Origin: Thermoflexus hugenholtzii
GTDB lineage: Bacteria; Chloroflexota; Anaerolineae; Thermoflexales; Thermoflexaceae
Length of the DNA: 64,000 bases
Assembly: GCF_018771565.1 (NCBI RefSeq)
Contig: NZ_CP076326.1
Coordinates: 3,038,001-3,102,000, forward strand
Direction of reading: 5' to 3'
Part shown: one piece after another, positions 1-64,000 of the stretch
Position numbering within the stretch: the first letter of the stretch is position 1
How the letters are laid out: each line of letters begins with the position of its first letter
Notes under the pieces: model-generated
Databases searched by the model: none
Told to the model about the DNA's origin: nothing
What the model saw: the letters and a program-made list of their open reading frames with translations, nothing else
Program-made: the position numbers and the translations under genes

Positions 1-1
1 G

Positions 2-352
2 CTGATCTCCGAGAACGAGACGGCGGATTTCTATGAACGGGCGCTGGAGGCGCTGGTTCAGGAAGGCGCCCTGGGGGCCTTCATCTGGTGTTTCACGGAC
101 TATCATCCGGATCTGTGGACACGGCCCCCGTGCGATCGCCTGATCCACGAGCGGCATTTCGGGCTGCTGCGGCCCGACGGATCCCGCAAGCCAGCAGCGG
201 ACGTCATCGCCCGTTTCGCCGCGCGCCGACGCCCGCTGGCCGCCCCTCCCTCCCCTTTGCCCGTCCCCGCGGATTACGAGGACCGGCCGGGGCAGGCGTT
301 GCGATCGCTTTACGCCCTGTTCCTGCAGGCCCGGGGCCGCTCCGCATTGTAG
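2..352 (+). CDS. C-terminal part of a glycoside hydrolase (cellulase/mannanase-like TIM barrel)
   Basis: This is the 3' end of a gene that begins before the window; about 116 codons are visible before a TAG stop. The readable stretch contains GAFIWCFTDYHPDLW followed by RPPCDRLIHERHFGLL and DGSRKPAADVIARF. This is the pattern seen near the end of GH5-like (clan A) barrel hydrolases, where the last strand carries an aromatic-rich loop and the chain ends with a helix after 'G.RKPA'. The catalytic glutamates would lie upstream and cannot be seen. A strong inverted repeat follows the stop. The family call rests on these motifs only, so substrate is unknown. Confidence 0.6.
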   Translation: MISENETADFYERALEALVQEGALGAFIWCFTDYHPDLWTRPPCDRLIHERHFGLLRPDGSRKPAADVIARFAARRRPLAAPPSPLPVPADYEDRPGQALRSLYALFLQARGRSAL

Positions 353-364
353 GCCCTCTGGGAC

Positions 365-410
365 GGCGTCCGGCGGGGGCCAGCGGGGGGGATCGCCCCC
401 GCCGGACGCC
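365..410. terminator. Bidirectional terminator-like hairpin between convergent genes
   Basis: A perfect 16-bp inverted repeat (365-380 and 395-410, arm GGCGTCCGGCGGGGGC) encloses a 14-nt loop. It lies between the end of the glycoside hydrolase gene (+) and the end of rplL (-). No U-tract follows on either side, so termination is inferred from position and stem strength. Confidence 0.6.
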
Positions 411-426
411 TGTCTCGGCGGCAAAC

Positions 427-819
427 TTACTTGATCTCCACCACCGCGCCCACCGCCTCCAGCTTGGCCTTGGCGTCCTGGGCCACCTCTTTGCTGACGC
501 CCTCCAGGACCGGCCTGGGGGCCGCCTCGACCAGATCCTTGGCCTCCTTGAGGCCCAGGTTGGTCAGCTGGCGCACCACCTTGATCACCTCGATCTTCTT
601 CGGCCCGACCTCCTTGAGGATCACATCGAACTCGGTCTTCTCCTCCACGGCTGGGGCCGCCGCGGGAGCACCCGGAGCGGCCGCGGGGACGGCAGCGGCC
701 ACCGCGACGGGCGCCGCGGCCTTCACTCCCCAGCGCTCCTCCAGCAGCTTCACCAGCTCCACCGCCTCCAGCAACGTCAGGCTGCTCAGCTCCTCAACCA
801 GCTTCTGAAGATCCGCCAT
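427..819 (-). CDS. rplL: 50S ribosomal protein L7/L12
   Basis: The 130-aa product is the stalk protein of the large ribosomal subunit that recruits translational GTPases. Residues 1-30 form the dimerisation domain, about 34-60 are an Ala/Pro-rich hinge, and the C-terminal domain carries [20 protein letters not shown] and ends GAVVEIK. A strong Shine-Dalgarno (GGAGGTGAT) precedes the ATG. It is the last gene of the rplKAJL block, 22 nt after rplJ, and is followed by a strong hairpin. The hinge is slightly longer than usual, which accounts for 130 rather than about 122 residues. Confidence 0.97.
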
Positions 820-841
820 GGGAAGATCACCTCCGAAAAGA

Positions 842-1381
842 TTAAGGGGTTTGGGAAGCTTCTTTCAATTGATCAGCCCGCGCCTGCAGCACGCCCACCA
901 CCTGCTGCAGGACCGCGGTGAGCACGCCGGCCAGCTGGGCCGCCGGGGCCTGGATGGCTCCCAGCACCTGGCCCAGCACCACCGGGCGCGGCGGCAGCTC
1001 GGAGAGCGCCTTCACGTCCTCCGGGCGCAGCCGGCGCCCGTCGAGCAGCCCGCCCTTGACCTTCAGGATCTTGCTCTCCTCGGCGAACTCCAGGAGCGCC
1101 TTGGCCACGACGGGTGGGTCCTCCAGGCAGAAGGCGGCGGCGGTGGGACCCTGCAGCAGGTCCTCCGGCACCGTCCACCCGGCCTGTTGCAGGGCGATCC
1201 GCAGCAGCGTGTTCTTGGTGACGTGGAAAACCCCGCCGGATTTGCGGATCTTCTGCCGGAGGCGATACATGCTCATCGCATCCAGCCCCTGATAGTCCGC
1301 CAGGATCACCGCCTGGCTGCGGGCGAGCAGCTCTCGATACCGAGCGATCATCTGATCCTTCTCTGCTCGCGTGAACGGCAA
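842..1381 (-). CDS. rplJ: 50S ribosomal protein L10
   Basis: L10 (179 aa) anchors L7/L12 dimers to the ribosome. The N-terminal half shows [19 protein letters not shown] and [12 protein letters not shown], the usual L10 core, and the C-terminal helix that binds L12 dimers is present ([17 protein letters not shown]). It directly precedes rplL and is preceded by a 239-nt untranslated leader with an attenuator-like hairpin, so autoregulation by the L10-L12 complex is expected. An SD (CAGGAGGTGACG) lies just upstream of the ATG. Confidence 0.97.
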
Positions 1382-1620
1382 GCGTCACCTCCTGTGCGAG
1401 GTTTTCATCCCCGCTGCCTTTCCCGGAGGGGCAGCGAGGGGACTGCCGAAAAAACATCGCGCGCCCCCGCCGGCGCAGATGAGGGCGCGCGCAGAAACCC
1501 TCCCCAGGCCGCACAGGCCTTGACGGAGAGGATCCTTCACGCCCTGCCTCCGCCGGCGGGGTTCCCCCATTGAGCGTGCGCACCGAGCTTCAACGGCAGG
1601 GATCTTTTAACAGGCGATGC
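1382..1620 (-). promoter_or_regulatory. L10 leader (rplJL autoregulatory leader)
   Basis: The 239-nt rplA-rplJ gap read on the minus strand can form several nested stems. One is CCTGCC pairing with GGCAGG near the 5' side. Another is CTCTCC pairing with GGGGAG around a small AGGCC/GGCCT hairpin. The last is a terminator at 1449-1491. This layout fits the known ribosomal protein L10 leader, in which L10(L12)4 binding to the 5' element favours termination. The class assignment is by position and folding, not by a covariance-model match. Confidence 0.7.
1449..1491 (-). terminator. Attenuator terminator inside the L10 leader
   Basis: On the minus strand CGCGCGCCC (1483-1491) pairs with GGGCGCGCG (1458-1466), and six U follow at 1449-1454 two bases after the stem. 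It lies about 70 nt upstream of rplJ, inside the leader, so it would stop transcription before rplJL rather than end the operon. The upstream CTCTCC/GGGGAGG stem could act as the alternative structure. Confidence 0.75.
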
Positions 1621-1621
1621 G

Positions 1622-2341
1622 TTAAGCCGAGACCTCCAGGGCCTGAGCCGCTGCGGGGTCCACCTTGATGCCCGGCCCCATGGTCGCGCTCACCACCACC
1701 TTCCGGATATAGGGCCCCTTCAGCCCGGAAGGACGCGCCTTCTTCACCGCGTCCATCAGGGCCGCGAAGTTCTCCAGCAGCTGATCCACCGAGAAACTGA
1801 CCTTGCCGATGGGCACGTGGAGGTTGGCGGTCTTATCCACCCGGAACTCCACCCGGCCGGCCTTGGCCTCCCGGATCGCCCGGGGCAGGTCCTCCGGGTT
1901 GACCACGGTGCCCGCCCGCGGGTTGGGCATCAGGCCCCGCGGGCCCAGGATGCGCCCCAGGCGCCCCACCTTGGGCATCATGTCGGGCGTGGCGATGGCG
2001 ACGTCGAAATCCGTCCACCCTTCCTGGATCCGCTTGATGCCTTCGTCGTCGCTGATCACGTAATCCGCCCCGGCCTCCTGGGCGATCCGCGCCGCCTCCC
2101 CGGCCGCGAACACCAGCACCCGCACCCGCTTGCCCAGCCCGTGGGGGAGAACCACCACCCCGCGGACCTGCTGGTCGGCGTGGCGGGGATCCACCCCCAG
2201 GCGCATGTGGACCTCCACGGTGCCGTCGAAGCGGGTGTAGCTGGTTTCCTTCACCAGGGCGAGCGCCTCTCGGGGAGAGTAGAGACGCTCGCGATCCACC
2301 TTCTTCAGCGCTTCCAGATATTTCTTGCCTCGCTCCCCCAT
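1622..2341 (-). CDS. rplA: 50S ribosomal protein L1
   Basis: L1 (239 aa) forms the mobile L1 stalk near the E site and often represses its own operon. Typical motifs are visible: [25 protein letters not shown], the signature [18 protein letters not shown] and the C-terminal [15 protein letters not shown]. Length matches the family. It follows rplK closely and precedes the L10 leader. The ATG is preceded by an AGGAGG-type SD. Confidence 0.97.
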
Positions 2342-2414
2342 CGTTGAGAACCTCCTGTGGTTGTAGCGGACCTGTTCGGTCCTCCCACATGGGTGGGCGT
2401 ATCGGCGCGCCGGC

Positions 2415-2840
2415 TTAATCCACGATCTGGATCCCCATGCTGCGGGCGGTGCCGGCGATCATGCGCATAGCGGCCTCGATGTCGTCGGTGTTCAGGTCCT
2501 TCATCTTCAGCTCGGCGATCTCCCGAAGCTGCTGACGGGTGATCTTGCCCACGATCTGCCGGTTCGGCTCCGAGGACCCTTTCTCCACGCCCGCCGCCCG
2601 ACGCAGGAGATCCGACACCGGAGGCGTCTTGAGCTCCATGGTGAAGGAGCCGTCGGTGTAGATCGTGACCTCCACCGGCACGATCTGCCCCGCCATATGG
2701 GCGGTGCGAGCGTTGTATTCCTTGCAGAAGGCCATCACGTTGACCCCATGCGGGGCTAGGGTCGGCCCAATCGGAGGGGCCGGGTTGGCCTTGCCCGCCT
2801 CGATTTGAAGTTTGATGATCGCCTTAACCTTCTTGGCCAT
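2415..2840 (-). CDS. rplK: 50S ribosomal protein L11
   Basis: L11 (141 aa) belongs to the GTPase-associated centre and is the target of thiopeptides. The N-terminal [18 protein letters not shown] and [17 protein letters not shown], and the C-terminal [12 protein letters not shown], are diagnostic. In most bacteria nusG lies immediately upstream; here a Uma2-type gene separates them. Length and context are otherwise ordinary. Confidence 0.97.
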
Positions 2841-2897
2841 CGACGAACTCCTGAGAACAAGGTTTTCGAAAGAGGAATCCGGCGTCTCGCTCTCGGA

Positions 2898-3419
2898 TCA
2901 AAGGATCTCATCCACCATCAGGACGAGATCCGGAAACGCCTGGGGCGCCAGCCGATCCCCCCGCCCGAACCGCGCCGCCCTCTGATATCCCTGGGGAGAA
3001 GGCGCCTGATACACCTCCACCACCTCCTCCTCCAGGTCCACCAGCCAGACCTCCGGGATCCCGAATCGGGCGTAAAGCGGGACTTTTACCTCCCGATCGT
3101 AAGCCGCGGAGTGCTCCATCACTTCCACAAGCAACAGCACGTCATCAGGGCCCGGATGGAGGCCCGCGTAGAAATCCGGACGGGGCTTCAGCAACGCCAC
3201 GTCCGGTTGCGGCTCCGAACGCTCCCCCAGGTGGATGAGGTTTTGAACGTCGGCGATCGCCCGGTCGCCCACCCCCTTCGAGAAGATCCGATTCAGAAGC
3301 CGGACGCACCTCGCATGGCGACTTCCGATCGGGCTCATCCACACGATCTCTCCTTCGATCAGCTCAATCCGATCGTCCTCAGAGAGGATCCCCGCCTGGG
3401 CCATCCGAATGATACTCAT
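2898..3419 (-). CDS. Uma2 (DUF820) family endonuclease, 5' end frameshifted
   Basis: The 173-aa frame encodes a PD-(D/E)XK-fold Uma2 domain: GILSEDDRIELIEGEIV, then PQPDVALLKPRPDFY, LLLVEV and YDREVKVPLYARFGIPEVW. The family occurs in many copies in Chloroflexota and Cyanobacteria, and its biological role is unclear. The usual start is present but out of frame: an ATG at 3456 with a GGAGGGAGGG SD encodes MAVQTLRRLFTVDEYH, after which one extra T (3408/3409) shifts into the RMAQAGIL frame. A shortened product could start at the ATG at 3419, which lacks a good SD. The gene sits inside the otherwise conserved nusG-rplK junction, so it was probably inserted there. Confidence 0.85.
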   Translation of the reverse strand: MSIIRMAQAGILSEDDRIELIEGEIVWMSPIGSRHARCVRLLNRIFSKGVGDRAIADVQNLIHLGERSEPQPDVALLKPRPDFYAGLHPGPDDVLLLVEVMEHSAAYDREVKVPLYARFGIPEVWLVDLEEEVVEVYQAPSPQGYQRAARFGRGDRLAPQAFPDLVLMVDEIL

Positions 3420-3517
3420 CCACGGTGAACAACCGCCGTAGCGTCTGAACCGCCATCCCTCCCTCCATCCGCCCTGGAGGAGATCCGCCTCGGAGTTAGA
3501 GCCCCCGACCGCAGGTC

Positions 3518-4216
3518 TTAGATCTTCTCCACCTGGGTGAAATCCAGCTCCACCGGGGTTTCCCGGCCGAAGAAGGAGACCAGAACCCGCACCTTCGCTT
3601 TGTCCGGGTCGATCTCGTCCACGATGCCCACGAAATCCGCGAAGGGGCCTTCGGTGATGCGGACCTTCTGGCCAGGCTTGAAGGTGACCCGGATGCGAGG
3701 GGATTTGCTCTCCATGCGCTTGAAGATCGCCTGGACCTCCTCCGGGCGCAGTGGGGTGGGCTGGTTGCCCATCCCCACAAAGCCCGTCACCCCCGGCGTG
3801 TTCCGCACCACCGCCCATGAATCCTCGTCCATAATCATCTCCACCAGGATGTAGCCGGGATAGATCCGCCGGCGGACCGGACGTTTCTTGCCTTCTTTGA
3901 TCTCGATCTCCTCCTCCTCGGGCACCACGATGTTGAAGATTTTGTGCTGCATGCCCAGGGAGGCGATGCGCTGCTCCAGATTATGCTTCACCTTGTGCTC
4001 GGAGCCGGAGTAACAATGCACCACATACCAGGCGGGTTCGGCGGAGGCTTCTACCGCGCCTTCGCCGGGAGCCTGAAGGGGTTCCATGACGGGCTCCTCT
4101 CCTTTCTCGGGAGGAGCGGAGGCCGGTTCTTCCAGTTCCAGTTCGCGCAGCAGCTCCTCCAGCGACTCCGTATCGACCTCCACCGGCTCCTGTGGCACCG
4201 ACCGCTCTTCCTCCAT
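3518..4216 (-). CDS. nusG: Transcription termination/antitermination factor NusG
   Basis: NusG binds RNA polymerase and couples it to Rho or the ribosome. The NGN domain starts at WYVVHCYSGSEHKVKHNLE and includes RRIYPGYILVEMIMD and NTPGVTGFVG. A KOW domain follows (FKPGQKVRITEGPFADFVG). About 55 acidic residues precede the NGN domain, giving 232 aa against about 180 usually. I place the start at the ATG at 4216 because an in-frame ATG five codons upstream would put the SD (GGAAAGGAGATCT) inside the coding region. secE lies upstream and an inserted Uma2 gene downstream. Confidence 0.95.
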   Translation of the reverse strand: MEEERSVPQEPVEVDTESLEELLRELELEEPASAPPEKGEEPVMEPLQAPGEGAVEASAEPAWYVVHCYSGSEHKVKHNLEQRIASLGMQHKIFNIVVPEEEEIEIKEGKKRPVRRRIYPGYILVEMIMDEDSWAVVRNTPGVTGFVGMGNQPTPLRPEEVQAIFKRMESKSPRIRVTFKPGQKVRITEGPFADFVGIVDEIDPDKAKVRVLVSFFGRETPVELDFTQVEKI

Positions 4217-4279
4217 AGATCTCCTTTCCATTGCGCATAACAGAGGAGGCCGGAGCGCTCCGTCCTCACCCGCCTCGCC

Positions 4280-4588
4280 TCACTCGCGGCTGAGGGCGAA
4301 GGCGAGGGCTCCCAGCCCGATCAAGCTGCCCACTACGGCGATCCCGAGCCGCAGGGGATCCTGGGGCGTGGTGAAGATCCCGCCGAACAGCCAGAAGAAG
4401 AAATAGTCGACCAGCCCCAGGAGAATCGACATGCCGATGGTGACCGCCAGGACCACCCCCGTCAACCGGTAAAGCTCCTGCCGGTCCGGCCAGCGGACCT
4501 TCTTCAGCTCCCCCTGGACCTCCCGTAGATAGCGCAGCGGGGCCCAGTCGCCCCGCAGCCACCGCCGGGTCTCCGCTACCTTCGCCAC
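4280..4588 (-). CDS. secE: Protein translocase subunit SecE
   Basis: SecE clamps SecY in the Sec translocon. The conserved stretch is RYLREVQGELKKVRWPDRQEL followed by a membrane helix (GVVLAVTIGMSILLGLVDYFFF). A second hydrophobic segment at the C-terminus (LGIAVVGSLIGLGALAFAL) is unusual, since most SecE proteins end after one helix. I choose the GTG at 4588 (102 aa), which is preceded by AGGGAG; an ATG at 4687 would add 33 unconserved residues. It lies between tRNA-Trp and nusG, as in many bacteria. Confidence 0.88.
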   Translation of the reverse strand: MAKVAETRRWLRGDWAPLRYLREVQGELKKVRWPDRQELYRLTGVVLAVTIGMSILLGLVDYFFFWLFGGIFTTPQDPLRLGIAVVGSLIGLGALAFALSRE

Positions 4589-4690
4589 CGGATGCGCTCC
4601 CTGCAAGAGATCTCCCGGCAAGACCGCCGGGACTTCGAAGCCACCCCTCCCCTTGATAGGGGCCGAGGCCACATCCCCCTTACACAAATT

Positions 4691-4713
4691 GGGACACCGC
4701 CAAGCGGTGTCCC
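4691..4713 (-). terminator. Hairpin between tRNA-Trp and secE
   Basis: A perfect 10-bp stem (GGGACACCGC at 4691-4700 with 4704-4713) closes a 3-nt loop and is followed on the minus strand by AATTTGTG. It could be a weak terminator or a processing site releasing tRNA-Trp from the secE-nusG message. Confidence 0.45.
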
Positions 4714-4729
4714 ACGGGGGAACTTCAGG

Positions 4730-4802
4730 CAGGCCGGCCAGGACTCGAACCTGGAACCTGCGGATTTGGAGTCCGCTGCTCTGCCTGTTGAGCTACCGGC
4801 CT
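4730..4802 (-). tRNA. tRNA-Trp (CCA anticodon)
   Basis: The minus strand folds into a cloverleaf with acceptor AGGCCGG/CCGGCCT, anticodon stem GCGGA/TCCGC with loop CTCCAAA (anticodon CCA), and T-loop GGTTCGAGTCC. The 3' CCA is not encoded. Its place between rpmG and secE is a common bacterial arrangement. Confidence 0.95.
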
Positions 4803-4825
4803 GCGAGCAAGAAGCGAAGAAGATC

Positions 4826-4987
4826 TCAGCGTGTCTCCCGATGCAGCGTATGCTTGCGGCATCGGGGACAATACTTGCGCAGCTCCAGGCGGTTCGGGTC
4901 GTTGTTCCGGTTTTTCTGGGTCGTGTAATTCCGTTCCTTGCATTCCGTGCACGCCAGGGTGATCACCACCCGCACCTCTTTCGCCAT
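4826..4987 (-). CDS. rpmG: 50S ribosomal protein L33
   Basis: This 53-aa protein ([20 protein letters not shown]...) has two zinc-type Cys pairs, CTEC and CPRC, and ends KHTLHRETR, all typical of the zinc-binding (C+) form of L33. It sits between tuf and tRNA-Trp. A promoter at 5073-5102 and an 11-bp leader hairpin lie upstream, so rpmG-Trp-secE-nusG may be transcribed separately from tuf. Confidence 0.95.
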
Positions 4988-5023
4988 TGCGCCCTCGACG
5001 GTCTCGATAGATTCCGGGGATTT

Positions 5024-5060
5024 GCGCTGGGGCGAGCCCGGAGGGCAACCGCCCCAGCGC
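5024..5060 (-). other. Hairpin in the rpmG leader
   Basis: GCGCTGGGGCG (5024-5034) pairs perfectly with 5050-5060 around a 15-nt loop, in the roughly 80-nt leader between the rpmG promoter and its start codon. No U-tract follows, so it is more likely a translational or stability element than a terminator. Confidence 0.45.
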
Positions 5061-5072
5061 CTCACCTCCTAT

Positions 5073-5102
5073 ATTTTAACCGGAACGGGGCCGGGATGTC
5101 CA
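5073..5102 (-). promoter_or_regulatory. Sigma-70-type promoter for rpmG-tRNA-Trp-secE-nusG
   Basis: On the minus strand TGGACA (-35, 5097-5102) and TAAAAT (-10, 5073-5078) are separated by 18 nt. Each matches the consensus at five of six positions. It lies just past the end of tuf. Confidence 0.6.
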
Positions 5103-5121
5103 GCCGCCGTAAGCCCGGGGG

Positions 5122-6324
5122 TTAGTCGAGGATTTTGGTGACCACGCCGGCGCCGACGGTGAGGCCGCCTTCCCGGATGGCGAAGCGCAGCCCTTCCTCA
5201 ATGGCCACCGGCGCAATCAACCGCACCCGCAGGTTCACATTGTCCCCCGGCATCACCATCTCCACCCCCGCGGGCAACTGAATCTCCCCCGTCACATCCG
5301 CCGTCCGAAAGTAAAACTGCGGCTTATACCCGCTGAAAAACGCCTTGTGCCGCCCCCCCTCCTCCTTCTTCAACACATACACCTCCGCCTCAAACTCCCG
5401 ATGCGGCTTGATCGTCCCCGGCGCTGCCAGCACCATCCCCCGCTCCACCTCCTCCTTCGCCACACCCCGCAACAAGCACCCCACATTGTCCCCCGCAATC
5501 CCCTCCTCCAGCGACTTGTGAAACATCTCAATGCTCGTCACCACCGTCCGCTTCACCTCCTCCCGCAGCCCCACTATCTCCACCTCCTCCCCCGGCCGTA
5601 TCCGACCCCGCTCAATCCGCCCCGTCACCACCGTCCCACGCCCCTTAATGCTAAACACATCCTCAATCGGCATCAAAAACGGCTTGTCCACCTCCCGCAC
5701 CGGCTCCGGAATATACTCGTCCAGCGCCCGGATCAGCTCCCAAATCGGCCGATACTCCTCCGCCTCCGGATCCGTGCTCTTGCTCTCCAGCGCCCGCAAC
5801 GCACTCCCCCGAATCACCGGCACCTCATCCCCCGGATACCCATACTGGCTCAGCAAATCCCGCACCTCCAGCTCCACCAGCTCCAGCAACTCCGGATCAT
5901 CCATCATATCCACCTTGTTCAAAAACACCACCATCGCCGGCACGTTCACCTGCCGCGCCAGCAGCACATGCTCCCGCGTCTGCGGCATCGGCCCCTCCGG
6001 CGCCGCCACCACCAAAATCGCCCCATCCATCTGCGCCGCACCCGTAATCATATTCTTGATGTAATCCCGATGCCCCGGACAATCAATGTGCGCATAATGC
6101 CGCCGCTCACTCTCATACTCCACATGCGTAATGTTGATCGTAATCCCTCGCAACCGCTCCTCCGGCGCCTTGTCAATCCGCTCAAACGGCACAAACTCCG
6201 CTAACCCCTTCAACGACAACACCTTCGTAATCGCCGACGTCAGCGTCGTCTTCCCATGATCAATATGCCCAATCGTCCCCACATTCACATGCGGCTTCGC
6301 CCGCACAAACACCGCCTTCGACAT
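5122..6324 (-). CDS. tuf: Elongation factor Tu
   Basis: EF-Tu (400 aa) delivers aminoacyl-tRNA to the ribosome. G1 [11 protein letters not shown]3 DCPGH and G4 NKVD are all visible in domain 1, followed by the beta-barrel domains ending [11 protein letters not shown]. The ATG at 6324 has an [12 protein letters not shown]; an in-frame upstream extension lacks conservation and is rejected. The gene follows three tRNA genes, as in the E. coli tufB operon. Its coding strand is strikingly purine-rich with G-ending codons, unlike the C/G-ending mix of neighbouring genes. Confidence 0.97.
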
Positions 6325-6475
6325 CGCTCGCCTCCTCTCGAAGAAGGTTTCAGTCGGGTTCGGAACTTTGCAGCCTGCACCACCCATACGGATGCCCGGG
6401 GCATGAGCCGGGCATCCCCCGCGGTTTTCCAACAAAAAATAAAAATCAAGTGCAAGCGTCTGAGAGATGAACAGG

Positions 6476-6548
6476 AGCCCACGACGGGACTCGAACCCGT
6501 GACCCCACCCTTACCAAGGGTGTGCTCTGCCGCCTGAGCTACGTGGGC
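6476..6548 (-). tRNA. tRNA-Thr (GGT anticodon)
   Basis: The cloverleaf has acceptor GCCCACG/CGTGGGC, D-arm GTAGCTCAGGCGGCAGAGC, anticodon stem CACCC/GGGTG with loop TTGGTAA (anticodon GGT) and T-loop GGTTCGAGTCC. The 3' CCA is not encoded. It is the tRNA nearest to tuf. Confidence 0.95.
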
Positions 6549-6641
6549 TCGCGGAACTGCTTCTGCCGGGACAACCTGGATCAACGATGGGCCGGTGCGA
6601 TGGGCCGGGGCGCATGGGCGCCCCGGCGTGAGCCGTTTCAG

Positions 6642-6724
6642 TGGGCGGGGAGGGATTCGAACCCCCGAAGGCTTCCGCCACCTGGTTTACAGCCAGGCCC
6701 CGTTGGCCACTTGGGTACCCGCCC
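6642..6724 (-). tRNA. tRNA-Tyr (GTA anticodon)
   Basis: The 83-nt gene has acceptor GGGCGGG/CCCGCCC, anticodon loop CTGTAAA (anticodon GTA) on a CTGG/CCAG stem, and the long variable arm typical of bacterial tRNA-Tyr. CCA is not encoded. Confidence 0.95.
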
Positions 6725-6730
6725 AGGTCA

Positions 6731-6803
6731 AGCCGACGGCGGGATTCGAACCCGCAACCTCGCGCTTACAAGGCGCTTGCTCTACCGGTTGAGCTACGTC
6801 GGC
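6731..6803 (-). tRNA. tRNA-Thr (TGT anticodon)
   Basis: Acceptor GCCGACG/CGTCGGC, D-arm GTAGCTCAACCGGTAGAGC, anticodon loop CTTGTAA (anticodon TGT) and T-loop GGTTCGAATCC are all present. It is the first gene after the promoter at 6816-6845. CCA is not encoded. Confidence 0.95.
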
Positions 6804-6815
6804 ATCCCGGACTCA

Positions 6816-6845
6816 ATTATACCCGGTCCGAATTCTCCCGGTCAA
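6816..6845 (-). promoter_or_regulatory. Strong promoter of the tRNA-tuf operon
   Basis: On the minus strand TTGACC (-35, 6840-6845) and a perfect TATAAT (-10, 6816-6821) are spaced by 18 nt, and the first tRNA begins 12 nt after the -10. This is one of the two best sigma-70 matches in the window and fits a highly expressed translation operon. Confidence 0.85.
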
Positions 6846-6956
6846 GCCGACGAGCGCCCGCCCATCCGGGTTGGATAGTATACTGAGGAGAGATCAGGTT
6901 CGTCAAATCGCTGGTGGAGAGGAGCCCAGATCCCTTTCTCCCGGGAGAGAGGAGCG

Positions 6957-8927
6957 GTGACATCCAAACCTTCGCTGCTGGAGCGTCTGGCCCGGGGTCC
7001 GGTGCTGGCCGATGGGGCGATGGGCACGATGCTCTACGCCCGGGGCTTCTCCTTTGATCGCTGCTATGAAGCGCTGAACGTGGAAGCCCCTGAGGTCGTC
7101 CGAGAGATCCATCGGCTGTATCTGGAGGCCGGGGCGGAGATCCTGGAGACCAACACCTTCGGGGCGAACCGTTACCGGCTGGCGGAGCACGGTCTGGAGG
7201 ATCAGGTGGCCCGCCTCAACCGCGCGGGGGTGGAGCTGGCCCGTCAGGCTGCGTCGGACGCCGGCCGCCCGGTGTGGATCGCCGGCTCGGTAGGGCCCCT
7301 TGGGGTTCCCCTGGCCCCTCTGGGCCGGGTGAAGGCGGTGGAAGCCCGCGAGGCTTTCCGGGAGCAGATCGCCGCCCTGGCCGAAGCCGGGGTGGATCTC
7401 CTGATCCTGGAGACTTTCTCTTCGCTCCCGGAGCTGGTGGAGGCGGTGCGGGCCGCCCAGGAGGTTGCCCCGCATCTTCCCCTGGTGGCGGAGATGACCT
7501 TCGCCCAGGATGGCCATACGCTGATGGGCCACACGCCGGAGGAGGTTGTGGACGCCCTGATGGCCCTGGGGGTGCCCCTCATCGGGGCGAACTGCTCCGT
7601 GGGGCCCGCCAAGCTGCTCCCGGTGATCCGCCGGATGGCCGCCCGAGTGCGGGAGGCCGGGGGACCGCCTCCCGATCTGGTGGTGATGCCCAACGCCGGC
7701 TGGCCGGAGATGGCGGCGGGCCGCTTGCGCTACCCGGCCACGCCGGATTATTTCGCGGACTATGCTGGACGTTTCCTCGCCCTGGGGGTGCGGGTGATCG
7801 GCGGATGTTGCGGAACGACGCCGGAGCACATCGCGGCGATTCGCCGCGCCCTGTCGGCCCATCCGGAGCCCGCTCCGGAGCCTCGGCCGGTGATCCTCAT
7901 GCCTCCTCCACCCCCTGCGCCCACGGAGCAGCCCCCGACGGAGCTGGCGAGGCGCCTGCGGTCGGGGCGGCTGGTGATCAGCGTGGAGGTGGATCCCCCC
8001 CGGGGGCCGGATGCCAGCGCCCTGCTGGAGGTGGCCCGCTCCCTGAAGGCCGGCGGGGTGGACGTGCTGAACATCGCGGACAGCCCGATGGCCCGACTGC
8101 GGATGAGCCCCTGGGCGCTGGCCTTCCTGGTGCAGAACCACGTGGGGATGGAGACCATCCTGCACTTCCCCACCCGGGGTCGCAACCTCCTGCGCATCCA
8201 GTCCGATCTGCTGGCCGTTCACGCGCTGGGGGTGCGGAACCTCTTCATCGTGATGGGCGATCCTCCCGCGCAGGGGGATTATCCAGAGGCCTCGGACGCC
8301 ATGGACATCGTGCCCTCCGGCCTGGTCCGGTTGATCAAGGAGCGGTTCAACGCGGGGCAGGATCACGCCGGGGAGCCCCTCGGCCGCCCCACCGCCTTCT
8401 TCGTCGGGGTGGCGTTGAACTTCAACGCCCCGGATCCGGCCCGGGAGATCAAGGCCCTGCGCCGGAAGGTGCGGGCGGGGGCGGATTTCATCATGACCCA
8501 GCCGGTGTATGAGCCGGAGGCCCTACGAGCTTTCCTGCGGCGTTACGAGGAAGAAGCGGGGCCGCTGTCCATTCCGATCCTGGCCGGCGTGCTTCCCCTG
8601 GTCAGCCTTCGCCATGCGGAGTTCCTCCACAACGAGGTCCCCGGTATCATGGTGCCGGAGGCGGTGCGGGAGCGCCTGCGGCGGGCCGGGGAGGGGCGGG
8701 CGCGGGGGGAGGGGCTCCGCATCGCGCAGGAGGTCGTCGCCGAGCTGGCAGAGTTCGTCCAGGGCCTTTACGTGATGCCGCCGATGGGCCGCTACGAGCT
8801 GGTTTTCTCGCTGATGGAAGCCATCCCGCCCCATCGGCGCGGGGGAGGCCGGACCGGGGAGCCTGCGATGGAAAGCGAGGGCCCCCAAGTCTCCGGCGGG
8901 CATGGGGAGCTTTCCGACGAACGCTGA
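6957..8927 (+). CDS. Bifunctional homocysteine S-methyltransferase / 5,10-methylenetetrahydrofolate reductase
   Basis: This 656-aa fusion would reduce methylene-THF and methylate homocysteine to methionine, as in B. subtilis YitJ. Residues 1 to about 300 form the methyltransferase barrel, with zinc ligands in GANCSVGP (Cys about 212) and GGCCGTTPEHI (about 283-284). Residues about 330-625 form the FAD-dependent MTHFR barrel (ISVEVDPPRGPDASALL, FIVMGDPP, DFIMTQPVYE). No cobalamin-binding domain is present, so the first domain is BHMT-like rather than full MetH. Translation starts at GTG, preceded by GAGAGAGGAG. A TATACT element at 6879-6884 is a possible -10. Confidence 0.9.
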   Translation: MTSKPSLLERLARGPVLADGAMGTMLYARGFSFDRCYEALNVEAPEVVREIHRLYLEAGAEILETNTFGANRYRLAEHGLEDQVARLNRAGVELARQAASDAGRPVWIAGSVGPLGVPLAPLGRVKAVEAREAFREQIAALAEAGVDLLILETFSSLPELVEAVRAAQEVAPHLPLVAEMTFAQDGHTLMGHTPEEVVDALMALGVPLIGANCSVGPAKLLPVIRRMAARVREAGGPPPDLVVMPNAGWPEMAAGRLRYPATPDYFADYAGRFLALGVRVIGGCCGTTPEHIAAIRRALSAHPEPAPEPRPVILMPPPPPAPTEQPPTELARRLRSGRLVISVEVDPPRGPDASALLEVARSLKAGGVDVLNIADSPMARLRMSPWALAFLVQNHVGMETILHFPTRGRNLLRIQSDLLAVHALGVRNLFIVMGDPPAQGDYPEASDAMDIVPSGLVRLIKERFNAGQDHAGEPLGRPTAFFVGVALNFNAPDPAREIKALRRKVRAGADFIMTQPVYEPEALRAFLRRYEEEAGPLSIPILAGVLPLVSLRHAEFLHNEVPGIMVPEAVRERLRRAGEGRARGEGLRIAQEVVAELAEFVQGLYVMPPMGRYELVFSLMEAIPPHRRGGGRTGEPAMESEGPQVSGGHGELSDER

Positions 8928-8999
8928 GGCGAGGTTCGCAGGAGCCCCTTCGATCGGGTGGGCGAATCCCGCCGTCCGCCCGGGAAAGGAGCGTGCGGA

Positions 9000-9632
9000 A
9001 TGGGATACATCGAGCGGTTGCTTGGGGAGAACGAGCGGATCCTCTTCCGAACCCATCCCCATCCGGTGGTCCTCCTCCGCCCGGTTCTGGGCTACGGGGT
9101 GCTGACCGGCGTGTTGATCGGCCTGGCCCTGGCGGGAGGGGCTGCTTTCCCGACCCTGACGCCCCCGCTCCTGATCGCCGGCCTGGTGCTGGCTGCCATC
9201 CCCCTGATCCTGTTGATCCACACCCTCCTGCGCTGGTGGAACGAGGTTTATCTGGTGACCACCCGGCGGGTGGTCCAGGTCGAAGGGATCCTGAACAAGA
9301 GCGTTATGGACTCGTCCCTGGAGAAGGTGAACGATGTCATGCTGCGCCAGTCCCTGTTGGGGCGCTTGCTGAACTACGGGGACATCGAGATCCTGACGGC
9401 CAGCGAGATCGGGGTGAACCGGCTGCGCTGCATCGCGGACCCCCTGCGGTTCAAACAGGTGATGCTGGATCAGAAAGCCGCCCTCGAGGGGCGCTTCGCG
9501 CTGGAGGGCGAGGAGGGTGGGGAGGACCGCGCCCGGCTGCTCATGCATCTGGAGGCCCTGCGGCGCAGCGGTCTGCTCAGCGAAGAGGAATTCGAGGCGA
9601 AGCGACAGGCTCTCCTCAAATCCCAGGGATGA
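9000..9632 (+). CDS. PH domain membrane protein with SHOCT-like C-terminus
   Basis: The 210-aa protein has two adjacent membrane helices (about 25-75: VLGYGVLTGVLIGLALAGG and LLIAGLVLAAIPLILLIHTL). A bacterial PH (bPH2/YdbS-like) domain follows, with YLVTTRRVVQVEGILNKSV, SLEKVNDVMLRQSLLGRLL and GDIEILTAS. The C-terminus (LLMHLEALRRSGLLSEEEFEAKRQALL) is a SHOCT motif. The start at 9000 follows GGAAAGGAG. Such proteins are membrane-associated, and their exact role is not established. Confidence 0.85.
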   Translation: MGYIERLLGENERILFRTHPHPVVLLRPVLGYGVLTGVLIGLALAGGAAFPTLTPPLLIAGLVLAAIPLILLIHTLLRWWNEVYLVTTRRVVQVEGILNKSVMDSSLEKVNDVMLRQSLLGRLLNYGDIEILTASEIGVNRLRCIADPLRFKQVMLDQKAALEGRFALEGEEGGEDRARLLMHLEALRRSGLLSEEEFEAKRQALLKSQG

Positions 9633-9642
9633 GGGGCTCCGA

Positions 9643-10524
9643 ATGCATGTCCACGAGGTGATCCCCCGCTCGGAATACGAGGCGGCCGCCGCCTGGCTCC
9701 GCGAGCGGCTACCTTCCCTGCCGCGCATCGGACTGGTGCTGGGATCCGGCCTGGCGGCGCTGGCGGAAGCGGTGGAGGAGGCCATGGTCTGGCCGTTTGC
9801 GGAGATCCCGGGCTTTCCGGCCGCCACGGTGGAGGGGCATCCCGGCCGGGTGATCGCCGGCCGTCTGGAAGGACATCCGGTCCTGGTCCTTCAGGGGCGG
9901 GCCCATTTCTATGAGGGCTACTCGGTGCAGCGGATCACCTTTCCCATCCGGGTGATGCAGCTGCTCGGGGTCCGGATGCTGATCCTCACCAACGCGGCGG
10001 GGGGATTGAACCCGGCTTTCCGGCCCGGGGATGTGATGATCGTGCGGGATCACATCGGGCTTCCGGGGATGGCAGGGATGAACCCCCTGCGGGGGCCCAA
10101 CGAGGCCGATTGGGGGCCTCGCTTCCCCGAGCTCTCACGGGCCTATGATCCGGCGCTGCGGGCCCTGGCGCGGGAGGTCGGGGAGGCGGAGGGCCTGCCG
10201 GTCCATGAGGGGGTTTACGTGATGCTGGCCGGGCCCAGCTTCGAGACGCCTGCGGAGGTGCGCTTCCTGCGCATGATCGGCGCCGACGCGGTCGGGATGT
10301 CCACCGTCCCCGAGGTGATCGTCGCCTGCCATGGGGGGATGCGCGTCCTGGCGCTCTCGGGGATCTCCAACGTCCTGAACCCGGAGGCCTTCGAGCCGCC
10401 CACCCATGAAGAGGTGCTTCAGGCCGGTCGGGTGCTGGCGCCTCGCCTGCTGACCCTCATCCGCGGCGTGCTGCGCCGCCTCCCCCACGAAGCAGGGTCT
10501 GACCTTTCGAAGCCGCACGCTTGA
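9643..10524 (+). CDS. Purine nucleoside phosphorylase (trimeric type)
   Basis: The 293-aa enzyme would cleave purine nucleosides with phosphate to give a base and ribose 1-phosphate. Motifs of the trimeric PNP/MTAP family are clear: IGLVLGSGLAALAE (phosphate loop), VLQGRAHFYEGYS, LTNAAGGLNPAFRPGD, YVMLAGPSFETPAEVRFLR, and GMSTVPEVIVACH with the base-binding region after it. It ends in a 1-nt overlap with the next gene. It may work with hpt (50666-51253) in purine salvage, although the two are unlinked here. Confidence 0.93.
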   Translation: MHVHEVIPRSEYEAAAAWLRERLPSLPRIGLVLGSGLAALAEAVEEAMVWPFAEIPGFPAATVEGHPGRVIAGRLEGHPVLVLQGRAHFYEGYSVQRITFPIRVMQLLGVRMLILTNAAGGLNPAFRPGDVMIVRDHIGLPGMAGMNPLRGPNEADWGPRFPELSRAYDPALRALAREVGEAEGLPVHEGVYVMLAGPSFETPAEVRFLRMIGADAVGMSTVPEVIVACHGGMRVLALSGISNVLNPEAFEPPTHEEVLQAGRVLAPRLLTLIRGVLRRLPHEAGSDLSKPHA

Positions 10525-11270
10525 TGGAAACCCTTCGCGAGCTGCTTCAATCGTTGGCCCCCGTGCTGTATGGGGGGATCGGCCTGTTGGTGCTGATCAC
10601 CCTGGGGCAGGTCTGGCGCGCATATCGCCGGCTCGTCCGTGCTTTCTTCCGGGTGGAGCGGGAGATGGCGCAAATGGAGCTGTGGGGCGGGCTGGCCCGG
10701 GCGGGCCTGCTGCTCATCGTGGGGCTGGGCCTGTGGCTGCTGCTGGGACCGGGCTTCCCTGTGCTGGGCCCGGCGGCACCCTCCCCGACCTTCACGCCCA
10801 CCCCTTCTCCCACCCGGCCGGTTCCAGCATTTCCTTCCCCGACTGTGCTTCCTCCACTCCCTACGGAGCCTCTTCGAACGCCCACACCTGTCCCGTCTCC
10901 TTCCCCCTCACCGTCCCCTTCTCCCACCCCGAGCCCAACCGTTCCGCGAGCCCGCTGCCCGGATCCGAACGCGCAGATTGAGATCCCAGCCCCCGGCCAG
11001 GTGATCTCCCAACCGGTGACCATGATCGGGACGGCCATCCATCCGGCCTTTCAGTTCTACAAGGTGGAGATCCGCGGGCCGTATACGGGAGACCAGTGGG
11101 TCACTCTGGGGGACGTGGTGCGGCAACCGGTGCTCCAGGGCCCCTTGTGGTTGTTTGATCCCCGCCCGTTCTTTAACCAGCCGGGGGCTTACCGGCTGCG
11201 CGTGGTGGTGGTGGATCAGGCGGCCCGGGAGGCTGCCCAGTGCGAGGTTCCCATTGAGATTCAGCCGTAA
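10524..11270 (+). CDS. Membrane-anchored protein with Pro/Thr/Ser-rich linker
   Basis: The 248-aa product has two hydrophobic helices (about 10-30 and 55-80) and then a roughly 70-residue linker rich in P, T and S. A compact C-terminal domain carries two Cys and the phrases PAPGQVISQPVTMIGTA and FFNQPGAYRLRVVVVD, which read like an immunoglobulin-type beta domain. Its ATG overlaps the TGA of the PNP gene. No function is recognised; an extracytoplasmic domain anchored to the membrane is inferred. A hairpin terminator follows. Confidence 0.75.
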   Translation: METLRELLQSLAPVLYGGIGLLVLITLGQVWRAYRRLVRAFFRVEREMAQMELWGGLARAGLLLIVGLGLWLLLGPGFPVLGPAAPSPTFTPTPSPTRPVPAFPSPTVLPPLPTEPLRTPTPVPSPSPSPSPSPTPSPTVPRARCPDPNAQIEIPAPGQVISQPVTMIGTAIHPAFQFYKVEIRGPYTGDQWVTLGDVVRQPVLQGPLWLFDPRPFFNQPGAYRLRVVVVDQAAREAAQCEVPIEIQP

Positions 11271-11274
11271 AGCG

Positions 11275-11302
11275 CCGGGGGGCGCTCTCAGGCGCCCCCC
11301 GG
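11275..11302. terminator. Bidirectional terminator hairpin
   Basis: CCGGGGGGCGC (11275-11285) pairs perfectly with 11292-11302 around TCTCAG. It lies between two convergent genes. No clear U-tract is present. Confidence 0.6.
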
Positions 11303-11331
11303 TGATCGGATAGAGGCTTCAAGGGCCCGCG

Positions 11332-13029
11332 CTACTTCTCCGCGTTCAGGAAACTCCCGAAGAAGGCGCTGAAGTATTCGAAGGTCCCCGTGCGGCCCTT
11401 GTGGTTGGGATCCTTGGCGTCCCACTGGGCCTTGAAGGTGGCCACCACGTCGTTGGCGTCCAGCTCCGCGCCGTTGTGGAACTTCACGCCTTTGCGCAGG
11501 TAGAAGGTCCACACCGTGAGGTCGGCGTTGGCCTCGTAGCGCTCGGCGAGGGCAGGGACCACCTCCACGCCGCCCACCTTGTAATCCAGGAGCGGCTCGT
11601 AGACCTGGATGCAAGCCCGGAAGGTCTCGCCGTCGGTCTCGTCGGCGCACCAGAGGGCGATGGGCTCCGCGTTCTGCATCCAGACCAGCTCGTCCTTGCC
11701 GGGGTCCATCACCGAGAAGCGCTCGTTGTTCAGCGGGCTGGCGTGGGCGCCCTTCACCGTCGCCTTGAAGGCCGCAGCAGAGACCCCGTGGGCCAGGGGG
11801 ATCATGGGGACGTGCTGTTTGATCAGCTCGTTCACCTTATCGTAGTGCTTCTGGCGCTCCGCCGGGTCGGCCAGCCGGGCTGCGGCGCGGATCTCCTCAA
11901 CCAGGTCGGGGAAGAGCTTGCCGAACTGCTGGTTCTGCTCATTGGCGAAATGGTAGTCGTAGAAGTTGGTAGCGTCCGGATAATCCGCCAGCCAGCCCAG
12001 GAGATACATCGGCTCGCTGCCGGCAGACACCGCGTCCAGGAAAGCGCCGGACTCCATGACCTTGATCTTGACCCGGATGCCGACCTCCGCGAGCTGAGCC
12101 TGGATGTCCTGGGCGACCTGGCCCGGCCGCGGCAGGTAACCCCGCACCACGTCGCGGTAGGAGAGGGTGATGTCGAAGCCGTTGGGGTAGCCGGCCTCGG
12201 CGAGGAGCCGCTTGGCCTCCTGCGGGTTGTAGTCATACCACTTCAAGCCCTCGGTGTAGCCGGGCTTGAGGGCCGGCGGCACGAACTGCTCCGCCACCAT
12301 GGAGCCCGCCGGGTAGAAGTTCTTGACCAGGCGCGCCCGGTCGATGGCCATGGCGATGGCCTGGCGGACCTTCTCGTTGTCCAGAGGCGGGTGGTTGTTG
12401 TTCAGGCCCAGGTAGGCGATGTTCAGCGGCGGACGGATGTAGAGCTTGAGGTTCGGATCCTTCTGGATGGTCTCGAAGTCCTCCGGGTTGGGGTTGTCGA
12501 TGCCGTCCACCGTCCCGGCCTGGAGCTCGAGCAGACGGGCGGCGGCCTCCTTGGACCAGCGGAAGACGAGGGTCTTGGCCTTCGGCTTCTCGCCCCAGTA
12601 ATCCGGGTTCGCCTCGAAGATGATGCGATCGCCCCGGATCCACTCCTTCACCTTGTAGGGGCCGGTCCCGTTGGGCTTCTCGCTCATCTTCACCGTGTCG
12701 CCGCCGTTGGCGTCCAGGTAATCTTTGTCCTGGATGGCGAAGGCAGCGAAGGCCACTTTGGAGGGGAAGGCGGGATCAGGGTAGCACAGGGTGAAACGCA
12801 CGGTATATTGATCGACGGCCTCGATGGCCTTGAACTCCCCACCGTAGTTGCAATCCGGCGCCTCCACCTTCATGGGTTGGAAAGCCGGAGTCGGGGTGGC
12901 AGGCGGTGGGGTGGGCGTGGGGGGCGGAACCGTGGCCGTCGGCGTCGGGGTCGCCCCGGGCGCGCAGGCGGCCAGCGCCAGGGCGAGCAGGACCAGGACA
13001 CGCGCAACGACAAGACTCTTCCGACGCAT
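11332..13029 (-). CDS. ABC transporter family 5 solute-binding lipoprotein with permuted domain order
   Basis: The 565-aa protein has a lipoprotein signal (LALAACAPG), a T/P-rich linker and an SBP_bac_5 (oligopeptide/nickel type) fold. The order of signatures is unusual. IEAVDQYTVRFTLCYPDPAF and GTGPYKVKEWIRGDRI come first. YEPLLDYK, VVPALAERYEANADLTVWTF and LRKGVKFHNGAELDANDVVATF, which normally open the mature protein, lie at the C-terminus. It has its own promoter (13104-13132) and no permease genes beside it. Peptide or sugar binding is inferred from the family. Confidence 0.85.
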   Translation of the reverse strand: MRRKSLVVARVLVLLALALAACAPGATPTPTATVPPPTPTPPPATPTPAFQPMKVEAPDCNYGGEFKAIEAVDQYTVRFTLCYPDPAFPSKVAFAAFAIQDKDYLDANGGDTVKMSEKPNGTGPYKVKEWIRGDRIIFEANPDYWGEKPKAKTLVFRWSKEAAARLLELQAGTVDGIDNPNPEDFETIQKDPNLKLYIRPPLNIAYLGLNNNHPPLDNEKVRQAIAMAIDRARLVKNFYPAGSMVAEQFVPPALKPGYTEGLKWYDYNPQEAKRLLAEAGYPNGFDITLSYRDVVRGYLPRPGQVAQDIQAQLAEVGIRVKIKVMESGAFLDAVSAGSEPMYLLGWLADYPDATNFYDYHFANEQNQQFGKLFPDLVEEIRAAARLADPAERQKHYDKVNELIKQHVPMIPLAHGVSAAAFKATVKGAHASPLNNERFSVMDPGKDELVWMQNAEPIALWCADETDGETFRACIQVYEPLLDYKVGGVEVVPALAERYEANADLTVWTFYLRKGVKFHNGAELDANDVVATFKAQWDAKDPNHKGRTGTFEYFSAFFGSFLNAEK

Positions 13030-13103
13030 GGCTTCTCCTCCTTTTGCAAAACAGGGGTTTGCGGGAACGCCTGACAGGCCCCAACGGAACCCGCGCTACA
13101 CCG

Positions 13104-13132
13104 AGTATAGTAGAAGCAGCGGATCCTGCCAA
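13104..13132 (-). promoter_or_regulatory. Promoter of the solute-binding protein gene
   Basis: On the minus strand TTGGCA (-35, 13127-13132) and TATACT (-10, 13104-13109) are separated by 17 nt, about 75 nt before the start codon. An [12 protein letters not shown] precedes the ATG at 13029. Confidence 0.7.
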
Positions 13133-13440
13133 CCGGGCAGGTTGGGTCCGGCCGGAACCCTCGTCGGAAGGGCCGGCTTCGCGAATTCGCTCCATGGCCT
13201 GTGGATAGCGCGAAGGGAGCCACATCCCACAACGGGAGCCAGTCCGGATGGAAGATCCCAGGATCCGGCTGACTGAGGCGGATCTCCATCCGCATTGATG
13301 CGCTCCTATGGGCCAGCGGGGTGTTACCCGGGAGGCGATCGAAAAAACCCTTGCAACCTCCGGCCGTCTGATGGCGGAAGATGCGAGGCGGGAGCCCTTC
13401 CGGTTGTAATCCGAAATTCATTTCGGCACCCATATGTTTG

Positions 13441-13500
13441 TTGCAGGAGCGGCTTTCGCCGCGACCGTTGTGAGATCGAGGAGACGGAGGTTTGGGCTGC
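13441..13500 (-). repeat. Dispersed REP-like repeat, inverted copy
   Basis: Read on the minus strand this contains GGTCGCGGCGAAAGCCGCTC and, before it, an AACCTCCGTCT...TCGAT stretch. Both match the units at 28413-28650. The GCGGC-GAAA-GCCGC hairpin is the core. Confidence 0.65.
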
Positions 13501-13620
13501 GGAAGCGGCTTTCAATGCGAGCCCCTATGGATGGGATCAAAGAAGACAGGGATTGCGGGCGGAAGGCTCCTCCTTATCGAAACGATCGCGGTTGCCATCG
13601 AGATACCGGTTCGGAGCTGA

Positions 13621-13797
13621 AGCCTCTCCTGCAAAAGATCGATAAAGATCGAGGCCCGGACAGTGTGGATCGCTCCGGGTGTGCATGCGGATTTCGATCG
13701 GGAGGGCCGGCTGATCGGCATTGCGGTGCTGGATGCTTCCGAGCGGCTGGGGCAGACCCTTTCGCTTGAGGTCTCCCTCGCGCTCTTGCCGGCCTGA
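13621..13797 (+). pseudogene. DUF2283 family gene remnant (3' end)
   Basis: The frame ending at TGA 13795-13797 reads IAPGVHADFDREGRLIGIAVL followed by DASERLGQ. This is the characteristic second half of DUF2283 proteins, small beta-rich proteins of unknown role. An in-frame TGA at 13618-13620 cuts off the start, and the usual N-terminal 'YDPEADALYI' part is absent. I read it as a truncated remnant. Confidence 0.6.
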
Positions 13798-13887
13798 GGG
13801 CCTGCTGAACGCTCGGAGGCCTCCTCCGGGCCAGAAGCATGAGATGAGGTGTGCGACGCCTCATCCACGCGCGAAGTGGGAAAGGCG

Positions 13888-14133
13888 ATGGAACCTCACG
13901 ATCCGCGATGGATCCAGGCCCATGAGGTCGGGGAGTATGTCTTCTGCGCCCGGGCGTGGTGGCATCGCCGCCAGGGGCATCCCGTTGCGCATCCCGAGCA
14001 GGCGGAGGCGGGCCGCCGCCATCATCACCGCCTCGGCCGGCGGCGACGCTGGGGGGAGCGTCTGATCGTCCTCGCCACGCTTCTGCTGCTCGTGAGCTCC
14101 CTCCTTCTGATCGTCGCCCGGCTGTCGCCCTGA
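13888..14133 (+). CDS. Small membrane protein with Cas4-like N-terminal Cys motif
   Basis: The 81-aa product starts MEPHDPRWIQAHEVGEYVFC and continues ARAWWHRRQGH, resembling the first iron-sulphur Cys region of Cas4/Dna2-type nucleases (Y.fC.R..w). EAGRRHHHRLG follows, comparable to the G..H element. Then come a basic patch and one membrane helix (LIVLATLLLLVSSLLLIVA). The nuclease core is absent, so it cannot be an active Cas4 enzyme. A GGGAAAGG stretch precedes the ATG. Function is unknown. Confidence 0.65.
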   Translation: MEPHDPRWIQAHEVGEYVFCARAWWHRRQGHPVAHPEQAEAGRRHHHRLGRRRRWGERLIVLATLLLLVSSLLLIVARLSP

Positions 14134-14247
14134 CCGAGAGCCGGGCGACGCCATATGATCGGCCTTCCCCGCGCGCACGGTCCGGATTAAACAGAGAAGC
14201 CGATTGAGAGGCGGATTGCCGATCGGCATAGGGAGCCAGGCGGGTCG

Positions 14248-15120
14248 CTACCATCGTCCCCAGGCCAGCCCGCCCCAGGTGGCGGCGAACAGGAGCACGC
14301 TGATGTAGGCGTTGACGTTGAAGAAGGCGACGTCCACCCGTGAGAGGTCCTGCGGGGAGACCAGACGGTGCTCGTAGACGAGCAGCGCCGCCACCCCGGC
14401 CAGCCCGAGCCCGTAAGGCCATCCCAGCCGGAGCCCGAGGCCCAGTCCGGCCAGCAGGAGAAGCATCCCCAGGTGGTTCAGGCGGGCCAGCCGCAACGCG
14501 GCGGCCACCCCGAACCGGGCCGGGACGCTGTGCAAGCCCTCCCGGCGGTCGAAGTCCACATCCTGACAGGCATAAATCAGATCGAAGCCGGCGATCCAGA
14601 GGGTGACGGCAGCGGTCAGGATCCAGGCGGGGAGATCCTCCGGTTTCCAGAAGGAGCCCCGCAGGGCGATCCAGGCTCCCATCGGGGCCAGGCCGTCGGT
14701 GAACCCCAGGATCCAGTGGCTGAGCCAGGTGAAGCGCTTCGTGTAGTGGTAGCCGATCAGGAAGAGCAACGCGACCGGGAGCAGAGCCACGCAGAGGGGA
14801 TTCAGGGCCCAGGCGGCGATCACCAGGATCACCCCGGAGACTCCCACCGCCCATCGAAGGGTCTCCGGCCGCAACAGCCCCCGGGGCAACGGACGGTTCG
14901 CCGTGCGCGGGTTGCGCGCATCGTATTCCCGATCCGCCAGCCGGTTCATGCTCATCGCCAGGGTGCGGGCCGCCGCCATGGCCACGGTGATCCAGAACAC
15001 CTGATCCAGGCGGGGCCACCCTCCGGCCGCCAGCAGCATCCCGATGTAAGCGAAGGGGAGGGCGAAGATGGTGTGCTCGAACTTGATCGCTTCCAGGAAA
15101 ACCCGCACTCCCCGCCACAT
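14248..15120 (-). CDS. UbiA-family prenyltransferase (4-hydroxybenzoate/menaquinone type)
   Basis: The 290-aa integral membrane protein carries both prenyl-diphosphate motifs of the UbiA family: NRLADREYDARNPRTANRPL and DLIYACQDVDFDRREGLHS. Several hydrophobic helices fill the rest. It would attach a prenyl chain to an aromatic acid in quinone synthesis. UbiA and the futalosine-pathway MqnP cannot be told apart here, and a respiratory menaquinone role seems likely. The start is placed at the ATG at 15120 (GAGGGG upstream); a TTG at 15144 directly abuts the preceding gene's stop. Confidence 0.88.
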   Translation of the reverse strand: MWRGVRVFLEAIKFEHTIFALPFAYIGMLLAAGGWPRLDQVFWITVAMAAARTLAMSMNRLADREYDARNPRTANRPLPRGLLRPETLRWAVGVSGVILVIAAWALNPLCVALLPVALLFLIGYHYTKRFTWLSHWILGFTDGLAPMGAWIALRGSFWKPEDLPAWILTAAVTLWIAGFDLIYACQDVDFDRREGLHSVPARFGVAAALRLARLNHLGMLLLLAGLGLGLRLGWPYGLGLAGVAALLVYEHRLVSPQDLSRVDVAFFNVNAYISVLLFAATWGGLAWGRW

Positions 15121-15144
15121 CCCACCGTATCCCCTCGAGGTCAA

Positions 15145-15891
15145 CTATGCCTCCGCACCATCAGCCCAGCGGTCCAGGATCGCCGGGATCTCCAAGAGCG
15201 ATCGGATCACCGCATCGGGCCGGATGGCCCCTGTCGGCGCGGAGGTCCCGGCGACCATCGCCGCCCAGATGCCCCGCATCCCGGCCAGATGGGCGCCCCG
15301 GATATCTGCCTCCGGGAGGTCGCCGACCACGGCGATCGCCTCCGAGGGGAGACCCCAGGCTGCCGCGATCCCTTCGAAGAGAGCCGGGTGCGGTTTCCGC
15401 CAACCCACGGCGGCGGAGATCACGATGGGATCGAAGTAAGTCTGAAGCCCGAAGCGCCGGATCAGCCGCCAGGAGTGATCGGCGTCGCCGGAGTTGGTCA
15501 GCAGGGCCAGGCGATAGCCCCGATGCTTCAGCTGATCCAGGGTCGGGAGGGCATCCGGGAAGAGCCGCCAGCGGGCCTCCTGAGGGGCCAGGAACGCCCG
15601 AACGGCTTCCCGGAGGATCGCCTCCGGCGTCCCGGGATAGCCCAGCTCCGCCAGGGCCAGCCCGAAGGTCTCCACCAGGGGATACTCCCGCCAGTCCTCC
15701 TGCCAGCGTCCATACCGGAGGGCCATCCAGCGCTCGAGGGCGGCCTCGAAGGCTTGCGCCTCGACCTGGATTCCGTGATGGCTCAGCGCGCTCCGGGCGG
15801 CGGCATACATCTCCCGGCGCAGGCTCTCCGGATCCGCCGGCAGCTCGATCAGCGTGTGGCCGAGATCGAAGATCAACCCCCGAATGCGCAT
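15145..15891 (-). CDS. HAD family hydrolase
   Basis: The 248-aa protein has HAD motif I (IFDLGHTLIEL), motif II (LALLTNSGD), motif III Lys (GWRKPHPALFEGI) and motif IV (AIAVVGDLPEADIRGA). The nucleophile Asp is present, but the second Asp of DxDxT is Gly, as in some 'FDLGGTL' HADs, so acid/base chemistry may differ. An alpha-helical cap lies between motifs I and II. Substrate is unknown. It lies just upstream of the UbiA gene in transcription and downstream of rimI. Confidence 0.85.
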   Translation of the reverse strand: MRIRGLIFDLGHTLIELPADPESLRREMYAAARSALSHHGIQVEAQAFEAALERWMALRYGRWQEDWREYPLVETFGLALAELGYPGTPEAILREAVRAFLAPQEARWRLFPDALPTLDQLKHRGYRLALLTNSGDADHSWRLIRRFGLQTYFDPIVISAAVGWRKPHPALFEGIAAAWGLPSEAIAVVGDLPEADIRGAHLAGMRGIWAAMVAGTSAPTGAIRPDAVIRSLLEIPAILDRWADGAEA

Positions 15892-15948
15892 CGCTGTTCC
15901 TCAAACCGGAAAGTTCGAAGAGATAGAAGAGAACGTCTCCGCCGTTTG

Positions 15949-16563
15949 CTAATTGGGTGTGGATCGATGCAGGGAGATGGGTCCGGCGGCCTGCAGGCGG
16001 GCCCAGAGGCGGGCCTTGAGGGCCTCCAGCCGCTCCCGGTAGGCGGCGGAGCGCACCCCCTCCACACTCATCACCAGGGCGTCCTCCAGGTTGTCCCGAT
16101 AGTATCGGGGGCGGCGTCCCACGACCTCCAGGCCATACTTCCGGTAGAGGCGCTGGGCGATCGCGTTGGAGGCCCGCACCTCCAGGGTGATCAGGTTCGC
16201 TCCATAGGCGATGGCCTCCTCCACCAGAGCCAGGAACATCAGCTCCCCCAGCCCCCGTCCCCGCCACGGCGCGTCGACGGCGATGGTGCTGATATGGGCC
16301 TCGTCGGGGACCAACCAGAAGCCTCCATAGCCCAGGATCGGCAGGCGCTGGGAAGGCCGCAGCGGCATGGCCGTGCGCACCTCCCGCGGGCGCAACACCA
16401 GGTAATGGGCGTTGGGGTTGCGCAGGAGCTCCTGCTCGTAGGCGCGCATCGGCCATGGCATGGAGAACGTGCGCCGCTCGATCTCCATGACCTCCGCGAC
16501 GTCCTCCCAGCGCATCGGATCGATCTGAAAGGGAACGGACTCCGGGATCGCCAGCGCCGGCAT
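15949..16563 (-). CDS. rimI: GNAT acetyltransferase, RimI-like
   Basis: The 204-aa enzyme is a GNAT: MRWEDVAEVMEIERRTFSMPW opens the domain, HISTIAVDAPWRGRGLGELM is the acetyl-CoA site, and LEVRASNAIAQRLYRKYGLE with RPRYYRDNLEDALVM completes the fold. This matches RimI (N-terminal acetylation of S18), and its nearness to tsaB/tsaE supports that, since rimI often clusters with them. The C-terminus is extended by about 45 residues. The ATG at 16563 follows GAGGGAG. Confidence 0.85.
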   Translation of the reverse strand: MPALAIPESVPFQIDPMRWEDVAEVMEIERRTFSMPWPMRAYEQELLRNPNAHYLVLRPREVRTAMPLRPSQRLPILGYGGFWLVPDEAHISTIAVDAPWRGRGLGELMFLALVEEAIAYGANLITLEVRASNAIAQRLYRKYGLEVVGRRPRYYRDNLEDALVMSVEGVRSAAYRERLEALKARLWARLQAAGPISLHRSTPN

Positions 16564-16663
16564 TCTCCCTCGAGATGAAGGCAGCGGATGCGGAGCTTTT
16601 ACGAATTGATCCAGGCGCCTGCGGACGGACGGTCCTCCGCGCCGGCCGGGGCCGCGGTCGACG

Positions 16664-16681
16664 GTCGAAATGAGTTTCGAC
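16664..16681. repeat. Short hairpin repeat
   Basis: GTCGAAA and TTTCGAC enclose TGAG. It belongs to the same dispersed hairpin family as 13411-13426, 26959-26976 and 28487-28504. Confidence 0.6.
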
Positions 16682-16932
16682 CTGCAAGCATCCGGCTCAG
16701 AACCAGGGCCTTCCCTCCGCGCACAGTCCGGATTCAATGGTGAAAGCCCATCCATCCGCCGCGAAAGTGGCCCGCCGCCGGGACGCCCGGCTCGAGCCCC
16801 CACCGATTATAGCGCAGGGGGAGAGGCGATCGACGAGCCTCGAGCGAATTCGCCCTCAAAGGATCTTCGCACCGGGCGAAAACAGGCGAAGCCGAAAAGC
16901 GCCGGCGAAGGCTGGCCCCCGGCGTGCTGTGC

Positions 16933-17027
16933 GTCGAACGAATTCGACCTCGGGGCCTTCGGCCGATGGTCGGCATACGTGCCGAATGAATTCGGCCTCG
17001 AGAGGCCTTCGGCCAATGGTCGGCCTG
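16933..17027. repeat. Two tandem 47-bp units, each with a hairpin
   Basis: Unit 1 (16933-16979) begins GTCGAA-CGAA-TTCGAC and unit 2 (16981-17027) begins GCCGAA-TGAA-TTCGGC. Both continue with GGCCTTCGGCC and ATGGTCGGC. The arms differ by paired changes that keep the stem. Confidence 0.7.
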
Positions 17028-17048
17028 CGCCGACCGGGAAGGGGTTTT

Positions 17049-17107
17049 GCGTCGGCGGAGGCCGACGCCTGGCGCGCAGCGCCTGGGAGGGCCGATTTCC
17101 AATCGGC
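17049..17107. repeat. Two further hairpins before the tsaB stop
   Basis: GCGTCGGC-GGAG-GCCGACGC lies at 17049-17068 and GCCGAT-TTCCA-ATCGGC at 17091-17107. The second lies 9 nt past the tsaB stop and could help terminate its message. Confidence 0.55.
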
Positions 17108-17115
17108 GCGGGAGG

Positions 17116-17799
17116 TTAACCTTCCGGGACGCTGGGTGTGCGCAGATAGGTGGGGCGCAGGAGGGCCGGATCCGGGCGTTCGCCGGCCTGATAGCGTGCC
17201 CAGGCCCGCCGAGCCGCCCCCATCACCCGGGATGGGATCTCCCAGGGGATGCACCAGGCGGCGATCGGATGCCGCTCCAGCACCGCCTGATCCCGGGCCG
17301 TCCATTCCCCCACCAGCCAGGTTCCGGGCGTCCAGGCTTCCGCCAGGGCGGAGGCGGTGGTCAGCACCGGCTCTCCCTCCGGCATCCATCTGGCCTCCCA
17401 GCGGTAACGATGCAGGGCCAGCCGTCCCCGCCCGGCCGGGATCACCAGATGGAGAGGACTGAGGGCGGCGGGCAGCTCCGCCAGGATGGCCTCTTCCGTC
17501 CCGATCCCGAAGAGGGGAAGCTCCAGGGCCAGGGCCAGACCTTTGGCGGCGGCGACGCCCGCCCGCAGGCCGGTGAAGGACCCGGGGCCGCTCACCACGG
17601 CGATGGCCGCCAGATCCTCCGGCCCCAGACCGGCTGCCCGCAACAGCTCCTGGCAACGCGTCATCAGCTCGGCCGTGTGCCGGTCCGGGGTGCGCCAGCA
17701 GGCCACCGCCCGCCATTCGACCCCATCGAAAAGCGCCAAGGCGAGGCCGGAGGTGGCCGTATCCAGAGCCAGCAAATACGTGGGCTTCCGCTCCCTCAT
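17116..17799 (-). CDS. tsaB: tRNA threonylcarbamoyladenosine biosynthesis protein TsaB
   Basis: TsaB (227 aa) is the ASKHA-fold scaffold that works with TsaD and TsaE to make t6A37 in ANN-decoding tRNAs. Seen are LLALDTATSGLALALF, the signature VVSGPGSFTGLRAGVAAAKG and a degenerate C-terminal half, as expected for TsaB. Its ATG overlaps the tsaE stop (ATGA), which fixes the start at 17799 and indicates translational coupling. Confidence 0.93.
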   Translation of the reverse strand: MRERKPTYLLALDTATSGLALALFDGVEWRAVACWRTPDRHTAELMTRCQELLRAAGLGPEDLAAIAVVSGPGSFTGLRAGVAAAKGLALALELPLFGIGTEEAILAELPAALSPLHLVIPAGRGRLALHRYRWEARWMPEGEPVLTTASALAEAWTPGTWLVGEWTARDQAVLERHPIAAWCIPWEIPSRVMGAARRAWARYQAGERPDPALLRPTYLRTPSVPEG

Positions 17800-18299
17800 T
17801 CCGTCTCCACCTGCTCCTTCAATCGTGCAAGGAGCGCCTCGAGGCGCTCCGGCGGAAACTCCCCGATCGCCTCGATCCGAACCCGGCGTCCGGAATCCCC
17901 CAACGGGCTCAGGGTGACCCGGAGATAGGGCTCCGGGATCAGACCCACCGCCCGCTCCGGCCACTCGATGGCGATCACCGCGGGTTCCTCAAACAGATCC
18001 CACAGCCCCAGGGCCCACGCCTCCCCGGGCTCCGACAACCGGTAGAGGTCGACGTGGTAGAGCCGGCCGCCGTCGGGCAGCGGATAGGCCTGGATCAGGA
18101 CAAATGAGGGGCTCTGGACCGGGTCCGTCACCCCGAGGCCCTCGGCGAGGCCCTGGATGAAGCGGGTCTTCCCGGCCCCCAGAGGACCCTGCACCGCCAC
18201 CACGTCGCCGGCCCGGAGCCAGCGTCCCAGGACGGCGCCGAGGCGACGGGTCGTCGATTCGTCGGGAGAGAGTGTCTCCAGGATCAGCCGGATGGCCAC
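17796..18299 (-). CDS. tsaE: tRNA threonylcarbamoyladenosine biosynthesis ATPase TsaE
   Basis: TsaE (167 aa) is the P-loop ATPase of t6A synthesis. Walker A is GPLGAGKTRFIQGLAEGLG. It is followed by PVQSPSFVLIQAYP, YHVDLYRL and the AIEWPERA segment, all typical. It overlaps the upstream cytochrome c gene by 16 nt and tsaB by 4 nt, so the three genes form one unit. Confidence 0.94.
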   Translation of the reverse strand: MAIRLILETLSPDESTTRRLGAVLGRWLRAGDVVAVQGPLGAGKTRFIQGLAEGLGVTDPVQSPSFVLIQAYPLPDGGRLYHVDLYRLSEPGEAWALGLWDLFEEPAVIAIEWPERAVGLIPEPYLRVTLSPLGDSGRRVRIEAIGEFPPERLEALLARLKEQVETE

Positions 18300-18949
18300 A
18301 AGGACCTCCTTCGCCGCCGGAGCCCGAGGAGAACGCCGAGCAGGATCCCCCCTGCCGCGACACCTCCCAGAGCCAGGATCGCCGCCGGCAGGACCGTCCG
18401 GCGTCCCTCCCCTGGGGGAATCGGAGCGGATAACGGGATGCCCCGGGCGGCCTCAGGATCGAAAGGTCGGCCATCGGCAGGGATCCCGTGGCGTTGAAGC
18501 AGAAAGGCCGTGACCGCCCGGTAATCGGCCTCCGGCAGGCTCCCGGGCGCGTGGAAGGGCATCCGGGCCCGGATGTAGGCGTAGAGATCCGCGGCCGTGG
18601 CGAACCGACGCAGGGTCCCCGGCCCGATGAGCGCAGGAACCACCCGGGGGAGAGTGAAGCCGTCCTCGGGGTAGGGCTGCGGGCCGTGACAGTTGGCCTT
18701 CCAGCAGTTCTGGTGCGTGGGGGGCCAGGTCGCCCGCCATTCGTCGGTCAACCCCTGCCCCTGGTCGCCATGGCACGTCGAACAACGTCGGGCGAAGACG
18801 GCCGCCCCCCGCTCCGCCTCCTCTTCCTGATAGGCACGGGCGGGTGCGGCGGAGAGCTGGAAGGCCAGGCCCAGGAGGCCGAGCATGAACCCCCAACGGA
18901 CCCAGGCCGTGCTTCCCCATGCTTGGTTTCGGGCAACCGCGCGGGCCAT
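18284..18949 (-). CDS. Membrane-anchored cytochrome c
   Basis: The 221-aa protein has a signal-like N-terminal helix (about 20-37), a c-type heme motif CSTCH (residues 56-60), a second motif CWKANCH (CX4CH), then GFTLPRVVPALIG and MPFHAPGSL, where Met80-type ligands are expected. A C-terminal membrane helix (VLPAAILALGGVAAGG...) is followed by an RRRRR anchor. It probably carries electrons on the outer face of the membrane. The CX4CH site may or may not bind heme. It overlaps tsaE. Confidence 0.82.
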   Translation of the reverse strand: MARAVARNQAWGSTAWVRWGFMLGLLGLAFQLSAAPARAYQEEEAERGAAVFARRCSTCHGDQGQGLTDEWRATWPPTHQNCWKANCHGPQPYPEDGFTLPRVVPALIGPGTLRRFATAADLYAYIRARMPFHAPGSLPEADYRAVTAFLLQRHGIPADGRPFDPEAARGIPLSAPIPPGEGRRTVLPAAILALGGVAAGGILLGVLLGLRRRRRSLWPSG

Positions 18950-18954
18950 CCTCG

Positions 18955-19896
18955 CTACACCTTCGGCTCGATCTCAGTCGGCGGGAGGTCGCCCATGGCC
19001 TCCACCGCGCGGCGGATCTCGGCCACCAGGCGCCGGATGGGATGCTCCGGGAACTGCTCGGCGTAATCCAGGGCGGCGCTTTCCGCATCGACCTCTGGAC
19101 CGTAGGCCTCCCGCAGGTAATAGAGATGGTCCATGATCCAGAGATAGAGATCAGCCTCCGTCCGCCCCGGGAAGTCCTCCAGCAGGCGGTGGGCGCGGAT
19201 GATCTCGATCACCGGCCGGTAGACGGTGTCATACCAGTGGGTCACGGCCTCATCCTCCGGGATCTCCCGCCCCTGCTCCAGGCCCATGAAGTAGCGATGC
19301 ACGGCGATGTGTTCCAGCAGGCGATGATAGCCCCCGGCGATGGTGAACCGGATGTCCGCCTCCGGGCGGAGGACGTCCAGGCGCGTCCGCTCCAGGAACT
19401 CCTCATACTCCCGCAGGATCTCCAGATCCTCGGCTCGCAGCTCCGGCCCCACCGGCACCCGGCTTCGGACCTCAATGACCTCCGCCTCGATCTCCTTCCA
19501 GCCCATGGCCCGGGCCACGGAGATCCGGTGATGGCCGTCGAGGACGAAGTAAGCGTCGCCGATCCGATACAACCGGACCGGAGGGAGATCTCCTTCCCGA
19601 AAGAGGATCGTCCCCACGGCGATCCAGCGGTCGGCCGTGTGAGGATGGATCGGGAGGAAGGCCCGATCGAAATCCTGATAGCGGTTGACGCTCCCGATGA
19701 TGTGATCCAAGGGGACCCGCTGGAGGCCCCGGTAGACGGAGCCCCGCAGGCGGAGCTTCTCCTTGACCTCACCGAAGGACAGCAGCCGGTTTGAACGCCC
19801 GGTCAAACGGGCCAGAAGGTTCCGCACCAGTGCCCGGAGACGAGCCCTCCGATACTGGGCAGCGACCTCCTCGGTGAGCGGTCCATGCTCTTCCAT
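18955..19896 (-). CDS. ParB-like nuclease domain protein
   Basis: The 313-aa protein has a ParB/sulfiredoxin-like core (DLPPVRLYRIGDAYFVLDGH then HRISVARAMGWKEIEAEVIE). A helical C-terminal region of about 170 residues follows with HRLLEHIAVHRYFMG and FPGRTEADLYLWIMDHLYYL. It lacks the helix-turn-helix of chromosomal ParB, so a partition role is unlikely. I prefer the ATG at 19896 (AAGAGG upstream) to one seven codons earlier at 19917. Function is not known. Confidence 0.75.
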   Translation of the reverse strand: MEEHGPLTEEVAAQYRRARLRALVRNLLARLTGRSNRLLSFGEVKEKLRLRGSVYRGLQRVPLDHIIGSVNRYQDFDRAFLPIHPHTADRWIAVGTILFREGDLPPVRLYRIGDAYFVLDGHHRISVARAMGWKEIEAEVIEVRSRVPVGPELRAEDLEILREYEEFLERTRLDVLRPEADIRFTIAGGYHRLLEHIAVHRYFMGLEQGREIPEDEAVTHWYDTVYRPVIEIIRAHRLLEDFPGRTEADLYLWIMDHLYYLREAYGPEVDAESAALDYAEQFPEHPIRRLVAEIRRAVEAMGDLPPTEIEPKV

Positions 19897-19941
19897 GATC
19901 AGCCTCTTGTCCTCCATCCCATCACAGGGTGGTGTGTTCGA

Positions 19942-20577
19942 TCAGAGTTCCAGCAGGTAATACGGGAACACGTTGATCACTCGGGTGGGGCCGATTTGAA
20001 AGATCGGCCGGCACCCATAGAAATGCACATGCCCATGCAAAAAATAGCGCGGGCGGAACCGATGGATCAACCAGCGGAAGGCGGCGAAACCCTGATGCGC
20101 CAGGTCCGGGGCGTCGCCGATGGCGCGGGGCGGGGCGTGGGCGACGAACACATCCAGCGCTCGGCCATACCGCCACCGGTTCCAGAGCAGGCGCGGGGCC
20201 AGCCGGAGGACCCGCACCCACATCTCCCCCTCGGTATATTGATGGGAGCCTTCGGGATGGTAGCGCCGTGATCCTCCCAGCCCGCTGAGCAGCAGCCCCT
20301 GCTCCCACACCACGATCCCCTCCAGGCTTTGTCCGCCCTCCGGGGCCAGGCGGATCCGCCCGTCGGCGCGGAGCTCCGGCCGGTCGTGGTTGCCATGGAC
20401 GTAGAACAGGGGCGCGTTGAACACCTCCATCAGGAACTCGAGATATCCGTAAGGCAGATCCCCGCAGGAGAGGATGAGATGCACCGGCGCGAGCCACTCC
20501 CGGGCCTGAGGGGAATAGAGGGGCTCGACCACCTGGTCGGAGACGGCGAGGATGCGAAGCCGTCCCTCCGCCTTCAT
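19942..20577 (-). CDS. Calcineurin-like metallophosphoesterase
   Basis: The 211-aa protein carries the two-metal motifs in order: ILAVSD, LILSCGDLPYGYLEF, FYVHGNHDRPE, VFVAHAPP and RYFLHGHVHFYG. The first motif reads SD rather than DxH (AVSDQV), so one metal ligand of the canonical set may be missing. It is coupled to the MazG-like gene (ATGA overlap). Substrate is unknown. Confidence 0.85.
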   Translation of the reverse strand: MKAEGRLRILAVSDQVVEPLYSPQAREWLAPVHLILSCGDLPYGYLEFLMEVFNAPLFYVHGNHDRPELRADGRIRLAPEGGQSLEGIVVWEQGLLLSGLGGSRRYHPEGSHQYTEGEMWVRVLRLAPRLLWNRWRYGRALDVFVAHAPPRAIGDAPDLAHQGFAAFRWLIHRFRPRYFLHGHVHFYGCRPIFQIGPTRVINVFPYYLLEL

Positions 20578-20870
20578 GGCCACTCCCGCTGGGCGTTCCG
20601 GGCCAGCTTGGCCATCACCGCCTCGCCCAGATCGATCCCGTGCAGCCGGGCCAGCTGCAGCAGATACAGCATCACGTCCGCCAGCTCATCGGCCAGGGCC
20701 TCGCGGTCCGCCGTCTCCCCCCACTGGAAGAGCTCGAGGACCTCCGCGGCCTCCAGGACCAGGGAGATGGCCAGGTTGCGCGGCGTCTGCGGCCGCGTCG
20801 AGTCCGGCCGATACCAGCCCTTCGAGGTCACGAAATCCTCCATGGCCTGCTCCAGCGCCCGCAGCTCCAT
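20574..20870 (-). CDS. MazG-like nucleotide pyrophosphohydrolase
   Basis: The 98-aa all-alpha NTP-PPase shows the EExxE/ExxD pattern of the MazG superfamily: SLVLEAAEVLELFQW and LADELADVMLYLLQLA. Such enzymes hydrolyse canonical or damaged NTPs (dCTPase-like). The ATG at 20870 follows GGAGGAAGGGG. It is the first gene of a minus-strand run with the metallophosphoesterase and ParB-like genes. Confidence 0.88.
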   Translation of the reverse strand: MELRALEQAMEDFVTSKGWYRPDSTRPQTPRNLAISLVLEAAEVLELFQWGETADREALADELADVMLYLLQLARLHGIDLGEAVMAKLARNAQREWP

Positions 20871-20936
20871 GCCCCTTCCTCCGCATGGAATCGGACCTCC
20901 CGTTCCAGCGCGATCCACGCCCTGCGGACTTACGCC

Positions 20937-20942
20937 TATAAT
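20937..20942 (+). promoter_or_regulatory. Possible -10 element for the WD40 gene
   Basis: A perfect TATAAT lies 16 nt before the ATG at 20958. No -35 consensus is visible 16-18 nt upstream, so this is weak. Confidence 0.35.
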
Positions 20943-20957
20943 CCGGAGTGGGCTGGG

Positions 20958-23063
20958 ATGGAAAGGCGGATACCGGTGAGCTTCTTCCGATCTGGATGGG
21001 TGATCGCCCTGGGGCTGATTCTGACGCTGGGCGGAGCGTCCTGTCAACGGACATCGCCGAAGGTGTCCGGAGTTGCGGAGCGCAACCCTCCCACCCCTCT
21101 TCCTGCGCTTCCGGCCCCCACCCTTCCCTCCACCCCCCTCTCCCTTCAGCCCGCCCTCCAGGCCCAGTGGGGGTTTCGGGATCATCCGCTACAGATGGCC
21201 TGGTCCCCGCGCCGGCCATGGCTGGCCCTCGCCTCCTCCCACCGGGTGTATGTCTATCACATCCCCTCCATGCGGCTTCTCGCGTTCTTCACCGCAGAGG
21301 CCCGTGTCCTCGAATTGGCCTTCGCCGCGGATGGGGAGCGCCTCATCGGTCGGCTGGAGACCGGCACGCTGAAAGCCTGGGGGATCCCCTCCCGGCGGGA
21401 GGAATGGTCCGACGCCGGGATGATCGGCACGGGCCTGATGGCTTCCCCGGATCCCGCGATCCTGGCCGTGGGTCACGCCGATGGATGGGTGCGCCTGCTG
21501 GAAACGGCCACCGGCCGGGAGATCCGTCGCGTCTTAGGGGCCCGGCCGCTCGGGTTCTCCCCGGACGGGGAGCGGTTGTTCACCTGTCCCTCTCCGGCGC
21601 CGCCGGGTCCGGAGGATCCTCCGTGTCCTTCCCCATCGGGCCTGCTGGAGGTGGAGGTCGCCACCGGTCGGGTGCGGGAGATCCTCCCCGCCGAGGTCCC
21701 CCCGGTCTGGACCCCGGAGGGGGAGCGGATCCTTGGCGGGCGCGATGGCGTGATCCGCCGGAGGGATCCGCGCGGCGCGGAGGCGATCCTGTGGCGGAAC
21801 CTTTCCGCCCGGATCCGCGAGCTCCAGCTCTCCGGAGATGGGCGCTGGCTGCTCATCCGCCATGCGGACTTCCTGGATCTGGTGGAACGAGGCAGCGGCC
21901 GGATCCGATGGTCGGAACCCGGCGGGCCGGCGGCCTTCTCCCCGGATGGAGCCGCGCTGGCGTGGGCGAAGGGGAGCCCGCCCACGCTGGTTCTGCGGGA
22001 TCTGCGAAGCGGGCGGGCGCGCTGGGCGGCCGGGCCGGAGCCGTGGATCCGCCGCGTGCATGAGCTCGCCTTCTCCGCCAACGGGCGATGGCTGGCGGTG
22101 CGCGGGGAAGGACAGGTGGATCCGGCCTTCCCGGAGCTCATCGGGCCCTTCGTGCAGATCCGGGAAGCCGCGACCGGCGCGGAGCGCTATCGCTTCCTCC
22201 CCCGCCTGCTCCCCGTGTGGGGTCTGGGTTTCACGCCGGACGGGGCGGCTTTAGGCCTCCTGGAGGGCGCGCTCGTGCGGTTCCGCCCTCTGGGCGACGG
22301 GCCCGCCGATCCCCCGATCCCGCTCCGAAGCGGCGAGGGCCTGAGCCTGGCGTTCTCCCCGGAGGGCGATCGGCTGGCCGTCGGCCTGGCCGAGGGACCC
22401 ATCCGGTTTTATCGGCGCGCCCCGGATGGGAACTGGTCCCTCGAAGGGACATTGATCGGCCACCGGGGGCCGGTGCGGGCGGTGACCTTTTCCCCCGACG
22501 GCCGGCGGCTGGCCTCCGCCTCGTGGGATTGGACGACGCGGATCTGGGATCCGGACCGACGGGTGGAACACGCGCGGATCGGCCATGCCGCCGAGGTCTG
22601 GGATGTGGCCTTTTCCCCGGACGGACAGCTTCTCGCTTCCGTAGGAGGCGATGGAGCCCTCCTCCTGGGATGGGAGACCGCCGACGGCGTTAGCAGCCAG
22701 GTCCTGGGACGCTATCCGTTCCGCCTGTATGCGGTGGCCTTCTCCCCGGACGGCCGGTATCTGGCGGTGGGGGCGGAGGATGGAACGGTGCGCCTCTGGG
22801 ACATCCTCGCCGGCTCCGAGCGCCGCGTCCTGCAGGCAGGGACGAAGGCCGTTCGGGCTCTGGCCTTCTCTCCCGACGGCCGGTGGCTTGCCGCGGGTGG
22901 CGAAGAAGGGGAGGTGATCCTGTGGGCGATGCCGGAGGGGATCCTCCACGCCCGCTGGGGCCGGGAGGGGGATCCCCTGCGGGCCCTGGCCTTCTCGCCG
23001 GACGGGGCGCGCCTGGCCCTGGGCCATCGCAGCGGGATCGTCCAGCTGTGGCGTCTCCGGTGA
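20958..23063 (+). CDS. WD40-repeat lipoprotein
   Basis: The 701-aa product starts with a lipoprotein-type signal (WVIALGLILTLGGASC), then a Pro-rich linker and about 12 WD40-type blades. The last five are the most regular, e.g. LIGHRGPVRAVTFSPDGRRL, WDVAFSPDGQLLASVGGDGA and VRALAFSPDGRWLAAGG. It should form one or two beta-propellers outside the cell membrane. An in-frame GTG at 20976 is better spaced from the AAAGGCGG stretch and could be the true start. Partner unknown. Confidence 0.85.
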   Translation: MERRIPVSFFRSGWVIALGLILTLGGASCQRTSPKVSGVAERNPPTPLPALPAPTLPSTPLSLQPALQAQWGFRDHPLQMAWSPRRPWLALASSHRVYVYHIPSMRLLAFFTAEARVLELAFAADGERLIGRLETGTLKAWGIPSRREEWSDAGMIGTGLMASPDPAILAVGHADGWVRLLETATGREIRRVLGARPLGFSPDGERLFTCPSPAPPGPEDPPCPSPSGLLEVEVATGRVREILPAEVPPVWTPEGERILGGRDGVIRRRDPRGAEAILWRNLSARIRELQLSGDGRWLLIRHADFLDLVERGSGRIRWSEPGGPAAFSPDGAALAWAKGSPPTLVLRDLRSGRARWAAGPEPWIRRVHELAFSANGRWLAVRGEGQVDPAFPELIGPFVQIREAATGAERYRFLPRLLPVWGLGFTPDGAALGLLEGALVRFRPLGDGPADPPIPLRSGEGLSLAFSPEGDRLAVGLAEGPIRFYRRAPDGNWSLEGTLIGHRGPVRAVTFSPDGRRLASASWDWTTRIWDPDRRVEHARIGHAAEVWDVAFSPDGQLLASVGGDGALLLGWETADGVSSQVLGRYPFRLYAVAFSPDGRYLAVGAEDGTVRLWDILAGSERRVLQAGTKAVRALAFSPDGRWLAAGGEEGEVILWAMPEGILHARWGREGDPLRALAFSPDGARLALGHRSGIVQLWRLR

Positions 23064-23083
23064 GGGAGAGACGCGTGGGGCGC

Positions 23084-24421
23084 TTACGCGGAGGCCGCCA
23101 TCGCCCGTCGCAATCCCCACAGCAACGCCAGGGCCAGGGCGTAGAAGCCGAAGGAGAGGGCGAACAGCCCCCGGTAGCCGATGAGGTCGGCGATCAGGCC
23201 GCCCATGGCGGTGGAAAGCAGGGCGACGCCCAGCAGGGTGTTGGTCAGGCCGATGGTGAGGGGCCGATCGTGGCCCGGGGCGATCTCCAGCAACAGGGAG
23301 AGACCGCCGATGGCCGCCCCGGAGGCGTAGGCCCCGCTCAGGACGAACACCGGCCCCATCAACGCCTCCGCCAGGCCCGGCTGCACTGCGCTCAGGGGCC
23401 CCACCATCAACGCCCACAGGACGCTGACCAATCCGCAGGCGGTGGCGCCCTCCAGCACCGCCCGATGGCCCCACCGCACGCTGATCCAGCTCCACAGCAG
23501 GTTAGAGAGCAGGGAGGCCCCCACGTTCAACCCCAGGTAGATCCCGATGGCCGCGTCCGGGATCCGCAGGTCCCGGACCGCGTAGGCGGTGAAGAAGGGG
23601 GTGGCGATGGCCGCCCACATCAGCGCCATCCGGGCTCCCAGGAACAGCCGATAAGGGATATGGCGCCAGAGGGCCCGGACGGCCTCCCGCCATGGGAGCG
23701 GCGCGGCATAACCGTCCCGGGTGGGGCTGGGCGGCTCCACCACCATGGCGAAGACCGCCATCCCGACGGAGGTGAAGACCGCGAAGATCAGGAACAGCAA
23801 CGCCACGTTGTAGGGGAAGAACAGCCCCGCGCGCTCCTCCAGGAGCAGACGGACCAGCCCGCTGGCCGCCAGACCCAGCAGCCCTCCGAAGAAGAGGCGG
23901 GCGGCGAAGAAGACGCCCCGCTGCCGGGGCGGGATGGTCTTGCCCACGATCTCCATAAACGGCAGCCCGGAGATCCCGGAGGCGAGGGAGATCACCAGAT
24001 AAGGCAAGAAGAAGGCCAGCAGCATCCATGTCGGATGCGGGGCGGCCAGCCAGATCCCCAGGGCCATGGCGAAGGCCCCTGCCGCTCGCACGAAAGCCAT
24101 GCGACGATACAGGTCCATGTAATACACGCGATGCCGCATCCGCCGGGAGACGAAGAGCTGGGGCAGGAACCACAGGCCGTCCCGCATCGGGGAGACCAGG
24201 GCCAGCAGGAGGTTGGGCGCCCCCAGGCGGGAGAGGAACCAGATCAGCACCAGGTTGGGATCCAGGATGGTCTCCGCGAAGATGAACAGGGCGCCGTTGA
24301 TCACCCCCACCGTGAAGTTGCGCCGCAAATGCGGATCGCGGGCCTCCCCGGAGATCCCCAGAGAAGCCCGGAGCCGCGCGGAGCGCATCCGCCATTCCCG
24401 CCAGACCTGCATCCCCTTCAT
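23084..24421 (-). CDS. Major facilitator superfamily transporter
   Basis: The 445-aa polytopic membrane protein has about 12 hydrophobic helices in two halves. A cytoplasmic loop (PPSPTRDGYAAPLPWREAVR) separates them, and GKTIPPRQRGVFFAARLFFGG resembles the intracellular loop 4-5 of MFS exporters. Substrate is unknown. Its start overlaps the PrsW stop by 4 nt (ATGA), making it the last gene of a three-gene unit with PrsW and the DsbA-cyclophilin lipoprotein. Confidence 0.85.
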   Translation of the reverse strand: MKGMQVWREWRMRSARLRASLGISGEARDPHLRRNFTVGVINGALFIFAETILDPNLVLIWFLSRLGAPNLLLALVSPMRDGLWFLPQLFVSRRMRHRVYYMDLYRRMAFVRAAGAFAMALGIWLAAPHPTWMLLAFFLPYLVISLASGISGLPFMEIVGKTIPPRQRGVFFAARLFFGGLLGLAASGLVRLLLEERAGLFFPYNVALLFLIFAVFTSVGMAVFAMVVEPPSPTRDGYAAPLPWREAVRALWRHIPYRLFLGARMALMWAAIATPFFTAYAVRDLRIPDAAIGIYLGLNVGASLLSNLLWSWISVRWGHRAVLEGATACGLVSVLWALMVGPLSAVQPGLAEALMGPVFVLSGAYASGAAIGGLSLLLEIAPGHDRPLTIGLTNTLLGVALLSTAMGGLIADLIGYRGLFALSFGFYALALALLWGLRRAMAASA

Positions 24422-25653
24422 CCTCCTTGCGATGATCCCCCTGCCGACGGTTCAACCGGATCCTCTCCGCCCGCCAGCGCCGGCAGAGCCCATCCCAATC
24501 CGATGAGAACCGCCAGCCCCACCGCCCCCATCCCGATCAGCACCGGGGGCGCGATCAGGACCCGGACCCGGTCGGGGAGCGGAGTTAGGAAGCCGATCCC
24601 CAGGAGCAGCGCCCCGGCGTTCCAGAGGCTGTGAAGTAGGACGACCAGGAGATACGCGCCGAGGCCCGCGCCCGGACGACCCTGACGGAGCATCCCCCAG
24701 GCCCATCCCATCAGGGCGCTGTTGAAGACATGAAGTGCTGAGGCCTCCAGACGCCCCAGCGCCGTCAGCGCCCAGGGAGCCCCCAGCGTCCAGTTCAAGA
24801 GATTCTCCGCGATGGCGAAGCCGGTGCCTCCCAGCGCCCCATACAGGATCCCCTCGGCGGTGGGAGCCCGGGCTCGCAGGAAGGCCGGCAGCGGCTTGAC
24901 CGCCTCTTCGATCAGCGGGACCAGCCCCGCGCCGCCGATGAGGAGGGCCGCCCAGACCCACGGATCGCCGAGCAGGCGCTCGGTGGGGACGACGGGGGGC
25001 GCGCCCGGGGGGAACCCCATCGGGAACCACCGGCGGATGAAATCGGGGCCCTCGACGACGAGCCGCGCGATCAGCAACCCCAGGCCCAGCCCGACCAGTG
25101 CCATCCCCTCCAGGAGGAGCGCCAGGCCCGGCGCGGCCAGCCCCCCCAGGCCCAGGCCCCACCAGGTCCGACGGCGGGACCAGGAGGCGGCCAGGCGCTG
25201 GCGCAACAGGTTGAACCACCACAGCGGCCCCAGCACGGCGATCCCCGCGTGGAGGGGAAGGAGCACGATGGGAAGATCCGGAGCCAGCCGCTCGACCACC
25301 GCCCCGCATCCGATCAGGATCAGAAGGAAGGACAACATCCGGACCTGGGCGGCCAGAGTGGGGACGGGGAGCAGGGCGTCCGGTATCCCCCGGGTGATCC
25401 GGATGCCCTCCTGGAAGAGCCCTATCCCCATCAGCAAGCCGAGGAGGAGCAGCCCCGGGGGCGGCATCGGCGCGCTCAGGAGGGCGGCGAGAGCCGCCAG
25501 CCCCAGCCACAGCCCGCCGAGGGCCACCCCAGTCAGGAGGCCCGCCGCCACCCATAACGCGCCGGTCGGCGAGGAGCGCTCCGCGACCTCCTCCCGGGCT
25601 TCCGCCGAGTGGTACCTTTCGGATGGGTCCTCCGGGATCGGCGGGATGCCCAT
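24418..25653 (-). CDS. PrsW family intramembrane metalloprotease
   Basis: The 411-aa protein has about ten membrane helices and the PrsW/CAAX-like motifs in order: LIEEAVKPLPAF (EExxK), GFAIAENLLNW (E-N), ALHVFNSALMGWAWG (H...N/S) and LLVVLLHSLWNAGALL (H...N). In B. subtilis PrsW cleaves an anti-sigma factor; no sigma/anti-sigma pair is beside it here. It lies 40 nt after the DsbA-cyclophilin gene, hinting at an envelope protein quality-control role (inference). Confidence 0.87.
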   Translation of the reverse strand: MGIPPIPEDPSERYHSAEAREEVAERSSPTGALWVAAGLLTGVALGGLWLGLAALAALLSAPMPPPGLLLLGLLMGIGLFQEGIRITRGIPDALLPVPTLAAQVRMLSFLLILIGCGAVVERLAPDLPIVLLPLHAGIAVLGPLWWFNLLRQRLAASWSRRRTWWGLGLGGLAAPGLALLLEGMALVGLGLGLLIARLVVEGPDFIRRWFPMGFPPGAPPVVPTERLLGDPWVWAALLIGGAGLVPLIEEAVKPLPAFLRARAPTAEGILYGALGGTGFAIAENLLNWTLGAPWALTALGRLEASALHVFNSALMGWAWGMLRQGRPGAGLGAYLLVVLLHSLWNAGALLLGIGFLTPLPDRVRVLIAPPVLIGMGAVGLAVLIGLGWALPALAGGEDPVEPSAGGSSQGG

Positions 25654-25693
25654 GGCCGTCGATGATCCGTTCAGGAGCCGGACGGTGGAACGC

Positions 25694-26929
25694 TCAGCGT
25701 TCCTCGATCACGACCTCCAGCAGCCGGTCGCCCGGGGGCGCCCCGGGGTCCGCCTCCGGGTTCCGGGGCCGCAGGGCGCGGACGACCTCCAGCCCCTCCA
25801 GCACGCGCCCGAAGATCGTATAGCGGCCGTTCAGCTGAGGGAGGGGCGCCATCGTGATGAAGAACTGGCTGCCGCCGGTGTTCGGCCCGGCGTTCAGCAT
25901 CCCGACCATCCCCGGCGCGTCGAAGGTCAGGGTCTCCGTGATCTCGTCCGGGATGGTGTAGCCCGGCCCGCCGAACCCGGTGCCGCTGGGGTCGCCGGTG
26001 ATGGCCACCACGTCGGAGATCACGTAGTGGAACGTGATGTCGTTATACCAGCCCTGTCGGGCGAGGAAGACGAAGTTGTTCACCGTCACCGGCGCTCGAT
26101 CCGCGAAGAGCTCGATCACCACCTCGCCCTTCTCCGTCTTCAGGATGGCGCGGTAGCGCCGCGTCGGATCGATGGTCATGGGCGGCGGGGCCGGGAAATG
26201 ACGCTCCGCCAGCCGGGCCAGCTTCACCATGGCCTCCAGGTGGGCGTATTCCAGGTAATTCAGGGTCTGCGGCCATGGACGCCCGTTGACCAGCAGGAAG
26301 GGCGTGCCCGGGAGGCCCAGGGCGACCGCTTCCGCGTAGGCGGCCTCCACCTTGGCCCGATAGCGTCCCTCCTCCAGATCCCGGCGGAACCGCTCCGCGT
26401 CCAGCCCCAGGGTCCGCGCCGCGGAGATCAGGGTTTCGGTGATGTTCGAGCTGGCGACCCACTCCGCCTGATGCGCGAAGAGCCAGTCGTGCATCTCCCA
26501 GAACTTCCCCTGCGCCCCGGCCGCCTCGCTGGCCTCGGCGGTGATCATCGCCTTGTCGTGGATGGTCCGCAGGGGGAAATGCCGGTAAACCACGCGCACT
26601 TCATTCGGGTAGGCGTCTACCAGACGCCGGAGCAGCGGTGCGAGCTGCCCGCAATACGGTCACTGGAAATCGCCCCACTCGATGAAGGTCACCCGGGCGT
26701 CCGGGGCGCCTTTGCTCCAATCCTCCGGCGTCGGGAAGAGGATCCGCTGCAGGTCCGGGGTGGCCGACGGCGCCGTAGCGGCCGGGACGGTGGCCGTGGC
26801 CTCCGGGGACGGGCTGGGAGAGGGGGGAGCCGTTGGGGTCCCCGCTCCCCCTGGGCCGGGCGTGGGGCGGGCGCAGGCCGCCAGCCCCAGCGCAATTAGC
26901 GCGATCCGAACATAGCCTCCGTTTCGCAT
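25694..26929 (-). CDS. DsbA-cyclophilin fusion lipoprotein with in-frame UGA (probable selenoprotein)
   Basis: Reading through one UGA gives a 411-aa protein. Residues 1-19 are a lipoprotein signal (LIALGLAAC), and a P/T-rich linker runs to about 60. A DsbA-type thioredoxin domain follows (about 60-225: VTFIEWGDFQ, then UGA, then PYCGQLAPLLRRLV, with the cis-Pro loop LPGTPFLLVNG). A cyclophilin-type peptidyl-prolyl isomerase domain ends it (about 235-411: VTVNNFVFLARQGWYNDITF, NTGGSQFFITMAP, GRYTIFGRVLEGLEVV). The UGA (26660-26662) replaces exactly the first Cys of the CPYC motif. The ATG at 26929 has an AAGGAG SD. A conventional caller would split or truncate this gene. A nonsense mutation is the alternative. 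Confidence 0.85.
26630..26662 (-). promoter_or_regulatory. Candidate bacterial SECIS hairpin downstream of UGA
   Basis: On the minus strand, nine nt after the UGA, GGGCAGC (26644-26650) pairs with GCTGCTC (26630-26636; one G-U) around a 7-nt loop TCGCACC. Position and size resemble bacterial SECIS elements, which lie immediately 3' of the Sec codon. A second hairpin GGCGTC/GACGCC follows at 26612-26628. Function is inferred. Confidence 0.5.
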
Positions 26930-26958
26930 CGGGAACTCCTTCCCCCTTTCGGATGTAA

Positions 26959-26976
26959 GCCGAAACTCCTTTCGGC
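26959..26976. repeat. Dispersed short hairpin repeat
   Basis: GCCGAAA-CTCC-TTTCGGC, in the leader of the DsbA-cyclophilin gene. It shares its stem with 28487-28504. Confidence 0.65.
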
Positions 26977-27031
26977 CTCCGCAATCGCGCTCAGTATAGC
27001 ACAGGCCCCGCGCGCTCCCATCGGCCTTCCC

Positions 27032-27060
27032 TTGACCGATAGGAGGATCCGGGGAACAAT
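27032..27060 (+). promoter_or_regulatory. Possible promoter of threonine synthase
   Basis: TTGACC (27032-27037) and AACAAT (27055-27060) are 17 nt apart. The -10 is a 4/6 match. An 8-bp hairpin TCCACGAA-TCA-TTCGTGGA (27100-27118) follows in the leader. Confidence 0.4.
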
Positions 27061-27154
27061 GCCCCTCCGGCGCGGCGGCGCGCGAACCATAAAAGGTATT
27101 CCACGAATCATTCGTGGAGTGCCTCATCCCTATCCCTTGCCGGAGGTGCATCCC

Positions 27155-28411
27155 ATGGCGTTCATCGGCTTTCGCTGCGGACGGTGCGGGGCCACCTACG
27201 ATCCGGGCGAGGTTCGATATGTATGCCCGCGGGACGGCGCGGAGGGGACCCTCGACGTGCTCTACGACTACGATCGATTGCGGGCGGCCCTGGACCCGGA
27301 GCGGCTGCGGGCGCATCCGGCCCGGTCCATCTGGCGCTACGCCCCGTTGCTCCCTTTGCGGCCCGAGACCCTAACGCGCGGGGAGGGGGCGGGGCCCTTG
27401 CAGACCGTGGGGTGGACCCCCCTCTATCGCGCGGAGCGGACGGCGCGGCGGCTGGGCCTGCGGGCAGTCTACGTGAAAGACGACGGCCGCAACCCGACGG
27501 CCTCCTTCAAGGATCGGGCCAGCGCCGTGGTGGCCCTGAAAGCCCTGGAGGAGGGCGCTTCCGTGGTCACCACCGCCTCCTCGGGGAACGCGGCGGCGGC
27601 CCTGGCCGGCATGGCCGCGGCCCTCGGCCTCCCGGCCGTCATCTTCGTCCCCCATACCGCCCCCCCGGCCAAGATCGCCCAGCTCCTGATCTACGGCGCA
27701 CGGGTCTATCTGGTGGAAGGCACGTATGACGAAGCGTTCGACCTGGCCGTCGCAGCGGCGGAGGCCTTCGGCTGGTATTGCCGCAACACCGCCTACAATC
27801 CCTTCACCCGCGAAGGCAAGAAGACCGCGGCCTACGAGCTCTGGGAGCAGCTGGGCGGTCGGGCGCCGGACCGGGTGTTCGTGGCCGTGGGGGATGGGAA
27901 CATCCTCAGCGGGATCTGGAAGGGCTTTCGGGACCTGGCCGCGCTGGGCTGGATCGATCGCCTCCCTGTCCTGATGGGCGTGCAGGCCGAGGGCGCGGCG
28001 GCCCTGGCCCATGCGTGGGCGCGGGGCGATCCGGATGCCCGCCCGGAGCCGGCCCAGACCATCGCTGACAGCATCGCCGTCGGCCGCCCTCGGGACGCTC
28101 GCTTCGCCCTGCAGGCGGTCCGGGAAACCAGCGGGGCCTTTCTCACCGTTCGGGATGAGGAGATCCTGCAGGCCATGCAGACCCTGGCCCGGGAGGTCGG
28201 GGTGTTCGCGGAGCCCTCGGCGGCCGCCGCCTTCGCCGGGCTGGAGAAAGCCGTCCGGGAGGGGATGGTGGGAGAGGAAGAGGAGGTGGTGGTGATGGCC
28301 ACCGGCAACGGCCTGAAAGACGTCCCCAGCGCCATCCGGGCCACCGGCGAAGCCCCGCGGATCCCCGCCGCGATCCCGGAGGCGCTGAAACACCTCCGGG
28401 TCGAATGGTAG
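27155..28411 (+). CDS. thrC: Threonine synthase
   Basis: The 418-aa PLP enzyme converts O-phosphohomoserine to threonine. The N-terminus has a Cys-rich knot (FRCGRCGATYDPGEVRYVCP), common in archaeal-type ThrC. The PLP Lys lies in DGRNPTASFKDRAS (about residue 119), the TTASSGNAAAALAG loop binds phosphate, and VMATGNGLKDV is the C-terminal signature. The ATG at 27155 follows GGAGGTG. No hom or thrB lies nearby. Confidence 0.92.
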   Translation: MAFIGFRCGRCGATYDPGEVRYVCPRDGAEGTLDVLYDYDRLRAALDPERLRAHPARSIWRYAPLLPLRPETLTRGEGAGPLQTVGWTPLYRAERTARRLGLRAVYVKDDGRNPTASFKDRASAVVALKALEEGASVVTTASSGNAAAALAGMAAALGLPAVIFVPHTAPPAKIAQLLIYGARVYLVEGTYDEAFDLAVAAAEAFGWYCRNTAYNPFTREGKKTAAYELWEQLGGRAPDRVFVAVGDGNILSGIWKGFRDLAALGWIDRLPVLMGVQAEGAAALAHAWARGDPDARPEPAQTIADSIAVGRPRDARFALQAVRETSGAFLTVRDEEILQAMQTLAREVGVFAEPSAAAAFAGLEKAVREGMVGEEEEVVVMATGNGLKDVPSAIRATGEAPRIPAAIPEALKHLRVEW

Positions 28412-28412
28412 G

Positions 28413-28650
28413 CGGGGCTTCAGCCCGGAACCCTCTGTTTTCGATGACGCAAAGGTCGCGGCGAAAGCCGCTCTGACGACAGGGTTGCCGAAATGAATTT
28501 CGGCTTACGTGGGAGAGGCTTTCGCCCCGAACCTCCGTCTTCGATGACGCAGGGGTTGCGGCTGAAGCCGCTCCTACGAAAATCGGTTTTGGTAGGAGGG
28601 GCTTTCGCCCCGAACCCCTCTGTCCTCGATGGCGCAGGGGTCGCGGCTCC
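28413..28650 (+). repeat. Three tandem copies of a REP-like repeat
   Basis: Units at 28413-28474, 28514-28578 and 28597-28650 share the layout GGGGCTTTCGCCCC, then GAACC..CTGTCTTCGATGACGCA, then GGGGTTGCGGCTGAAGCCGC. Each thus has two small hairpins. A further inverted copy lies at 13441-13500. Confidence 0.75.
28487..28504. repeat. Dispersed short hairpin repeat
   Basis: GCCGAAA-TGAA-TTTCGGC, between repeat units 1 and 2. Confidence 0.65.
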
Positions 28651-28709
28651 TAATTCGTGCTCCTCATTCGTGGACGGCCCCCCGCCGAAGAAACCCCTAT
28701 CCATGACGT

Positions 28710-28737
28710 GTGGGGCACGGGATCCCCCGTGCCCCAC
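28710..28737. repeat. 12-bp stem hairpin
   Basis: GTGGGGCACGGG pairs perfectly with 28726-28737 around ATCC. There is no U-tract; it lies 300 bp past thrC. It could be a terminator or another repeat type. Confidence 0.5.
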
Positions 28738-29093
28738 GACGCCAGGAGGTGAGCCATGGGCCTGTCGCGCCCCGATCCGACAGGCCTCGTGAAATTTATC
28801 TCAAAATGGGCGGGTTGTCAAGTTTCCGGGAAACCGCGAACCGCGCTTCGGCCATGAGGGGGGCCCGAGGGGGAAGATCTCGGGACAAGGCGGGTTAGAC
28901 CCCTGAGCACCCATCCCGGGGGCGATCCCCGTGCGGATGAGGGCACGTCCTCTTCGACGCCCCGGCCTTTACAGCCAGGCTGGAGCTCGGAAAAGTTCCT
29001 TATGCTGAATCCTCGTGGGCTGAACCGGTCTCGCCCGTGGATCGGGCGATCGTTGCTCTCTTCCCCAGTTTATGAACCTTGGGGAGACTGTCC

Positions 29094-29122
29094 TTGACCC
29101 TTTCCGCCAGATTCAGTAGAAT
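29094..29122 (+). promoter_or_regulatory. Sigma-70 promoter of the membrane pyrophosphatase gene
   Basis: TTGACC (29094-29099) and TAGAAT (29117-29122) are exactly 17 nt apart, 61 nt before the ATG. A GGGAGGTG SD is present. Confidence 0.8.
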
Positions 29123-29183
29123 GGGTTTGCGTCTTTCCTCACATTTCCCCAGTGCGGGCGGAAACCCTTAGGGAGGTGCGCGC

Positions 29184-31496
29184 ATGGGCTGGCATGGGCT
29201 GACGCCCTTTGAGTTTTACGCCGTACTCGCCGTGCTCGGGGTGGCGGTGATCAGCCTGATCTTCGCCTGGATCCTCCGGGCGGAGGTCATGCGTCATCCC
29301 AAGGGCACGCCGAAGATGCAGGAGGTCTGGGAGGCGATCCGCGAGGGGGCCGAGGCCTACCTGCGCCGGCAGCTCATGAGCATCCTGCCGTTCATGGGGT
29401 TGCTCAGCGTCCTGCTCTTCCTCAGCGTCTACATCGTCCCCCCCTCGCCGGAGGCCCGCGAGGTCTTCCCCCAGCTGGACGAGACCACCCTCCGTCTGGT
29501 GATGGGGCTGGGCCGGGCGGTGGCCTTCATCCTGGGCGCCGGCTTCTCCCTGGCCGTCGGGCAGCTGGGGATGCGCATGGCGGTGCAGGGGAACATCCGG
29601 GTGGCGGAGGCGGCGCGCACCCAGGGCTATGACGCCGCCCTGCGCCTGGCCTACCGGGCCGGCACCATCACCGGGATGCTGACCAACGGCCTGGGGCTGC
29701 TGGGCGGCTCCATCATCTTCCTGATCTTCGGGATCGCCGCGCCGGACGCCCTGCTCGGCTTCGGGTTCGGCGGGACGCTGCTCGCCCTCTTCATGCGCGT
29801 GGGCGGCGGGATCTACACCAAGGCCGCCGATGTGGGGGCGGACCTGGTGGGCAAGGTGGAGATGGACGTGCCCGAGGACGACCCGCGCAACGCCGCGGTG
29901 GTGGCGGACCTGGTGGGCGATAACGTGGGCGATTGCGCGGGGATGGCCGCGGACATCTTCGAGTCCTACGAGGTCACCATGGTCTCGGCCATGATCTTGG
30001 GCCTCGCCCTCCGCGCGGTGGATCCCCAGCACTCGATGGTCTGGATCATCTTCCCGCTGCTGGCCCGGGCGGTGGGGGTGATCGCCTCGATCCTCAGCAC
30101 CTACACTGTCGGCGGGGTGACCGGCCGCCGGGGGGATGCCCTGCGGGCCATCAGCCGGGGCTTTCTGATCGGGGCGGTGCTCTCCTTCCTCGGCTTCGCC
30201 GCCATCGGCTTCCTCTACGCCCGGGACTGGCGGGTGGTGGCCTCGACGACGGTGGGCCTGATCCTCTCCCTGGTCATCGAGCGGCTGACGGATTACTTCA
30301 CCAGCACCGAGCGGGCCCCCGTGGGCGAGATCGAGAAGGCCACCCGGGCCGGGCCGGCCACCACCATCCTCAGCGGCCTGGCCGTGGGCTATGAGTCCAC
30401 CGTGTGGGCCATCGTGGTCATCGCCCTCACCATCGCCACCTCCACCCTGATCTACTGGGGCCTGCCGCCCGTCTACGTCCTCTACGGGGTCTCCCTCACC
30501 GGCATCGGCCTGCTGATGCTCACCGGCAACGTGGTGGGGATGGACTCCTACGGGCCGGTGACGGACAACGCCGGCGGGATCGCCGAGATGGCCGGGCTGG
30601 AGGAGCGGGCCCAGGAGGTGCTGGCGGACCTGGACGCGGTGGGCAACACCACCAAGGCGACCACCAAGGGCCTGGCCATCGCCACGGCGGTGATCGCTGC
30701 CGTGGCCCTGTTCGGCTCCTACCTCACCGACGTGAGCAAGGTGCAGGCCCAGTTGGGCCAGATGCCTACGCTCCAGGACATCGGCATCCGCATCGACCAG
30801 CCTCTGGTCTTCGTGGGCCTGCTGCTGGGCGGGGCCCTGCCCTGGCTCTTCTCCTCCTTCGCCATCCGGGCCGTCAGCCGGGCCGCCACCCTCATCGTGG
30901 AGGAGGTCCGCCGGCAGTTCCGCATCCCCGGCGTGCTGGAGGGGACGGTGAAGCCGGACTACGCCCGGGTGGTCACCATCTGCACCCTGGCGGCCCAGAA
31001 GGAGCTGCTCTCCCTGGCCCTGCTCTCGGTGGCCACCCCGCTGGTGGTGGGCCTGTTGCTGCAGGTGGAGGCCCTGGGCGCCTTCCTGGCCGGCTCCATC
31101 CTGGTCGGACAGCTGCTGGCGGTCTTCATGGCCAACGCCGGGGCCGCCTGGGACAACGCCAAGAAGCGGGTGGAGAACGAGCCGCGGGATCCCGCCCGCA
31201 ACCTGGGCAAGGGCAGCGAGCGCCACAAGGCCAGCGTGGTCGGCGACACGGTGGGCGATCCGCTGAAGGACACGGCGGGCCCGGCCATCAACCCGATGAT
31301 CAAGGCCGTCAACCTGGTCTCGGTGCTGGCCGCCCCCATCATCGTCCAGTTCCGCGGCGCCCTGACCGCCGGGACGCTGCTGGCCATCGGGGCGGCCGTG
31401 GCGGTCCTCCTCGCCGTCCTGCTCTGGGTGATCTGGCAGAGCAAGCGGGAGGTGCCGGAGCTGGCCGGCGCGCCCGCCTCCGGCTCGGGCCAGTGA
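29184..31496 (+). CDS. hppA: Membrane-bound H+-translocating pyrophosphatase (K+-independent)
   Basis: The 770-aa protein has about 16 hydrophobic helices. It hydrolyses PPi and pumps H+ out of the cytoplasm. Catalytic loops are intact: DVGADLVGKVEMDVPEDDPRN, then LVGDNVGDCAGMAADIFESY, and near the end GDTVGDPLKDTAGPAINPM. The segment GNTTKATTKG carries Lys and Thr where K+-dependent enzymes have Ala and Gly, which marks the K+-independent H+-pump class. It has its own promoter and a following terminator, so it is monocistronic. Confidence 0.95.
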   Translation: MGWHGLTPFEFYAVLAVLGVAVISLIFAWILRAEVMRHPKGTPKMQEVWEAIREGAEAYLRRQLMSILPFMGLLSVLLFLSVYIVPPSPEAREVFPQLDETTLRLVMGLGRAVAFILGAGFSLAVGQLGMRMAVQGNIRVAEAARTQGYDAALRLAYRAGTITGMLTNGLGLLGGSIIFLIFGIAAPDALLGFGFGGTLLALFMRVGGGIYTKAADVGADLVGKVEMDVPEDDPRNAAVVADLVGDNVGDCAGMAADIFESYEVTMVSAMILGLALRAVDPQHSMVWIIFPLLARAVGVIASILSTYTVGGVTGRRGDALRAISRGFLIGAVLSFLGFAAIGFLYARDWRVVASTTVGLILSLVIERLTDYFTSTERAPVGEIEKATRAGPATTILSGLAVGYESTVWAIVVIALTIATSTLIYWGLPPVYVLYGVSLTGIGLLMLTGNVVGMDSYGPVTDNAGGIAEMAGLEERAQEVLADLDAVGNTTKATTKGLAIATAVIAAVALFGSYLTDVSKVQAQLGQMPTLQDIGIRIDQPLVFVGLLLGGALPWLFSSFAIRAVSRAATLIVEEVRRQFRIPGVLEGTVKPDYARVVTICTLAAQKELLSLALLSVATPLVVGLLLQVEALGAFLAGSILVGQLLAVFMANAGAAWDNAKKRVENEPRDPARNLGKGSERHKASVVGDTVGDPLKDTAGPAINPMIKAVNLVSVLAAPIIVQFRGALTAGTLLAIGAAVAVLLAVLLWVIWQSKREVPELAGAPASGSGQ

Positions 31497-31538
31497 TCCG
31501 AAGCCCATCGGCGATCGGGACGTTCGTGCGTCGGATGG

Positions 31539-31565
31539 GGGGAGGCCGCCGCAGGCGGCCTCCCC
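31539..31565 (+). terminator. Terminator after hppA
   Basis: GGGGAGGCCGCC (31539-31550) pairs perfectly with 31554-31565 around GCA, 43 nt past the hppA stop. The following bases are TGCTGT, without a strong U-run. Confidence 0.65.
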
Positions 31566-31628
31566 TGCTGTAAAGAGGGATCCGCTCCCTCAACCCTGTG
31601 CCCATCTTTCATCCGAGGCGGGCTGCCG

Positions 31629-32477
31629 ATGCGCATCCTGATCACCGGCGCGGGAGGGCAGCTGGGGCGGGCCCTGCAGGAGGCCCTCTCCTTCCACACG
31701 TTGATTCCGCTCGCCCGGGCGGACCTGGACGTCACGGATCGCGCGGCGGTCTTCCGGGCCATCCTCCGCGCCCGCCCCGATGTGGTCATCCACGCCGCGG
31801 CTATGACCGACGTGGACGGCTGCGCCCGGGATCCGGAACGAGCCTTCCGGGTGAACGCCCTGGGGACCCAGGCGGTGGCCATGGCCTGCGTCGCCGCCGG
31901 CGCCGCCCTGGTCTACATCAGCACCAACGAGGTCTTCGATGGGACCAAAGGGGAGCCGTATCTGGAGTTCGACCCCCCGAACCCGATCAACCCGTATGGC
32001 CGCAGCAAGTGGGCTGGGGAATGGTTCGTCTCCCACCTCCTCCAGCGCTTCTACATCGTCCGCACCGCCTGGGTCTTCGGGCCGGGCGGCAACCACTTCA
32101 TCCGCAAGATCCTCCGGCGGGCCGACGAGCAGGGAGCCCTTCGCGTGGTCCACGATGAGGTGGGCTCGCCCAGCTACACCCGGGACGTGGCCGCCGCCAT
32201 CGCCCGGCTGATCGAGACCGAGGCCTACGGCATCTACCATTTCGTCAACGAAGGGATGTGCTCCCGCTATGAATACGCCGTTGAGATCCTGCGCCGGACC
32301 GGGCGGGGCCATATCCCGGTGACTCCCATCGCCCTGGCGGAGTTCCCGCGCCCCTCGCGGGTCCCTCCCTTTACCCCGCTGCGCAACCTGTGCGGGGCCG
32401 CCCTGGGGATCACCCTGCGGCCCTGGCCGGAGGCCCTGCAGGCCTACCTGGCCGAGGAAGGATGGCTGGTCGGATGA
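31629..32477 (+). CDS. rfbD: dTDP-4-dehydrorhamnose reductase (RmlD-like)
   Basis: The 282-aa short-chain dehydrogenase has the NAD(P) loop ITGAGGQLGRALQ, HAAAMTDVDGCARDPERAF, the STNEVFDG segment and the catalytic YGRSKWAGE. This is the RmlD pattern of dTDP-L-rhamnose synthesis. No rmlA, B or C genes are beside it. The stop overlaps the start of a glycosyltransferase (ATGA), consistent with a role in surface glycan assembly. Confidence 0.87.
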   Translation: MRILITGAGGQLGRALQEALSFHTLIPLARADLDVTDRAAVFRAILRARPDVVIHAAAMTDVDGCARDPERAFRVNALGTQAVAMACVAAGAALVYISTNEVFDGTKGEPYLEFDPPNPINPYGRSKWAGEWFVSHLLQRFYIVRTAWVFGPGGNHFIRKILRRADEQGALRVVHDEVGSPSYTRDVAAAIARLIETEAYGIYHFVNEGMCSRYEYAVEILRRTGRGHIPVTPIALAEFPRPSRVPPFTPLRNLCGAALGITLRPWPEALQAYLAEEGWLVG

Positions 32478-33421
32478 ACTTGCCCCTCCTCTCCGTGATC
32501 ATCCCCAACTGGAACGGCGCCGCGCATCTGCCGACCTGCCTGGAGGCGCTGCGCCGACAGACGTATCCCCACCGGGAGATCCTGGTGGTGGACAACGGCT
32601 CGACCGACGGCTCCCTCTCCCTGCTCGCTCGCTACCCCGAGGTGCGGGTCCTGGCGCTGGGGCGCAACCGGGGTTTCGCCGGGGCCGTCAACGCCGGGAT
32701 CCGGGCTGCCCGCGGGGAGATCCTGGTCCTCCTGAACAACGACACCGAGGCGGCGCCGACCTGGCTCGAAGCGCTGGCAGCGGCCTTCGCGCGCCATCCC
32801 GACGCCGGGCTGCTGGCCTCCAAGATCCTGCTCTTCGACCGGCGGGAGGTCTTCCACTCCGCCGGCGATTACTACCGGGTGGACGGCATCCCGGGCAACC
32901 GGGGGGTCTGGGAGCCGGACGTCGGGCAATACGACCGGGAGGAGGAGGTGTTCTCCGCCTGCGGGGCGGCGGCCGCCTATCGGCGGGCGCTCCTCGAGGA
33001 CATCGGGCTCTTCGATGAGGATTTCTTCTATTCGTGCGAAGATGTGGATCTGGCCTGGCGGGCCCAGATCGCCGGATGGAACTGCTGGTATATCCCCGAT
33101 GCGGTGGTCTACCACAAGCTCAGCGCCACCGGCGGCGGCCCCATCGCCAGCTTCTACGACGGACGCAACTTCCTCTATTTGATCGCGAAGGACTACCCCC
33201 TGGGGTTGCTGCGCCGGTTCTGGCCGCGCGTCCTCCGGGCGCAGCTGCGCCTCGCCGGCGAGGCGCTGCGGGCGTGGCGGGGGGCGGCCGCCCGGGCGCG
33301 TCTTCGGGGGATGCTCGTGGGCCTCCTCACCTGGCCCCGGGTCGCCCGCAAACGCCCTCAGGTCTTCGCCCGCCGCCGCCGCTCCGATGCGGAGCTGCTC
33401 GCCCGACTGCGCCCGGATTGA
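32474..33421 (+). CDS. Family 2 glycosyltransferase (rhamnosyltransferase-like)
   Basis: The 315-aa GT-A enzyme shows LSVIIPNWNGAAHLPTCLEA, ILVVDNGSTDGSL, LGRNRGFAGAVNAGI, the DxD-type NNDTEAAPTW and FFYSCEDVDLAWRAQIAG. This pattern is frequent in dTDP-rhamnosyltransferases, which fits the coupled rfbD-like gene. The basic C-terminus (RRFWPRVLRAQLRL...) may contact membrane. The start at 32474 is set by the 4-nt overlap. Confidence 0.9.
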   Translation: MNLPLLSVIIPNWNGAAHLPTCLEALRRQTYPHREILVVDNGSTDGSLSLLARYPEVRVLALGRNRGFAGAVNAGIRAARGEILVLLNNDTEAAPTWLEALAAAFARHPDAGLLASKILLFDRREVFHSAGDYYRVDGIPGNRGVWEPDVGQYDREEEVFSACGAAAAYRRALLEDIGLFDEDFFYSCEDVDLAWRAQIAGWNCWYIPDAVVYHKLSATGGGPIASFYDGRNFLYLIAKDYPLGLLRRFWPRVLRAQLRLAGEALRAWRGAAARARLRGMLVGLLTWPRVARKRPQVFARRRRSDAELLARLRPD

Positions 33422-33474
33422 CGTTCCCGCTCCCGCAGGGGACAATCCCTCTGAACCCCTGAGCGAGGGATGCC

Positions 33475-34848
33475 ATGCGCAAACTCGGGATCGCGTTGCT
33501 CGTCCTCCTGATCCTGGCCTGCAGCGCGGGGGCGGTGGCCCTGACCTGGACGGCCGCTCAGCGGATGGCCCCACCCACGTGGCCCACCGCGACGCCCTTG
33601 CCTCCTTCCCCCACACGGGTGGAGACCCCCGCGCCTCCTCCCCCCACCACGGCAGCTCCCCGCACGGCAACCCCGGCGGCCTCCGTCTTCGACACCATCG
33701 CCCGGACCGTGGAGGAGATCCGGGGCCTGCGGGCCACCGGGCCCTACACCCGATCCCTGATGACCCAGGCGGAGCTGCGCGCCTACCAGGAGCGGAAGTT
33801 CGAAAAGGACTACACGCCGGAGGAGGCCCGCCAGGACACCCTCACCCTGGCCGCCTTCGACCTGCTGCCCCGGGATTTCCCGCTGCGGGATTTCCTGCTG
33901 GAGCTTTACACCGAGCAGATCGCCGGCTTCTATGATCCGGACACCAAGCAGTTCTTCGTGATCAGCGAGCAGGGGCAGCCCGGCATCCTGGAGCGGGTGA
34001 CCTTCGCCCACGAATACACCCACCTCCTCCAGGATCAACATTTCGACCTGGTGGCCCTGGGGTTCACGGACGACAAAAGCAAGCGGCCGAAGGACTTGGA
34101 CGACGACGCGATGCTGGCCCGGCGGGCCCTGGTGGAGGGCGACGCCACCCTCACGCAGCTGTTCTATCTGAATCGATTGCCCGCCGCGGAGCAGCGGGAG
34201 TGGCTCCGGGCCATCCAGCGCCAGCCCAGCGAGGTCTTCGACCGGGCCCCCCGCGCGATCCGCGAAGAGCTGACCTTCCCCTATGAAGCGGGTTTCGCTT
34301 TCGTCCAGGCCCTCTACGAGCGCGGAGGGTGGGAGGCGATTGACGCGGCGTTTCGCGACCCGCCCGCTTCCACCGAGCAGATCCTGCATCCGGAGAAGTT
34401 CTGGAGCCGCGAGGCCCCGATTCGGGTGACGCTGCCCCCGCTCACCGACACCCTGGGAAGCGGCTGGCGGATGATCGACGAGAACGTCCTGGGGGAGTTC
34501 TACCTCCGGGTGGTTCTGGAGGAACGCCTGGACCGCTCCCGGGCGGAGGAGGCGGCGGCCGGCTGGGGCGGGGACCGCTACGCGGTCTACTGGAACGAGG
34601 CCGCCGGCCAGGATTTCCTGGTTCTGGAAGCGGTCTGGGACAGCGAGGACGAAGCCCGGGAGTTCGTGGAGGCCTATCGGGATTACGCCACGGCCCGTTA
34701 CGGGCGCGGCCCGGTTCGGGAAAGCCCCGGACAGGCCCTATGGGCCGGAACGGACGTGTTGTGGCTGGAGTGGAACGGCACCCGCACCCGCATCTTCCGG
34801 GGCCCCACCGAGGAGCTCATCCGTCTCGTCCGGGCGCAGTTTCGCTGA
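33475..34848 (+). CDS. Secreted HExxH-type putative metallopeptidase
   Basis: The 457-aa protein has a signal/lipoprotein-like N-terminus (LGIALLVLLILACSAG), a P/T-rich linker to about residue 65 and then a globular domain. Its core holds FAHEYTHLLQDQHFDL (HEYTH at 179-183) and LVEGDATLTQLFYL, where Glu lies about 35 residues later as in gluzincins. FPYEAGFAFVQALYERGGW and LGEFYLRVVL follow. Zinc peptidase activity is inferred. I do not recognise a named family. It is separated by 8 nt from the following dehydratase gene. Confidence 0.75.
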   Translation: MRKLGIALLVLLILACSAGAVALTWTAAQRMAPPTWPTATPLPPSPTRVETPAPPPPTTAAPRTATPAASVFDTIARTVEEIRGLRATGPYTRSLMTQAELRAYQERKFEKDYTPEEARQDTLTLAAFDLLPRDFPLRDFLLELYTEQIAGFYDPDTKQFFVISEQGQPGILERVTFAHEYTHLLQDQHFDLVALGFTDDKSKRPKDLDDDAMLARRALVEGDATLTQLFYLNRLPAAEQREWLRAIQRQPSEVFDRAPRAIREELTFPYEAGFAFVQALYERGGWEAIDAAFRDPPASTEQILHPEKFWSREAPIRVTLPPLTDTLGSGWRMIDENVLGEFYLRVVLEERLDRSRAEEAAAGWGGDRYAVYWNEAAGQDFLVLEAVWDSEDEAREFVEAYRDYATARYGRGPVRESPGQALWAGTDVLWLEWNGTRTRIFRGPTEELIRLVRAQFR

Positions 34849-34855
34849 GGGAGCC

Positions 34856-35902
34856 ATGGGACTCTCCGAGCGGCCGACGGACAGCCCGCCGGATCTGTCG
34901 ATGATCCGGGAAGCTCATCGCATCCTGCGGGAGATCCTCCCGCCCACGCCGGCGCGGACCTTCCCCCACCTGAACCGGCAGCTGGGGGCGGAGGTCTGGT
35001 TCAAGCTGGAGGCCTGGCAGCCCACCGGCTCCTTCAAGGTGCGGGGGGCGCTGGCCCGGATGAGCCGGCTCCGACCAGAGGAGCGGGCGCGTGGGGTGGT
35101 GACCGCCTCGGCGGGCAACCACGGGCTGGCAGTGGCCTTCGCCGCCCGGCTCTTAAGCGGGATCCCAGTCACCGTCTTCGTCCCGGAGACCGCCGCCCCC
35201 AACAAGGTCCGCGCCCTGGAGGCCTTCGGCGTCCATCTGGAGCGGGTGGGCCGGACCTACGCCGAGGCCCACGCGGCCGCCGTCGCCTTCGCCCGGCATC
35301 AAGGAGCCTGTTACCTCCACGCCTATGAGGATCCATGGGTGGTGGCCGGTCAGGGAACCATCGCCCTGGAGCTCATGGAGGCGCTCCCGGCCCTCGACGC
35401 CGTCTTGGTGCCGGTGGGCGGGGGCGGCCTGATCAGCGGGATCGCCCGGGCTTACCAGGCCCTCGCCCCCCGGACCCGGATCATCGGCGTGCAGACGGAG
35501 GCCTCCCCGGCCCTGGCCGCCTCATTGCGGGACGGACGGCTCTACGAGGACTATCCGGCCGGCCCCACCCTGGCGGACGGCCTGGCCGGCGGGGTGGGCG
35601 CCTGGGCCTACCAGCTGGCGCTTGAGGGGGCGATCCACGAAGTCTTCGTGGTGCGGGAAGAGACTCTCCTCGAGGCCATCGGGTGGCTGGCGGCCGAGGC
35701 CCACCTCATCGTGGAGGGATCCGGCGCCGTCGGCATCGCGGCCCTGTGGGAGACGGGCCCGCGCTGGGCCGGACAGCGGGTGGCGGTCGTCCTCTCCGGG
35801 GGCAATTTAGAGGGGGAGATCCTGTTGCGCGGACTGACGCGCTACCTCGAGAGGCAGACGGAAGATTCGGCGGGTCGATCCTGCGCTCCTGTCGGGGCGT
35901 GA
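34856..35902 (+). CDS. Threonine/serine dehydratase (PLP fold II)
   Basis: The 348-aa enzyme carries the PLP Lys in PTGSFKVRGALARM, the substrate loop VTASAGNHGLAVAFAA, the phosphate-binding PVGGGGLISGIARAY and VVLSGGNLEGE near the end. It would deaminate L-threonine to 2-oxobutanoate, or act as serine dehydratase or racemase. It has no ACT domain, so isoleucine feedback is not expected. About 30 extra residues at the C-terminus are unconserved. Confidence 0.87.
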   Translation: MGLSERPTDSPPDLSMIREAHRILREILPPTPARTFPHLNRQLGAEVWFKLEAWQPTGSFKVRGALARMSRLRPEERARGVVTASAGNHGLAVAFAARLLSGIPVTVFVPETAAPNKVRALEAFGVHLERVGRTYAEAHAAAVAFARHQGACYLHAYEDPWVVAGQGTIALELMEALPALDAVLVPVGGGGLISGIARAYQALAPRTRIIGVQTEASPALAASLRDGRLYEDYPAGPTLADGLAGGVGAWAYQLALEGAIHEVFVVREETLLEAIGWLAAEAHLIVEGSGAVGIAALWETGPRWAGQRVAVVLSGGNLEGEILLRGLTRYLERQTEDSAGRSCAPVGA

Positions 35903-35935
35903 GATTCACACATCGAATCCGGAGGGAAGGGAACG

Positions 35936-36865
35936 ATGGGCTCGCTGCGGCATTTCATCTCGCTGGTGGATTGGGCGCCGGAGGAGATCGAGGCGCTGAT
36001 CCTGGACGCCGCGCGGATGAAGGCGGAGTGGAAAGCGGGGGTCCGCCCCACGCCCCTCGCCGGCAAGACCCTGGGGATGATCTTCCAGAAGCCCTCGCTG
36101 CGCACCCGCGTCTCCTTTGAGATGGCCATGCGCCATCTGGGAGGGGACGCCATCTACCTTTCCCCTCAGGAGGTCGGCCTGGGCCAGCGGGAGAGCGTGG
36201 CCGACGTGACCCGGGTGCTCAGCCGCTACGTGGACGCCATCATGGCGCGGGTCTTCGCCCACTCTATCCTGGAGGAGATGGCCCGCTACGCCACGGTCCC
36301 CGTCATCAACGGCCTCTCCGACGATGAGCATCCGTGTCAGGCCCTGGGGGACATGCTCACGGTTTACGAGAAGAAGGGACGCCTGCGGGGGTTGAAGCTG
36401 GCTTTCGTCGGCGACGGCAACAACGTGGCGACCGCCCTGCTTTACATCTGCGCCATGCTGGGGATGGACTTCGCCATCGCCACGCCTCCGGGCTATATGC
36501 TGAAGGAGGCCGTCATCGAACGGGGGAAGGCTTTCGCGGCCCGCAGCGGGAGCCGCCTGCTCTTCACCTACGATCCGGCGGAGGCGGTGCGGGACGCGGA
36601 CATCATCTACACGGACGTATGGGCCAGCATGGGCCAGGAGGCGGAGGCGGAGGTCCGGCGTCGGGTGTTCCCGCCCTATCAGGTCAACGCCGCCCTGGTG
36701 GCGAAGGCGCGGCCGGATGTCATCGTGATGCATTGCCTGCCGGCCCATCGGGGCGAGGAGATCACCGATGAGGTGGCCGATGGCCCGCACTCGGTGATCT
36801 TCGATCAGGCGGAGAACCGCCTCCATGCCCAGAAAGCCCTGCTGGTCCGGCTGCTCGCCGGTTAG
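35936..36865 (+). CDS. argF: Ornithine carbamoyltransferase
   Basis: The 309-aa enzyme makes citrulline from ornithine and carbamoyl phosphate. The carbamoyl-phosphate loop [34 protein letters not shown], and [15 protein letters not shown] (the OTC-specific Cys) distinguish it from aspartate carbamoyltransferase. No other arginine genes are adjacent. Its stop overlaps the stop of the convergent macro-domain gene by four bases. Confidence 0.94.
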
Positions 36866-37464
36866 GCCGGGGAAGCGGCGGCCTGTCCCCCGAACCGGGC
36901 GTGGAAGGCGGCCTCGAAGGGGCGCAGCGTGGCCTCGTCCAGGATCACCACCCGGATCTCCCGGGGGGGTTCGCCGGGGTGGGCGGCGGCGAAGGCGGCG
37001 ATGGTCTCCCAGAAGATCGGAGCCGCCCGCTCCTTCGGGAACCCGAAGATGCCGGTGCTGATGGCCGGCATGGCGATCCGCTCATAACCTTGGGCCCGAG
37101 CCGCCTCGAGGGTGTTGCGGATCGCCTCCGCCAGCTGTTGCTCCTCCCCGCGGGTCCCTCCGGACCACACCGGGCCGACGGTGTGGAGGATGGCGCGGGC
37201 CCGCAGCCGCCCGGCCCCGGTGATCGCCACGCCCCCTGTGGGGACCGGCCCGTGGCGGCGCACCCACTCGTCGCTCTCCGCCTGGATCTGAGGCCCGCCT
37301 TTGCGGACCAGCGCTCCGGCGACGCCGCCGCCGTGCTGGAGGTAGGAGTTGGCGGCGTTCACCAGCGCGTCCGCCTCCTCCTCCGTCAGGTCCCCCTGCA
37401 CCAGGACCACCCGGTGCCCGGAGGGCAGGATGGTCTCCGCGACCGTCCGGTTCCCCTTGCCCAT
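36862..37464 (-). CDS. Macro domain (ADP-ribose binding/hydrolase) protein
   Basis: The 200-aa protein is essentially one macro domain: [60 protein letters not shown] and [18 protein letters not shown]. It would bind or remove ADP-ribose, or deacetylate OAADPr. The start is uncertain: the ATG at 37464 is used, but a GTG at 37584 overlapping the upstream stop (GTGA) would add 40 low-complexity residues. It lies downstream of the aminotransferase gene. Confidence 0.85.
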
Positions 37465-37580
37465 CGCGGCCTCGTCCCGAAGCGTCCGCGGTTCGCCGGC
37501 ATCAGGATGGAAGCGGGGGCTGGACGCCGGGTCCATTCTGCACCATCGCTCTCCCGGCGTCCAGCCCTCACGGGTTGCGT

Positions 37581-38933
37581 TCACTTCCCGACCGACGTGA
37601 CCTCCGCCGGGCCGACGGGTTTCCCTTTCCGCAGGACAGCGCGCACGGCGTCGGCGAAGCGGTTGAGAGTCTCGTCCACCACCTCCGGCGTGTGGGCGGC
37701 CGAGGTGAACCAGGGCTCCCGCGGGTCCACCTCGAACATCACCCCGCGCTCATAGCAGGCCAGGCCGATCTCCGCGTAGAGCTCGATGTCGCTGGACATG
37801 GTGTCCCGGTGATCCCGGGGCGTCCCATCGAAGTTCAGGAGGAAGCTGAACATGTTGGGGTGGCCGGAGACGGCGTGGGGGATGCCGGCCTCGGTCAGGA
37901 TCTCGCTGATCCCCTTCATTAGCCGCTCGCCGGCCTGGGCCGCCCGCTCCAGGGCGTCCGTGGTCTCCAGGATCTCCAGGGTGGCGTCGGCGGCGGCGGT
38001 GCCCACCACGTTCCCGTTGTAGGTTCCGGCGTGGGCCACCGCCCCGGGCTCGATGGTCATCATGATCTCCCGCTTGCCGCCGATGGCGGAGATGGGGAAC
38101 CCGTTCCCCATAGCCTTGGCGTAGGTGACCAGGTCCGCCCGCACCCCGAAGAACTCCTGGGCCCCGCCCCGGGCGATGCGGAAGCCCGTTTTCACTTCGT
38201 CGAAGATCAGCACGATGCCGTATTCATCGCACAGGCGCCGCAGGAAGGGGAGGAACTCGGGGTGGGGCATGATGGCCGCGCTGTTGCCCAGCATAGGCTC
38301 CACGATGATGGCCGCGATGTCCCCCCACTTGGCCTTCACGGTCCGCTCCACGGCCTCGAAGTCGTTGAAGGGGAGGGTGATGACCAGGTCGGCGATGACC
38401 CGGGGGATGCCGGAGCTGGCGACGACGGGGATGGGATGGCGGCGGCTCCCCATGGGTTGGCGCTGGGCCATGGCCGTGGAGAACAGCAGGTAATCGTGGT
38501 GGCCGTGATACTGGCCCTCGAACTTGATCACCTTCTCCCGGCCGGTGTAGGCCCGGGCGATCCGCAGGGCGTGCATGGTCGCCTCCGTCCCCGAGTTGGA
38601 GAAGCGCACCATGTCCACGCCGGTCATGCGGATGATGCGCTCCGCCGCCCGGATCTCCCATTCGGTGGTGGCCGCGAAGATCACCCCATCCCGGATGGCC
38701 TGGCTTACCCGCTCCACCACCGCAGGGTGGCCGTGACCCAGGATCACCGGCCCGTAGCCCAGGCGGTAGTCGATGTAGCGGTTGCCGTCCAGATCGTAGA
38801 TGTAGGGGCCCTCTCCCCGGCTGACCACGATGGTCTGATCATCCCCCCAGTAACGGAAGTTCGAGGTAACCCCCCAGGGCATCACCTCCTTCGCCCGGAG
38901 AAATCGAGCGCGGGTCTTCGGCCACTGACGCAT
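37581..38933 (-). CDS. Class III PLP aminotransferase (glutamate-1-semialdehyde aminomutase-like)
   Basis: The 450-aa enzyme shows GEGPYIYDLDGNRYIDYRLG, SNSGTEATMHALRIARAYTG, FEGQYHGHHDYLLFS, IFDEVKTGFRIARGGAQEFF and the Schiff-base Lys in YAKAMGNGFPISAIGG. The fold is the HemL/omega-aminotransferase class. The Lys region differs from true HemL (GKIIGGGLPVGA), so heme synthesis is not certain. It lies 42 nt after the saccharopine-dehydrogenase-like gene, and the pair could form an amino-acid pathway. Confidence 0.85.
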   Translation of the reverse strand: MRQWPKTRARFLRAKEVMPWGVTSNFRYWGDDQTIVVSRGEGPYIYDLDGNRYIDYRLGYGPVILGHGHPAVVERVSQAIRDGVIFAATTEWEIRAAERIIRMTGVDMVRFSNSGTEATMHALRIARAYTGREKVIKFEGQYHGHHDYLLFSTAMAQRQPMGSRRHPIPVVASSGIPRVIADLVITLPFNDFEAVERTVKAKWGDIAAIIVEPMLGNSAAIMPHPEFLPFLRRLCDEYGIVLIFDEVKTGFRIARGGAQEFFGVRADLVTYAKAMGNGFPISAIGGKREIMMTIEPGAVAHAGTYNGNVVGTAAADATLEILETTDALERAAQAGERLMKGISEILTEAGIPHAVSGHPNMFSFLLNFDGTPRDHRDTMSSDIELYAEIGLACYERGVMFEVDPREPWFTSAAHTPEVVDETLNRFADAVRAVLRKGKPVGPAEVTSVGK

Positions 38934-38975
38934 GGGAACCTCCTGATTCTTTTCAGGATGAATGAGAAGCTCGGT

Positions 38976-40115
38976 TCACTCGATCAGGATCTCAATCCCC
39001 CGGCGGGCCAGCTCCTCGAAGAAGCGCTCCGGGGGGATGGCCCGTTCGGGGGGGACAACGCCTCGCACGGAGATCTCACCCCGAGCGATCATCTGGACGC
39101 CGATGCTCAGGGGAACGCCGATGTTCCGATAGTAGGCGGCCTCCCCGCCCCATACCTCCTGGGGGGGATGTCGGTTGCGCAGCACCATGGTGTGGGGGCG
39201 GCCGTTCCGGCGGCCGCTCACCTCCACCACCAGCCCGTAGGCCCACACCGGGTTCTCCCGGGAGGCGGGGAGGGCGGCGAGCAGGCGGGCCACCAGATCG
39301 ATGGCGGGGTAGGTGCCCCCATCGAGGGGAACAGGGGTGGAAGAGAGCGCGCCCATCTCGTAGAGGGCGCGCATCGCCCGCATCACGTGAGGCGGGAAGC
39401 AGCCCCGCACCGCGGCGCGGCGCAGGCCCGGGAAGGAGCGTGGCATCGTCCGGGCCTCATCGTGGGGAACGTAATACACGGTCTGCTCCCCGATCTGCTC
39501 ATGGAAGCGCACCCGCTTCTCCCCGGAGAAGGGCGGAGCGGGGTGCCATGCCCCGTCCTCCCAGTAGACCATCGCCCGTTCTGGCTCCTCTGGGTTGAAC
39601 TCCCAGAGGGTGGTGCGGAGGAGGCCCGGCGAGGGCGCCAGGCAGCGGAAGGCGGCGAAGGCGATCTCCACGGATTCCACCTGATCCATGGAACGGGCGG
39701 CGTAAGCGGCCATCACGTTGGTGGTGCCGGGGGTGGCGCCCACCCCCGGGATGAACACCATGTTCTTCGAGCGGGCCGCCTCGTCCAGCTCGAACTGGGC
39801 CTCGTCGAAGGCCAGGTCCACCCCGCTGACCCCGGCCTCCACGCAGGCCCGCGTGACCAGCACATCATAGGCGAAGGGGAGGCCGTTCATCACGACATCG
39901 AAGCCCCGGATCAGGCGGACCAGTGCTTCCTCATCCCGCACGTCCAGAGGGACCACCCGGAGGCGGGGGTCTCCGATGTCGCGGGCGAGGCGTTCCGCCT
40001 TGGCGGGATCGATGTCGGCGATCACGATCTCGCGGAAGATCGAGCCGTGCTGGCAGAGGTCCCGTGTGGCCTCCCGGGCCACGGCCCCTGCTCCACCGAG
40101 GGCCAACACGCGCAT
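38976..40115 (-). CDS. Saccharopine dehydrogenase-like NAD(P)-binding protein
   Basis: The 379-aa protein starts with a Rossmann loop (MRVLALGGAGAVAREATRDL) and continues VIADIDPAKAERLARDIGD and VVMNGLPFAYDVLVTRACVE, as in saccharopine reductase/LysW-type family members. The C-terminal half contains a catalytic-type domain ending VPPERAIPPERFFEELARRG. The substrate is not clear; linkage to an aminotransferase suggests imine or semialdehyde chemistry. The ATG at 40115 follows GGGAGG. Confidence 0.8.
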   Translation of the reverse strand: MRVLALGGAGAVAREATRDLCQHGSIFREIVIADIDPAKAERLARDIGDPRLRVVPLDVRDEEALVRLIRGFDVVMNGLPFAYDVLVTRACVEAGVSGVDLAFDEAQFELDEAARSKNMVFIPGVGATPGTTNVMAAYAARSMDQVESVEIAFAAFRCLAPSPGLLRTTLWEFNPEEPERAMVYWEDGAWHPAPPFSGEKRVRFHEQIGEQTVYYVPHDEARTMPRSFPGLRRAAVRGCFPPHVMRAMRALYEMGALSSTPVPLDGGTYPAIDLVARLLAALPASRENPVWAYGLVVEVSGRRNGRPHTMVLRNRHPPQEVWGGEAAYYRNIGVPLSIGVQMIARGEISVRGVVPPERAIPPERFFEELARRGIEILIE

Positions 40116-40574
40116 GGATGCCTCCCAGGCAGGAGAGTGTCCGGATCCGGCAAGCAGGAGAAACCGTGAGAGGCGGAGGGGCAAGGGGTCAGCAATCCGC
40201 AGTGGCCCAAACCGTCCAGAAGTGACAGCGTCGCATGTGAGGGGCGCGGAAGGGATGCTTCCGGCCGCTATGGGAGTGATCCAGCGCATACGCTATGGGA
40301 CAGCTCATGGCTCCCTGACCCCCTGCGTGGGGATCCCTGCGTCGCCTTGCCTTTGCTTGCTCAGGCTGAGGCAGCCGCGGCAATGCCACACGTTCGGGTC
40401 CCTTTGATTTTAACGGGGACTTCCCAAATCGGGTAGTCCCCTTATCCAGCTCTCGTTTCAAAGGTCTTCGGATCTCAGGGAGCTGGGGCTCTGGACCGAA
40501 GTGGCTCTTTGCTTTGCTCGCAGGGGTCATGGCGAATCGCGCTTTTCAGTTCATCCGTTGGGCCTTGCTACATC
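40116..40574. other. Spacer at the edge of the Rhs island
   Basis: No gene is recognised in these 459 bp. It contains one interrupted hairpin (40415-40441). Confidence 0.55.
40415..40441 (-). terminator. Terminator-like hairpin after the Rhs array
   Basis: GGGGACT (40415-40421) pairs with AGTCCCC (40435-40441), with an inner CCC/GGG pair. On the minus strand GTTAAAAT follows. It could end transcription from the Rhs array. Confidence 0.45.
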
Positions 40575-41009
40575 CTACACCGTCTCCAGCCATCGCTTGC
40601 TGGGATCGGTGTAGCGCAACGGGTTGTTGGAAACGTAAGCATACCGGTTCAGCGCCAGGGGATCCCCCGGCTCTGGCACCAGAGAATCCGGCTGCAGGAA
40701 GCGACCCAGGATGGGATCATAGAAGCGGGCCTTGTAGTCATACAAGCCAAGAGAAGCCTCCCACCGCTGGCCGGTGAATCGGTGGTCGGTGGGCCAAACC
40801 CCGCCCTCAAACCGAATCGTCCCATACGGAAGATACCGCGTGCCCCCCGCGATACTCCCCCTCTGCGCCAGCACGGTGACGCTGCCCAGATGGTCCCCCA
40901 CCGCGGCGTAGACGGCGCTTCCCTCCCGCACGGCCACCCTCTCGCCGCTCAGCCGGTGGACCTTCCGCGCCACCCCGCCCCGGACCTCGTCGCGTTCATC
41001 CACGGCCAC
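40575..41009 (-). pseudogene. Displaced Rhs toxin tip, degenerate (core fragment only)
   Basis: The 144-aa frame repeats the last Rhs core segment of the main gene: GERVAVREGSAVYAAVGDHL, GSVTVLAQ, RFTGQRWEASLGLYDYKARF and LGRFLQPDSLVPEPGDP. It continues NRYAYVSNNPLRYTDPSKRW and stops five residues later (LETV). The neighbouring tip reads DPSGHWLETLWD at the same place. The toxin part is thus lost or cut by a stop. No good start codon or SD is seen. It is the last of the cassettes. Confidence 0.8.
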
Positions 41010-41046
41010 GGTGCGGAGGCCCGCCCATCGCCGTGGAACAGTTTGA

Positions 41047-41058
41047 TTGTTAAGGTGC
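41047..41058. repeat. 12-bp junction sequence shared with 44280-44291
   Basis: TTGTTAAGGTGC occurs here and at 44280-44291, where it spans the stop of the first immunity gene. Here it lies just before the degenerate tip and looks like a scar of an immunity gene end. Confidence 0.5.
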
Positions 41059-41084
41059 TCCTCTAAAATGAGTCTTGCCAGGCC

Positions 41085-42134
41085 CTATGAATCCCTCCTC
41101 ACTTCCACCCACTCAAAATGCGGATTGTCCCGCCCGGCAAACTCCGCCAGCGCCTGGTCCAGCTCGTCGGGGATCTCGTTGAATTCCAGGCGCACCTTTT
41201 TCCCCCCGGCCTGTTTCACTTCCTCCACGGCCGCCTGCCGGATGGTCTCCACTGCTATCTGCCGTTGCTCCGGTGTCAGGGCTTCCCAGGGGATAGAAAT
41301 ATGCTTGACCCGTGTGCCGTCGTCCAGCACCAGGGTCACCCCCAGGATCTGCTTCAAATAGGCGGCCAGCTCGGCATCCGAGATCGGAGACCTGGCCTGT
41401 GTCCGTCGGACGGTCAGCCCCGGGATGATAAAGGGGGCCTTACAGGTGACCTGGAGCCCGTGCCGGCGGAAGTAGTCCTTGACCTGTTGGCGAAGGCGCT
41501 GGGCTTCCTCCTCGCTGGGGGCCACGAAGGTGGGCGAGAGCTGGTGGAAGACACCCCCGTCAGGAAGGAGTTCGGTTTTGTAGCCAGGGATGTTCAGCAG
41601 AAGGTCCTGGCCATATTTTTCCACGTAGGCCGGGCTGAAGAAGTTGGCCCAGGAGATGTGCTGGAGGCGGAGGCGGGAGACCGCCCTTGTATCCCACTCG
41701 CCCCAGTTTCCTTCCACCTCGCCGTAGGTGGGGCGGGCCAGGGGATACAGCGCCCGGGCGATGGCCAGCAACCGCTGGGCGAAAGGTTCCACCAGATGCC
41801 GCTCATCCTGAAACTGGAAATCCAGCAACCCCCCCAGCTGTAGCTTATTCCCTCCGCCATCACCTTCATGATATTCATCGAACCCGAAATCAGCGTTCAG
41901 TTTCCCCCAGTCCACAAAGGCGATGCGATGGCTGATGCTGGATTTGAAAGTCTCAAACCTGTATCGTTCTTGCTGGAAGATTTCCTCCCAAGTGTCCTCA
42001 GCGAGGGGCTCCAAGGTGTAGTGAGCCAGCAGGAGGATGCCGTGAGCCTGAAGCACGCGAGCCCAGGCGACGACATCTTCGACCGCCGTGGCGGCGCAGT
42101 TCCAGAAGCAGAGATCCACCCGGATGTGACGCAT
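41085..42134 (-). CDS. Putative immunity protein for the third Rhs tip (Imm52-like)
   Basis: The 349-aa protein starts 1 nt after the stop of the PD-(D/E)XK-type toxin tip, the usual place for a cognate immunity gene. It is soluble, without signal or membrane helix. Visible segments are WGEWDTRAVSRLRLQHISWA, FFSPAYVEKYGQDLLLNIPG and ELLPDGGVFHQLSPTFVAP, reminiscent of Imm52-type proteins. It is large for an immunity protein. Function rests on context; the family likeness is from memory. Confidence 0.6.
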   Translation of the reverse strand: MRHIRVDLCFWNCAATAVEDVVAWARVLQAHGILLLAHYTLEPLAEDTWEEIFQQERYRFETFKSSISHRIAFVDWGKLNADFGFDEYHEGDGGGNKLQLGGLLDFQFQDERHLVEPFAQRLLAIARALYPLARPTYGEVEGNWGEWDTRAVSRLRLQHISWANFFSPAYVEKYGQDLLLNIPGYKTELLPDGGVFHQLSPTFVAPSEEEAQRLRQQVKDYFRRHGLQVTCKAPFIIPGLTVRRTQARSPISDAELAAYLKQILGVTLVLDDGTRVKHISIPWEALTPEQRQIAVETIRQAAVEEVKQAGGKKVRLEFNEIPDELDQALAEFAGRDNPHFEWVEVRRDS

Positions 42135-42135
42135 C

Positions 42136-43014
42136 TTATGGCCCTCCCAGTGGAATGATCTGAATCTGCTCCCGGGTCAGAGGGATTCCCGCTTCCCGAG
42201 CCGCAGCCAGAAGATCCTGAATAAAGGCCTCGGTGATGGGGTCGGTTTTCGTCTGCACGAACTCCAGGATCACTGGCCGGCCGGTAGCTTGGTAGGTCTT
42301 GACTTGCCGCAGGATATCTCGGATATGACCCTTAGCGTAGTTTTGCCTCCAGTATTTGACTTCCACCATCTCGCCGGTGACGAGGATGAGGTCGACGCGG
42401 CCGGACTCGATCACTGCTTCCACGGCCTGGAGCTTGCCGGCTTTGAAGTATTCCTCGGCCCGTGCCAGCTCCGCGGCCATGCCGCGCCGGAGCTGGGCAG
42501 GCACCCGCTCGTTTTCCACCAGTTTCGCCAGCCGCTCCACCCCTCGGATCACCTCCGGGCCGGCCCCGGCGAAACGCTCCAGCCGGGCGGCGATGCGAGC
42601 CAGGCGGGTAGCCTCATCGGCGTGGGCGGCGGCCCGGGCGGCCCGGCTGCCGTGGACGACCGCGCCCACGCCTCCTGGCACCAGGGGCAGCGCGGCAGCG
42701 GCGATATCCACCGCCAGGGCGCCCCAGTTCCAGAGGTTGCGGGGGTCCTTGCGGATTTCGTAGAGGTCCCAGGCGATGCTGGCGATGTCCCAGAGGGTCT
42801 CCAGCCAGTGCCCGCTGGGGTCGGTGTAGCGCAGCGGGTTGTTGTAAACGTAGGCGTAGCGGTTGAGCGCCTGGGGATCCCCCGGCTCGGGCACCAGCGG
42901 ATCCGGCTGCAGGAAGCGGCCCAACGTGGGATCATAAAAGCGCGCCCGGTAGTCATACAGGCCCAGATTCGCTTCCCACCGTTGCCCCGTGAACCGCCGG
43001 TCCGCGAGGAAGGG
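42136..43014 (-). CDS. Displaced Rhs toxin tip 3 with PD-(D/E)XK-type nuclease domain
   Basis: The frame opens right after the previous immunity gene's TAG with the Rhs core RFTGQRWEANLGLYDYRARF and LGRFLQPDPLVPEPGDP up to TDPSGHW. An Ala-rich helical linker follows. The toxin then reads RVDLILVTGEMVEVKYWRQN, an Asp...ExK pattern of the restriction-endonuclease fold, and ends LTREQIQIIPLGGP. There is no ATG/GTG start or SD before the core (only an internal TTG at 42924), so it is probably a silent cassette. The next gene is its presumed immunity gene. Confidence 0.75.
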   Translation of the reverse strand, partial: PFLADRRFTGQRWEANLGLYDYRARFYDPTLGRFLQPDPLVPEPGDPQALNRYAYVYNNPLRYTDPSGHWLETLWDIASIAWDLYEIRKDPRNLWNWGALAVDIAAAALPLVPGGVGAVVHGSRAARAAAHADEATRLARIAARLERFAGAGPEVIRGVERLAKLVENERVPAQLRRGMAAELARAEEYFKAGKLQAVEAVIESGRVDLILVTGEMVEVKYWRQNYAKGHIRDILRQVKTYQATGRPVILEFVQTKTDPITEAFIQDLLAAAREAGIPLTREQIQIIPLGGP

Positions 43015-43254
43015 CTATATTTTCCTTAAATCCCCCCTTCCAATCCATTTTTTGGTTTTATGATCTATAATCATCACATCCATAATTCCCCTTAAATACC
43101 AATTCGCGAGCTCATCAAGCAACCCATAAGGCCATAAATAGAAAATTCGTCCGTCAGTTGTGCGAAACAAAACGGGAATCCGGGAAACTTCGCCATAAAT
43201 AACATCAAATGCCTCGTAAGGGTCGACAATGATTAGCTGAGCTTTTGATCCCAT
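43015..43254 (-). CDS. Putative immunity protein for Rhs tip 2
   Basis: The 79-aa protein (MGSKAQLIIVDPYEAFDVIY...) begins 12 nt after the end of tip 2. Its sequence is clearly richer in A/T than flanking genes, which suggests recent acquisition. Segments RIPVLFRTTDGRIFYLWPYG and MDVMIIDHKTKKWIGRGD suggest a small beta-rich fold. No family is recognised; the immunity role comes from position. Confidence 0.6.
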   Translation of the reverse strand: MGSKAQLIIVDPYEAFDVIYGEVSRIPVLFRTTDGRIFYLWPYGLLDELANWYLRGIMDVMIIDHKTKKWIGRGDLRKI

Positions 43255-43266
43255 GATTTTTGCTCC

Positions 43267-44247
43267 TTATTTCAAGCGTTCGATGCGCAGAAGAAGAACC
43301 CGAACCGGATCTGGAGACCAATATTCAACTCCCCATCCGGCTCGGAAGCCCGTGTCTCGGGGCCAGAACCAGGGCCGAACTCGCCGAGGCCCATAGATAC
43401 GAGGCTGAGATGTGATCTCAAACTCCACCCGATATGAAGGGGGTTCCTTTAAGGCTAAATGGCTTAAGGCTTCCTTCGCGCTCTCAAATTCATCCGTAGT
43501 GAAATACGTTTTGTCTACCCGTCCTCCACGCAGCAGCCCGGTTTCCTGGATGGCCCGGAGTTCTCCCTCCGAGATATAGCGCACATAGGTTCCCCGAAAT
43601 GCCGCTCGCATCACCATCCGATCCACACCGTGGAAGATCCCGCCGCTGAGCCCACCGATGATCGCATCCCGCCCCAGTTCAACCGGATCGCCTAACCCTT
43701 CCCCGATAGCCTTCCCGGTCAGCACGTTCTCGGTGGCTCGAGCCGCTTGCCCAGACACTGCGCCACTGAACGCCCCTGCGCCCACCATCCCCCATAAGCC
43801 TGTCCCCAACACCGCGCTGGCTCCATAGAAGGTGGCTCCACCGACCGCCCCGGCTACGGCGCTGGCGCCGACAGCAGCCCAGTTGACGTTCGTAAAGGCC
43901 TGCACCTGAAGGCCATTCTGGCTGATGTTAGCGGCCACCTGGACGCCGTAGTTGATGAGCGCTCCGCTGACGGCGCCGATCCCCATCATCACCAGGATGA
44001 CCGGGACGTGGCCACTGGGATCGGTGTAGCGCAGCGGGTTGTTGTAGACATATGCATACCGGTTCAGCGCCTGCGGGTTCCCCGGCTCGGGCACGATGGG
44101 ATCGGGTTGCAGGAAGCGGCCCAGGGCCGGGTCATAGAAGCGCGCCCGGTAATCATACAGGCCCAGATTCGCCTCCCACCGCTGGCCGGTGAAGCGGCGG
44201 TCGGTGGGGAAAAGCCCACTCTCCGCCGGAATGACCCTATCCGCCAA
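43267..44247 (-). CDS. Displaced Rhs toxin tip 2, ADP-ribosyltransferase-like C-terminus
   Basis: The 326-aa frame starts with the Rhs core (RFTGQRWEANLGLYDYRARF to YTDPSGH), then a Gly/Ala-rich hydrophobic linker (about 80-200). The C-terminal toxin begins YVRYISEGELRAIQETGLLR and continues TYFTTDEFESAKEA, YRVEFEI, YGPRRVRPWF and GVEYWSPDPVRV. This resembles ART-like Rhs toxins of the TreTu kind that modify EF-Tu, but I cannot verify this. Only a TTG without SD is available at 44247, so expression may need recombination into the main gene. Confidence 0.7.
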   Translation of the reverse strand: MADRVIPAESGLFPTDRRFTGQRWEANLGLYDYRARFYDPALGRFLQPDPIVPEPGNPQALNRYAYVYNNPLRYTDPSGHVPVILVMMGIGAVSGALINYGVQVAANISQNGLQVQAFTNVNWAAVGASAVAGAVGGATFYGASAVLGTGLWGMVGAGAFSGAVSGQAARATENVLTGKAIGEGLGDPVELGRDAIIGGLSGGIFHGVDRMVMRAAFRGTYVRYISEGELRAIQETGLLRGGRVDKTYFTTDEFESAKEALSHLALKEPPSYRVEFEITSQPRIYGPRRVRPWFWPRDTGFRAGWGVEYWSPDPVRVLLLRIERLK

Positions 44248-44268
44248 GTAGACGAGGGGGCAGGAGCC

Positions 44269-44277
44269 GGGCTATAT
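44269..44277. repeat. 9-bp junction sequence shared with 43012-43020
   Basis: GGGCTATAT precedes both tip 2 (here) and tip 3 (43012-43020), exactly where each Rhs core fragment begins, in frame with a TAG stop. It may mark the cassette boundary. Confidence 0.45.
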
Positions 44278-44282
44278 GCTTG

Positions 44283-44771
44283 TTAAGGTGCATCTTCCTC
44301 CCATAACTCCGGAATGGAGCAGATGTCTTCCCAGATCACCTGCACCACCTCCTCCAGCGGCGTGCCCGGAGGAAATTCTCGTGTCTTTTTCGGATCGTAG
44401 AGAAATGCTCCACCACTCGTCGCTGGACCTGACATCTCTACGATAATCTTTTCCTCTAAAAAAGATATGCCATAGGTGCGGGCTTTTTTAGCAAATGAGC
44501 GCCAGCTTTTAAAACCTGCTGCTTTTGCCACTGGGGGAACACCTTTACGCTTGAAAGCTTTCTGCAAATCCGGCACCTCAATATGAGGGTTGCCTTCTTC
44601 TATCTTCCTCCGAACTGCTTCGACAAGACCTGCGAGACCCTCAGATGTCAAATCCACTACTAAGACCGGTTCGCGTGCAAAATATAAACGGTGTTTTTCA
44701 TCACGATAGAGGGTAGGAAGATAAGCTTTTCCGGAGCGAGCCGTTATATCTATCTCAACACGCTGCTTCAT
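44283..44771 (-). CDS. Putative immunity protein for the main Rhs toxin
   Basis: The 162-aa protein overlaps the Rhs stop by 4 nt, so it is translationally coupled to the toxin. It has two visible parts: an N-terminal segment (ITARSGKAYLPTLYRDEKHR, LYFAREPVLVVDLTSEG) and a C-terminal segment (AAGFKSWRSFAKKARTYGIS, EFPPGTPLEEVVQVIWEDIC). It is more A/T-rich than the Rhs core. No named family is recognised; the role is inferred from coupling. Confidence 0.65.
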   Translation of the reverse strand: MKQRVEIDITARSGKAYLPTLYRDEKHRLYFAREPVLVVDLTSEGLAGLVEAVRRKIEEGNPHIEVPDLQKAFKRKGVPPVAKAAGFKSWRSFAKKARTYGISFLEEKIIVEMSGPATSGGAFLYDPKKTREFPPGTPLEEVVQVIWEDICSIPELWEEDAP

Positions 44772-47365
44772 CGTGTAACCTCCAAGATAATTTTTAACAT
44801 CACATTTCTCTCAGCAGCAAATTGCTTCAATGCGTGTAACAACTCCCATTGCTTTTCATTTCCTCCAGATATCACTAACCAAAGCTCACGAATCTTAATA
44901 TCTTGCGCTCGAATAATCACTTGTTCTGATTCTTTTCCGTAACTTGCACCCCTAAATTCCGCTAATTTTTTAATATATTCTTGCACAGCTTGCTGAAGTT
45001 GCTTAAGGTCTTGATAACGCTGCGCCCCTAGATCTAGAGTCTTGAGACTGACGACCCTTCCTTCCTCAGGGATCCAATAATCCACCACTGGAAACCGCTC
45101 TGGCAAATTTTGCCCAAAGAGTCGATGAAGCATTTGCCCCCGTTGCAGCGGAGGCAGATCCCATACCCGCCTGGCCACCTCCGCCGCCGCCCGGACTTCA
45201 TTGGTGCAATCCGCATCGGCACAGGCGGCCTGAACCGCACCCCCCGCCGCGCTCCCACCCGCCAGGAGGGCGCTTCCCCCTTCCCAGGCCAGCATCCCCA
45301 GCCCCACCAGCAATGCCCCGTGGGCCGCCCCCACCACGGCAATATAGCCCCCAGCCAGCAGTTTCTGCTCCCAGGTGGCCTGGGGGTGCTGGACGATGGT
45401 GAGGGCCAAATCCAGGTTGCCGCAGGTGACCCCGTATCCGGGGAGGCCCCGGACGAAACTCACCGGTCCCCAGCAATGGCCGGTGGGGTCCACATACCGC
45501 AAAGGGTTCAACCGGGCATAGGCATAGCGGTTCAGGCTGGACGGATCGCCCGCCTGAGGCACCAGCGGATCCGGCTGCAGGAAGCGGCCCAGGGCCGGGT
45601 CATAGAAGCGCGCCCGGTAATCATACAAGCCCAGATTCGCCTCCCACCGCTGGCCGGTGAAGCGGCGGTCGGTGGGCCAAACCCCGGTCTCCAGCCGGAT
45701 GGCGCCATACGGGAGATACCGGGTCACGCCCGCCGGGCTTCCGCCCTGCGCCAGCACCGTGACGCTGCCCAGATGGTCCCCCACCGTGGCGTAGACCGCG
45801 CTTCCCTCCCGCACCGCCACCGTCTCGCCGCCCAGGCGGTAGACCTTCCGCACCACCCCGCCCCGGATCTCGTAGCCGTCGTCCACCACCACCGTGCGGA
45901 GGCCCCCCACCTCCCGCACGACCCGGTTCCCTTCGGGGTCATACCGGAAGGAAGCCACCCGCTCGGCGCCCCGCCAGACCTCCTTCAAGCGGTTCTCGGG
46001 GTCGTAGACGTAGCGCCATTCCACCCCGCCCACGGTGCGGGTCACCACGTTCCCGTTCCCATCATACCCCAGCGTCGTCCCATCGCTCACCGAGACCAGC
46101 TTCCACGAACGCCCGCGGTCGCTTCCGGCCCAGGCCGCATGCCAGGCCTCGTCCAGGCAGCGGACGGTGCGGCTTTTCGCCACCAGGGGGAGGTAGACCC
46201 GGTAAGGCCCCGGCGGGACAGTCGGCGGGGCGGGATCCCCATAGTCGTAAACCCAGGCCTGGGCCCCCTCCGTCCGCCGCAACCACCGCCCCCCTTCATC
46301 CAGGGTCCAGGTCCCGCTCACCGGCCCGCTCATCCCGGTGAGGCGGTCCAGCTCATCATAGGCAAAGGCCCAAACCTCCGACCACACCGTGTCCGTGATC
46401 CGCCAAACGTTGCCGGCCGGGTCGTAGGCGTAGCCCAGGTCCAGCCCCGGCCCCTGGATCCAGACCACCCGCAAGGTGCGGGGGTCGTAGGCGCGCTGGA
46501 GGAGGCCGCCCCCGAACAGGGTGAGGTTCGTGAGCTGGCCCGCGGCATTGTAGGCGGCGTTCCCGGCATAGAGGCTCCATCCAGTGAGGGCCGTGGGCCA
46601 GCCGTGCGGACCATAGGCCACCGTGAGGACCTCGCCGTCGGGGTCCACCCGCTGCGCCAGGCGGTCCATTGCGTCGTAGGCGAAGCGCTGGAGGTAGGTC
46701 TGGCCGTCCACGGTGAGGGTGGCGGTGAGGACGCGGCCCCGGGCGTCGTAGGCCCAGGTCCGCTGGATCCCCTCGGCGGTCCAGGCCCGGGTCTTGCGCC
46801 CGAGGGAGGCCCCATACCCGGGCTCATCGTAAGCGAAGCCCACGGCATACCCCGAAGGCCCCGGGTCCGGCGGGGGAACGTAAGCGGCGCCATCCGGGAC
46901 GTTCGGGGTGTAGGTTTTCCCTTTCAGCCGGTTGAGGGGGTCGTAGTAGAAGTTCACCGCCCAGCCCCGGGCGTCCACCTGGGCGATGAGGTTGCCGGCC
47001 GCATCATAGCGGTAGAACCAGGTGCCCATCGCGGGGTCGTCCATCCGCACCTTGCGGCCCAACGGGTCGTAGGCGATGCGGATCCGGTTGCCCAGGGGAT
47101 CCCGGACATCGGTGAGGCGGTCCAGGGCATTGTAGCGATAGCGGGCCACCGCCAGGGGCTCCGCCGAAAGGGTGGGGGAGGAGAAGGTTCCTTTGAAGGC
47201 GTAGACTTCGGCCAGGCGGCCCAGGCCGTCGGCGCACCGCAGGGCCTGATGGCCGTTGGGATCCAGGGCCAGCACCCCGCCATCGGCGTAGGCGTAGCGG
47301 GTGACGCTCCCATCGGGGGCGGTGACCGTGAGGGGACGGCCCAACGCGTCATACGTGGTGCGCAC
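44768..47365 (-). CDS. Rhs polymorphic toxin, C-terminal part (repeats, core and nuclease-like tip)
   Basis: This 865-codon frame continues the gene at 47349-50609 after a 1-nt shift. It contains many YD repeats (e.g. YDPLGRKVRMDDP, YDAAGNLIAQVDARG) and the Rhs core GSVTVLAQGG...RFTGQRWEANLGLYDYRARF...LGRFLQPDPLVPQAGDP ending YVDPTGHC. A variable C-terminal toxin follows. Its segment FPVVDYWIPEEGRVVSLKTL with LDLGAQRYQDLKQL resembles CdiA-type endonuclease tips. The shell would encase the toxin, which is released after the DPxG core. The only local start is a GTG at 47365, so readthrough of the shift or an intact original gene is likely. Confidence 0.85.
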   Translation of the reverse strand: MRTTYDALGRPLTVTAPDGSVTRYAYADGGVLALDPNGHQALRCADGLGRLAEVYAFKGTFSSPTLSAEPLAVARYRYNALDRLTDVRDPLGNRIRIAYDPLGRKVRMDDPAMGTWFYRYDAAGNLIAQVDARGWAVNFYYDPLNRLKGKTYTPNVPDGAAYVPPPDPGPSGYAVGFAYDEPGYGASLGRKTRAWTAEGIQRTWAYDARGRVLTATLTVDGQTYLQRFAYDAMDRLAQRVDPDGEVLTVAYGPHGWPTALTGWSLYAGNAAYNAAGQLTNLTLFGGGLLQRAYDPRTLRVVWIQGPGLDLGYAYDPAGNVWRITDTVWSEVWAFAYDELDRLTGMSGPVSGTWTLDEGGRWLRRTEGAQAWVYDYGDPAPPTVPPGPYRVYLPLVAKSRTVRCLDEAWHAAWAGSDRGRSWKLVSVSDGTTLGYDGNGNVVTRTVGGVEWRYVYDPENRLKEVWRGAERVASFRYDPEGNRVVREVGGLRTVVVDDGYEIRGGVVRKVYRLGGETVAVREGSAVYATVGDHLGSVTVLAQGGSPAGVTRYLPYGAIRLETGVWPTDRRFTGQRWEANLGLYDYRARFYDPALGRFLQPDPLVPQAGDPSSLNRYAYARLNPLRYVDPTGHCWGPVSFVRGLPGYGVTCGNLDLALTIVQHPQATWEQKLLAGGYIAVVGAAHGALLVGLGMLAWEGGSALLAGGSAAGGAVQAACADADCTNEVRAAAEVARRVWDLPPLQRGQMLHRLFGQNLPERFPVVDYWIPEEGRVVSLKTLDLGAQRYQDLKQLQQAVQEYIKKLAEFRGASYGKESEQVIIRAQDIKIRELWLVISGGNEKQWELLHALKQFAAERNVMLKIILEVTR

Positions 47366-50300
47366 CCGGGGGGCGTTGGGGTCTGGATCCCGGATAAGGG
47401 GTGACCACTTTCCCGTCCGGGGTGGTGGCGTAGGTGTATTGAGGGACGAAATACGGCAGGCTCTCCTCGGCGGCCCGGCCCAGGGCGTCGTAGCGGGTAT
47501 ACTGGACGATCTCCTGGCCCCCTCCCGAGCAGGTCCATCCCGGGCCAGGGGTCTGGCGCTCCACCCGCCGCCCCAGGCCGTCGTAGTAAAGCCGCTCCCA
47601 GAAGGCCAGCCCGCCCCCGCACCAGGGGACTCCAGGCGTTCCCCGCACCAGCCGCACGACCATCAGGGGCCAGCGGTTCGTGAAGGGACGGTCCACACCG
47701 TCGTAGTAAAGCCACTCCTCGGTGGGGAAGTCCCAGGTGTCCCCCGGCCGCACCACCGTCCGCAGCCGCCCGAAGGGATCGTAGGTGTAGGCCGTGGAAG
47801 CCCCGTTGGGGTCCACCTCCCGCTTCAAAGCCCCCACCGGCCCCCGCCCGGCGCCCGGGTCGCTCTCGTTCACCCCGTAGTGTTCATAGCGGGTGGTGTG
47901 CCCCAGGGGATTGCGTTCCCACACCCGGTAGACGCCGCTCGGATCATAGCCGAACGTCGTGGTAAAGCCCCGGGCGTCGGTGAGGACGGTGGGGTTGCCA
48001 TAGACGTCGTAGGCGGCCTGCTCTCTCACCCAGCCCCAGCCTTCCTTGCCCCGATCCACCCGGGTGAGGAGGCCTTTCGTGGGTGGGGTGGTGAAGGAGG
48101 CGGCGCCGTCGTAGAAGAAGCGGGTTTCGGTCTGCAGGGCCGCCCCGCCGGTATCCTCGGAGATCCCCTCGTAGACCCGCTCCCAGGCGACTTTGTCCAG
48201 GATCCAGGCCGAGGTGTTGTAGGCATATCCCCGGTGCGTGGTGCGCTCGTCCCCGGCCACATCCAGGAAGCCGTGCTCGAAGACCGCCGTGACGTTCCCG
48301 TAGCCGTCGTAGCGCCATTCGGTGCGTGTAGTGCGGCCATCGGTCGTGGCGTCCTGGCGCTGGAGGAAGACGAAATGCGCCCCGCCCAGGGTGGGGGAAA
48401 TACCGTAAGTGGAGGCAATGGCCTGAAGGACCTGCCCATTGGGGCTTCGGATCTGATGCTCCCGCGGTCGCCCCCGAACCGGCCAGGGGTCGTTCGTGGG
48501 GCCTTCAGGGAGCGCGAAGCGGGTCCACTCCACCCGCTGGGGATTCCCATTCCGGTCCTGAAAGGTCACGGTCACTTCCCGGTAGCCCAGGAAGGGGCCG
48601 CCGGTGGGGCCGGTGAAGCCATCCGGCCAGGTGCAGCCGGTCTGGTCCTCGCCCCAGAAGAGATAGCACCGCCCCCGGCTGTCGCCGCTGTAGGCGTAGG
48701 CCTCCTGCCAGCCCCCGCCCAGGCCGTCGGTGACCTGCCGCCACGCCACCCGGTAGTTCTTGGCCTGCCAGTGGCCCCCATCCGGCGTCTCGTAGCCCAC
48801 CTCGATAACGCCCCCGTAGCCGTTGTCGATCCGGGTCAGACGGGGGTAGAAAAAGCGGGCCTGGTCCCACTCGCTGCAGGGCTGGGCGAAGACGTTGCAC
48901 CAGTCCTTATTGGGATACCCGGTGTAGCCGAAGGTGAAGGGCGGCAGGGCTTTCCAGGCATTGCCCTCGGGGGCCCATTCCTGGATCGCCGTCAGGATCC
49001 GCAGGCGCTTGTTCGTCTCATCCTCGGGGATGAAGGTCCCGTAGGTGAAGCGGATCTCCCGCACCACAGCCCACGTCCCATCCCCCCGCCGCCGCTCCAG
49101 CACGACCTTCTGCACGGCGTCCGTCTGCCAGAAAATGGCCGCCATCCCCGCCGCGGCGAAGTCCCATCGGTAGGCCGGGGCCCCGAAGCCGTCGTGGGGT
49201 CCGTTGCCATTCCAGCGCCGGTCCCAGAGGACCCGCACCCGGGTTCCCGGATATTCCATCTGGGTGAAATAGCTCGCCCGCTCGGAGTTCGGGTCGTCCC
49301 CGTGGCAGCCTTCGTTCGGGCCGAGGAAGCCCGCCGCCCGGAAGAGGTCGCACTGCTGGGCCAGGGTCTGCTCGGCGTAGGAGAAGGTCACCGTGACCCC
49401 GGTAGGATGCACGATCTCCTTCACCCGCCAGCGGACGGTGGCCGCCCCCGTCGTCCAGCCGCTGCCGGTCCACGGCCCGATGGACCCCCGCAGGGTCTGG
49501 CGGCTGTCAGGGGTGGTCCCCAGGCGGTAGCGGGTGCCGTCCCGGAGCGTCACCTCCCACCACCCGTTCTCCGGCCCCGGCTGCCATTCGATGCGCCAGA
49601 ACCGCTCGTCCTCGGTGCGGAAGCGATAGGTCGCGCTCCCCGGCCCGAGATACTGAGCGCGATCGGGCAGCGGGGCCTCCGGCACCAGCTTCACCGCCTC
49701 CCCGTTCACCACCAGCAGCGGCACGGCGTCCCAGCACAGGTAGAAGTTCGCGCCGTCAAAGCACCGCCGCACGTTGCGCCACAGCACCTCGGCCACCTCC
49801 AGGCTCCAGCCCCAGCCCACCCCGTCCGACTGCGCCCAGGTCAGCACCCCGTCCAGCCGGCGGCTGTTATAGGCGAGGCGCAGATCCGGCCGGATGCCCC
49901 CCGGGCCCGGCGGGAGGTCGAGGGGATATGCCCACACCAGACCCCCCGAGAAGCGATCCACCCGGGCGTCGTGGAAATTCAGCACCCAGCCGCTCTCCTT
50001 CACCCCCTGGGTGCCGGCCCCGAACACCGACAGGTGGTCGGTGGGGAAGGCCACCACCCCCGCCGCCTCATCCAGGAGGGTGGGGGTGAGGGTCTGCCAC
50101 CCCTGCCGCTTCTCGTCCCAGTGTCCCACCCAGGGCCGCAGCCAATCCGGGCGGGCGGCCCAGTTCACCAGGTCCCCCAGCCGCAGGGTCACCGTGAGGG
50201 GGGCGGCGAAGCGGGCAAGGGGCGCCCCCCGGGCATCCACGGCGGTCAGATCGAAGGCCAGGGCCAGGCCGGCCTGGCCGGCCCCCAGGCGGCGCTGCTC

Positions 50301-50609
50301 CCGCACGGCCAGACGCAGGCGGGCGAGGGGGACCCGGTCGGGGACCTCCACGGTGATCCGGCCGTTGAGGAAGGCCACCGGGGCGCCAGGGACGACGGGC
50401 CGTTCCTCCGGTGGAGGCAGGGGCAGAGGCAGGGGCGCGGACGGCGGAGTGGGGGAAGGCGGAGGCAGCGGGCTCTGGAAGACCGGCGCAGCCTGCCGGG
50501 AGGCGGGCTCGGGGAAAACCGGGGCAGGGGCTCTCGGAGGAAGCACGAAGGGTTGGCCCAGCAGACTCACGAGGGTCAGCACAAGCACCGGGCGCGGCCA
50601 CCGACCCAT
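47349..50609 (-). CDS. Rhs polymorphic toxin, N-terminal part (Sec-exported)
   Basis: The 1086-aa frame starts with a signal peptide (RPVLVLTLVSLLGQPFVLP) and a Pro-rich linker. An SpvB/Rhs N-terminal shell region follows (GLVWAYPLDLPPGPGGIRPD, LRLAYNSRRLDGVLTWAQSD), then YD repeats (YDVYGNPTVLTDARGFTTTF, YDPFGRLRTVVRPGDTW). A C-run of four (47398-47401) puts it out of frame: VVTPYPGSRP... is read instead of VVTP plus LIRDPDPNAPRVRTTYDALG in the next frame. Together the parts make about 1,940 residues. Sec export without T6SS genes resembles B. subtilis WapA. It lies 57 nt after hpt. Confidence 0.87.
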   Translation of the reverse strand: MGRWPRPVLVLTLVSLLGQPFVLPPRAPAPVFPEPASRQAAPVFQSPLPPPSPTPPSAPLPLPLPPPEERPVVPGAPVAFLNGRITVEVPDRVPLARLRLAVREQRRLGAGQAGLALAFDLTAVDARGAPLARFAAPLTVTLRLGDLVNWAARPDWLRPWVGHWDEKRQGWQTLTPTLLDEAAGVVAFPTDHLSVFGAGTQGVKESGWVLNFHDARVDRFSGGLVWAYPLDLPPGPGGIRPDLRLAYNSRRLDGVLTWAQSDGVGWGWSLEVAEVLWRNVRRCFDGANFYLCWDAVPLLVVNGEAVKLVPEAPLPDRAQYLGPGSATYRFRTEDERFWRIEWQPGPENGWWEVTLRDGTRYRLGTTPDSRQTLRGSIGPWTGSGWTTGAATVRWRVKEIVHPTGVTVTFSYAEQTLAQQCDLFRAAGFLGPNEGCHGDDPNSERASYFTQMEYPGTRVRVLWDRRWNGNGPHDGFGAPAYRWDFAAAGMAAIFWQTDAVQKVVLERRRGDGTWAVVREIRFTYGTFIPEDETNKRLRILTAIQEWAPEGNAWKALPPFTFGYTGYPNKDWCNVFAQPCSEWDQARFFYPRLTRIDNGYGGVIEVGYETPDGGHWQAKNYRVAWRQVTDGLGGGWQEAYAYSGDSRGRCYLFWGEDQTGCTWPDGFTGPTGGPFLGYREVTVTFQDRNGNPQRVEWTRFALPEGPTNDPWPVRGRPREHQIRSPNGQVLQAIASTYGISPTLGGAHFVFLQRQDATTDGRTTRTEWRYDGYGNVTAVFEHGFLDVAGDERTTHRGYAYNTSAWILDKVAWERVYEGISEDTGGAALQTETRFFYDGAASFTTPPTKGLLTRVDRGKEGWGWVREQAAYDVYGNPTVLTDARGFTTTFGYDPSGVYRVWERNPLGHTTRYEHYGVNESDPGAGRGPVGALKREVDPNGASTAYTYDPFGRLRTVVRPGDTWDFPTEEWLYYDGVDRPFTNRWPLMVVRLVRGTPGVPWCGGGLAFWERLYYDGLGRRVERQTPGPGWTCSGGGQEIVQYTRYDALGRAAEESLPYFVPQYTYATTPDGKVVTPYPGSRPQRPPGAHHV

Positions 50610-50665
50610 CTCCCACCTCCGTGGAACAAGCTCTTACGGTCTTTGTGCTAACGTGGATTTTGTAG

Positions 50666-51253
50666 TCAGGTCAAACCTTCCGTCAAAGCGTCGGCCTTCA
50701 GCACGGCGATGAAGGGGATGTTCCGGAACTTCTCGTCCAGGTCCAGGCCGTAGCCGAAGACGAAGACGTTGGGGATCTCGAACCCCACGTAATCCAGGGG
50801 GACCTGGATCTCGCGCCGCGCTCGCTTGTCCAGCAGCGCGCAGACCCGGAGGGTGGCAGGGTTCCGCGTCCACAACAGCCGCAGGATGTGATCGAGGGTG
50901 CGCCCGCTGTCCACGATGTCCTCCACGATGAGGACATGGCGCCCCTCGATGTTGGTCTGGAGGTCCATCAGGATGCGCACCACCCCGGTAGATTGCCGGG
51001 CGCCGATCCCATAGCTGGTGATGGCCATGAAATCGATCTCATGGGGAACGGTGATGTGGCGCATGAGGTCGGTGAGGAACATCACGCCGCCCTTGAGCAC
51101 GCAAACCAGCACCAGATCCTTGCCCGCGTAGTCCCGGGAGATCTGAGCGCCCAGCTCCGCGATACGACGTTGCAGAACATCCGCCGGGATCAGGATGCGG
51201 TCGATCAGGTGCTCACATCCCCAGCTCGAGGGGGACTCCACCGGCGTCTCCAT
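50666..51253 (-). CDS. hpt: Hypoxanthine phosphoribosyltransferase
   Basis: The 195-aa enzyme salvages hypoxanthine/guanine with PRPP. Seen are LVLVCVLKGGVMFLTDLMRH, SYGIGARQSTGVVRI (flexible loop), the PRPP motif HVLIVEDIVDSGRTLDHILR and LDKRARREIQVPLDYVGFEI. It lies 30 nt after tdk, so purine and pyrimidine salvage genes are co-transcribed with ribosomal protein genes. Confidence 0.95.
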   Translation of the reverse strand: METPVESPSSWGCEHLIDRILIPADVLQRRIAELGAQISRDYAGKDLVLVCVLKGGVMFLTDLMRHITVPHEIDFMAITSYGIGARQSTGVVRILMDLQTNIEGRHVLIVEDIVDSGRTLDHILRLLWTRNPATLRVCALLDKRARREIQVPLDYVGFEIPNVFVFGYGLDLDEKFRNIPFIAVLKADALTEGLT

Positions 51254-51283
51254 ACCTCCCGCCTCCCCCGTCCCGTTCGAGCC

Positions 51284-51874
51284 CTACGGGGTTTCCGTCG
51301 CCTCCCGGGGGACCACATGGCAGCGCCGGCAGCGGGCCTCGTAGGTCTCGCTGCCACCCACCAGGATCACCGGGTCGTCGTAGCGGGCAGGCCGCCCGTT
51401 GATCAGCCGCTGGGTGCGCGTCGCCGGCGCCCCGCACACCACACAGATGGCGTGCAGCTTGTCCACCTGATCCGCCTGAGCCATGAGCAACGGCATCGGC
51501 CCGAAGGGCTCCCCACGGAAATCCATATCCAGCCCGGCCACGATCACCCGGATCCCTCGCTCCGCCAGGGCCTGAACCACATCGGCGATCTCCCAGTCGA
51601 AGAACTGCGCCTCATCGATCCCCACCACCGTCGTCCCCGGCTGAAGATGGTCCAGGATCGCCCGGGCGTGCGGCACCGGGATGGCCTCGATATCCAGGCC
51701 GTTGTGGGAGCGAACTCTCTCCAGGCCGTAGCGGGTGTCGATCAGGGGTTTGAAAACCTGGACCTGCTGGCGGGCGATCTGGGCGCGGCGGAGCCGGCGG
51801 ATGAGCTCCTCGGTCTTGCCGCTGAACATACACCCGCTGATCACCTCCACCCAGCCCGCGCGGGCCTTCTCCAT
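51284..51874 (-). CDS. tdk: Thymidine kinase (type II)
   Basis: The 196-aa enzyme has P-loop [32 protein letters not shown] (catalytic Glu), [14 protein letters not shown] and a zinc site CVVCG...CRRCH. It phosphorylates thymidine. The ATG at 51874 follows AAGGAGGCG. It lies between rpmE and hpt. Confidence 0.95.
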
Positions 51875-51937
51875 CCTTCGCCTCCTTGGGATCAGACGGG
51901 ACGCCGCCTCTGCTCCCGTAGGCGGCGGCGTCGGGCC

Positions 51938-51962
51938 TAAGCCGATAATGAAGTTCGGCTTA
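51938..51962. repeat. Dispersed hairpin between rpmE and tdk
   Basis: TAAGCCGA and TCGGCTTA enclose TAATGAAGT. The arms match the AAGCCGA core of the hairpin family at 26959-26976 and 28487-28504. Confidence 0.55.
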
Positions 51963-52009
51963 CCAAAAAGCGATGCGAGCGGGTCTGAAGGACCCGCCCG
52001 CACGCTCGT

Positions 52010-52339
52010 TCAGGATGCTTCCTCTTCTCCCTCGAGGCGCTCGAGGATCTCCTCCGGCTCCTCGACCACCTCGATCACCGCCTGTTTGCGCTTGCGGCGC
52101 TGGGCGCGCTCCGCCCGGGCCTTCAGGTAGGCCTCGTCCCGGGCGCTCAGGCGCCGCATGAAGCGGTCCACCTGCCCCTCTTTGTCAACGATCCGCTGCT
52201 CCCCGGTGAAGAAGGGATGGCACTTGGAGCACACGTCCGTCCGGATCACCGGCACGGTGGCTCCGGTGGTCCAGGTGTTGCCGCAGGCGCAGATCACCTG
52301 GGCGTTGGGATACCAGGTCGGGTGAATGCCCGGCTTCAT
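52010..52339 (-). CDS. rpmE: 50S ribosomal protein L31, with C-terminal extension
   Basis: The N-terminal 70 residues are L31 with the zinc pairs CAC and CSKC ([38 protein letters not shown]). The remaining 40 residues are charged ([20 protein letters not shown]...), making the protein 109 aa instead of about 70. It overlaps rpmA by 4 nt. Confidence 0.93.
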
Positions 52340-52632
52340 CCGTCACCTCCGTTCGGGGACGCGCCGTCGGGTTGGACCGGATGGGGATACACGCTCACCC
52401 GCTTGCGCCCTCCGCGCCCTATCTCGAAGCGGACGTAACCGTCGATGAGCGCGAAGAGGGTGTAATCCCGGCCCATCCCCACGTTCTTGCCGGGATAGAT
52501 GCGGGTGCCGCACTGGCGGACCAGGATGTTGCCGGCCCGCACGAACTGGCCGTCGAACCGCTTGACCCCGCGGCGCTTGGATTCGCTGTCACGGCCGTTG
52601 CGGCTGGCACCGCCGCCCTTCTTGTGCGCCAT
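52336..52632 (-). CDS. rpmA: 50S ribosomal protein L27
   Basis: The 98-aa protein begins [20 protein letters not shown], the L27 signature whose N-terminus reaches the peptidyl-transferase centre. It continues [21 protein letters not shown]. It follows rplU as in nearly all bacteria and overlaps rpmE. The C-terminus is slightly extended. Confidence 0.96.
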
Positions 52633-52644
52633 CGTCGCCTCCTT

Positions 52645-52977
52645 TCACGCCGAGGCCGGTACGCCGGCCTCTACCGCGTCGATCTGCAAAAGGGTGTAGG
52701 TCTGCCGGTGGCCCTGCTTGCGCCGGTAGCGCTTGGCCCCCGGGCGATATTTGAACACAATGATCTTCTCTCCCTTCACGTGGCCCAGCACAGTCGCCCG
52801 GACCCGAGCCTGGGGGACGACCGGACGGCCGATCTGCACCCCCTCGCCCTCCCCGACCATGAGGACGCGGTCGATCTCCAGGGACGCGCCCGGAGGGAGG
52901 TCGAGCTTTTCCACCTGGATCCGATCGCCGGCCTTCACGCGATACTGATGTCCGCCGATCTCAATGACTGCGAACAC
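52645..52977 (-). CDS. rplU: 50S ribosomal protein L21
   Basis: The 110-aa protein starts with GTG ([20 protein letters not shown] follows), preceded by [28 protein letters not shown] and [14 protein letters not shown] at the end are diagnostic of L21. It heads the rplU-rpmA-rpmE-tdk-hpt unit and is preceded by tRNA-Gln. Confidence 0.96.
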
Positions 52978-53047
52978 GGAGCGCCTCCCGCGTGGTCTGG
53001 CAACGGATGAAGAAAGGGCCGCGCGGAGCGGCCCTTTCCTGCCGGAC

Positions 53048-53122
53048 TGGCTGCGGGGGGAGGACTCGAACCTCCATACCCGGATCCAGAGTCCGGTGTG
53101 TTGCCCCTTACACCACCCCGCA
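53048..53122 (-). tRNA. tRNA-Gln (CTG anticodon)
   Basis: The cloverleaf has acceptor TGCGGGG/CCCCGCA, anticodon stem CCGGA/TCCGG with loop CTCTGGA (anticodon CTG), and T-loop GGTTCGAGTCC. Unlike the other tRNAs here, the 3' CCA is encoded. Confidence 0.93.
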
Positions 53123-53160
53123 GGGCCGTCCTTCATTTTACACGGAGCCTTCCCCTTCGG

Positions 53161-53967
53161 TCAAGCGCCGGCGCGCGCAGCAGCCAGGGCCTTCAGGAGC
53201 TCCTCGTGGATGCGACCGTTGGTGGCCACGATGTCCGTGGCCAGGGGAGGCAACGGGTCCCCGGTGGGGGTGGTCACCCGCCCCCCCGCCTCCTCCACCA
53301 GCAGAGCCCCGGCGGCCAGGTCCCACGGGCTCAGCCGGAACTCCCAGTATCCGTCCAGTCGCCCTGCCGCCACCGCCGCCAGATCCAGGGCGGCGGAGCC
53401 AACCCGCAACACCCCATGGCAGCGTTTGAGCAGGGCGACGAACTCCCGGGTGTTGTCGAAGGGCGACTCCTGCCGGTCATAGGGGAACCCGGTCACCAGC
53501 AACGCCGCCTCCAGCCGGGAGGTCCGGCTGACCCGGATGGGCCGTCCGTTCAGGAAGGCTCCCTCCCCTCGCCGGGCGGCGAACAGCTCGTCCCGCATCA
53601 CGTCGTAAACCACGCCCAGCACCCGCTGCCCTTCATGGAGCAACGCGATGGAAACCGAGAAAACCGGGAACCCGTGGGCGAAGTTCGTGGTCCCATCCAG
53701 CGGATCCACCACCCAGAGCCAGGGAGAGTCCTGGAGGATCTCCCCGCTCTCTTCGGACAGCAGGTGATGGTCCGGGAACGCCTCGCGGATGCGGGAGATC
53801 AGAACCCGCTCAGCGGCGAGGTCCGCTTCGGTCACGAGATCGATCTCCCCCTTGTAAATGATCTCCAGGCCGCGCCGGAAGTGCCAGCGGAGGACCCGGC
53901 CGGCCTCCACAGCGGCTTCTACGGCCACCTGATAGGCATGATGAAGGGTGACGGTGAAGGCGTCCAT
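53161..53967 (-). CDS. Inositol-1-monophosphatase family protein
   Basis: The 268-aa Mg2+-dependent phosphatase has metal site motifs DLVTEADLAAERVL, LLSEESGE, WVVDPLDGTTNFAHGFPVFS and LSPWDLAAGALLVEEAGG. It may act on inositol phosphate, or as a CysQ/FBPase-like enzyme. The ATG at 53967 follows GGAAGGAGG. It starts the minus-strand run that continues to rplU. Confidence 0.92.
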   Translation of the reverse strand: MDAFTVTLHHAYQVAVEAAVEAGRVLRWHFRRGLEIIYKGEIDLVTEADLAAERVLISRIREAFPDHHLLSEESGEILQDSPWLWVVDPLDGTTNFAHGFPVFSVSIALLHEGQRVLGVVYDVMRDELFAARRGEGAFLNGRPIRVSRTSRLEAALLVTGFPYDRQESPFDNTREFVALLKRCHGVLRVGSAALDLAAVAAGRLDGYWEFRLSPWDLAAGALLVEEAGGRVTTPTGDPLPPLATDIVATNGRIHEELLKALAAARAGA

Positions 53968-54048
53968 GTGTGCCTCCTTCCGGAAATGTCCCTCCGTTCG
54001 AGGCCCGAGGGAGCTCTCTTCGCGTTCCCTGTGAAGGAGCCCACGAGG

Positions 54049-54056
54049 ATTATAAT
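54049..54056. promoter_or_regulatory. Overlapping divergent -10 elements
   Basis: ATTATAAT contains TATAAT on both strands (54051-54056 on +, 54049-54054 on -) between divergent genes. A weak CTGATG -35 is 17 nt upstream on the minus strand; none is clear on the plus strand. Confidence 0.4.
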
Positions 54057-54169
54057 TGCAGGCGTCCCCGCCATCAGGGCCTTCGCCGGGATCGCGGGAC
54101 GGAAACAGGTTCTGGGGGACAAAGGGGCCTGGCGCTCCGGCGCGCGGACGCCGAGGAACGGAGGATCGG

Positions 54170-55636
54170 TTGCAGGCGCGGCTTCGTTCTTTCCCGATGC
54201 AGAGAATGGGAATGCTGGCCCTGGGCCTGGCGATGGCCTGGGCGCTGGGATGGGGGATCGCCACCGGGGGGCCGATCCTGGCGCTGGGAGGGCTGCTCGG
54301 CGCCTTCCTGGTCCTGGGCGTCCTGAGCTCCATCGACCTGGCCTTCTTCCTGGTTTTCGCGGTGATCTTCCTGCTCCCCTTCGCCACCTTCCCGGTCCGC
54401 CTGGGCTTCACCCCCACCTGGCTGGACCTGGCGGTCATGGGCTGGTTGCTGAGCGGGCTGGCCTGGTGGGCCGCCGGGCGGACGGCGGCCCTGGAGGGGA
54501 CGGCCCTGGCCTTCCCGGTGCTGGCCTTCATGGGGACCACGCTGGTGACCTTTCTGGCGGGGCTGGGCCATGCCTCCCTGACCCAGACGGTGGCCCGGCG
54601 GTTCGCTGAGTTCCTGCTCTCCATCGCCTCGTTCTTCTGGGTGGTCACCCTCGTTCGGGATCCGACGCGGCTGGCCCGGCTGGTCCGATGGATCCTCGGG
54701 CTGGGATTCCTGGCGGCCCTCGTGGCGGTCGTCCTCTATGCGCTCCCCGATGCCCGGGCGGAGGATTGGCTGCTGCGGCTGCGGCCGCTGGGCTACTATC
54801 CGGAGGGCGGCCCGGTCCTGCGCTACATCCTGGATGATCCGCAGCAGCCGGAGCGGGCCATCGGGACGGCGGTGGACCCCAACCTGCTGGGGGCGACGCT
54901 GTCTACCCTGATCGCCTTGGCCTTCCCGCAGGCCTTCGCCCGGCGGCCGGTGTGGCCCCGGCCGCTCCTCTTGATGTTCCTGGGGACGATGGCAGTGGCG
55001 CTGTTGCTGACGTTCTCCCGGGGCTCGTTCATCGGGGCGGCGGCGGCCCTCCTGGCCCTCAGCCTCCTGCGCTACCGCCGTGCGCTCCCGTTCCTGCTCA
55101 TCCTCCTGGTGGGAGTGCTGTTGCTTCCCGCAACCCGGGACTACACGCTGCATCTTCTGGCCGGGTTGCGCGGGGAAGACCTGGCCACCCGCATGCGGTT
55201 CGGGGAGTATCGGGATGCCCTTACCCTGATCTCCCGCTATCCGCTGTTCGGCGTCGGGTTCGCCGGGGTGCCGGATGTGGATCTCTACATCAAGGTGGCC
55301 AGCATTTACCTGCTGGTGGCGGTGCAGATGGGGCTGGTCGGGCTGGGGATTTTCCTGCTGGTCATCGGGGTGCTGTTCGTCGCCGCCTGGAGGGCCCGGC
55401 GGGGGGTCCGGCGTCGGCCCGAGCTGGAGCCGCTCTGGCTGGGCCTCCACGGGGCGGTGCTCGCCGCGCTGGTCAGCGGGATCTTCGATCATCACTTCGT
55501 GAACTTCGATTTCCACCACATGGTGCAGTGGTTCTGGCTGATGATCGGCCTCGCCATGGCCGCCACCCGGATGGCCCAGCAAGAAGCCGGAGGGAGCCCT
55601 CCGGGCGAAGGATCCGGAGCATCCTCCGGGGGATAG
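54170..55636 (+). CDS. O-antigen ligase/polymerase-like membrane protein
   Basis: The 488-aa protein has about 12 hydrophobic helices and the Wzy_C-type region: GTAVDPNLLGATLSTLIALA, LLLTFSRGSFIGAAAALLAL and the large loop with ISRYPLFGVGFAGVPDVD. It would join or polymerise surface glycans in the membrane. Start is taken as TTG 54170 because GGAGG lies 5 nt before it; the first ATG (54197) has no SD. It is followed by the sensor-like gene after 2 nt. Confidence 0.82.
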   Translation: MQARLRSFPMQRMGMLALGLAMAWALGWGIATGGPILALGGLLGAFLVLGVLSSIDLAFFLVFAVIFLLPFATFPVRLGFTPTWLDLAVMGWLLSGLAWWAAGRTAALEGTALAFPVLAFMGTTLVTFLAGLGHASLTQTVARRFAEFLLSIASFFWVVTLVRDPTRLARLVRWILGLGFLAALVAVVLYALPDARAEDWLLRLRPLGYYPEGGPVLRYILDDPQQPERAIGTAVDPNLLGATLSTLIALAFPQAFARRPVWPRPLLLMFLGTMAVALLLTFSRGSFIGAAAALLALSLLRYRRALPFLLILLVGVLLLPATRDYTLHLLAGLRGEDLATRMRFGEYRDALTLISRYPLFGVGFAGVPDVDLYIKVASIYLLVAVQMGLVGLGIFLLVIGVLFVAAWRARRGVRRRPELEPLWLGLHGAVLAALVSGIFDHHFVNFDFHHMVQWFWLMIGLAMAATRMAQQEAGGSPPGEGSGASSGG

Positions 55637-55638
55637 AT

Positions 55639-57807
55639 ATGGAAGGGATCCAGGCGCTGATGCGCGGGCTGACGGAGGCCTCCGCCTCCCTGTTCTACCA
55701 TCTCCTCGTGGGCCTGGCCCTGGAGGGCCTGCTCCTGATGGCCCTCGACCTCCGGCGCCGGTCCGGCAGGGGCGGGCTCGCGGATCGCCTGATGGTGGCC
55801 GCTGGCCTGGGCCTGATGGGCCGCCTGATCCTGTTCGGGGCGGCCTTCGGGGAGACGCGGGGGTTGCCTCCGGGGACGCTCCTGCCGCCTCTGGAGCGGG
55901 CGGTGGATCTGGCGACCTGGGGATGGCTGGGCTGGGCCATGGCCGGCGCGGGGCCCGGGCTCTGGGCGCCGGCCCTCCATACGGTGCTGGTCCTGGGCGC
56001 TTATGGGGCAACGGCGCCGGCTTGGTGGAGCATCGCCCTCCAGGATCCCACGGCCGTCTACGTCACCACCCCTCCGGAGCGGGCATGGACCCTGTGGGCG
56101 CTGGGGCTCAACCTGGCCATCGGAGGGCTGCTGCTCTCCCAGCGCCCGCGGAGGTTCCCCACCTCCGGGGCCCTGGGCTTCTCCCTCCTCGCCCTGGGGG
56201 CGCTGCTGCAGCTGAACGCCCCGCTCCTGGGAACCCATCTTTCCCCATGGATCCGCCTGGGCGCCCTCGCCGCGTATCCGCTCTGGCTGGCGGGGACCTA
56301 TCAGCTTGCCCTGGATGCGGCGTGGGGGCGCCCTTCGGCGATGCGGCAGGCCGCATCCGCGTGGCCGGCCTGGACGGCAAGCCTGCTCCAGGCCCTTCAG
56401 GATCGGGAGGTCTCGGATCCTTTCCGGGAAGCCCTCCGGATGGCACGGGAATGGCTCGGCGCGCGCTGGACGGGGATCGGGCTCTTGCAGGAGGACCACC
56501 TGGTCTTCATCGCCCGGGAGGGGGAGAACCTGCCCCGCGCCGGCTCGGACCTCGTCCTGACGCTGTCGGAATACCCGCGCTGTCAGGAGGCGATCGATCA
56601 ACGTCGGGGGGACTTCATGACCCCGGCGGATCAAGCCGGAGAGGCCTTCCTCCGCCTCTGGCAGGCCTTCGGGATGGAGCGCATCGGCTCCCTGCAGGTG
56701 GAGCCCCTCGTCGTTTCGGATCAGGTTCTGGGCCTCTGGCTGATCGGCTATCCCCCGGAGGCCGGGAAAAGCCGTCCCCCGGATCCCGGGCTGGCCCGGG
56801 AGATGGCCGGAGCGCTGGCCCGGACGCTGCGCCTGTTCCGGGAGTGGGAGCGCCTGACGCGCCTGGAGGCGGCGCTGCAGGCCCTGGAGCAGGAGCGCCA
56901 GGAGGCCATCCGGCAGCTGGAGGCCCGGCTGGAGGAAGAGCGCCGGTCGCTGCAGCGGGAAATCCATCGCTGGGCCACCCGGGCGGCGGAGGCGGAAGAG
57001 GAGCGGGAGCGCTGGCGGCGCCGGGCGGAGGAGCTGGCCCAGCTGCTGGAGGCCCGGGCCGCCCTGCCGGTGGCGGCCGCCTCGGTTAAGGAAACTCCCT
57101 CTGGATCCGGGGAGGAGCGAGATGGGCTGGTCCTGGCCCTCCTCCAGGAGCTGCGCACGCCGCTCACTGCCATCCTGGGCTATACAGATCTGCTCCTGGG
57201 CGAAGCGGTGGGGATCCTGGGCGCCACCCAGCGGCAGTTCCTGCTGCGGATCCGGGCCAACATCGAGCGCATGGCGGGGCTGATCCGGGAGACCCTGCAG
57301 ATCGCCGCCCTGGAGGCCGGATCCTACCGGCTGGAGCCCGGCCCGCTGCGCTTGGAGGAGGTCCGAGACGAGGCCCTCCAGCAGTTGCAGCCGGTGCTCC
57401 AGGAGCGGGGCCTCCGGGTGGAGCTGGAGTGGCCGGAGGATCTGCCTCCGGTGCGGCTGGACCGGGATGCAGGGCAGCAGATCCTCTATCATCTCTTGAA
57501 CAATGCGGCCCTCTGCAGCCGTCCGGGCACGGCCATCGTCCTGCGGGCCCGCCGCAACCCCAGCATCCCCGACGTGCTCTTCCTGAGCGTGCGGGATACG
57601 GGGGGAGGGATCCCGGTGGAGGAGATCCCCCGGGTTTTCGTCCCACGCTATCGGGCGACGACGCCGCTGATCCCCGGGGTGGGGGATAGCATCGGCCTCT
57701 CCATCGCGCGGGCCCTGGTGGAGGCCAGCGGGGGGCGGATCTGGGTGGAAAGCGAGCCGGGGGTGGGAAGCACCTTCACCGTCGTGCTGCCCCTGGCCGT
57801 CTCCTGA
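55639..57807 (+). CDS. Histidine-kinase-like sensor protein lacking the phospho-acceptor His
   Basis: The 722-aa protein has about seven N-terminal membrane helices (1-220), a GAF-like segment (about 260-400), a long coiled coil (about 405-475) and an HK module. The H-box reads LLQELRTPLTAILGYTDLLL with Gln503 where the phosphorylated His should be. N box (YHLLNNAALC), G1 (VRDTGGGIPVEEIPRVF) and G2 (GLSIARALVEASGGRIWVES) are intact, so ATP binding is likely. No response regulator gene is adjacent. It may signal without autophosphorylation. Confidence 0.85.
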   Translation: MEGIQALMRGLTEASASLFYHLLVGLALEGLLLMALDLRRRSGRGGLADRLMVAAGLGLMGRLILFGAAFGETRGLPPGTLLPPLERAVDLATWGWLGWAMAGAGPGLWAPALHTVLVLGAYGATAPAWWSIALQDPTAVYVTTPPERAWTLWALGLNLAIGGLLLSQRPRRFPTSGALGFSLLALGALLQLNAPLLGTHLSPWIRLGALAAYPLWLAGTYQLALDAAWGRPSAMRQAASAWPAWTASLLQALQDREVSDPFREALRMAREWLGARWTGIGLLQEDHLVFIAREGENLPRAGSDLVLTLSEYPRCQEAIDQRRGDFMTPADQAGEAFLRLWQAFGMERIGSLQVEPLVVSDQVLGLWLIGYPPEAGKSRPPDPGLAREMAGALARTLRLFREWERLTRLEAALQALEQERQEAIRQLEARLEEERRSLQREIHRWATRAAEAEEERERWRRRAEELAQLLEARAALPVAAASVKETPSGSGEERDGLVLALLQELRTPLTAILGYTDLLLGEAVGILGATQRQFLLRIRANIERMAGLIRETLQIAALEAGSYRLEPGPLRLEEVRDEALQQLQPVLQERGLRVELEWPEDLPPVRLDRDAGQQILYHLLNNAALCSRPGTAIVLRARRNPSIPDVLFLSVRDTGGGIPVEEIPRVFVPRYRATTPLIPGVGDSIGLSIARALVEASGGRIWVESEPGVGSTFTVVLPLAVS

Positions 57808-57830
57808 GGACTGTGGCAAGGAAAGAAACA

Positions 57831-58562
57831 ATGCGGACGTTGCTGGCGCTGCTCGGGCTGGGGATTCTGATCCTGGGGGCCCTGGGGATGGCGGTGGTGG
57901 AGGGCCGGCTGCGCCCGGCGGCCGTTCCCCGGGCCACCCGTCCCGCCGCGCCTTCTCTCCCAGAGGGGAGAACCGCCACCCCCACCGAGGAGGGGCTGGT
58001 GGAGACGGTGGAGACACCGCCCCCCTCGCCCGCGTTCTCCCCTGTCCCGGCCTCCCCCTCCCCAACGCCGTCCGGGACGCCGGGGGAGGCCCCTATGCCG
58101 ACCCTCTCCGTAACCCCCACGGGGACCGGGACGCCGAGGGCTCCGTGCCGGCCGCCGGCGGACTGGATCCCCTATCGGGTGCAGCCGGGGGACACGGCCT
58201 ACCGGCTGGCGACCCTGGCGGGGATCTCCGTCTCGCGCTTCCTGGAGGCCAACTGCCTGCGGCATCCGGCCCTTTTCATCGGGCAACGGGTCTATCTGCC
58301 GGTTCGCCTGCCCACCCCGACCCCGAACCCCACGCCATGCGGGCCTCCCGCGGATTGGGTGCTCTACACTGTGCAACCCGGGGAGACCCTCTACCGGCTG
58401 TCCGTGCGCTTCGGGGTTCCCCTCTCCGACCTGATGCAGGCGAACTGCCTGACCACGCTGTCCTTGAGCGCCGGGCAACGCCTCTACGTCCCTCCCCCGC
58501 CGACGCCGACCGGGACGCCGGATGTCACCCCTGCGCCCTCTCCCACCCCCACGGCCCCCTGA
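57831..58562 (+). CDS. LysM-domain membrane-anchored protein
   Basis: The 243-aa product has an N-terminal membrane helix (LLALLGLGILILGALGMAVV), a long P/T/S-rich linker and two LysM repeats: YRVQPGDTAYRLATLAGISV and YTVQPGETLYRLSVRFGVPL, each ending in GQR(V/L)Y. Each repeat has a Cys (EANCL, QANCL). It would bind peptidoglycan or chitin-like glycans at the cell surface. The ATG at 57831 follows AAGGAAAG. Confidence 0.87.
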   Translation: MRTLLALLGLGILILGALGMAVVEGRLRPAAVPRATRPAAPSLPEGRTATPTEEGLVETVETPPPSPAFSPVPASPSPTPSGTPGEAPMPTLSVTPTGTGTPRAPCRPPADWIPYRVQPGDTAYRLATLAGISVSRFLEANCLRHPALFIGQRVYLPVRLPTPTPNPTPCGPPADWVLYTVQPGETLYRLSVRFGVPLSDLMQANCLTTLSLSAGQRLYVPPPPTPTGTPDVTPAPSPTPTAP

Positions 58563-58591
58563 GGACCTGACCGACTTCCGGGGAAAAGACA

Positions 58592-58622
58592 GGCGGGCAT
58601 GCCGGGAGCCGGCATGCCCGCC
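58592..58622. terminator. Bidirectional terminator between convergent genes
   Basis: GGCGGGCATGCCGG (58592-58605) pairs perfectly with 58609-58622 around GAG. It separates the LysM gene (+) from the H1-like gene (-). Confidence 0.65.
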
Positions 58623-58651
58623 CGAAGGGAGGATGGGAACGCAGGCTCCGG

Positions 58652-58906
58652 CTACTTCCGGGCCGTCTTCTTGGTGGTCTTCTTGGCCGTCTTCTTGGCT
58701 GCGGCCTTCTTCGCGGGTTTCTTGGCCGCCGCCTTCTTCGCCGTCTTCTTGGCCGCGGCCTTCTTGGCAGGCTTCTTGGCCGCAGGCTTGCGGGCCGGCT
58801 TGGCCGGAGCGGGGGCCGGAGGCGGGGCCATCTCCTCCGCAGGCGCCTCGGGGGCAGGCGCCGCCGCGCCTTCCATCTCCTGGTAGTAGACCCATTTGCC
58901 GACCAT
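58652..58906 (-). CDS. Histone H1-like Lys/Ala/Pro-rich protein
   Basis: The 84-aa protein starts MVGKWVYYQEMEGAAAPAPE, followed by an acidic/Pro stretch and a tail of KKAAAKKTAKK and KKPAKK repeats from about residue 38. It is expected to bind DNA without sequence preference, as H1-like tails such as AlgP do. The ATG at 58906 follows GAAAGGAG. A promoter with an overlapping palindrome lies upstream. Confidence 0.82.
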   Translation of the reverse strand: MVGKWVYYQEMEGAAAPAPEAPAEEMAPPPAPAPAKPARKPAAKKPAKKAAAKKTAKKAAAKKPAKKAAAKKTAKKTTKKTARK

Positions 58907-58963
58907 CGCTCGCTCCTTTCTGCAAGAGTTGGGACAGATGCCGATGGATCCACCCTCACGCCC

Positions 58964-58993
58964 ATTGTAGGAGAGCGATGCAAATTTAGGCAA
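58964..58993 (-). promoter_or_regulatory. Promoter of the H1-like gene
   Basis: On the minus strand TTGCCT (-35, 58988-58993) and TACAAT (-10, 58964-58969) are 18 nt apart, about 60 nt before the ATG. Confidence 0.55.
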
Positions 58994-59004
58994 GCCTAAA
59001 TTTG
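58981..59004. promoter_or_regulatory. Perfect palindrome covering the -35 of the H1-like promoter (candidate operator)
   Basis: CAAATTTAGGC (58981-58991) and its perfect reverse complement (58994-59004) are separated by two bases. The A/T-rich arms stand out from the GC-rich background. The -35 hexamer sits at its centre, so a dimeric repressor could block the promoter. Confidence 0.55.
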
Positions 59005-59186
59005 ATCCGGATGCGATGGACACGCCGATGGAGGACGGATCAGGGCGTCTGCGCCCTTCCGGTGAGCGGAGGAGATCGCGGAACGGGCCCTCCCGGTTTA
59101 TCATTGGGAGCCACGGGATCGGAGGGCCGCCCCGGCCGGCTCGCTCCCTGACGGCCGGCGGATCTTGGGCGTTCGGAGGTGTTTCG

Positions 59187-60182
59187 ATGGGTCGCTGGCG
59201 ATGGGTGCTGGGGCTGATGATCGGGGCCCTCGCGCTCTACGGGGCGGTGCGAGGGCTGGATCTCCCCACGCTCTGGGCCACGCTGCGCGCGGGGAACTAC
59301 GGATGGATGCTCCCGGCCCTGCTCGCCCTGATCCTGAGCGTGGCGGCCCGGACCGCCCGCTGGCGGATCCTGCTGAACGCGCCTCCGGGGGTGTCCTTCC
59401 TCCGCCTCTGGAACATCCTGAACGCCGGCTACCTGGTCACCCACGTTCTCCCCTTCCGGATGGGGGAGCTCGCGCGGGTCCTCCTGCTGGCCCGCTTCCC
59501 CCAGACCCCGGCCGGCCTGGTGGCGATGTCGATCGTCGTGGAGCACGTGCTGGATCTGGGGGTGGTGCTGGCCCTGACCGGGGTGGCCCTGGCCCTCCAG
59601 CCGGGAGCCCGCGGGCTGGGGCTTCTGAGCCACGCCGGGCCGGTGCTCACCCTGGGCGCGCTGGGAGGGCTCCTCCTCGGGGCCTTCCGGCCCCAGTGGG
59701 CCCGGCGGCTCACGGACGCCCTCACCCGGCCGCTTCCCCGGCCGCTTCAGGGCCGGCTGCGCCGGGAGGCGGAGGCGGCCCTGCGGGGACTGGAGGTCCT
59801 CCGGACCCCCCGGGCTCTGGCCGCCGCCTCAGGCTGGTCCCTGGTGGCGTGGCTGGCGACGGCCGCTCATCTCTACGCGGTCATGGGGGTTTTCCTGGAG
59901 ACCCCGGATGGGTGGGTGGCTTTGCTGACGATGAGCGCCCTGACCTTCGGGATGCTGGTGCCCTCCACCCCCGGCTACATCGGGGTGGTGCAGGGGATCA
60001 CGGTCTGGGTGATGGGGGAATTCGGGATCCCGCAGGCCACGGCCTTTAGCATCTCGGTCGCCTCCCACGGGCTGATCTATGGGGTCCTCTCCACCCTCGG
60101 GGCCCTCGGCCTGTGGCTGGAGACCGGGCAGGTAGGGCTCGGGTTCCTGCGGCGGGCGGAGGGGGAGAGGGTGGACCGCTGA
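59187..60182 (+). CDS. Lysylphosphatidylglycerol synthase TM-region/UPF0104 family membrane protein
   Basis: The 331-aa protein has about eight membrane helices and the family pattern ARTARWRILLN, NAGYLVTHVLPFRMGELARV and the C-terminal FGMLVPSTPGYIGVVQGITV. Members resemble the flippase part of MprF and AglD-type proteins. A role in moving or modifying lipid-linked glycans fits the adjacent glycan genes (inference). The ATG at 59187 follows GGAGGTG. Confidence 0.87.
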   Translation: MGRWRWVLGLMIGALALYGAVRGLDLPTLWATLRAGNYGWMLPALLALILSVAARTARWRILLNAPPGVSFLRLWNILNAGYLVTHVLPFRMGELARVLLLARFPQTPAGLVAMSIVVEHVLDLGVVLALTGVALALQPGARGLGLLSHAGPVLTLGALGGLLLGAFRPQWARRLTDALTRPLPRPLQGRLRREAEAALRGLEVLRTPRALAAASGWSLVAWLATAAHLYAVMGVFLETPDGWVALLTMSALTFGMLVPSTPGYIGVVQGITVWVMGEFGIPQATAFSISVASHGLIYGVLSTLGALGLWLETGQVGLGFLRRAEGERVDR

Positions 60183-60305
60183 AAAGAGGCAGGGGCCCGG
60201 CCCCTCATGGCCCCTTCCGGTTTACAGGCTGAGGAATAAAATATCCCGCGGCATGCTCGACTTCGGGCGTGCTTCGGGATCCTCAACGCGCTCAGGAGGT
60301 CGGAA

Positions 60306-61325
60306 ATGCCCCCCTCGGCCCTGATCACCGGCGGCGCGGGCTTCATCGGATCGAACCTGGCGGACGCCCTGGCCTCGGACGGCTGGGTGGTCTGGATCTT
60401 CGATCTGCTGGCCCGGCCCGGCGTGGAGCGGAACCTGGCCTGGCTCCAGGAACGGCACGGCGGGCGCATCCGCTTCATCCGGGGCGACGTCCGGGACTTC
60501 CCGGCGGTGGCGGAGGCGGTGCGGCAGGCGGAGGTGGTCTTCCATCTGGCCGCCCAGGTGGCGGTCACCACCTCCCTGATCGATCCCCGCACGGATTTCG
60601 AGATCAACGCCCTGGGCACCCTCAACGTCCTGGAGGCCGCCCGCCAGGCCCGCCATCGCCCCATCGTGCTGTATACCTCCACCAACAAGGTCTACGGGGC
60701 CATGGAGGAGGTGCCGGTGGTGGAGGAGGCCACCCGTTACCGATATGCGGACCGCCCCTTCGGGATCGATGAGCGTCAGCCCCTGGACTTCCACTCCCCC
60801 TACGGCTGCTCCAAGGGGGCGGCCGATCAGTATGTGCGGGATTACGCCCGCATCTACGGCCTCCCCACCGTGGTGTTCCGCATGTCCTGTATTTACGGCC
60901 CCCGCCAGTTCGGGACGGAGGATCAGGGGTGGGTGGCCCATTTCGTGATCTCCGCCATGACCGGGCGGCCGATCACGATCTACGGGGATGGGAAGCAGGT
61001 GCGGGACCTTCTCTTCGTCACGGACCTGGTGGCCGCCATGCGGGCGGCGGTGGAGCGGATCGATCGGACGGCGGGGCAGGTTTACAACATCGGAGGTGGT
61101 CCCGAGCACACCCTCTCGGTCTGGCATGAGTTCGCCCCCCTGCTCGCGGAGATCCTGGGCCGTCCCCTGGATCCTCCCGCCTTTGGGCCCTGGCGGCCGG
61201 GGGATCAGAAGGTGTATGTCAGCGATATCCGCAAGGCGATGCGGGACCTGGACTGGCGGCCTCAGGTGGGGGTGCGGGAGGGGCTGACCCGGCTGGCGGA
61301 GTGGGTGCGGGAGAACCTTCGATGA
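60306..61325 (+). CDS. NAD-dependent sugar epimerase, CDP-paratose 2-epimerase-like
   Basis: The 339-aa extended SDR has the NAD loop ITGGAGFIGSNLADAL, YTSTNKVYGAMEEVP, the catalytic Tyr/Lys in DFHSPYGCSKGAADQYVRDY and RMSCIYGPRQFGTEDQGWVA. The last two strongly resemble RfbE/Tyv (CDP-paratose/tyvelose 2-epimerase). The ATG follows CAGGAGGTC. Its stop overlaps the next glycosyltransferase start (ATGA), so both likely make one surface glycan. Confidence 0.9.
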   Translation: MPPSALITGGAGFIGSNLADALASDGWVVWIFDLLARPGVERNLAWLQERHGGRIRFIRGDVRDFPAVAEAVRQAEVVFHLAAQVAVTTSLIDPRTDFEINALGTLNVLEAARQARHRPIVLYTSTNKVYGAMEEVPVVEEATRYRYADRPFGIDERQPLDFHSPYGCSKGAADQYVRDYARIYGLPTVVFRMSCIYGPRQFGTEDQGWVAHFVISAMTGRPITIYGDGKQVRDLLFVTDLVAAMRAAVERIDRTAGQVYNIGGGPEHTLSVWHEFAPLLAEILGRPLDPPAFGPWRPGDQKVYVSDIRKAMRDLDWRPQVGVREGLTRLAEWVRENLR

Positions 61326-62494
61326 AGATCCTGGTCGCGCTCACCTATTACCGTCCCCATATCAGCGGTCTGACGATCTATGTGGAGCGGGCGGCCCGGG
61401 CCCTGGCGGCCCGGGGTCACGAAGTCCTGGTGTTGACCTCCCGGTATGACCGCCGTCTTCCTCTCGAGGAGGTGCGGGACGGCGTGCGGATCCGGCGGGT
61501 GCCGGTGCTGATGCGGGTGAGCAAGGGGGTGATCATGCCCACCATCGGATGGTGGGCGACCCGCCTGGCCCGCTGGGCGGACGTCCTCTGGCTGCATCTG
61601 CCCCAGTTCGACGCCGCCGGCATCGCCCTGCGCGGGCGCCTGTTCCACAAGCCCGTCGTCCTGACCTATCACTGCGACGTGACCCTTCCCCCGGGATGGC
61701 TGAACCGGGTGGCCAACCAGGTGGTCCACCTTATGGATCACCTGGCGGCCCGCCTCGCCGATGTCATCGTGAGCTATACGGAGGATTACGCCCGCCATTC
61801 CCCCTATCTTTCCCGTTATCTCGCCAAGGTGCGGGTGATCCCCCCGCCGGTGGAGATCCCGGTTCCGGATCCGGAGCGGGTGGCGGCCTTCCGGGCCCGC
61901 TGGGGGCTGGAGGGACATGTGGTCATCGGGATGGCCGCTCGCCTGGCGGCGGAGAAAGGGGTGGAGTATCTCCTGGAAGCCCTCCCCCATATCCTGGCGG
62001 TCTATCCGAACGCCCGCGTGCTCTTCGCCGGGCCTTACCGGAACGTCCTGGGGGAGGAGGCCTACGCCCGCCGGCTGGCGCCCCTCTTTGAGCGCTACCG
62101 GGACCACTGGACCTTCGTGGGGGTGCTGGAGCCGGAGGAGATGGCGGCCTTCTACGCCAGCTGCGACGTGGTGGTGCTTCCCAGCTGGAACGCCACCGAG
62201 TCCTTCGGCCTGGTGCAGGTGGAGGCGATGCTGTGCGGAACCCCGGTGGTGGCCAGCGATCTGCCGGGGGTGCGGGTGCCGACGCAGACGACAGGGATGG
62301 GGTTGACCTTCCCCCCGCGGGACAGCCGGGCGCTGGCCCAGGCGATCCTGCGGGTGCTGGCGGAGCGCCCGGCCTTCTGCCGGCCCCGGGAGTGGGTGGC
62401 CCAGCACTATAATACGGAGCGAACCGCCGCCGCTTATGAGGCGCTTTTCGAGGAGCTGCGGGCGTCCCGGGACCGGAGGAAGAAAGGAGATTGA
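61322..62494 (+). CDS. Family 4 glycosyltransferase
   Basis: The 390-aa GT-B enzyme shows YYRPHISGLTIYVERAARAL near the N-terminus, VIGMAARLAAEKGVEYLLEA for the nucleotide-sugar domain and the E(x7)E motif in SWNATESFGLVQVEAMLCGT. It is a retaining GT4. The donor is unknown, but coupling to the CDP-paratose-epimerase-like gene suggests an unusual sugar. Confidence 0.92.
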   Translation: MKILVALTYYRPHISGLTIYVERAARALAARGHEVLVLTSRYDRRLPLEEVRDGVRIRRVPVLMRVSKGVIMPTIGWWATRLARWADVLWLHLPQFDAAGIALRGRLFHKPVVLTYHCDVTLPPGWLNRVANQVVHLMDHLAARLADVIVSYTEDYARHSPYLSRYLAKVRVIPPPVEIPVPDPERVAAFRARWGLEGHVVIGMAARLAAEKGVEYLLEALPHILAVYPNARVLFAGPYRNVLGEEAYARRLAPLFERYRDHWTFVGVLEPEEMAAFYASCDVVVLPSWNATESFGLVQVEAMLCGTPVVASDLPGVRVPTQTTGMGLTFPPRDSRALAQAILRVLAERPAFCRPREWVAQHYNTERTAAAYEALFEELRASRDRRKKGD

Positions 62495-62496
62495 AA

Positions 62497-62799
62497 ATGG
62501 CGATCCGCGGGCTGTTTGTTCGGAATTTCCGTTCGATCGAGCGTGTAGATTGTAGATCTGGAGCTCGCACCTACCACAGCGAGGCGTTCCTGGGCGCCCT
62601 TCTGGCTCAGGTGGCCCGGGGCGCGCTCCGGCCTGCGGATCTGGCGTGTTATTTCGTGGAACGAAAGGACGGCGTTTCGGTCTTCACGCGTCAGCATGTG
62701 AACGAGCGCGGCCAGATCGAAGGGGGGTTGCGGACGTTTGTGGAGGCGGAGCTGGAGGATCTCCGTGTCTTCCTCGGTGTGCCCGAGGCCTCCGAATGA
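62497..62799 (+). pseudogene. AAA-ATPase remnant with large internal deletion
   Basis: The 100-aa frame begins MAIRGLFVRNFRSIERVD, the usual start of AAA_21/OLD-like ATPases. It then jumps to their C-terminal part: TYHSEAFLGALLAQVARGAL, RPADLACYFVERKDGVSVFT and VEAELEDLRVFLG. Walker A, the ABC-like signature and Walker B, roughly 250-350 residues, are missing. An AAAGGAG SD remains, so a peptide may still be made. Such ATPases are often parts of phage-defence or toxin pairs. Confidence 0.65.
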
Positions 62800-62824
62800 G
62801 AACGACCTCTCAGGAGAAGCCGCG

Positions 62825-62947
62825 ATGCCCTCCCGCCTCATCCTCCTGGACGAATGGCTGTTCTCTCATCTCCAGGGTGAGGAGGGAAGCGAGCCCCAGC
62901 GACAGGCTCAAGAGATCCTTCCCAAAAGTTTAAGCATAGGGATCTGA
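62825..62947 (+). pseudogene. Remnant of the ATPase partner gene
   Basis: A 40-codon frame reads PSRLILLDEWLFSHLQGEEG then SEPQRQAQEILPKS and stops. From memory, similar N-termini (LLLLD.W..S...GE.G.E...EA) occur in longer proteins encoded right after AAA ATPases of the type above. I read it as a truncated partner; a small real gene is the alternative. Confidence 0.45.
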
Positions 62948-62989
62948 GGCGTTCGTCCGCTCGTATCTCACCCGTCTGGACGGATCGTG

Positions 62990-63781
62990 ATGGCCCCCGA
63001 TTTCCTCTGGCTCCATTTGAAGGAGGTGCCTGCCTTCCGGGCGCTGCTGCGGGCGGTGGAGGCCCGGTTCTACCAGAGCCTGGAGATGCCGGAGCCGGTC
63101 CTGGATCTGGGCTGCGGGGACGGGCACTTCGCCTCCGTGGCCTTCCCGGGGAAGGCGTGGGTCGGGCTGGACCCCGAATGGGGGCCTCTGAAGGAGGCCG
63201 CCGCCCGCCGGGCCTACCGGTGGGTGGTGCAGGCCGATGGCGCCCGCATGCCCTTCCCCTCGTCCTTCTTCGGGACCGTGGTCAGCAACTCGGTCCTGGA
63301 GCATATCCCTCCGGTGGAGGCCGTCCTGGCGGAGGTGGCCCGGGTGCTGCGGCCGGGAGGCTTCTTCCTGTTCTGCTCGCCCAGCCATCGCTTTGTCGAG
63401 TTCCTCTCGCTCTATCGGCTGCTGCGCCGGCTGCGGCTGCCATGGGCTGCGGAGGCCTACGGCCGGCTCTTCAACCGCATCTCCCGTCACCATCATTGCG
63501 ATGCCCCCGAGGTCTGGGCGGCCCGGCTGGAGCGGGCCGGCCTGCGCCCCCTCCGCTGGTGGTTCTATTTCTCCCCGGGCGCCACGGCCTTGCTGGAGTG
63601 GGGCCACCCGTATGGGCTGCCTTCCCTGATCTACAAAAAGCTCCTCGGCCGTTGGATCCTCGCCCCTTGGCGGTGGAGCCTGCGGCCGGTGGAGCGGATC
63701 CTGCGGCCGTTCTACGAGGAGCCCCCGGGCCCGGAGGGCGCGTATTTCTTTATGATCGCGCGAAAAGAGGGAGGCGGATAG
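62990..63781 (+). CDS. Class I SAM-dependent methyltransferase
   Basis: The 263-aa protein has motif I VLDLGCGDGHFASVAF, VGLDPEWG (acidic loop), DGARMPFPSSFFGTVVSNSV and LEHIPPVEAVLAEVARVLRP, a Methyltransf_11 type domain. The C-terminal part is aromatic and basic (WILAPWRWSLRPVERIL). Substrate unknown; context suggests glycan or lipid modification. The start is either this ATG or a GTG one codon earlier. Confidence 0.85.
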   Translation: MAPDFLWLHLKEVPAFRALLRAVEARFYQSLEMPEPVLDLGCGDGHFASVAFPGKAWVGLDPEWGPLKEAAARRAYRWVVQADGARMPFPSSFFGTVVSNSVLEHIPPVEAVLAEVARVLRPGGFFLFCSPSHRFVEFLSLYRLLRRLRLPWAAEAYGRLFNRISRHHHCDAPEVWAARLERAGLRPLRWWFYFSPGATALLEWGHPYGLPSLIYKKLLGRWILAPWRWSLRPVERILRPFYEEPPGPEGAYFFMIARKEGGG

Positions 63782-63785
63782 CCCC

Positions 63786-64000
63786 ATGGCCCGGCGGATC
63801 GCGAGCGCGCTGGCTTTCCTCTTCGCGGGCCTTCTGGCCATGTTCGCGCAGGGACTGCTGGACGCCAGCCCCCGGGAAGCTCCGGACCCGCGGGCGTTCG
63901 GGGTTTATGCGGGGGCGCTGGCCCTGTTCCTCTGGGCCCTTCGGCAGGAGCCAGCCTGGCTGGAGGGGGAACGTCCCAGCGTCTCAACTCCCAGCCCCTC
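63786..64000 (+). CDS. Start of a membrane protein, truncated by the window end
   Basis: Only the first 71 codons are visible. They show a signal-anchor helix (IASALAFLFAGLLAMFAQGL), a short polar stretch (DASPREAPDPRAFG) and a second helix (VYAGALALFLWALR). A GGGAGG SD precedes the ATG at 63786. The start resembles family 39-type membrane glycosyltransferases, but too little is seen to decide. Confidence 0.6.
   Translation, partial: MARRIASALAFLFAGLLAMFAQGLLDASPREAPDPRAFGVYAGALALFLWALRQEPAWLEGERPSVSTPSP

Follow-up and report, generated by a model that had tools for sequence, protein, structure and literature searches.

DsbA-like selenoproteins, described as known in the earlier note on this DNA, are already established (PMC1088965, PMC1794560 and PMC13188914, as excerpted), and the excerpted text of PMC13188914 lists the NF041057 Rcas_1661 family as a DsbG-like selenoprotein with a UxxC motif and confines the bSECIS hairpin to a loop of 3–9 nt with a G in the first two positions, located 16–37 nt after the UGA. 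A literature search, with subscription papers outside its scope, returned nothing relevant on a DsbA/peptidyl-prolyl Sec fusion, on Thermoflexus selenoproteins or on a cyclophilin-thioredoxin fusion. Here, we analyzed a window (the whole stretch of DNA under study, 64,000 nt) from the heat-loving Chloroflexota bacterium Thermoflexus hugenholtzii, in which the earlier note had proposed a probable selenocysteine (Sec) in a DsbA-cyclophilin lipoprotein. This proposal is supported by the Sec machinery of the genome, by relatives with either TGA or Cys at the same codon and by a hairpin, absent from the earlier note, that fits the bSECIS model. The gene carries the following features.

25694..26929, minus strand: candidate Sec-DsbA-cyclophilin lipoprotein gene, 411 residues through UGA readthrough, then a TGA stop
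26936..26941, minus strand: Shine-Dalgarno-like AAGGAG, 6 nt before the ATG, read from the sequence
26873..26884, minus strand: predicted lipobox LAAC, residues 16–19, with Cys19 as the lipidated residue
26660..26662, minus strand: in-frame UGA, putative Sec90, which opens the UPYC motif
26273..26725, minus strand: DsbA / Thioredoxin_4 domain (Pfam), residues 69–219, with the cis-Pro motif T209-P210
25766..26143, minus strand: cyclophilin domain (Pfam), residues 263–388; the structural model covers 250–411

As described before, the frame is open on the minus strand from the ATG at 26929, preceded by AAGGAG at 26941–26936, to the terminal TGA at 25694, with a single internal TGA that falls on the first Cys position of a CPYC motif (GDFQ-U-PYC). 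The lipoprotein assignment agrees with the LAAC lipobox at residues 16–19, and Cys19 was invariant in an alignment of nine diverse fusions. The N-terminal domain scored above the curated Pfam cut-offs for both DsbA (PF01323, 67.9 bits vs 25.6) and Thioredoxin_4 (PF13462, 69.1 bits vs 23.2), carries the CxxC-type motif as UPYC with T209-P210 conserved, and resembles solved DsbA proteins by sequence (best match 3gyk, 4e-19). The C-terminal domain matched the cyclophilin profile (PF00160) at 130 bits, above the curated cut-off. An AlphaFold2 model of the fusion had a mean pLDDT of 88.6 and was confident from about residue 60 onward; cyclophilins were the sole matches returned by a fold search with the full-length model, and its C-terminal part matched solved cyclophilins with Z 25 and an rmsd of 1.9 over 154 residues. 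A scan of the window for motifs with U or C in this position gave 42 mechanical matches; only that at 26662 appeared genuine from its motif and homology, and the rest were judged by eye.

The standard open reading frame list cuts the gene in two (27316–26660 and 26599–25694), which is exactly the split expected if the UGA were a true stop, leaving either a pseudogene or two genes, one for a lipoprotein of 89 residues and one for a protein of 301 residues reinitiated at the GTG at 26599. Against this stands the conservation of the codon. All eight genomes of the genus Thermoflexus that yielded the gene (the source and seven others) carry the same TGA, the UPYC context is conserved, dN/dS between genus members after the TGA ranged from 0.03 to 0.13 in both domains, purifying selection acts on both sides of the codon, and no internal stop other than the TGA at the Sec90 codon occurred within the matched region of any homologue. 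Moreover, a start at 26599 would drop the active site and the first strands of the DsbA domain, and UGA and Cys interchange across the class together with a matching hairpin. A pseudogene or split gene was therefore rejected on the eight genomes and dN/dS, and a true stop is very unlikely; the earlier argument that a chance nonsense mutation would rarely hit this codon holds up on the eight genomes and on the homologues free of any other stop. A sequencing or assembly error, by which TGC was read as TGA, is practically inconceivable and was likewise ruled out, since independent genomes of eight genus species and dozens more carry TGA at this codon while their synonymous sites have diverged.

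Of 298 genomes sampled from the class, 90 gave a match to the DsbA-cyclophilin fusion at E≤1e-65 (one of these matches, in G137, spans the cyclophilin half only), and all 36 positive genomes of a phylum-wide sample belong to this class, Anaerolineae. Thus, the fusion, which as a Sec-DsbA joined to a peptidyl-prolyl isomerase was regarded beforehand as unusual, is no isolated case. Among the first 91 loci, the Sec90 codon was TGA in 31, Cys in 47, Ser in 9, Ala in 3 and Asp in 1, and 18 more TGA genes and one extra copy of a known TGA gene were added afterward. The in-frame UGA therefore aligns with a conserved redox Cys, present in 47 homologues; close relatives all carry TGA, and distant fusions carry either TGA or TGC/TGT. 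On the protein tree of the fusions, in which the column of the Sec90 codon was retained with U written as C, the Sec state requires 13 changes, at least 10 of them on well supported branches.

Several variants of the fusion were observed. In the clade of L036 and L076–L080, the motif reads CDFQ[S/A]xGC; Ser or Ala replaces the initial Cys of CxxC, and a new Cys lies four residues upstream. L094 and L095 carry CDFQSPYC. The family of L038 and L043, in the Cys form, has an extra cyclophilin domain in front, giving a cyclophilin-DsbA-cyclophilin order.

The genes selA, selB, selD and selC, for which the earlier note had suggested a search and of which it had made its proposal depend on selB and selC, are present in the host genome (one contig, 3.32 Mb, 98.6% complete): tRNA-Sec with a UCA anticodon (78 bits), SelA (563 bits), SelB (326 bits, summed over pieces) and SelD (377 bits) all scored above curated cut-offs. 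Of the 80 genomes with the fusion, 36 carry TGA, each together with SelA or tRNA-Sec, and the six that lack both are without TGA (p=0.03). Some genomes that possess the Sec machinery have Cys homologues, which shows that Sec is not obligatory. That the UGA is read through as another amino acid, by stop-codon reassignment or near-cognate readthrough, is a reading to which computation is partly blind, as the inserted residue is invisible to it; it is nevertheless highly improbable, given that the gene itself terminates with TGA, that tRNA-Sec(UCA), SelA and SelB are present along with a hairpin fitting the bSECIS model, and that the only other UGA-containing gene encountered in the genome encodes SelD, a known selenoprotein family (L018, genome 2801258–2802193, in-frame TGA in CAGUASK). 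The hairpin after the SelD TGA has a CGUG-containing loop and resembles the second of the two SECIS types described below for the fusions. The SelB model also matched, with equal score, two elongation-factor-like genes at genome 123089 and 3043413 (window ~5413–6288). An Rfam search of the window found no RNAs other than tRNAs, which are a Trp tRNA at 4728–4802 and a Thr/Tyr/Thr cluster at 6474–6803.

Two hairpins lie downstream of the UGA.

26612..26628, minus strand: candidate bSECIS hairpin GGCGUCU-GGU-AGACGCC, loop UGGUA 37 nt after the UGA
26630..26650, minus strand: second, proximal hairpin GGGCAGC-loop-GCUGCUC, between the UGA and the bSECIS hairpin

The Thermoflexus bSECIS hairpin, with a UGGUA loop and a stem of 6–7 bp, lies within the published limits, its spacing of 37 nt standing at the edge of the 16–37 nt range in the excerpted text (PMC13188914). 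Taken alone, the Thermoflexus 51-nt segment after the codon had only a moderate folding advantage over shuffles (z −1.74); the hairpin evidence is comparative. In this 51-nt segment, TGA genes folded more stably than Cys genes (mean z −1.58 vs −0.23, p=3e-7), and a scan by the bSECIS limits excerpted from PMC13188914 gave mean scores of 11.3 for TGA and 5.3 for non-TGA genes (p=3.5e-14), these p-values being inflated by shared ancestry. In phylogenetically independent pairs, the hairpin tracked TGA in 8–9 of 10, usually with 0 contrary (median p 0.008). Two hairpin positions cover nearly all TGA genes, and a few genes score for both. The first, in the Thermoflexus gene and 25 others, has a 7–8 bp stem with a GGU-like triloop and UGGUA 37 nt from the UGA; the second has a stem with a CGUGYU-type loop 23 nt after the UGA. 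Of 42 distinct TGA genes, 39 have one or the other hairpin, vs 2 of 57 genes without TGA, both positions having been chosen after viewing the sequences, a bias that the scan by published limits and the Cys controls reduce but do not remove. The stems show many compensatory changes among fusion genes. In Thermoflexus, the stem forces two codons that are rarely used in seven genes of the genome, CGT (7% of Arg codons) and GTA (2% of Val codons), yet both are invariant throughout the genus. Across the genus, synonymous codons stay unchanged over at most 9 successive positions, a run that ends at residue 106 and overlaps the hairpin at only p=0.026. Two Cys-form genes (L054 and L143) keep a stem of the second SECIS type and may be relics of a recent Sec-to-Cys change.

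In the cyclophilin half, two replaced catalytic positions map as follows.

26024..26026, minus strand: Tyr302, which occupies the position of the catalytic Arg (CypA R55)
26000–26002, minus strand: I310 replacing Q63

With R55, F60 and Q63 of CypA, in the numbering we assume, taken as the catalytic residues, Arg, Phe and Gln are replaced by Y302, V307 and I310 in the Thermoflexus gene, as is seen in the stretch FHRVIPDFVIQGGDPTG of 3jb9 chain d vs FHYVISDVVAITGDPSG of the Thermoflexus protein. Thus, the residues of an active PPIase are absent, and PPIase activity is doubtful. The catalytic Arg is kept in 44 and the Gln in 45 of the 52 aligned fusions, and the aligned genus members are without Arg, Phe and Gln; in its aligned sequences, the Thermoflexus genus has lost catalytic residues that most relatives keep. 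The domain, which is under purifying selection, probably still binds peptide. The description of an intact cis-Pro loop and whole cyclophilin domain accordingly stands for T209-P210 and for an open, conserved frame, but not for these catalytic positions, and the term folding enzyme may not extend, in the sense of a folding isomerase, to the Thermoflexus cyclophilin half.

The protease gene noted after the fusion lies close by.

24418..25653, minus strand: gene for a membrane protease of the PrsW family, 40 nt downstream of the fusion, a conserved neighbor

Its product matched PF13367 at 52 bits vs a cut-off of 23.5, confirming it as PrsW. A profile built from the neighbors placed PrsW as the next gene downstream, in the orientation of the fusion, in 40 of the 78 loci with enough flank, alike with the Sec, Cys and Ser forms. 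The PrsW gene overlaps the next gene (MFS_1) by ATGA (window 23084–25653), which suggests an operon with translational coupling downstream of the selenoprotein gene, with which PrsW may be co-transcribed. Elsewhere in the genome, a Cys-type DsbA relative (3282637–3283098) stands directly before a VKOR gene (3283234–3283596), so a conventional oxidative pathway exists alongside the selenoprotein; a weak DsbD/CcdA-like gene was found at 314198–314722 (27 bits).

From the directly computed conservation of the UGA, downstream constraint, hairpin, machinery, domain make-up and neighboring gene, we infer that the locus very probably encodes a Sec-decoded, lipid-anchored Sec-Pro-Tyr-Cys DsbA-cyclophilin, with a likely redox role on exported proteins and a probable link to PrsW. 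These data argue very strongly for actual Sec insertion at the UGA. SelB and Sec-tRNA-Sec would decode the UGA at 26660, aided by the bSECIS hairpin at 26628–26612, to give a secreted, lipid-anchored selenoprotein in which a DsbA fold with the Sec-Pro-Tyr-Cys active site is followed by the C-terminal cyclophilin. Sec would most likely act as N-terminal nucleophile, making the protein a thiol/selenol-disulfide oxidoreductase that oxidizes or shuffles disulfides of exported proteins. The cyclophilin domain in most relatives probably isomerizes prolines of the same clients, and that of Thermoflexus, its catalytic residues lost, more likely binds or positions them. Because the PrsW gene follows closely on the same strand, the two proteins probably work in one envelope process, the selenoprotein being linked to PrsW-dependent proteolysis. 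A role as oxidase or isomerase is suggested by the fold family; it is putative, as are a sensor role, the handling of clients and the link to PrsW.

It is possible, though less likely, that the selenoprotein works mainly as a reductase, a peroxidase-like enzyme or a redox sensor for PrsW, and not in folding: the separate Cys DsbA beside VKOR (genome 3282637–3283596) could carry oxidative folding, and both the PrsW adjacency and the lost catalytic residues would suit such a role, whereas the DsbA fold with its cis-Thr-Pro and a cyclophilin that is catalytically intact in most relatives point to protein clients. A bolder version is rather doubtful, in which the selenol redox domain and a dead cyclophilin would form a cell-surface, client-binding redox sensor that controls PrsW and couples disulfide stress to regulated proteolysis in Chloroflexota, the SECIS having moved between two positions in orthologues with the protein sequence kept.

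The Sec-DsbA-cyclophilin reading adds a widespread two-domain selenoprotein architecture to protein folding outside the cytoplasm, in a class whose selenoproteins have been little described and for a gene that standard annotation would break in two. The orthologues form a natural experiment, with the SECIS hairpin coming and going in step with the Sec/non-Sec changes on supported branches and with two alternative hairpin positions in one family, so that Sec gain and loss and the tolerance of bacterial SelB become testable.

Compared with known systems, the fusion shares with the DsbA-like selenoproteins (PF01323, UxxC; the Sargasso Sea set in PMC1088965 and the review PMC13188914) Sec as the first residue of UxxC and a downstream bSECIS, and the excerpted texts of these two sources do not describe a cyclophilin fusion, a PrsW neighbor or two SECIS positions in orthologues. 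Like the fusion, NF041057 is a lipoprotein family with a thioredoxin/DsbA-type domain and Sec in UxxC; unlike it, the NF041057 model (247 positions) has no cyclophilin domain. Its Rcas_1661 tag is presumably that of a Roseiflexus (Chloroflexota) locus. Membership of the Thermoflexus protein in NF041057 was rejected at 83 bits for the whole protein and 85.6 bits for the DsbA half vs the equivalog cut-off of 190, and all fusions tested scored 80–123 bits, below that cut-off. The solved DsbA-family proteins 3gyk and BdbD (3eu3) have the DsbA-family domain and a CPYC-type active site, but with Cys for Sec and without a cyclophilin domain. The Cys-form Anaerolineae fusions of Bellilinea caldifistulae (L058) and Thermanaerothrix daxensis (L065) share the architecture and the frequent PrsW neighbor, but carry TGC/TGT for TGA, lack the SECIS hairpin and mostly keep the cyclophilin catalytic residues. 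Collectively, the cyclophilin fusion is a new variation on what was known before, namely the DsbA-like selenoproteins and NF041057, a (seleno)lipoprotein family of Chloroflexota.
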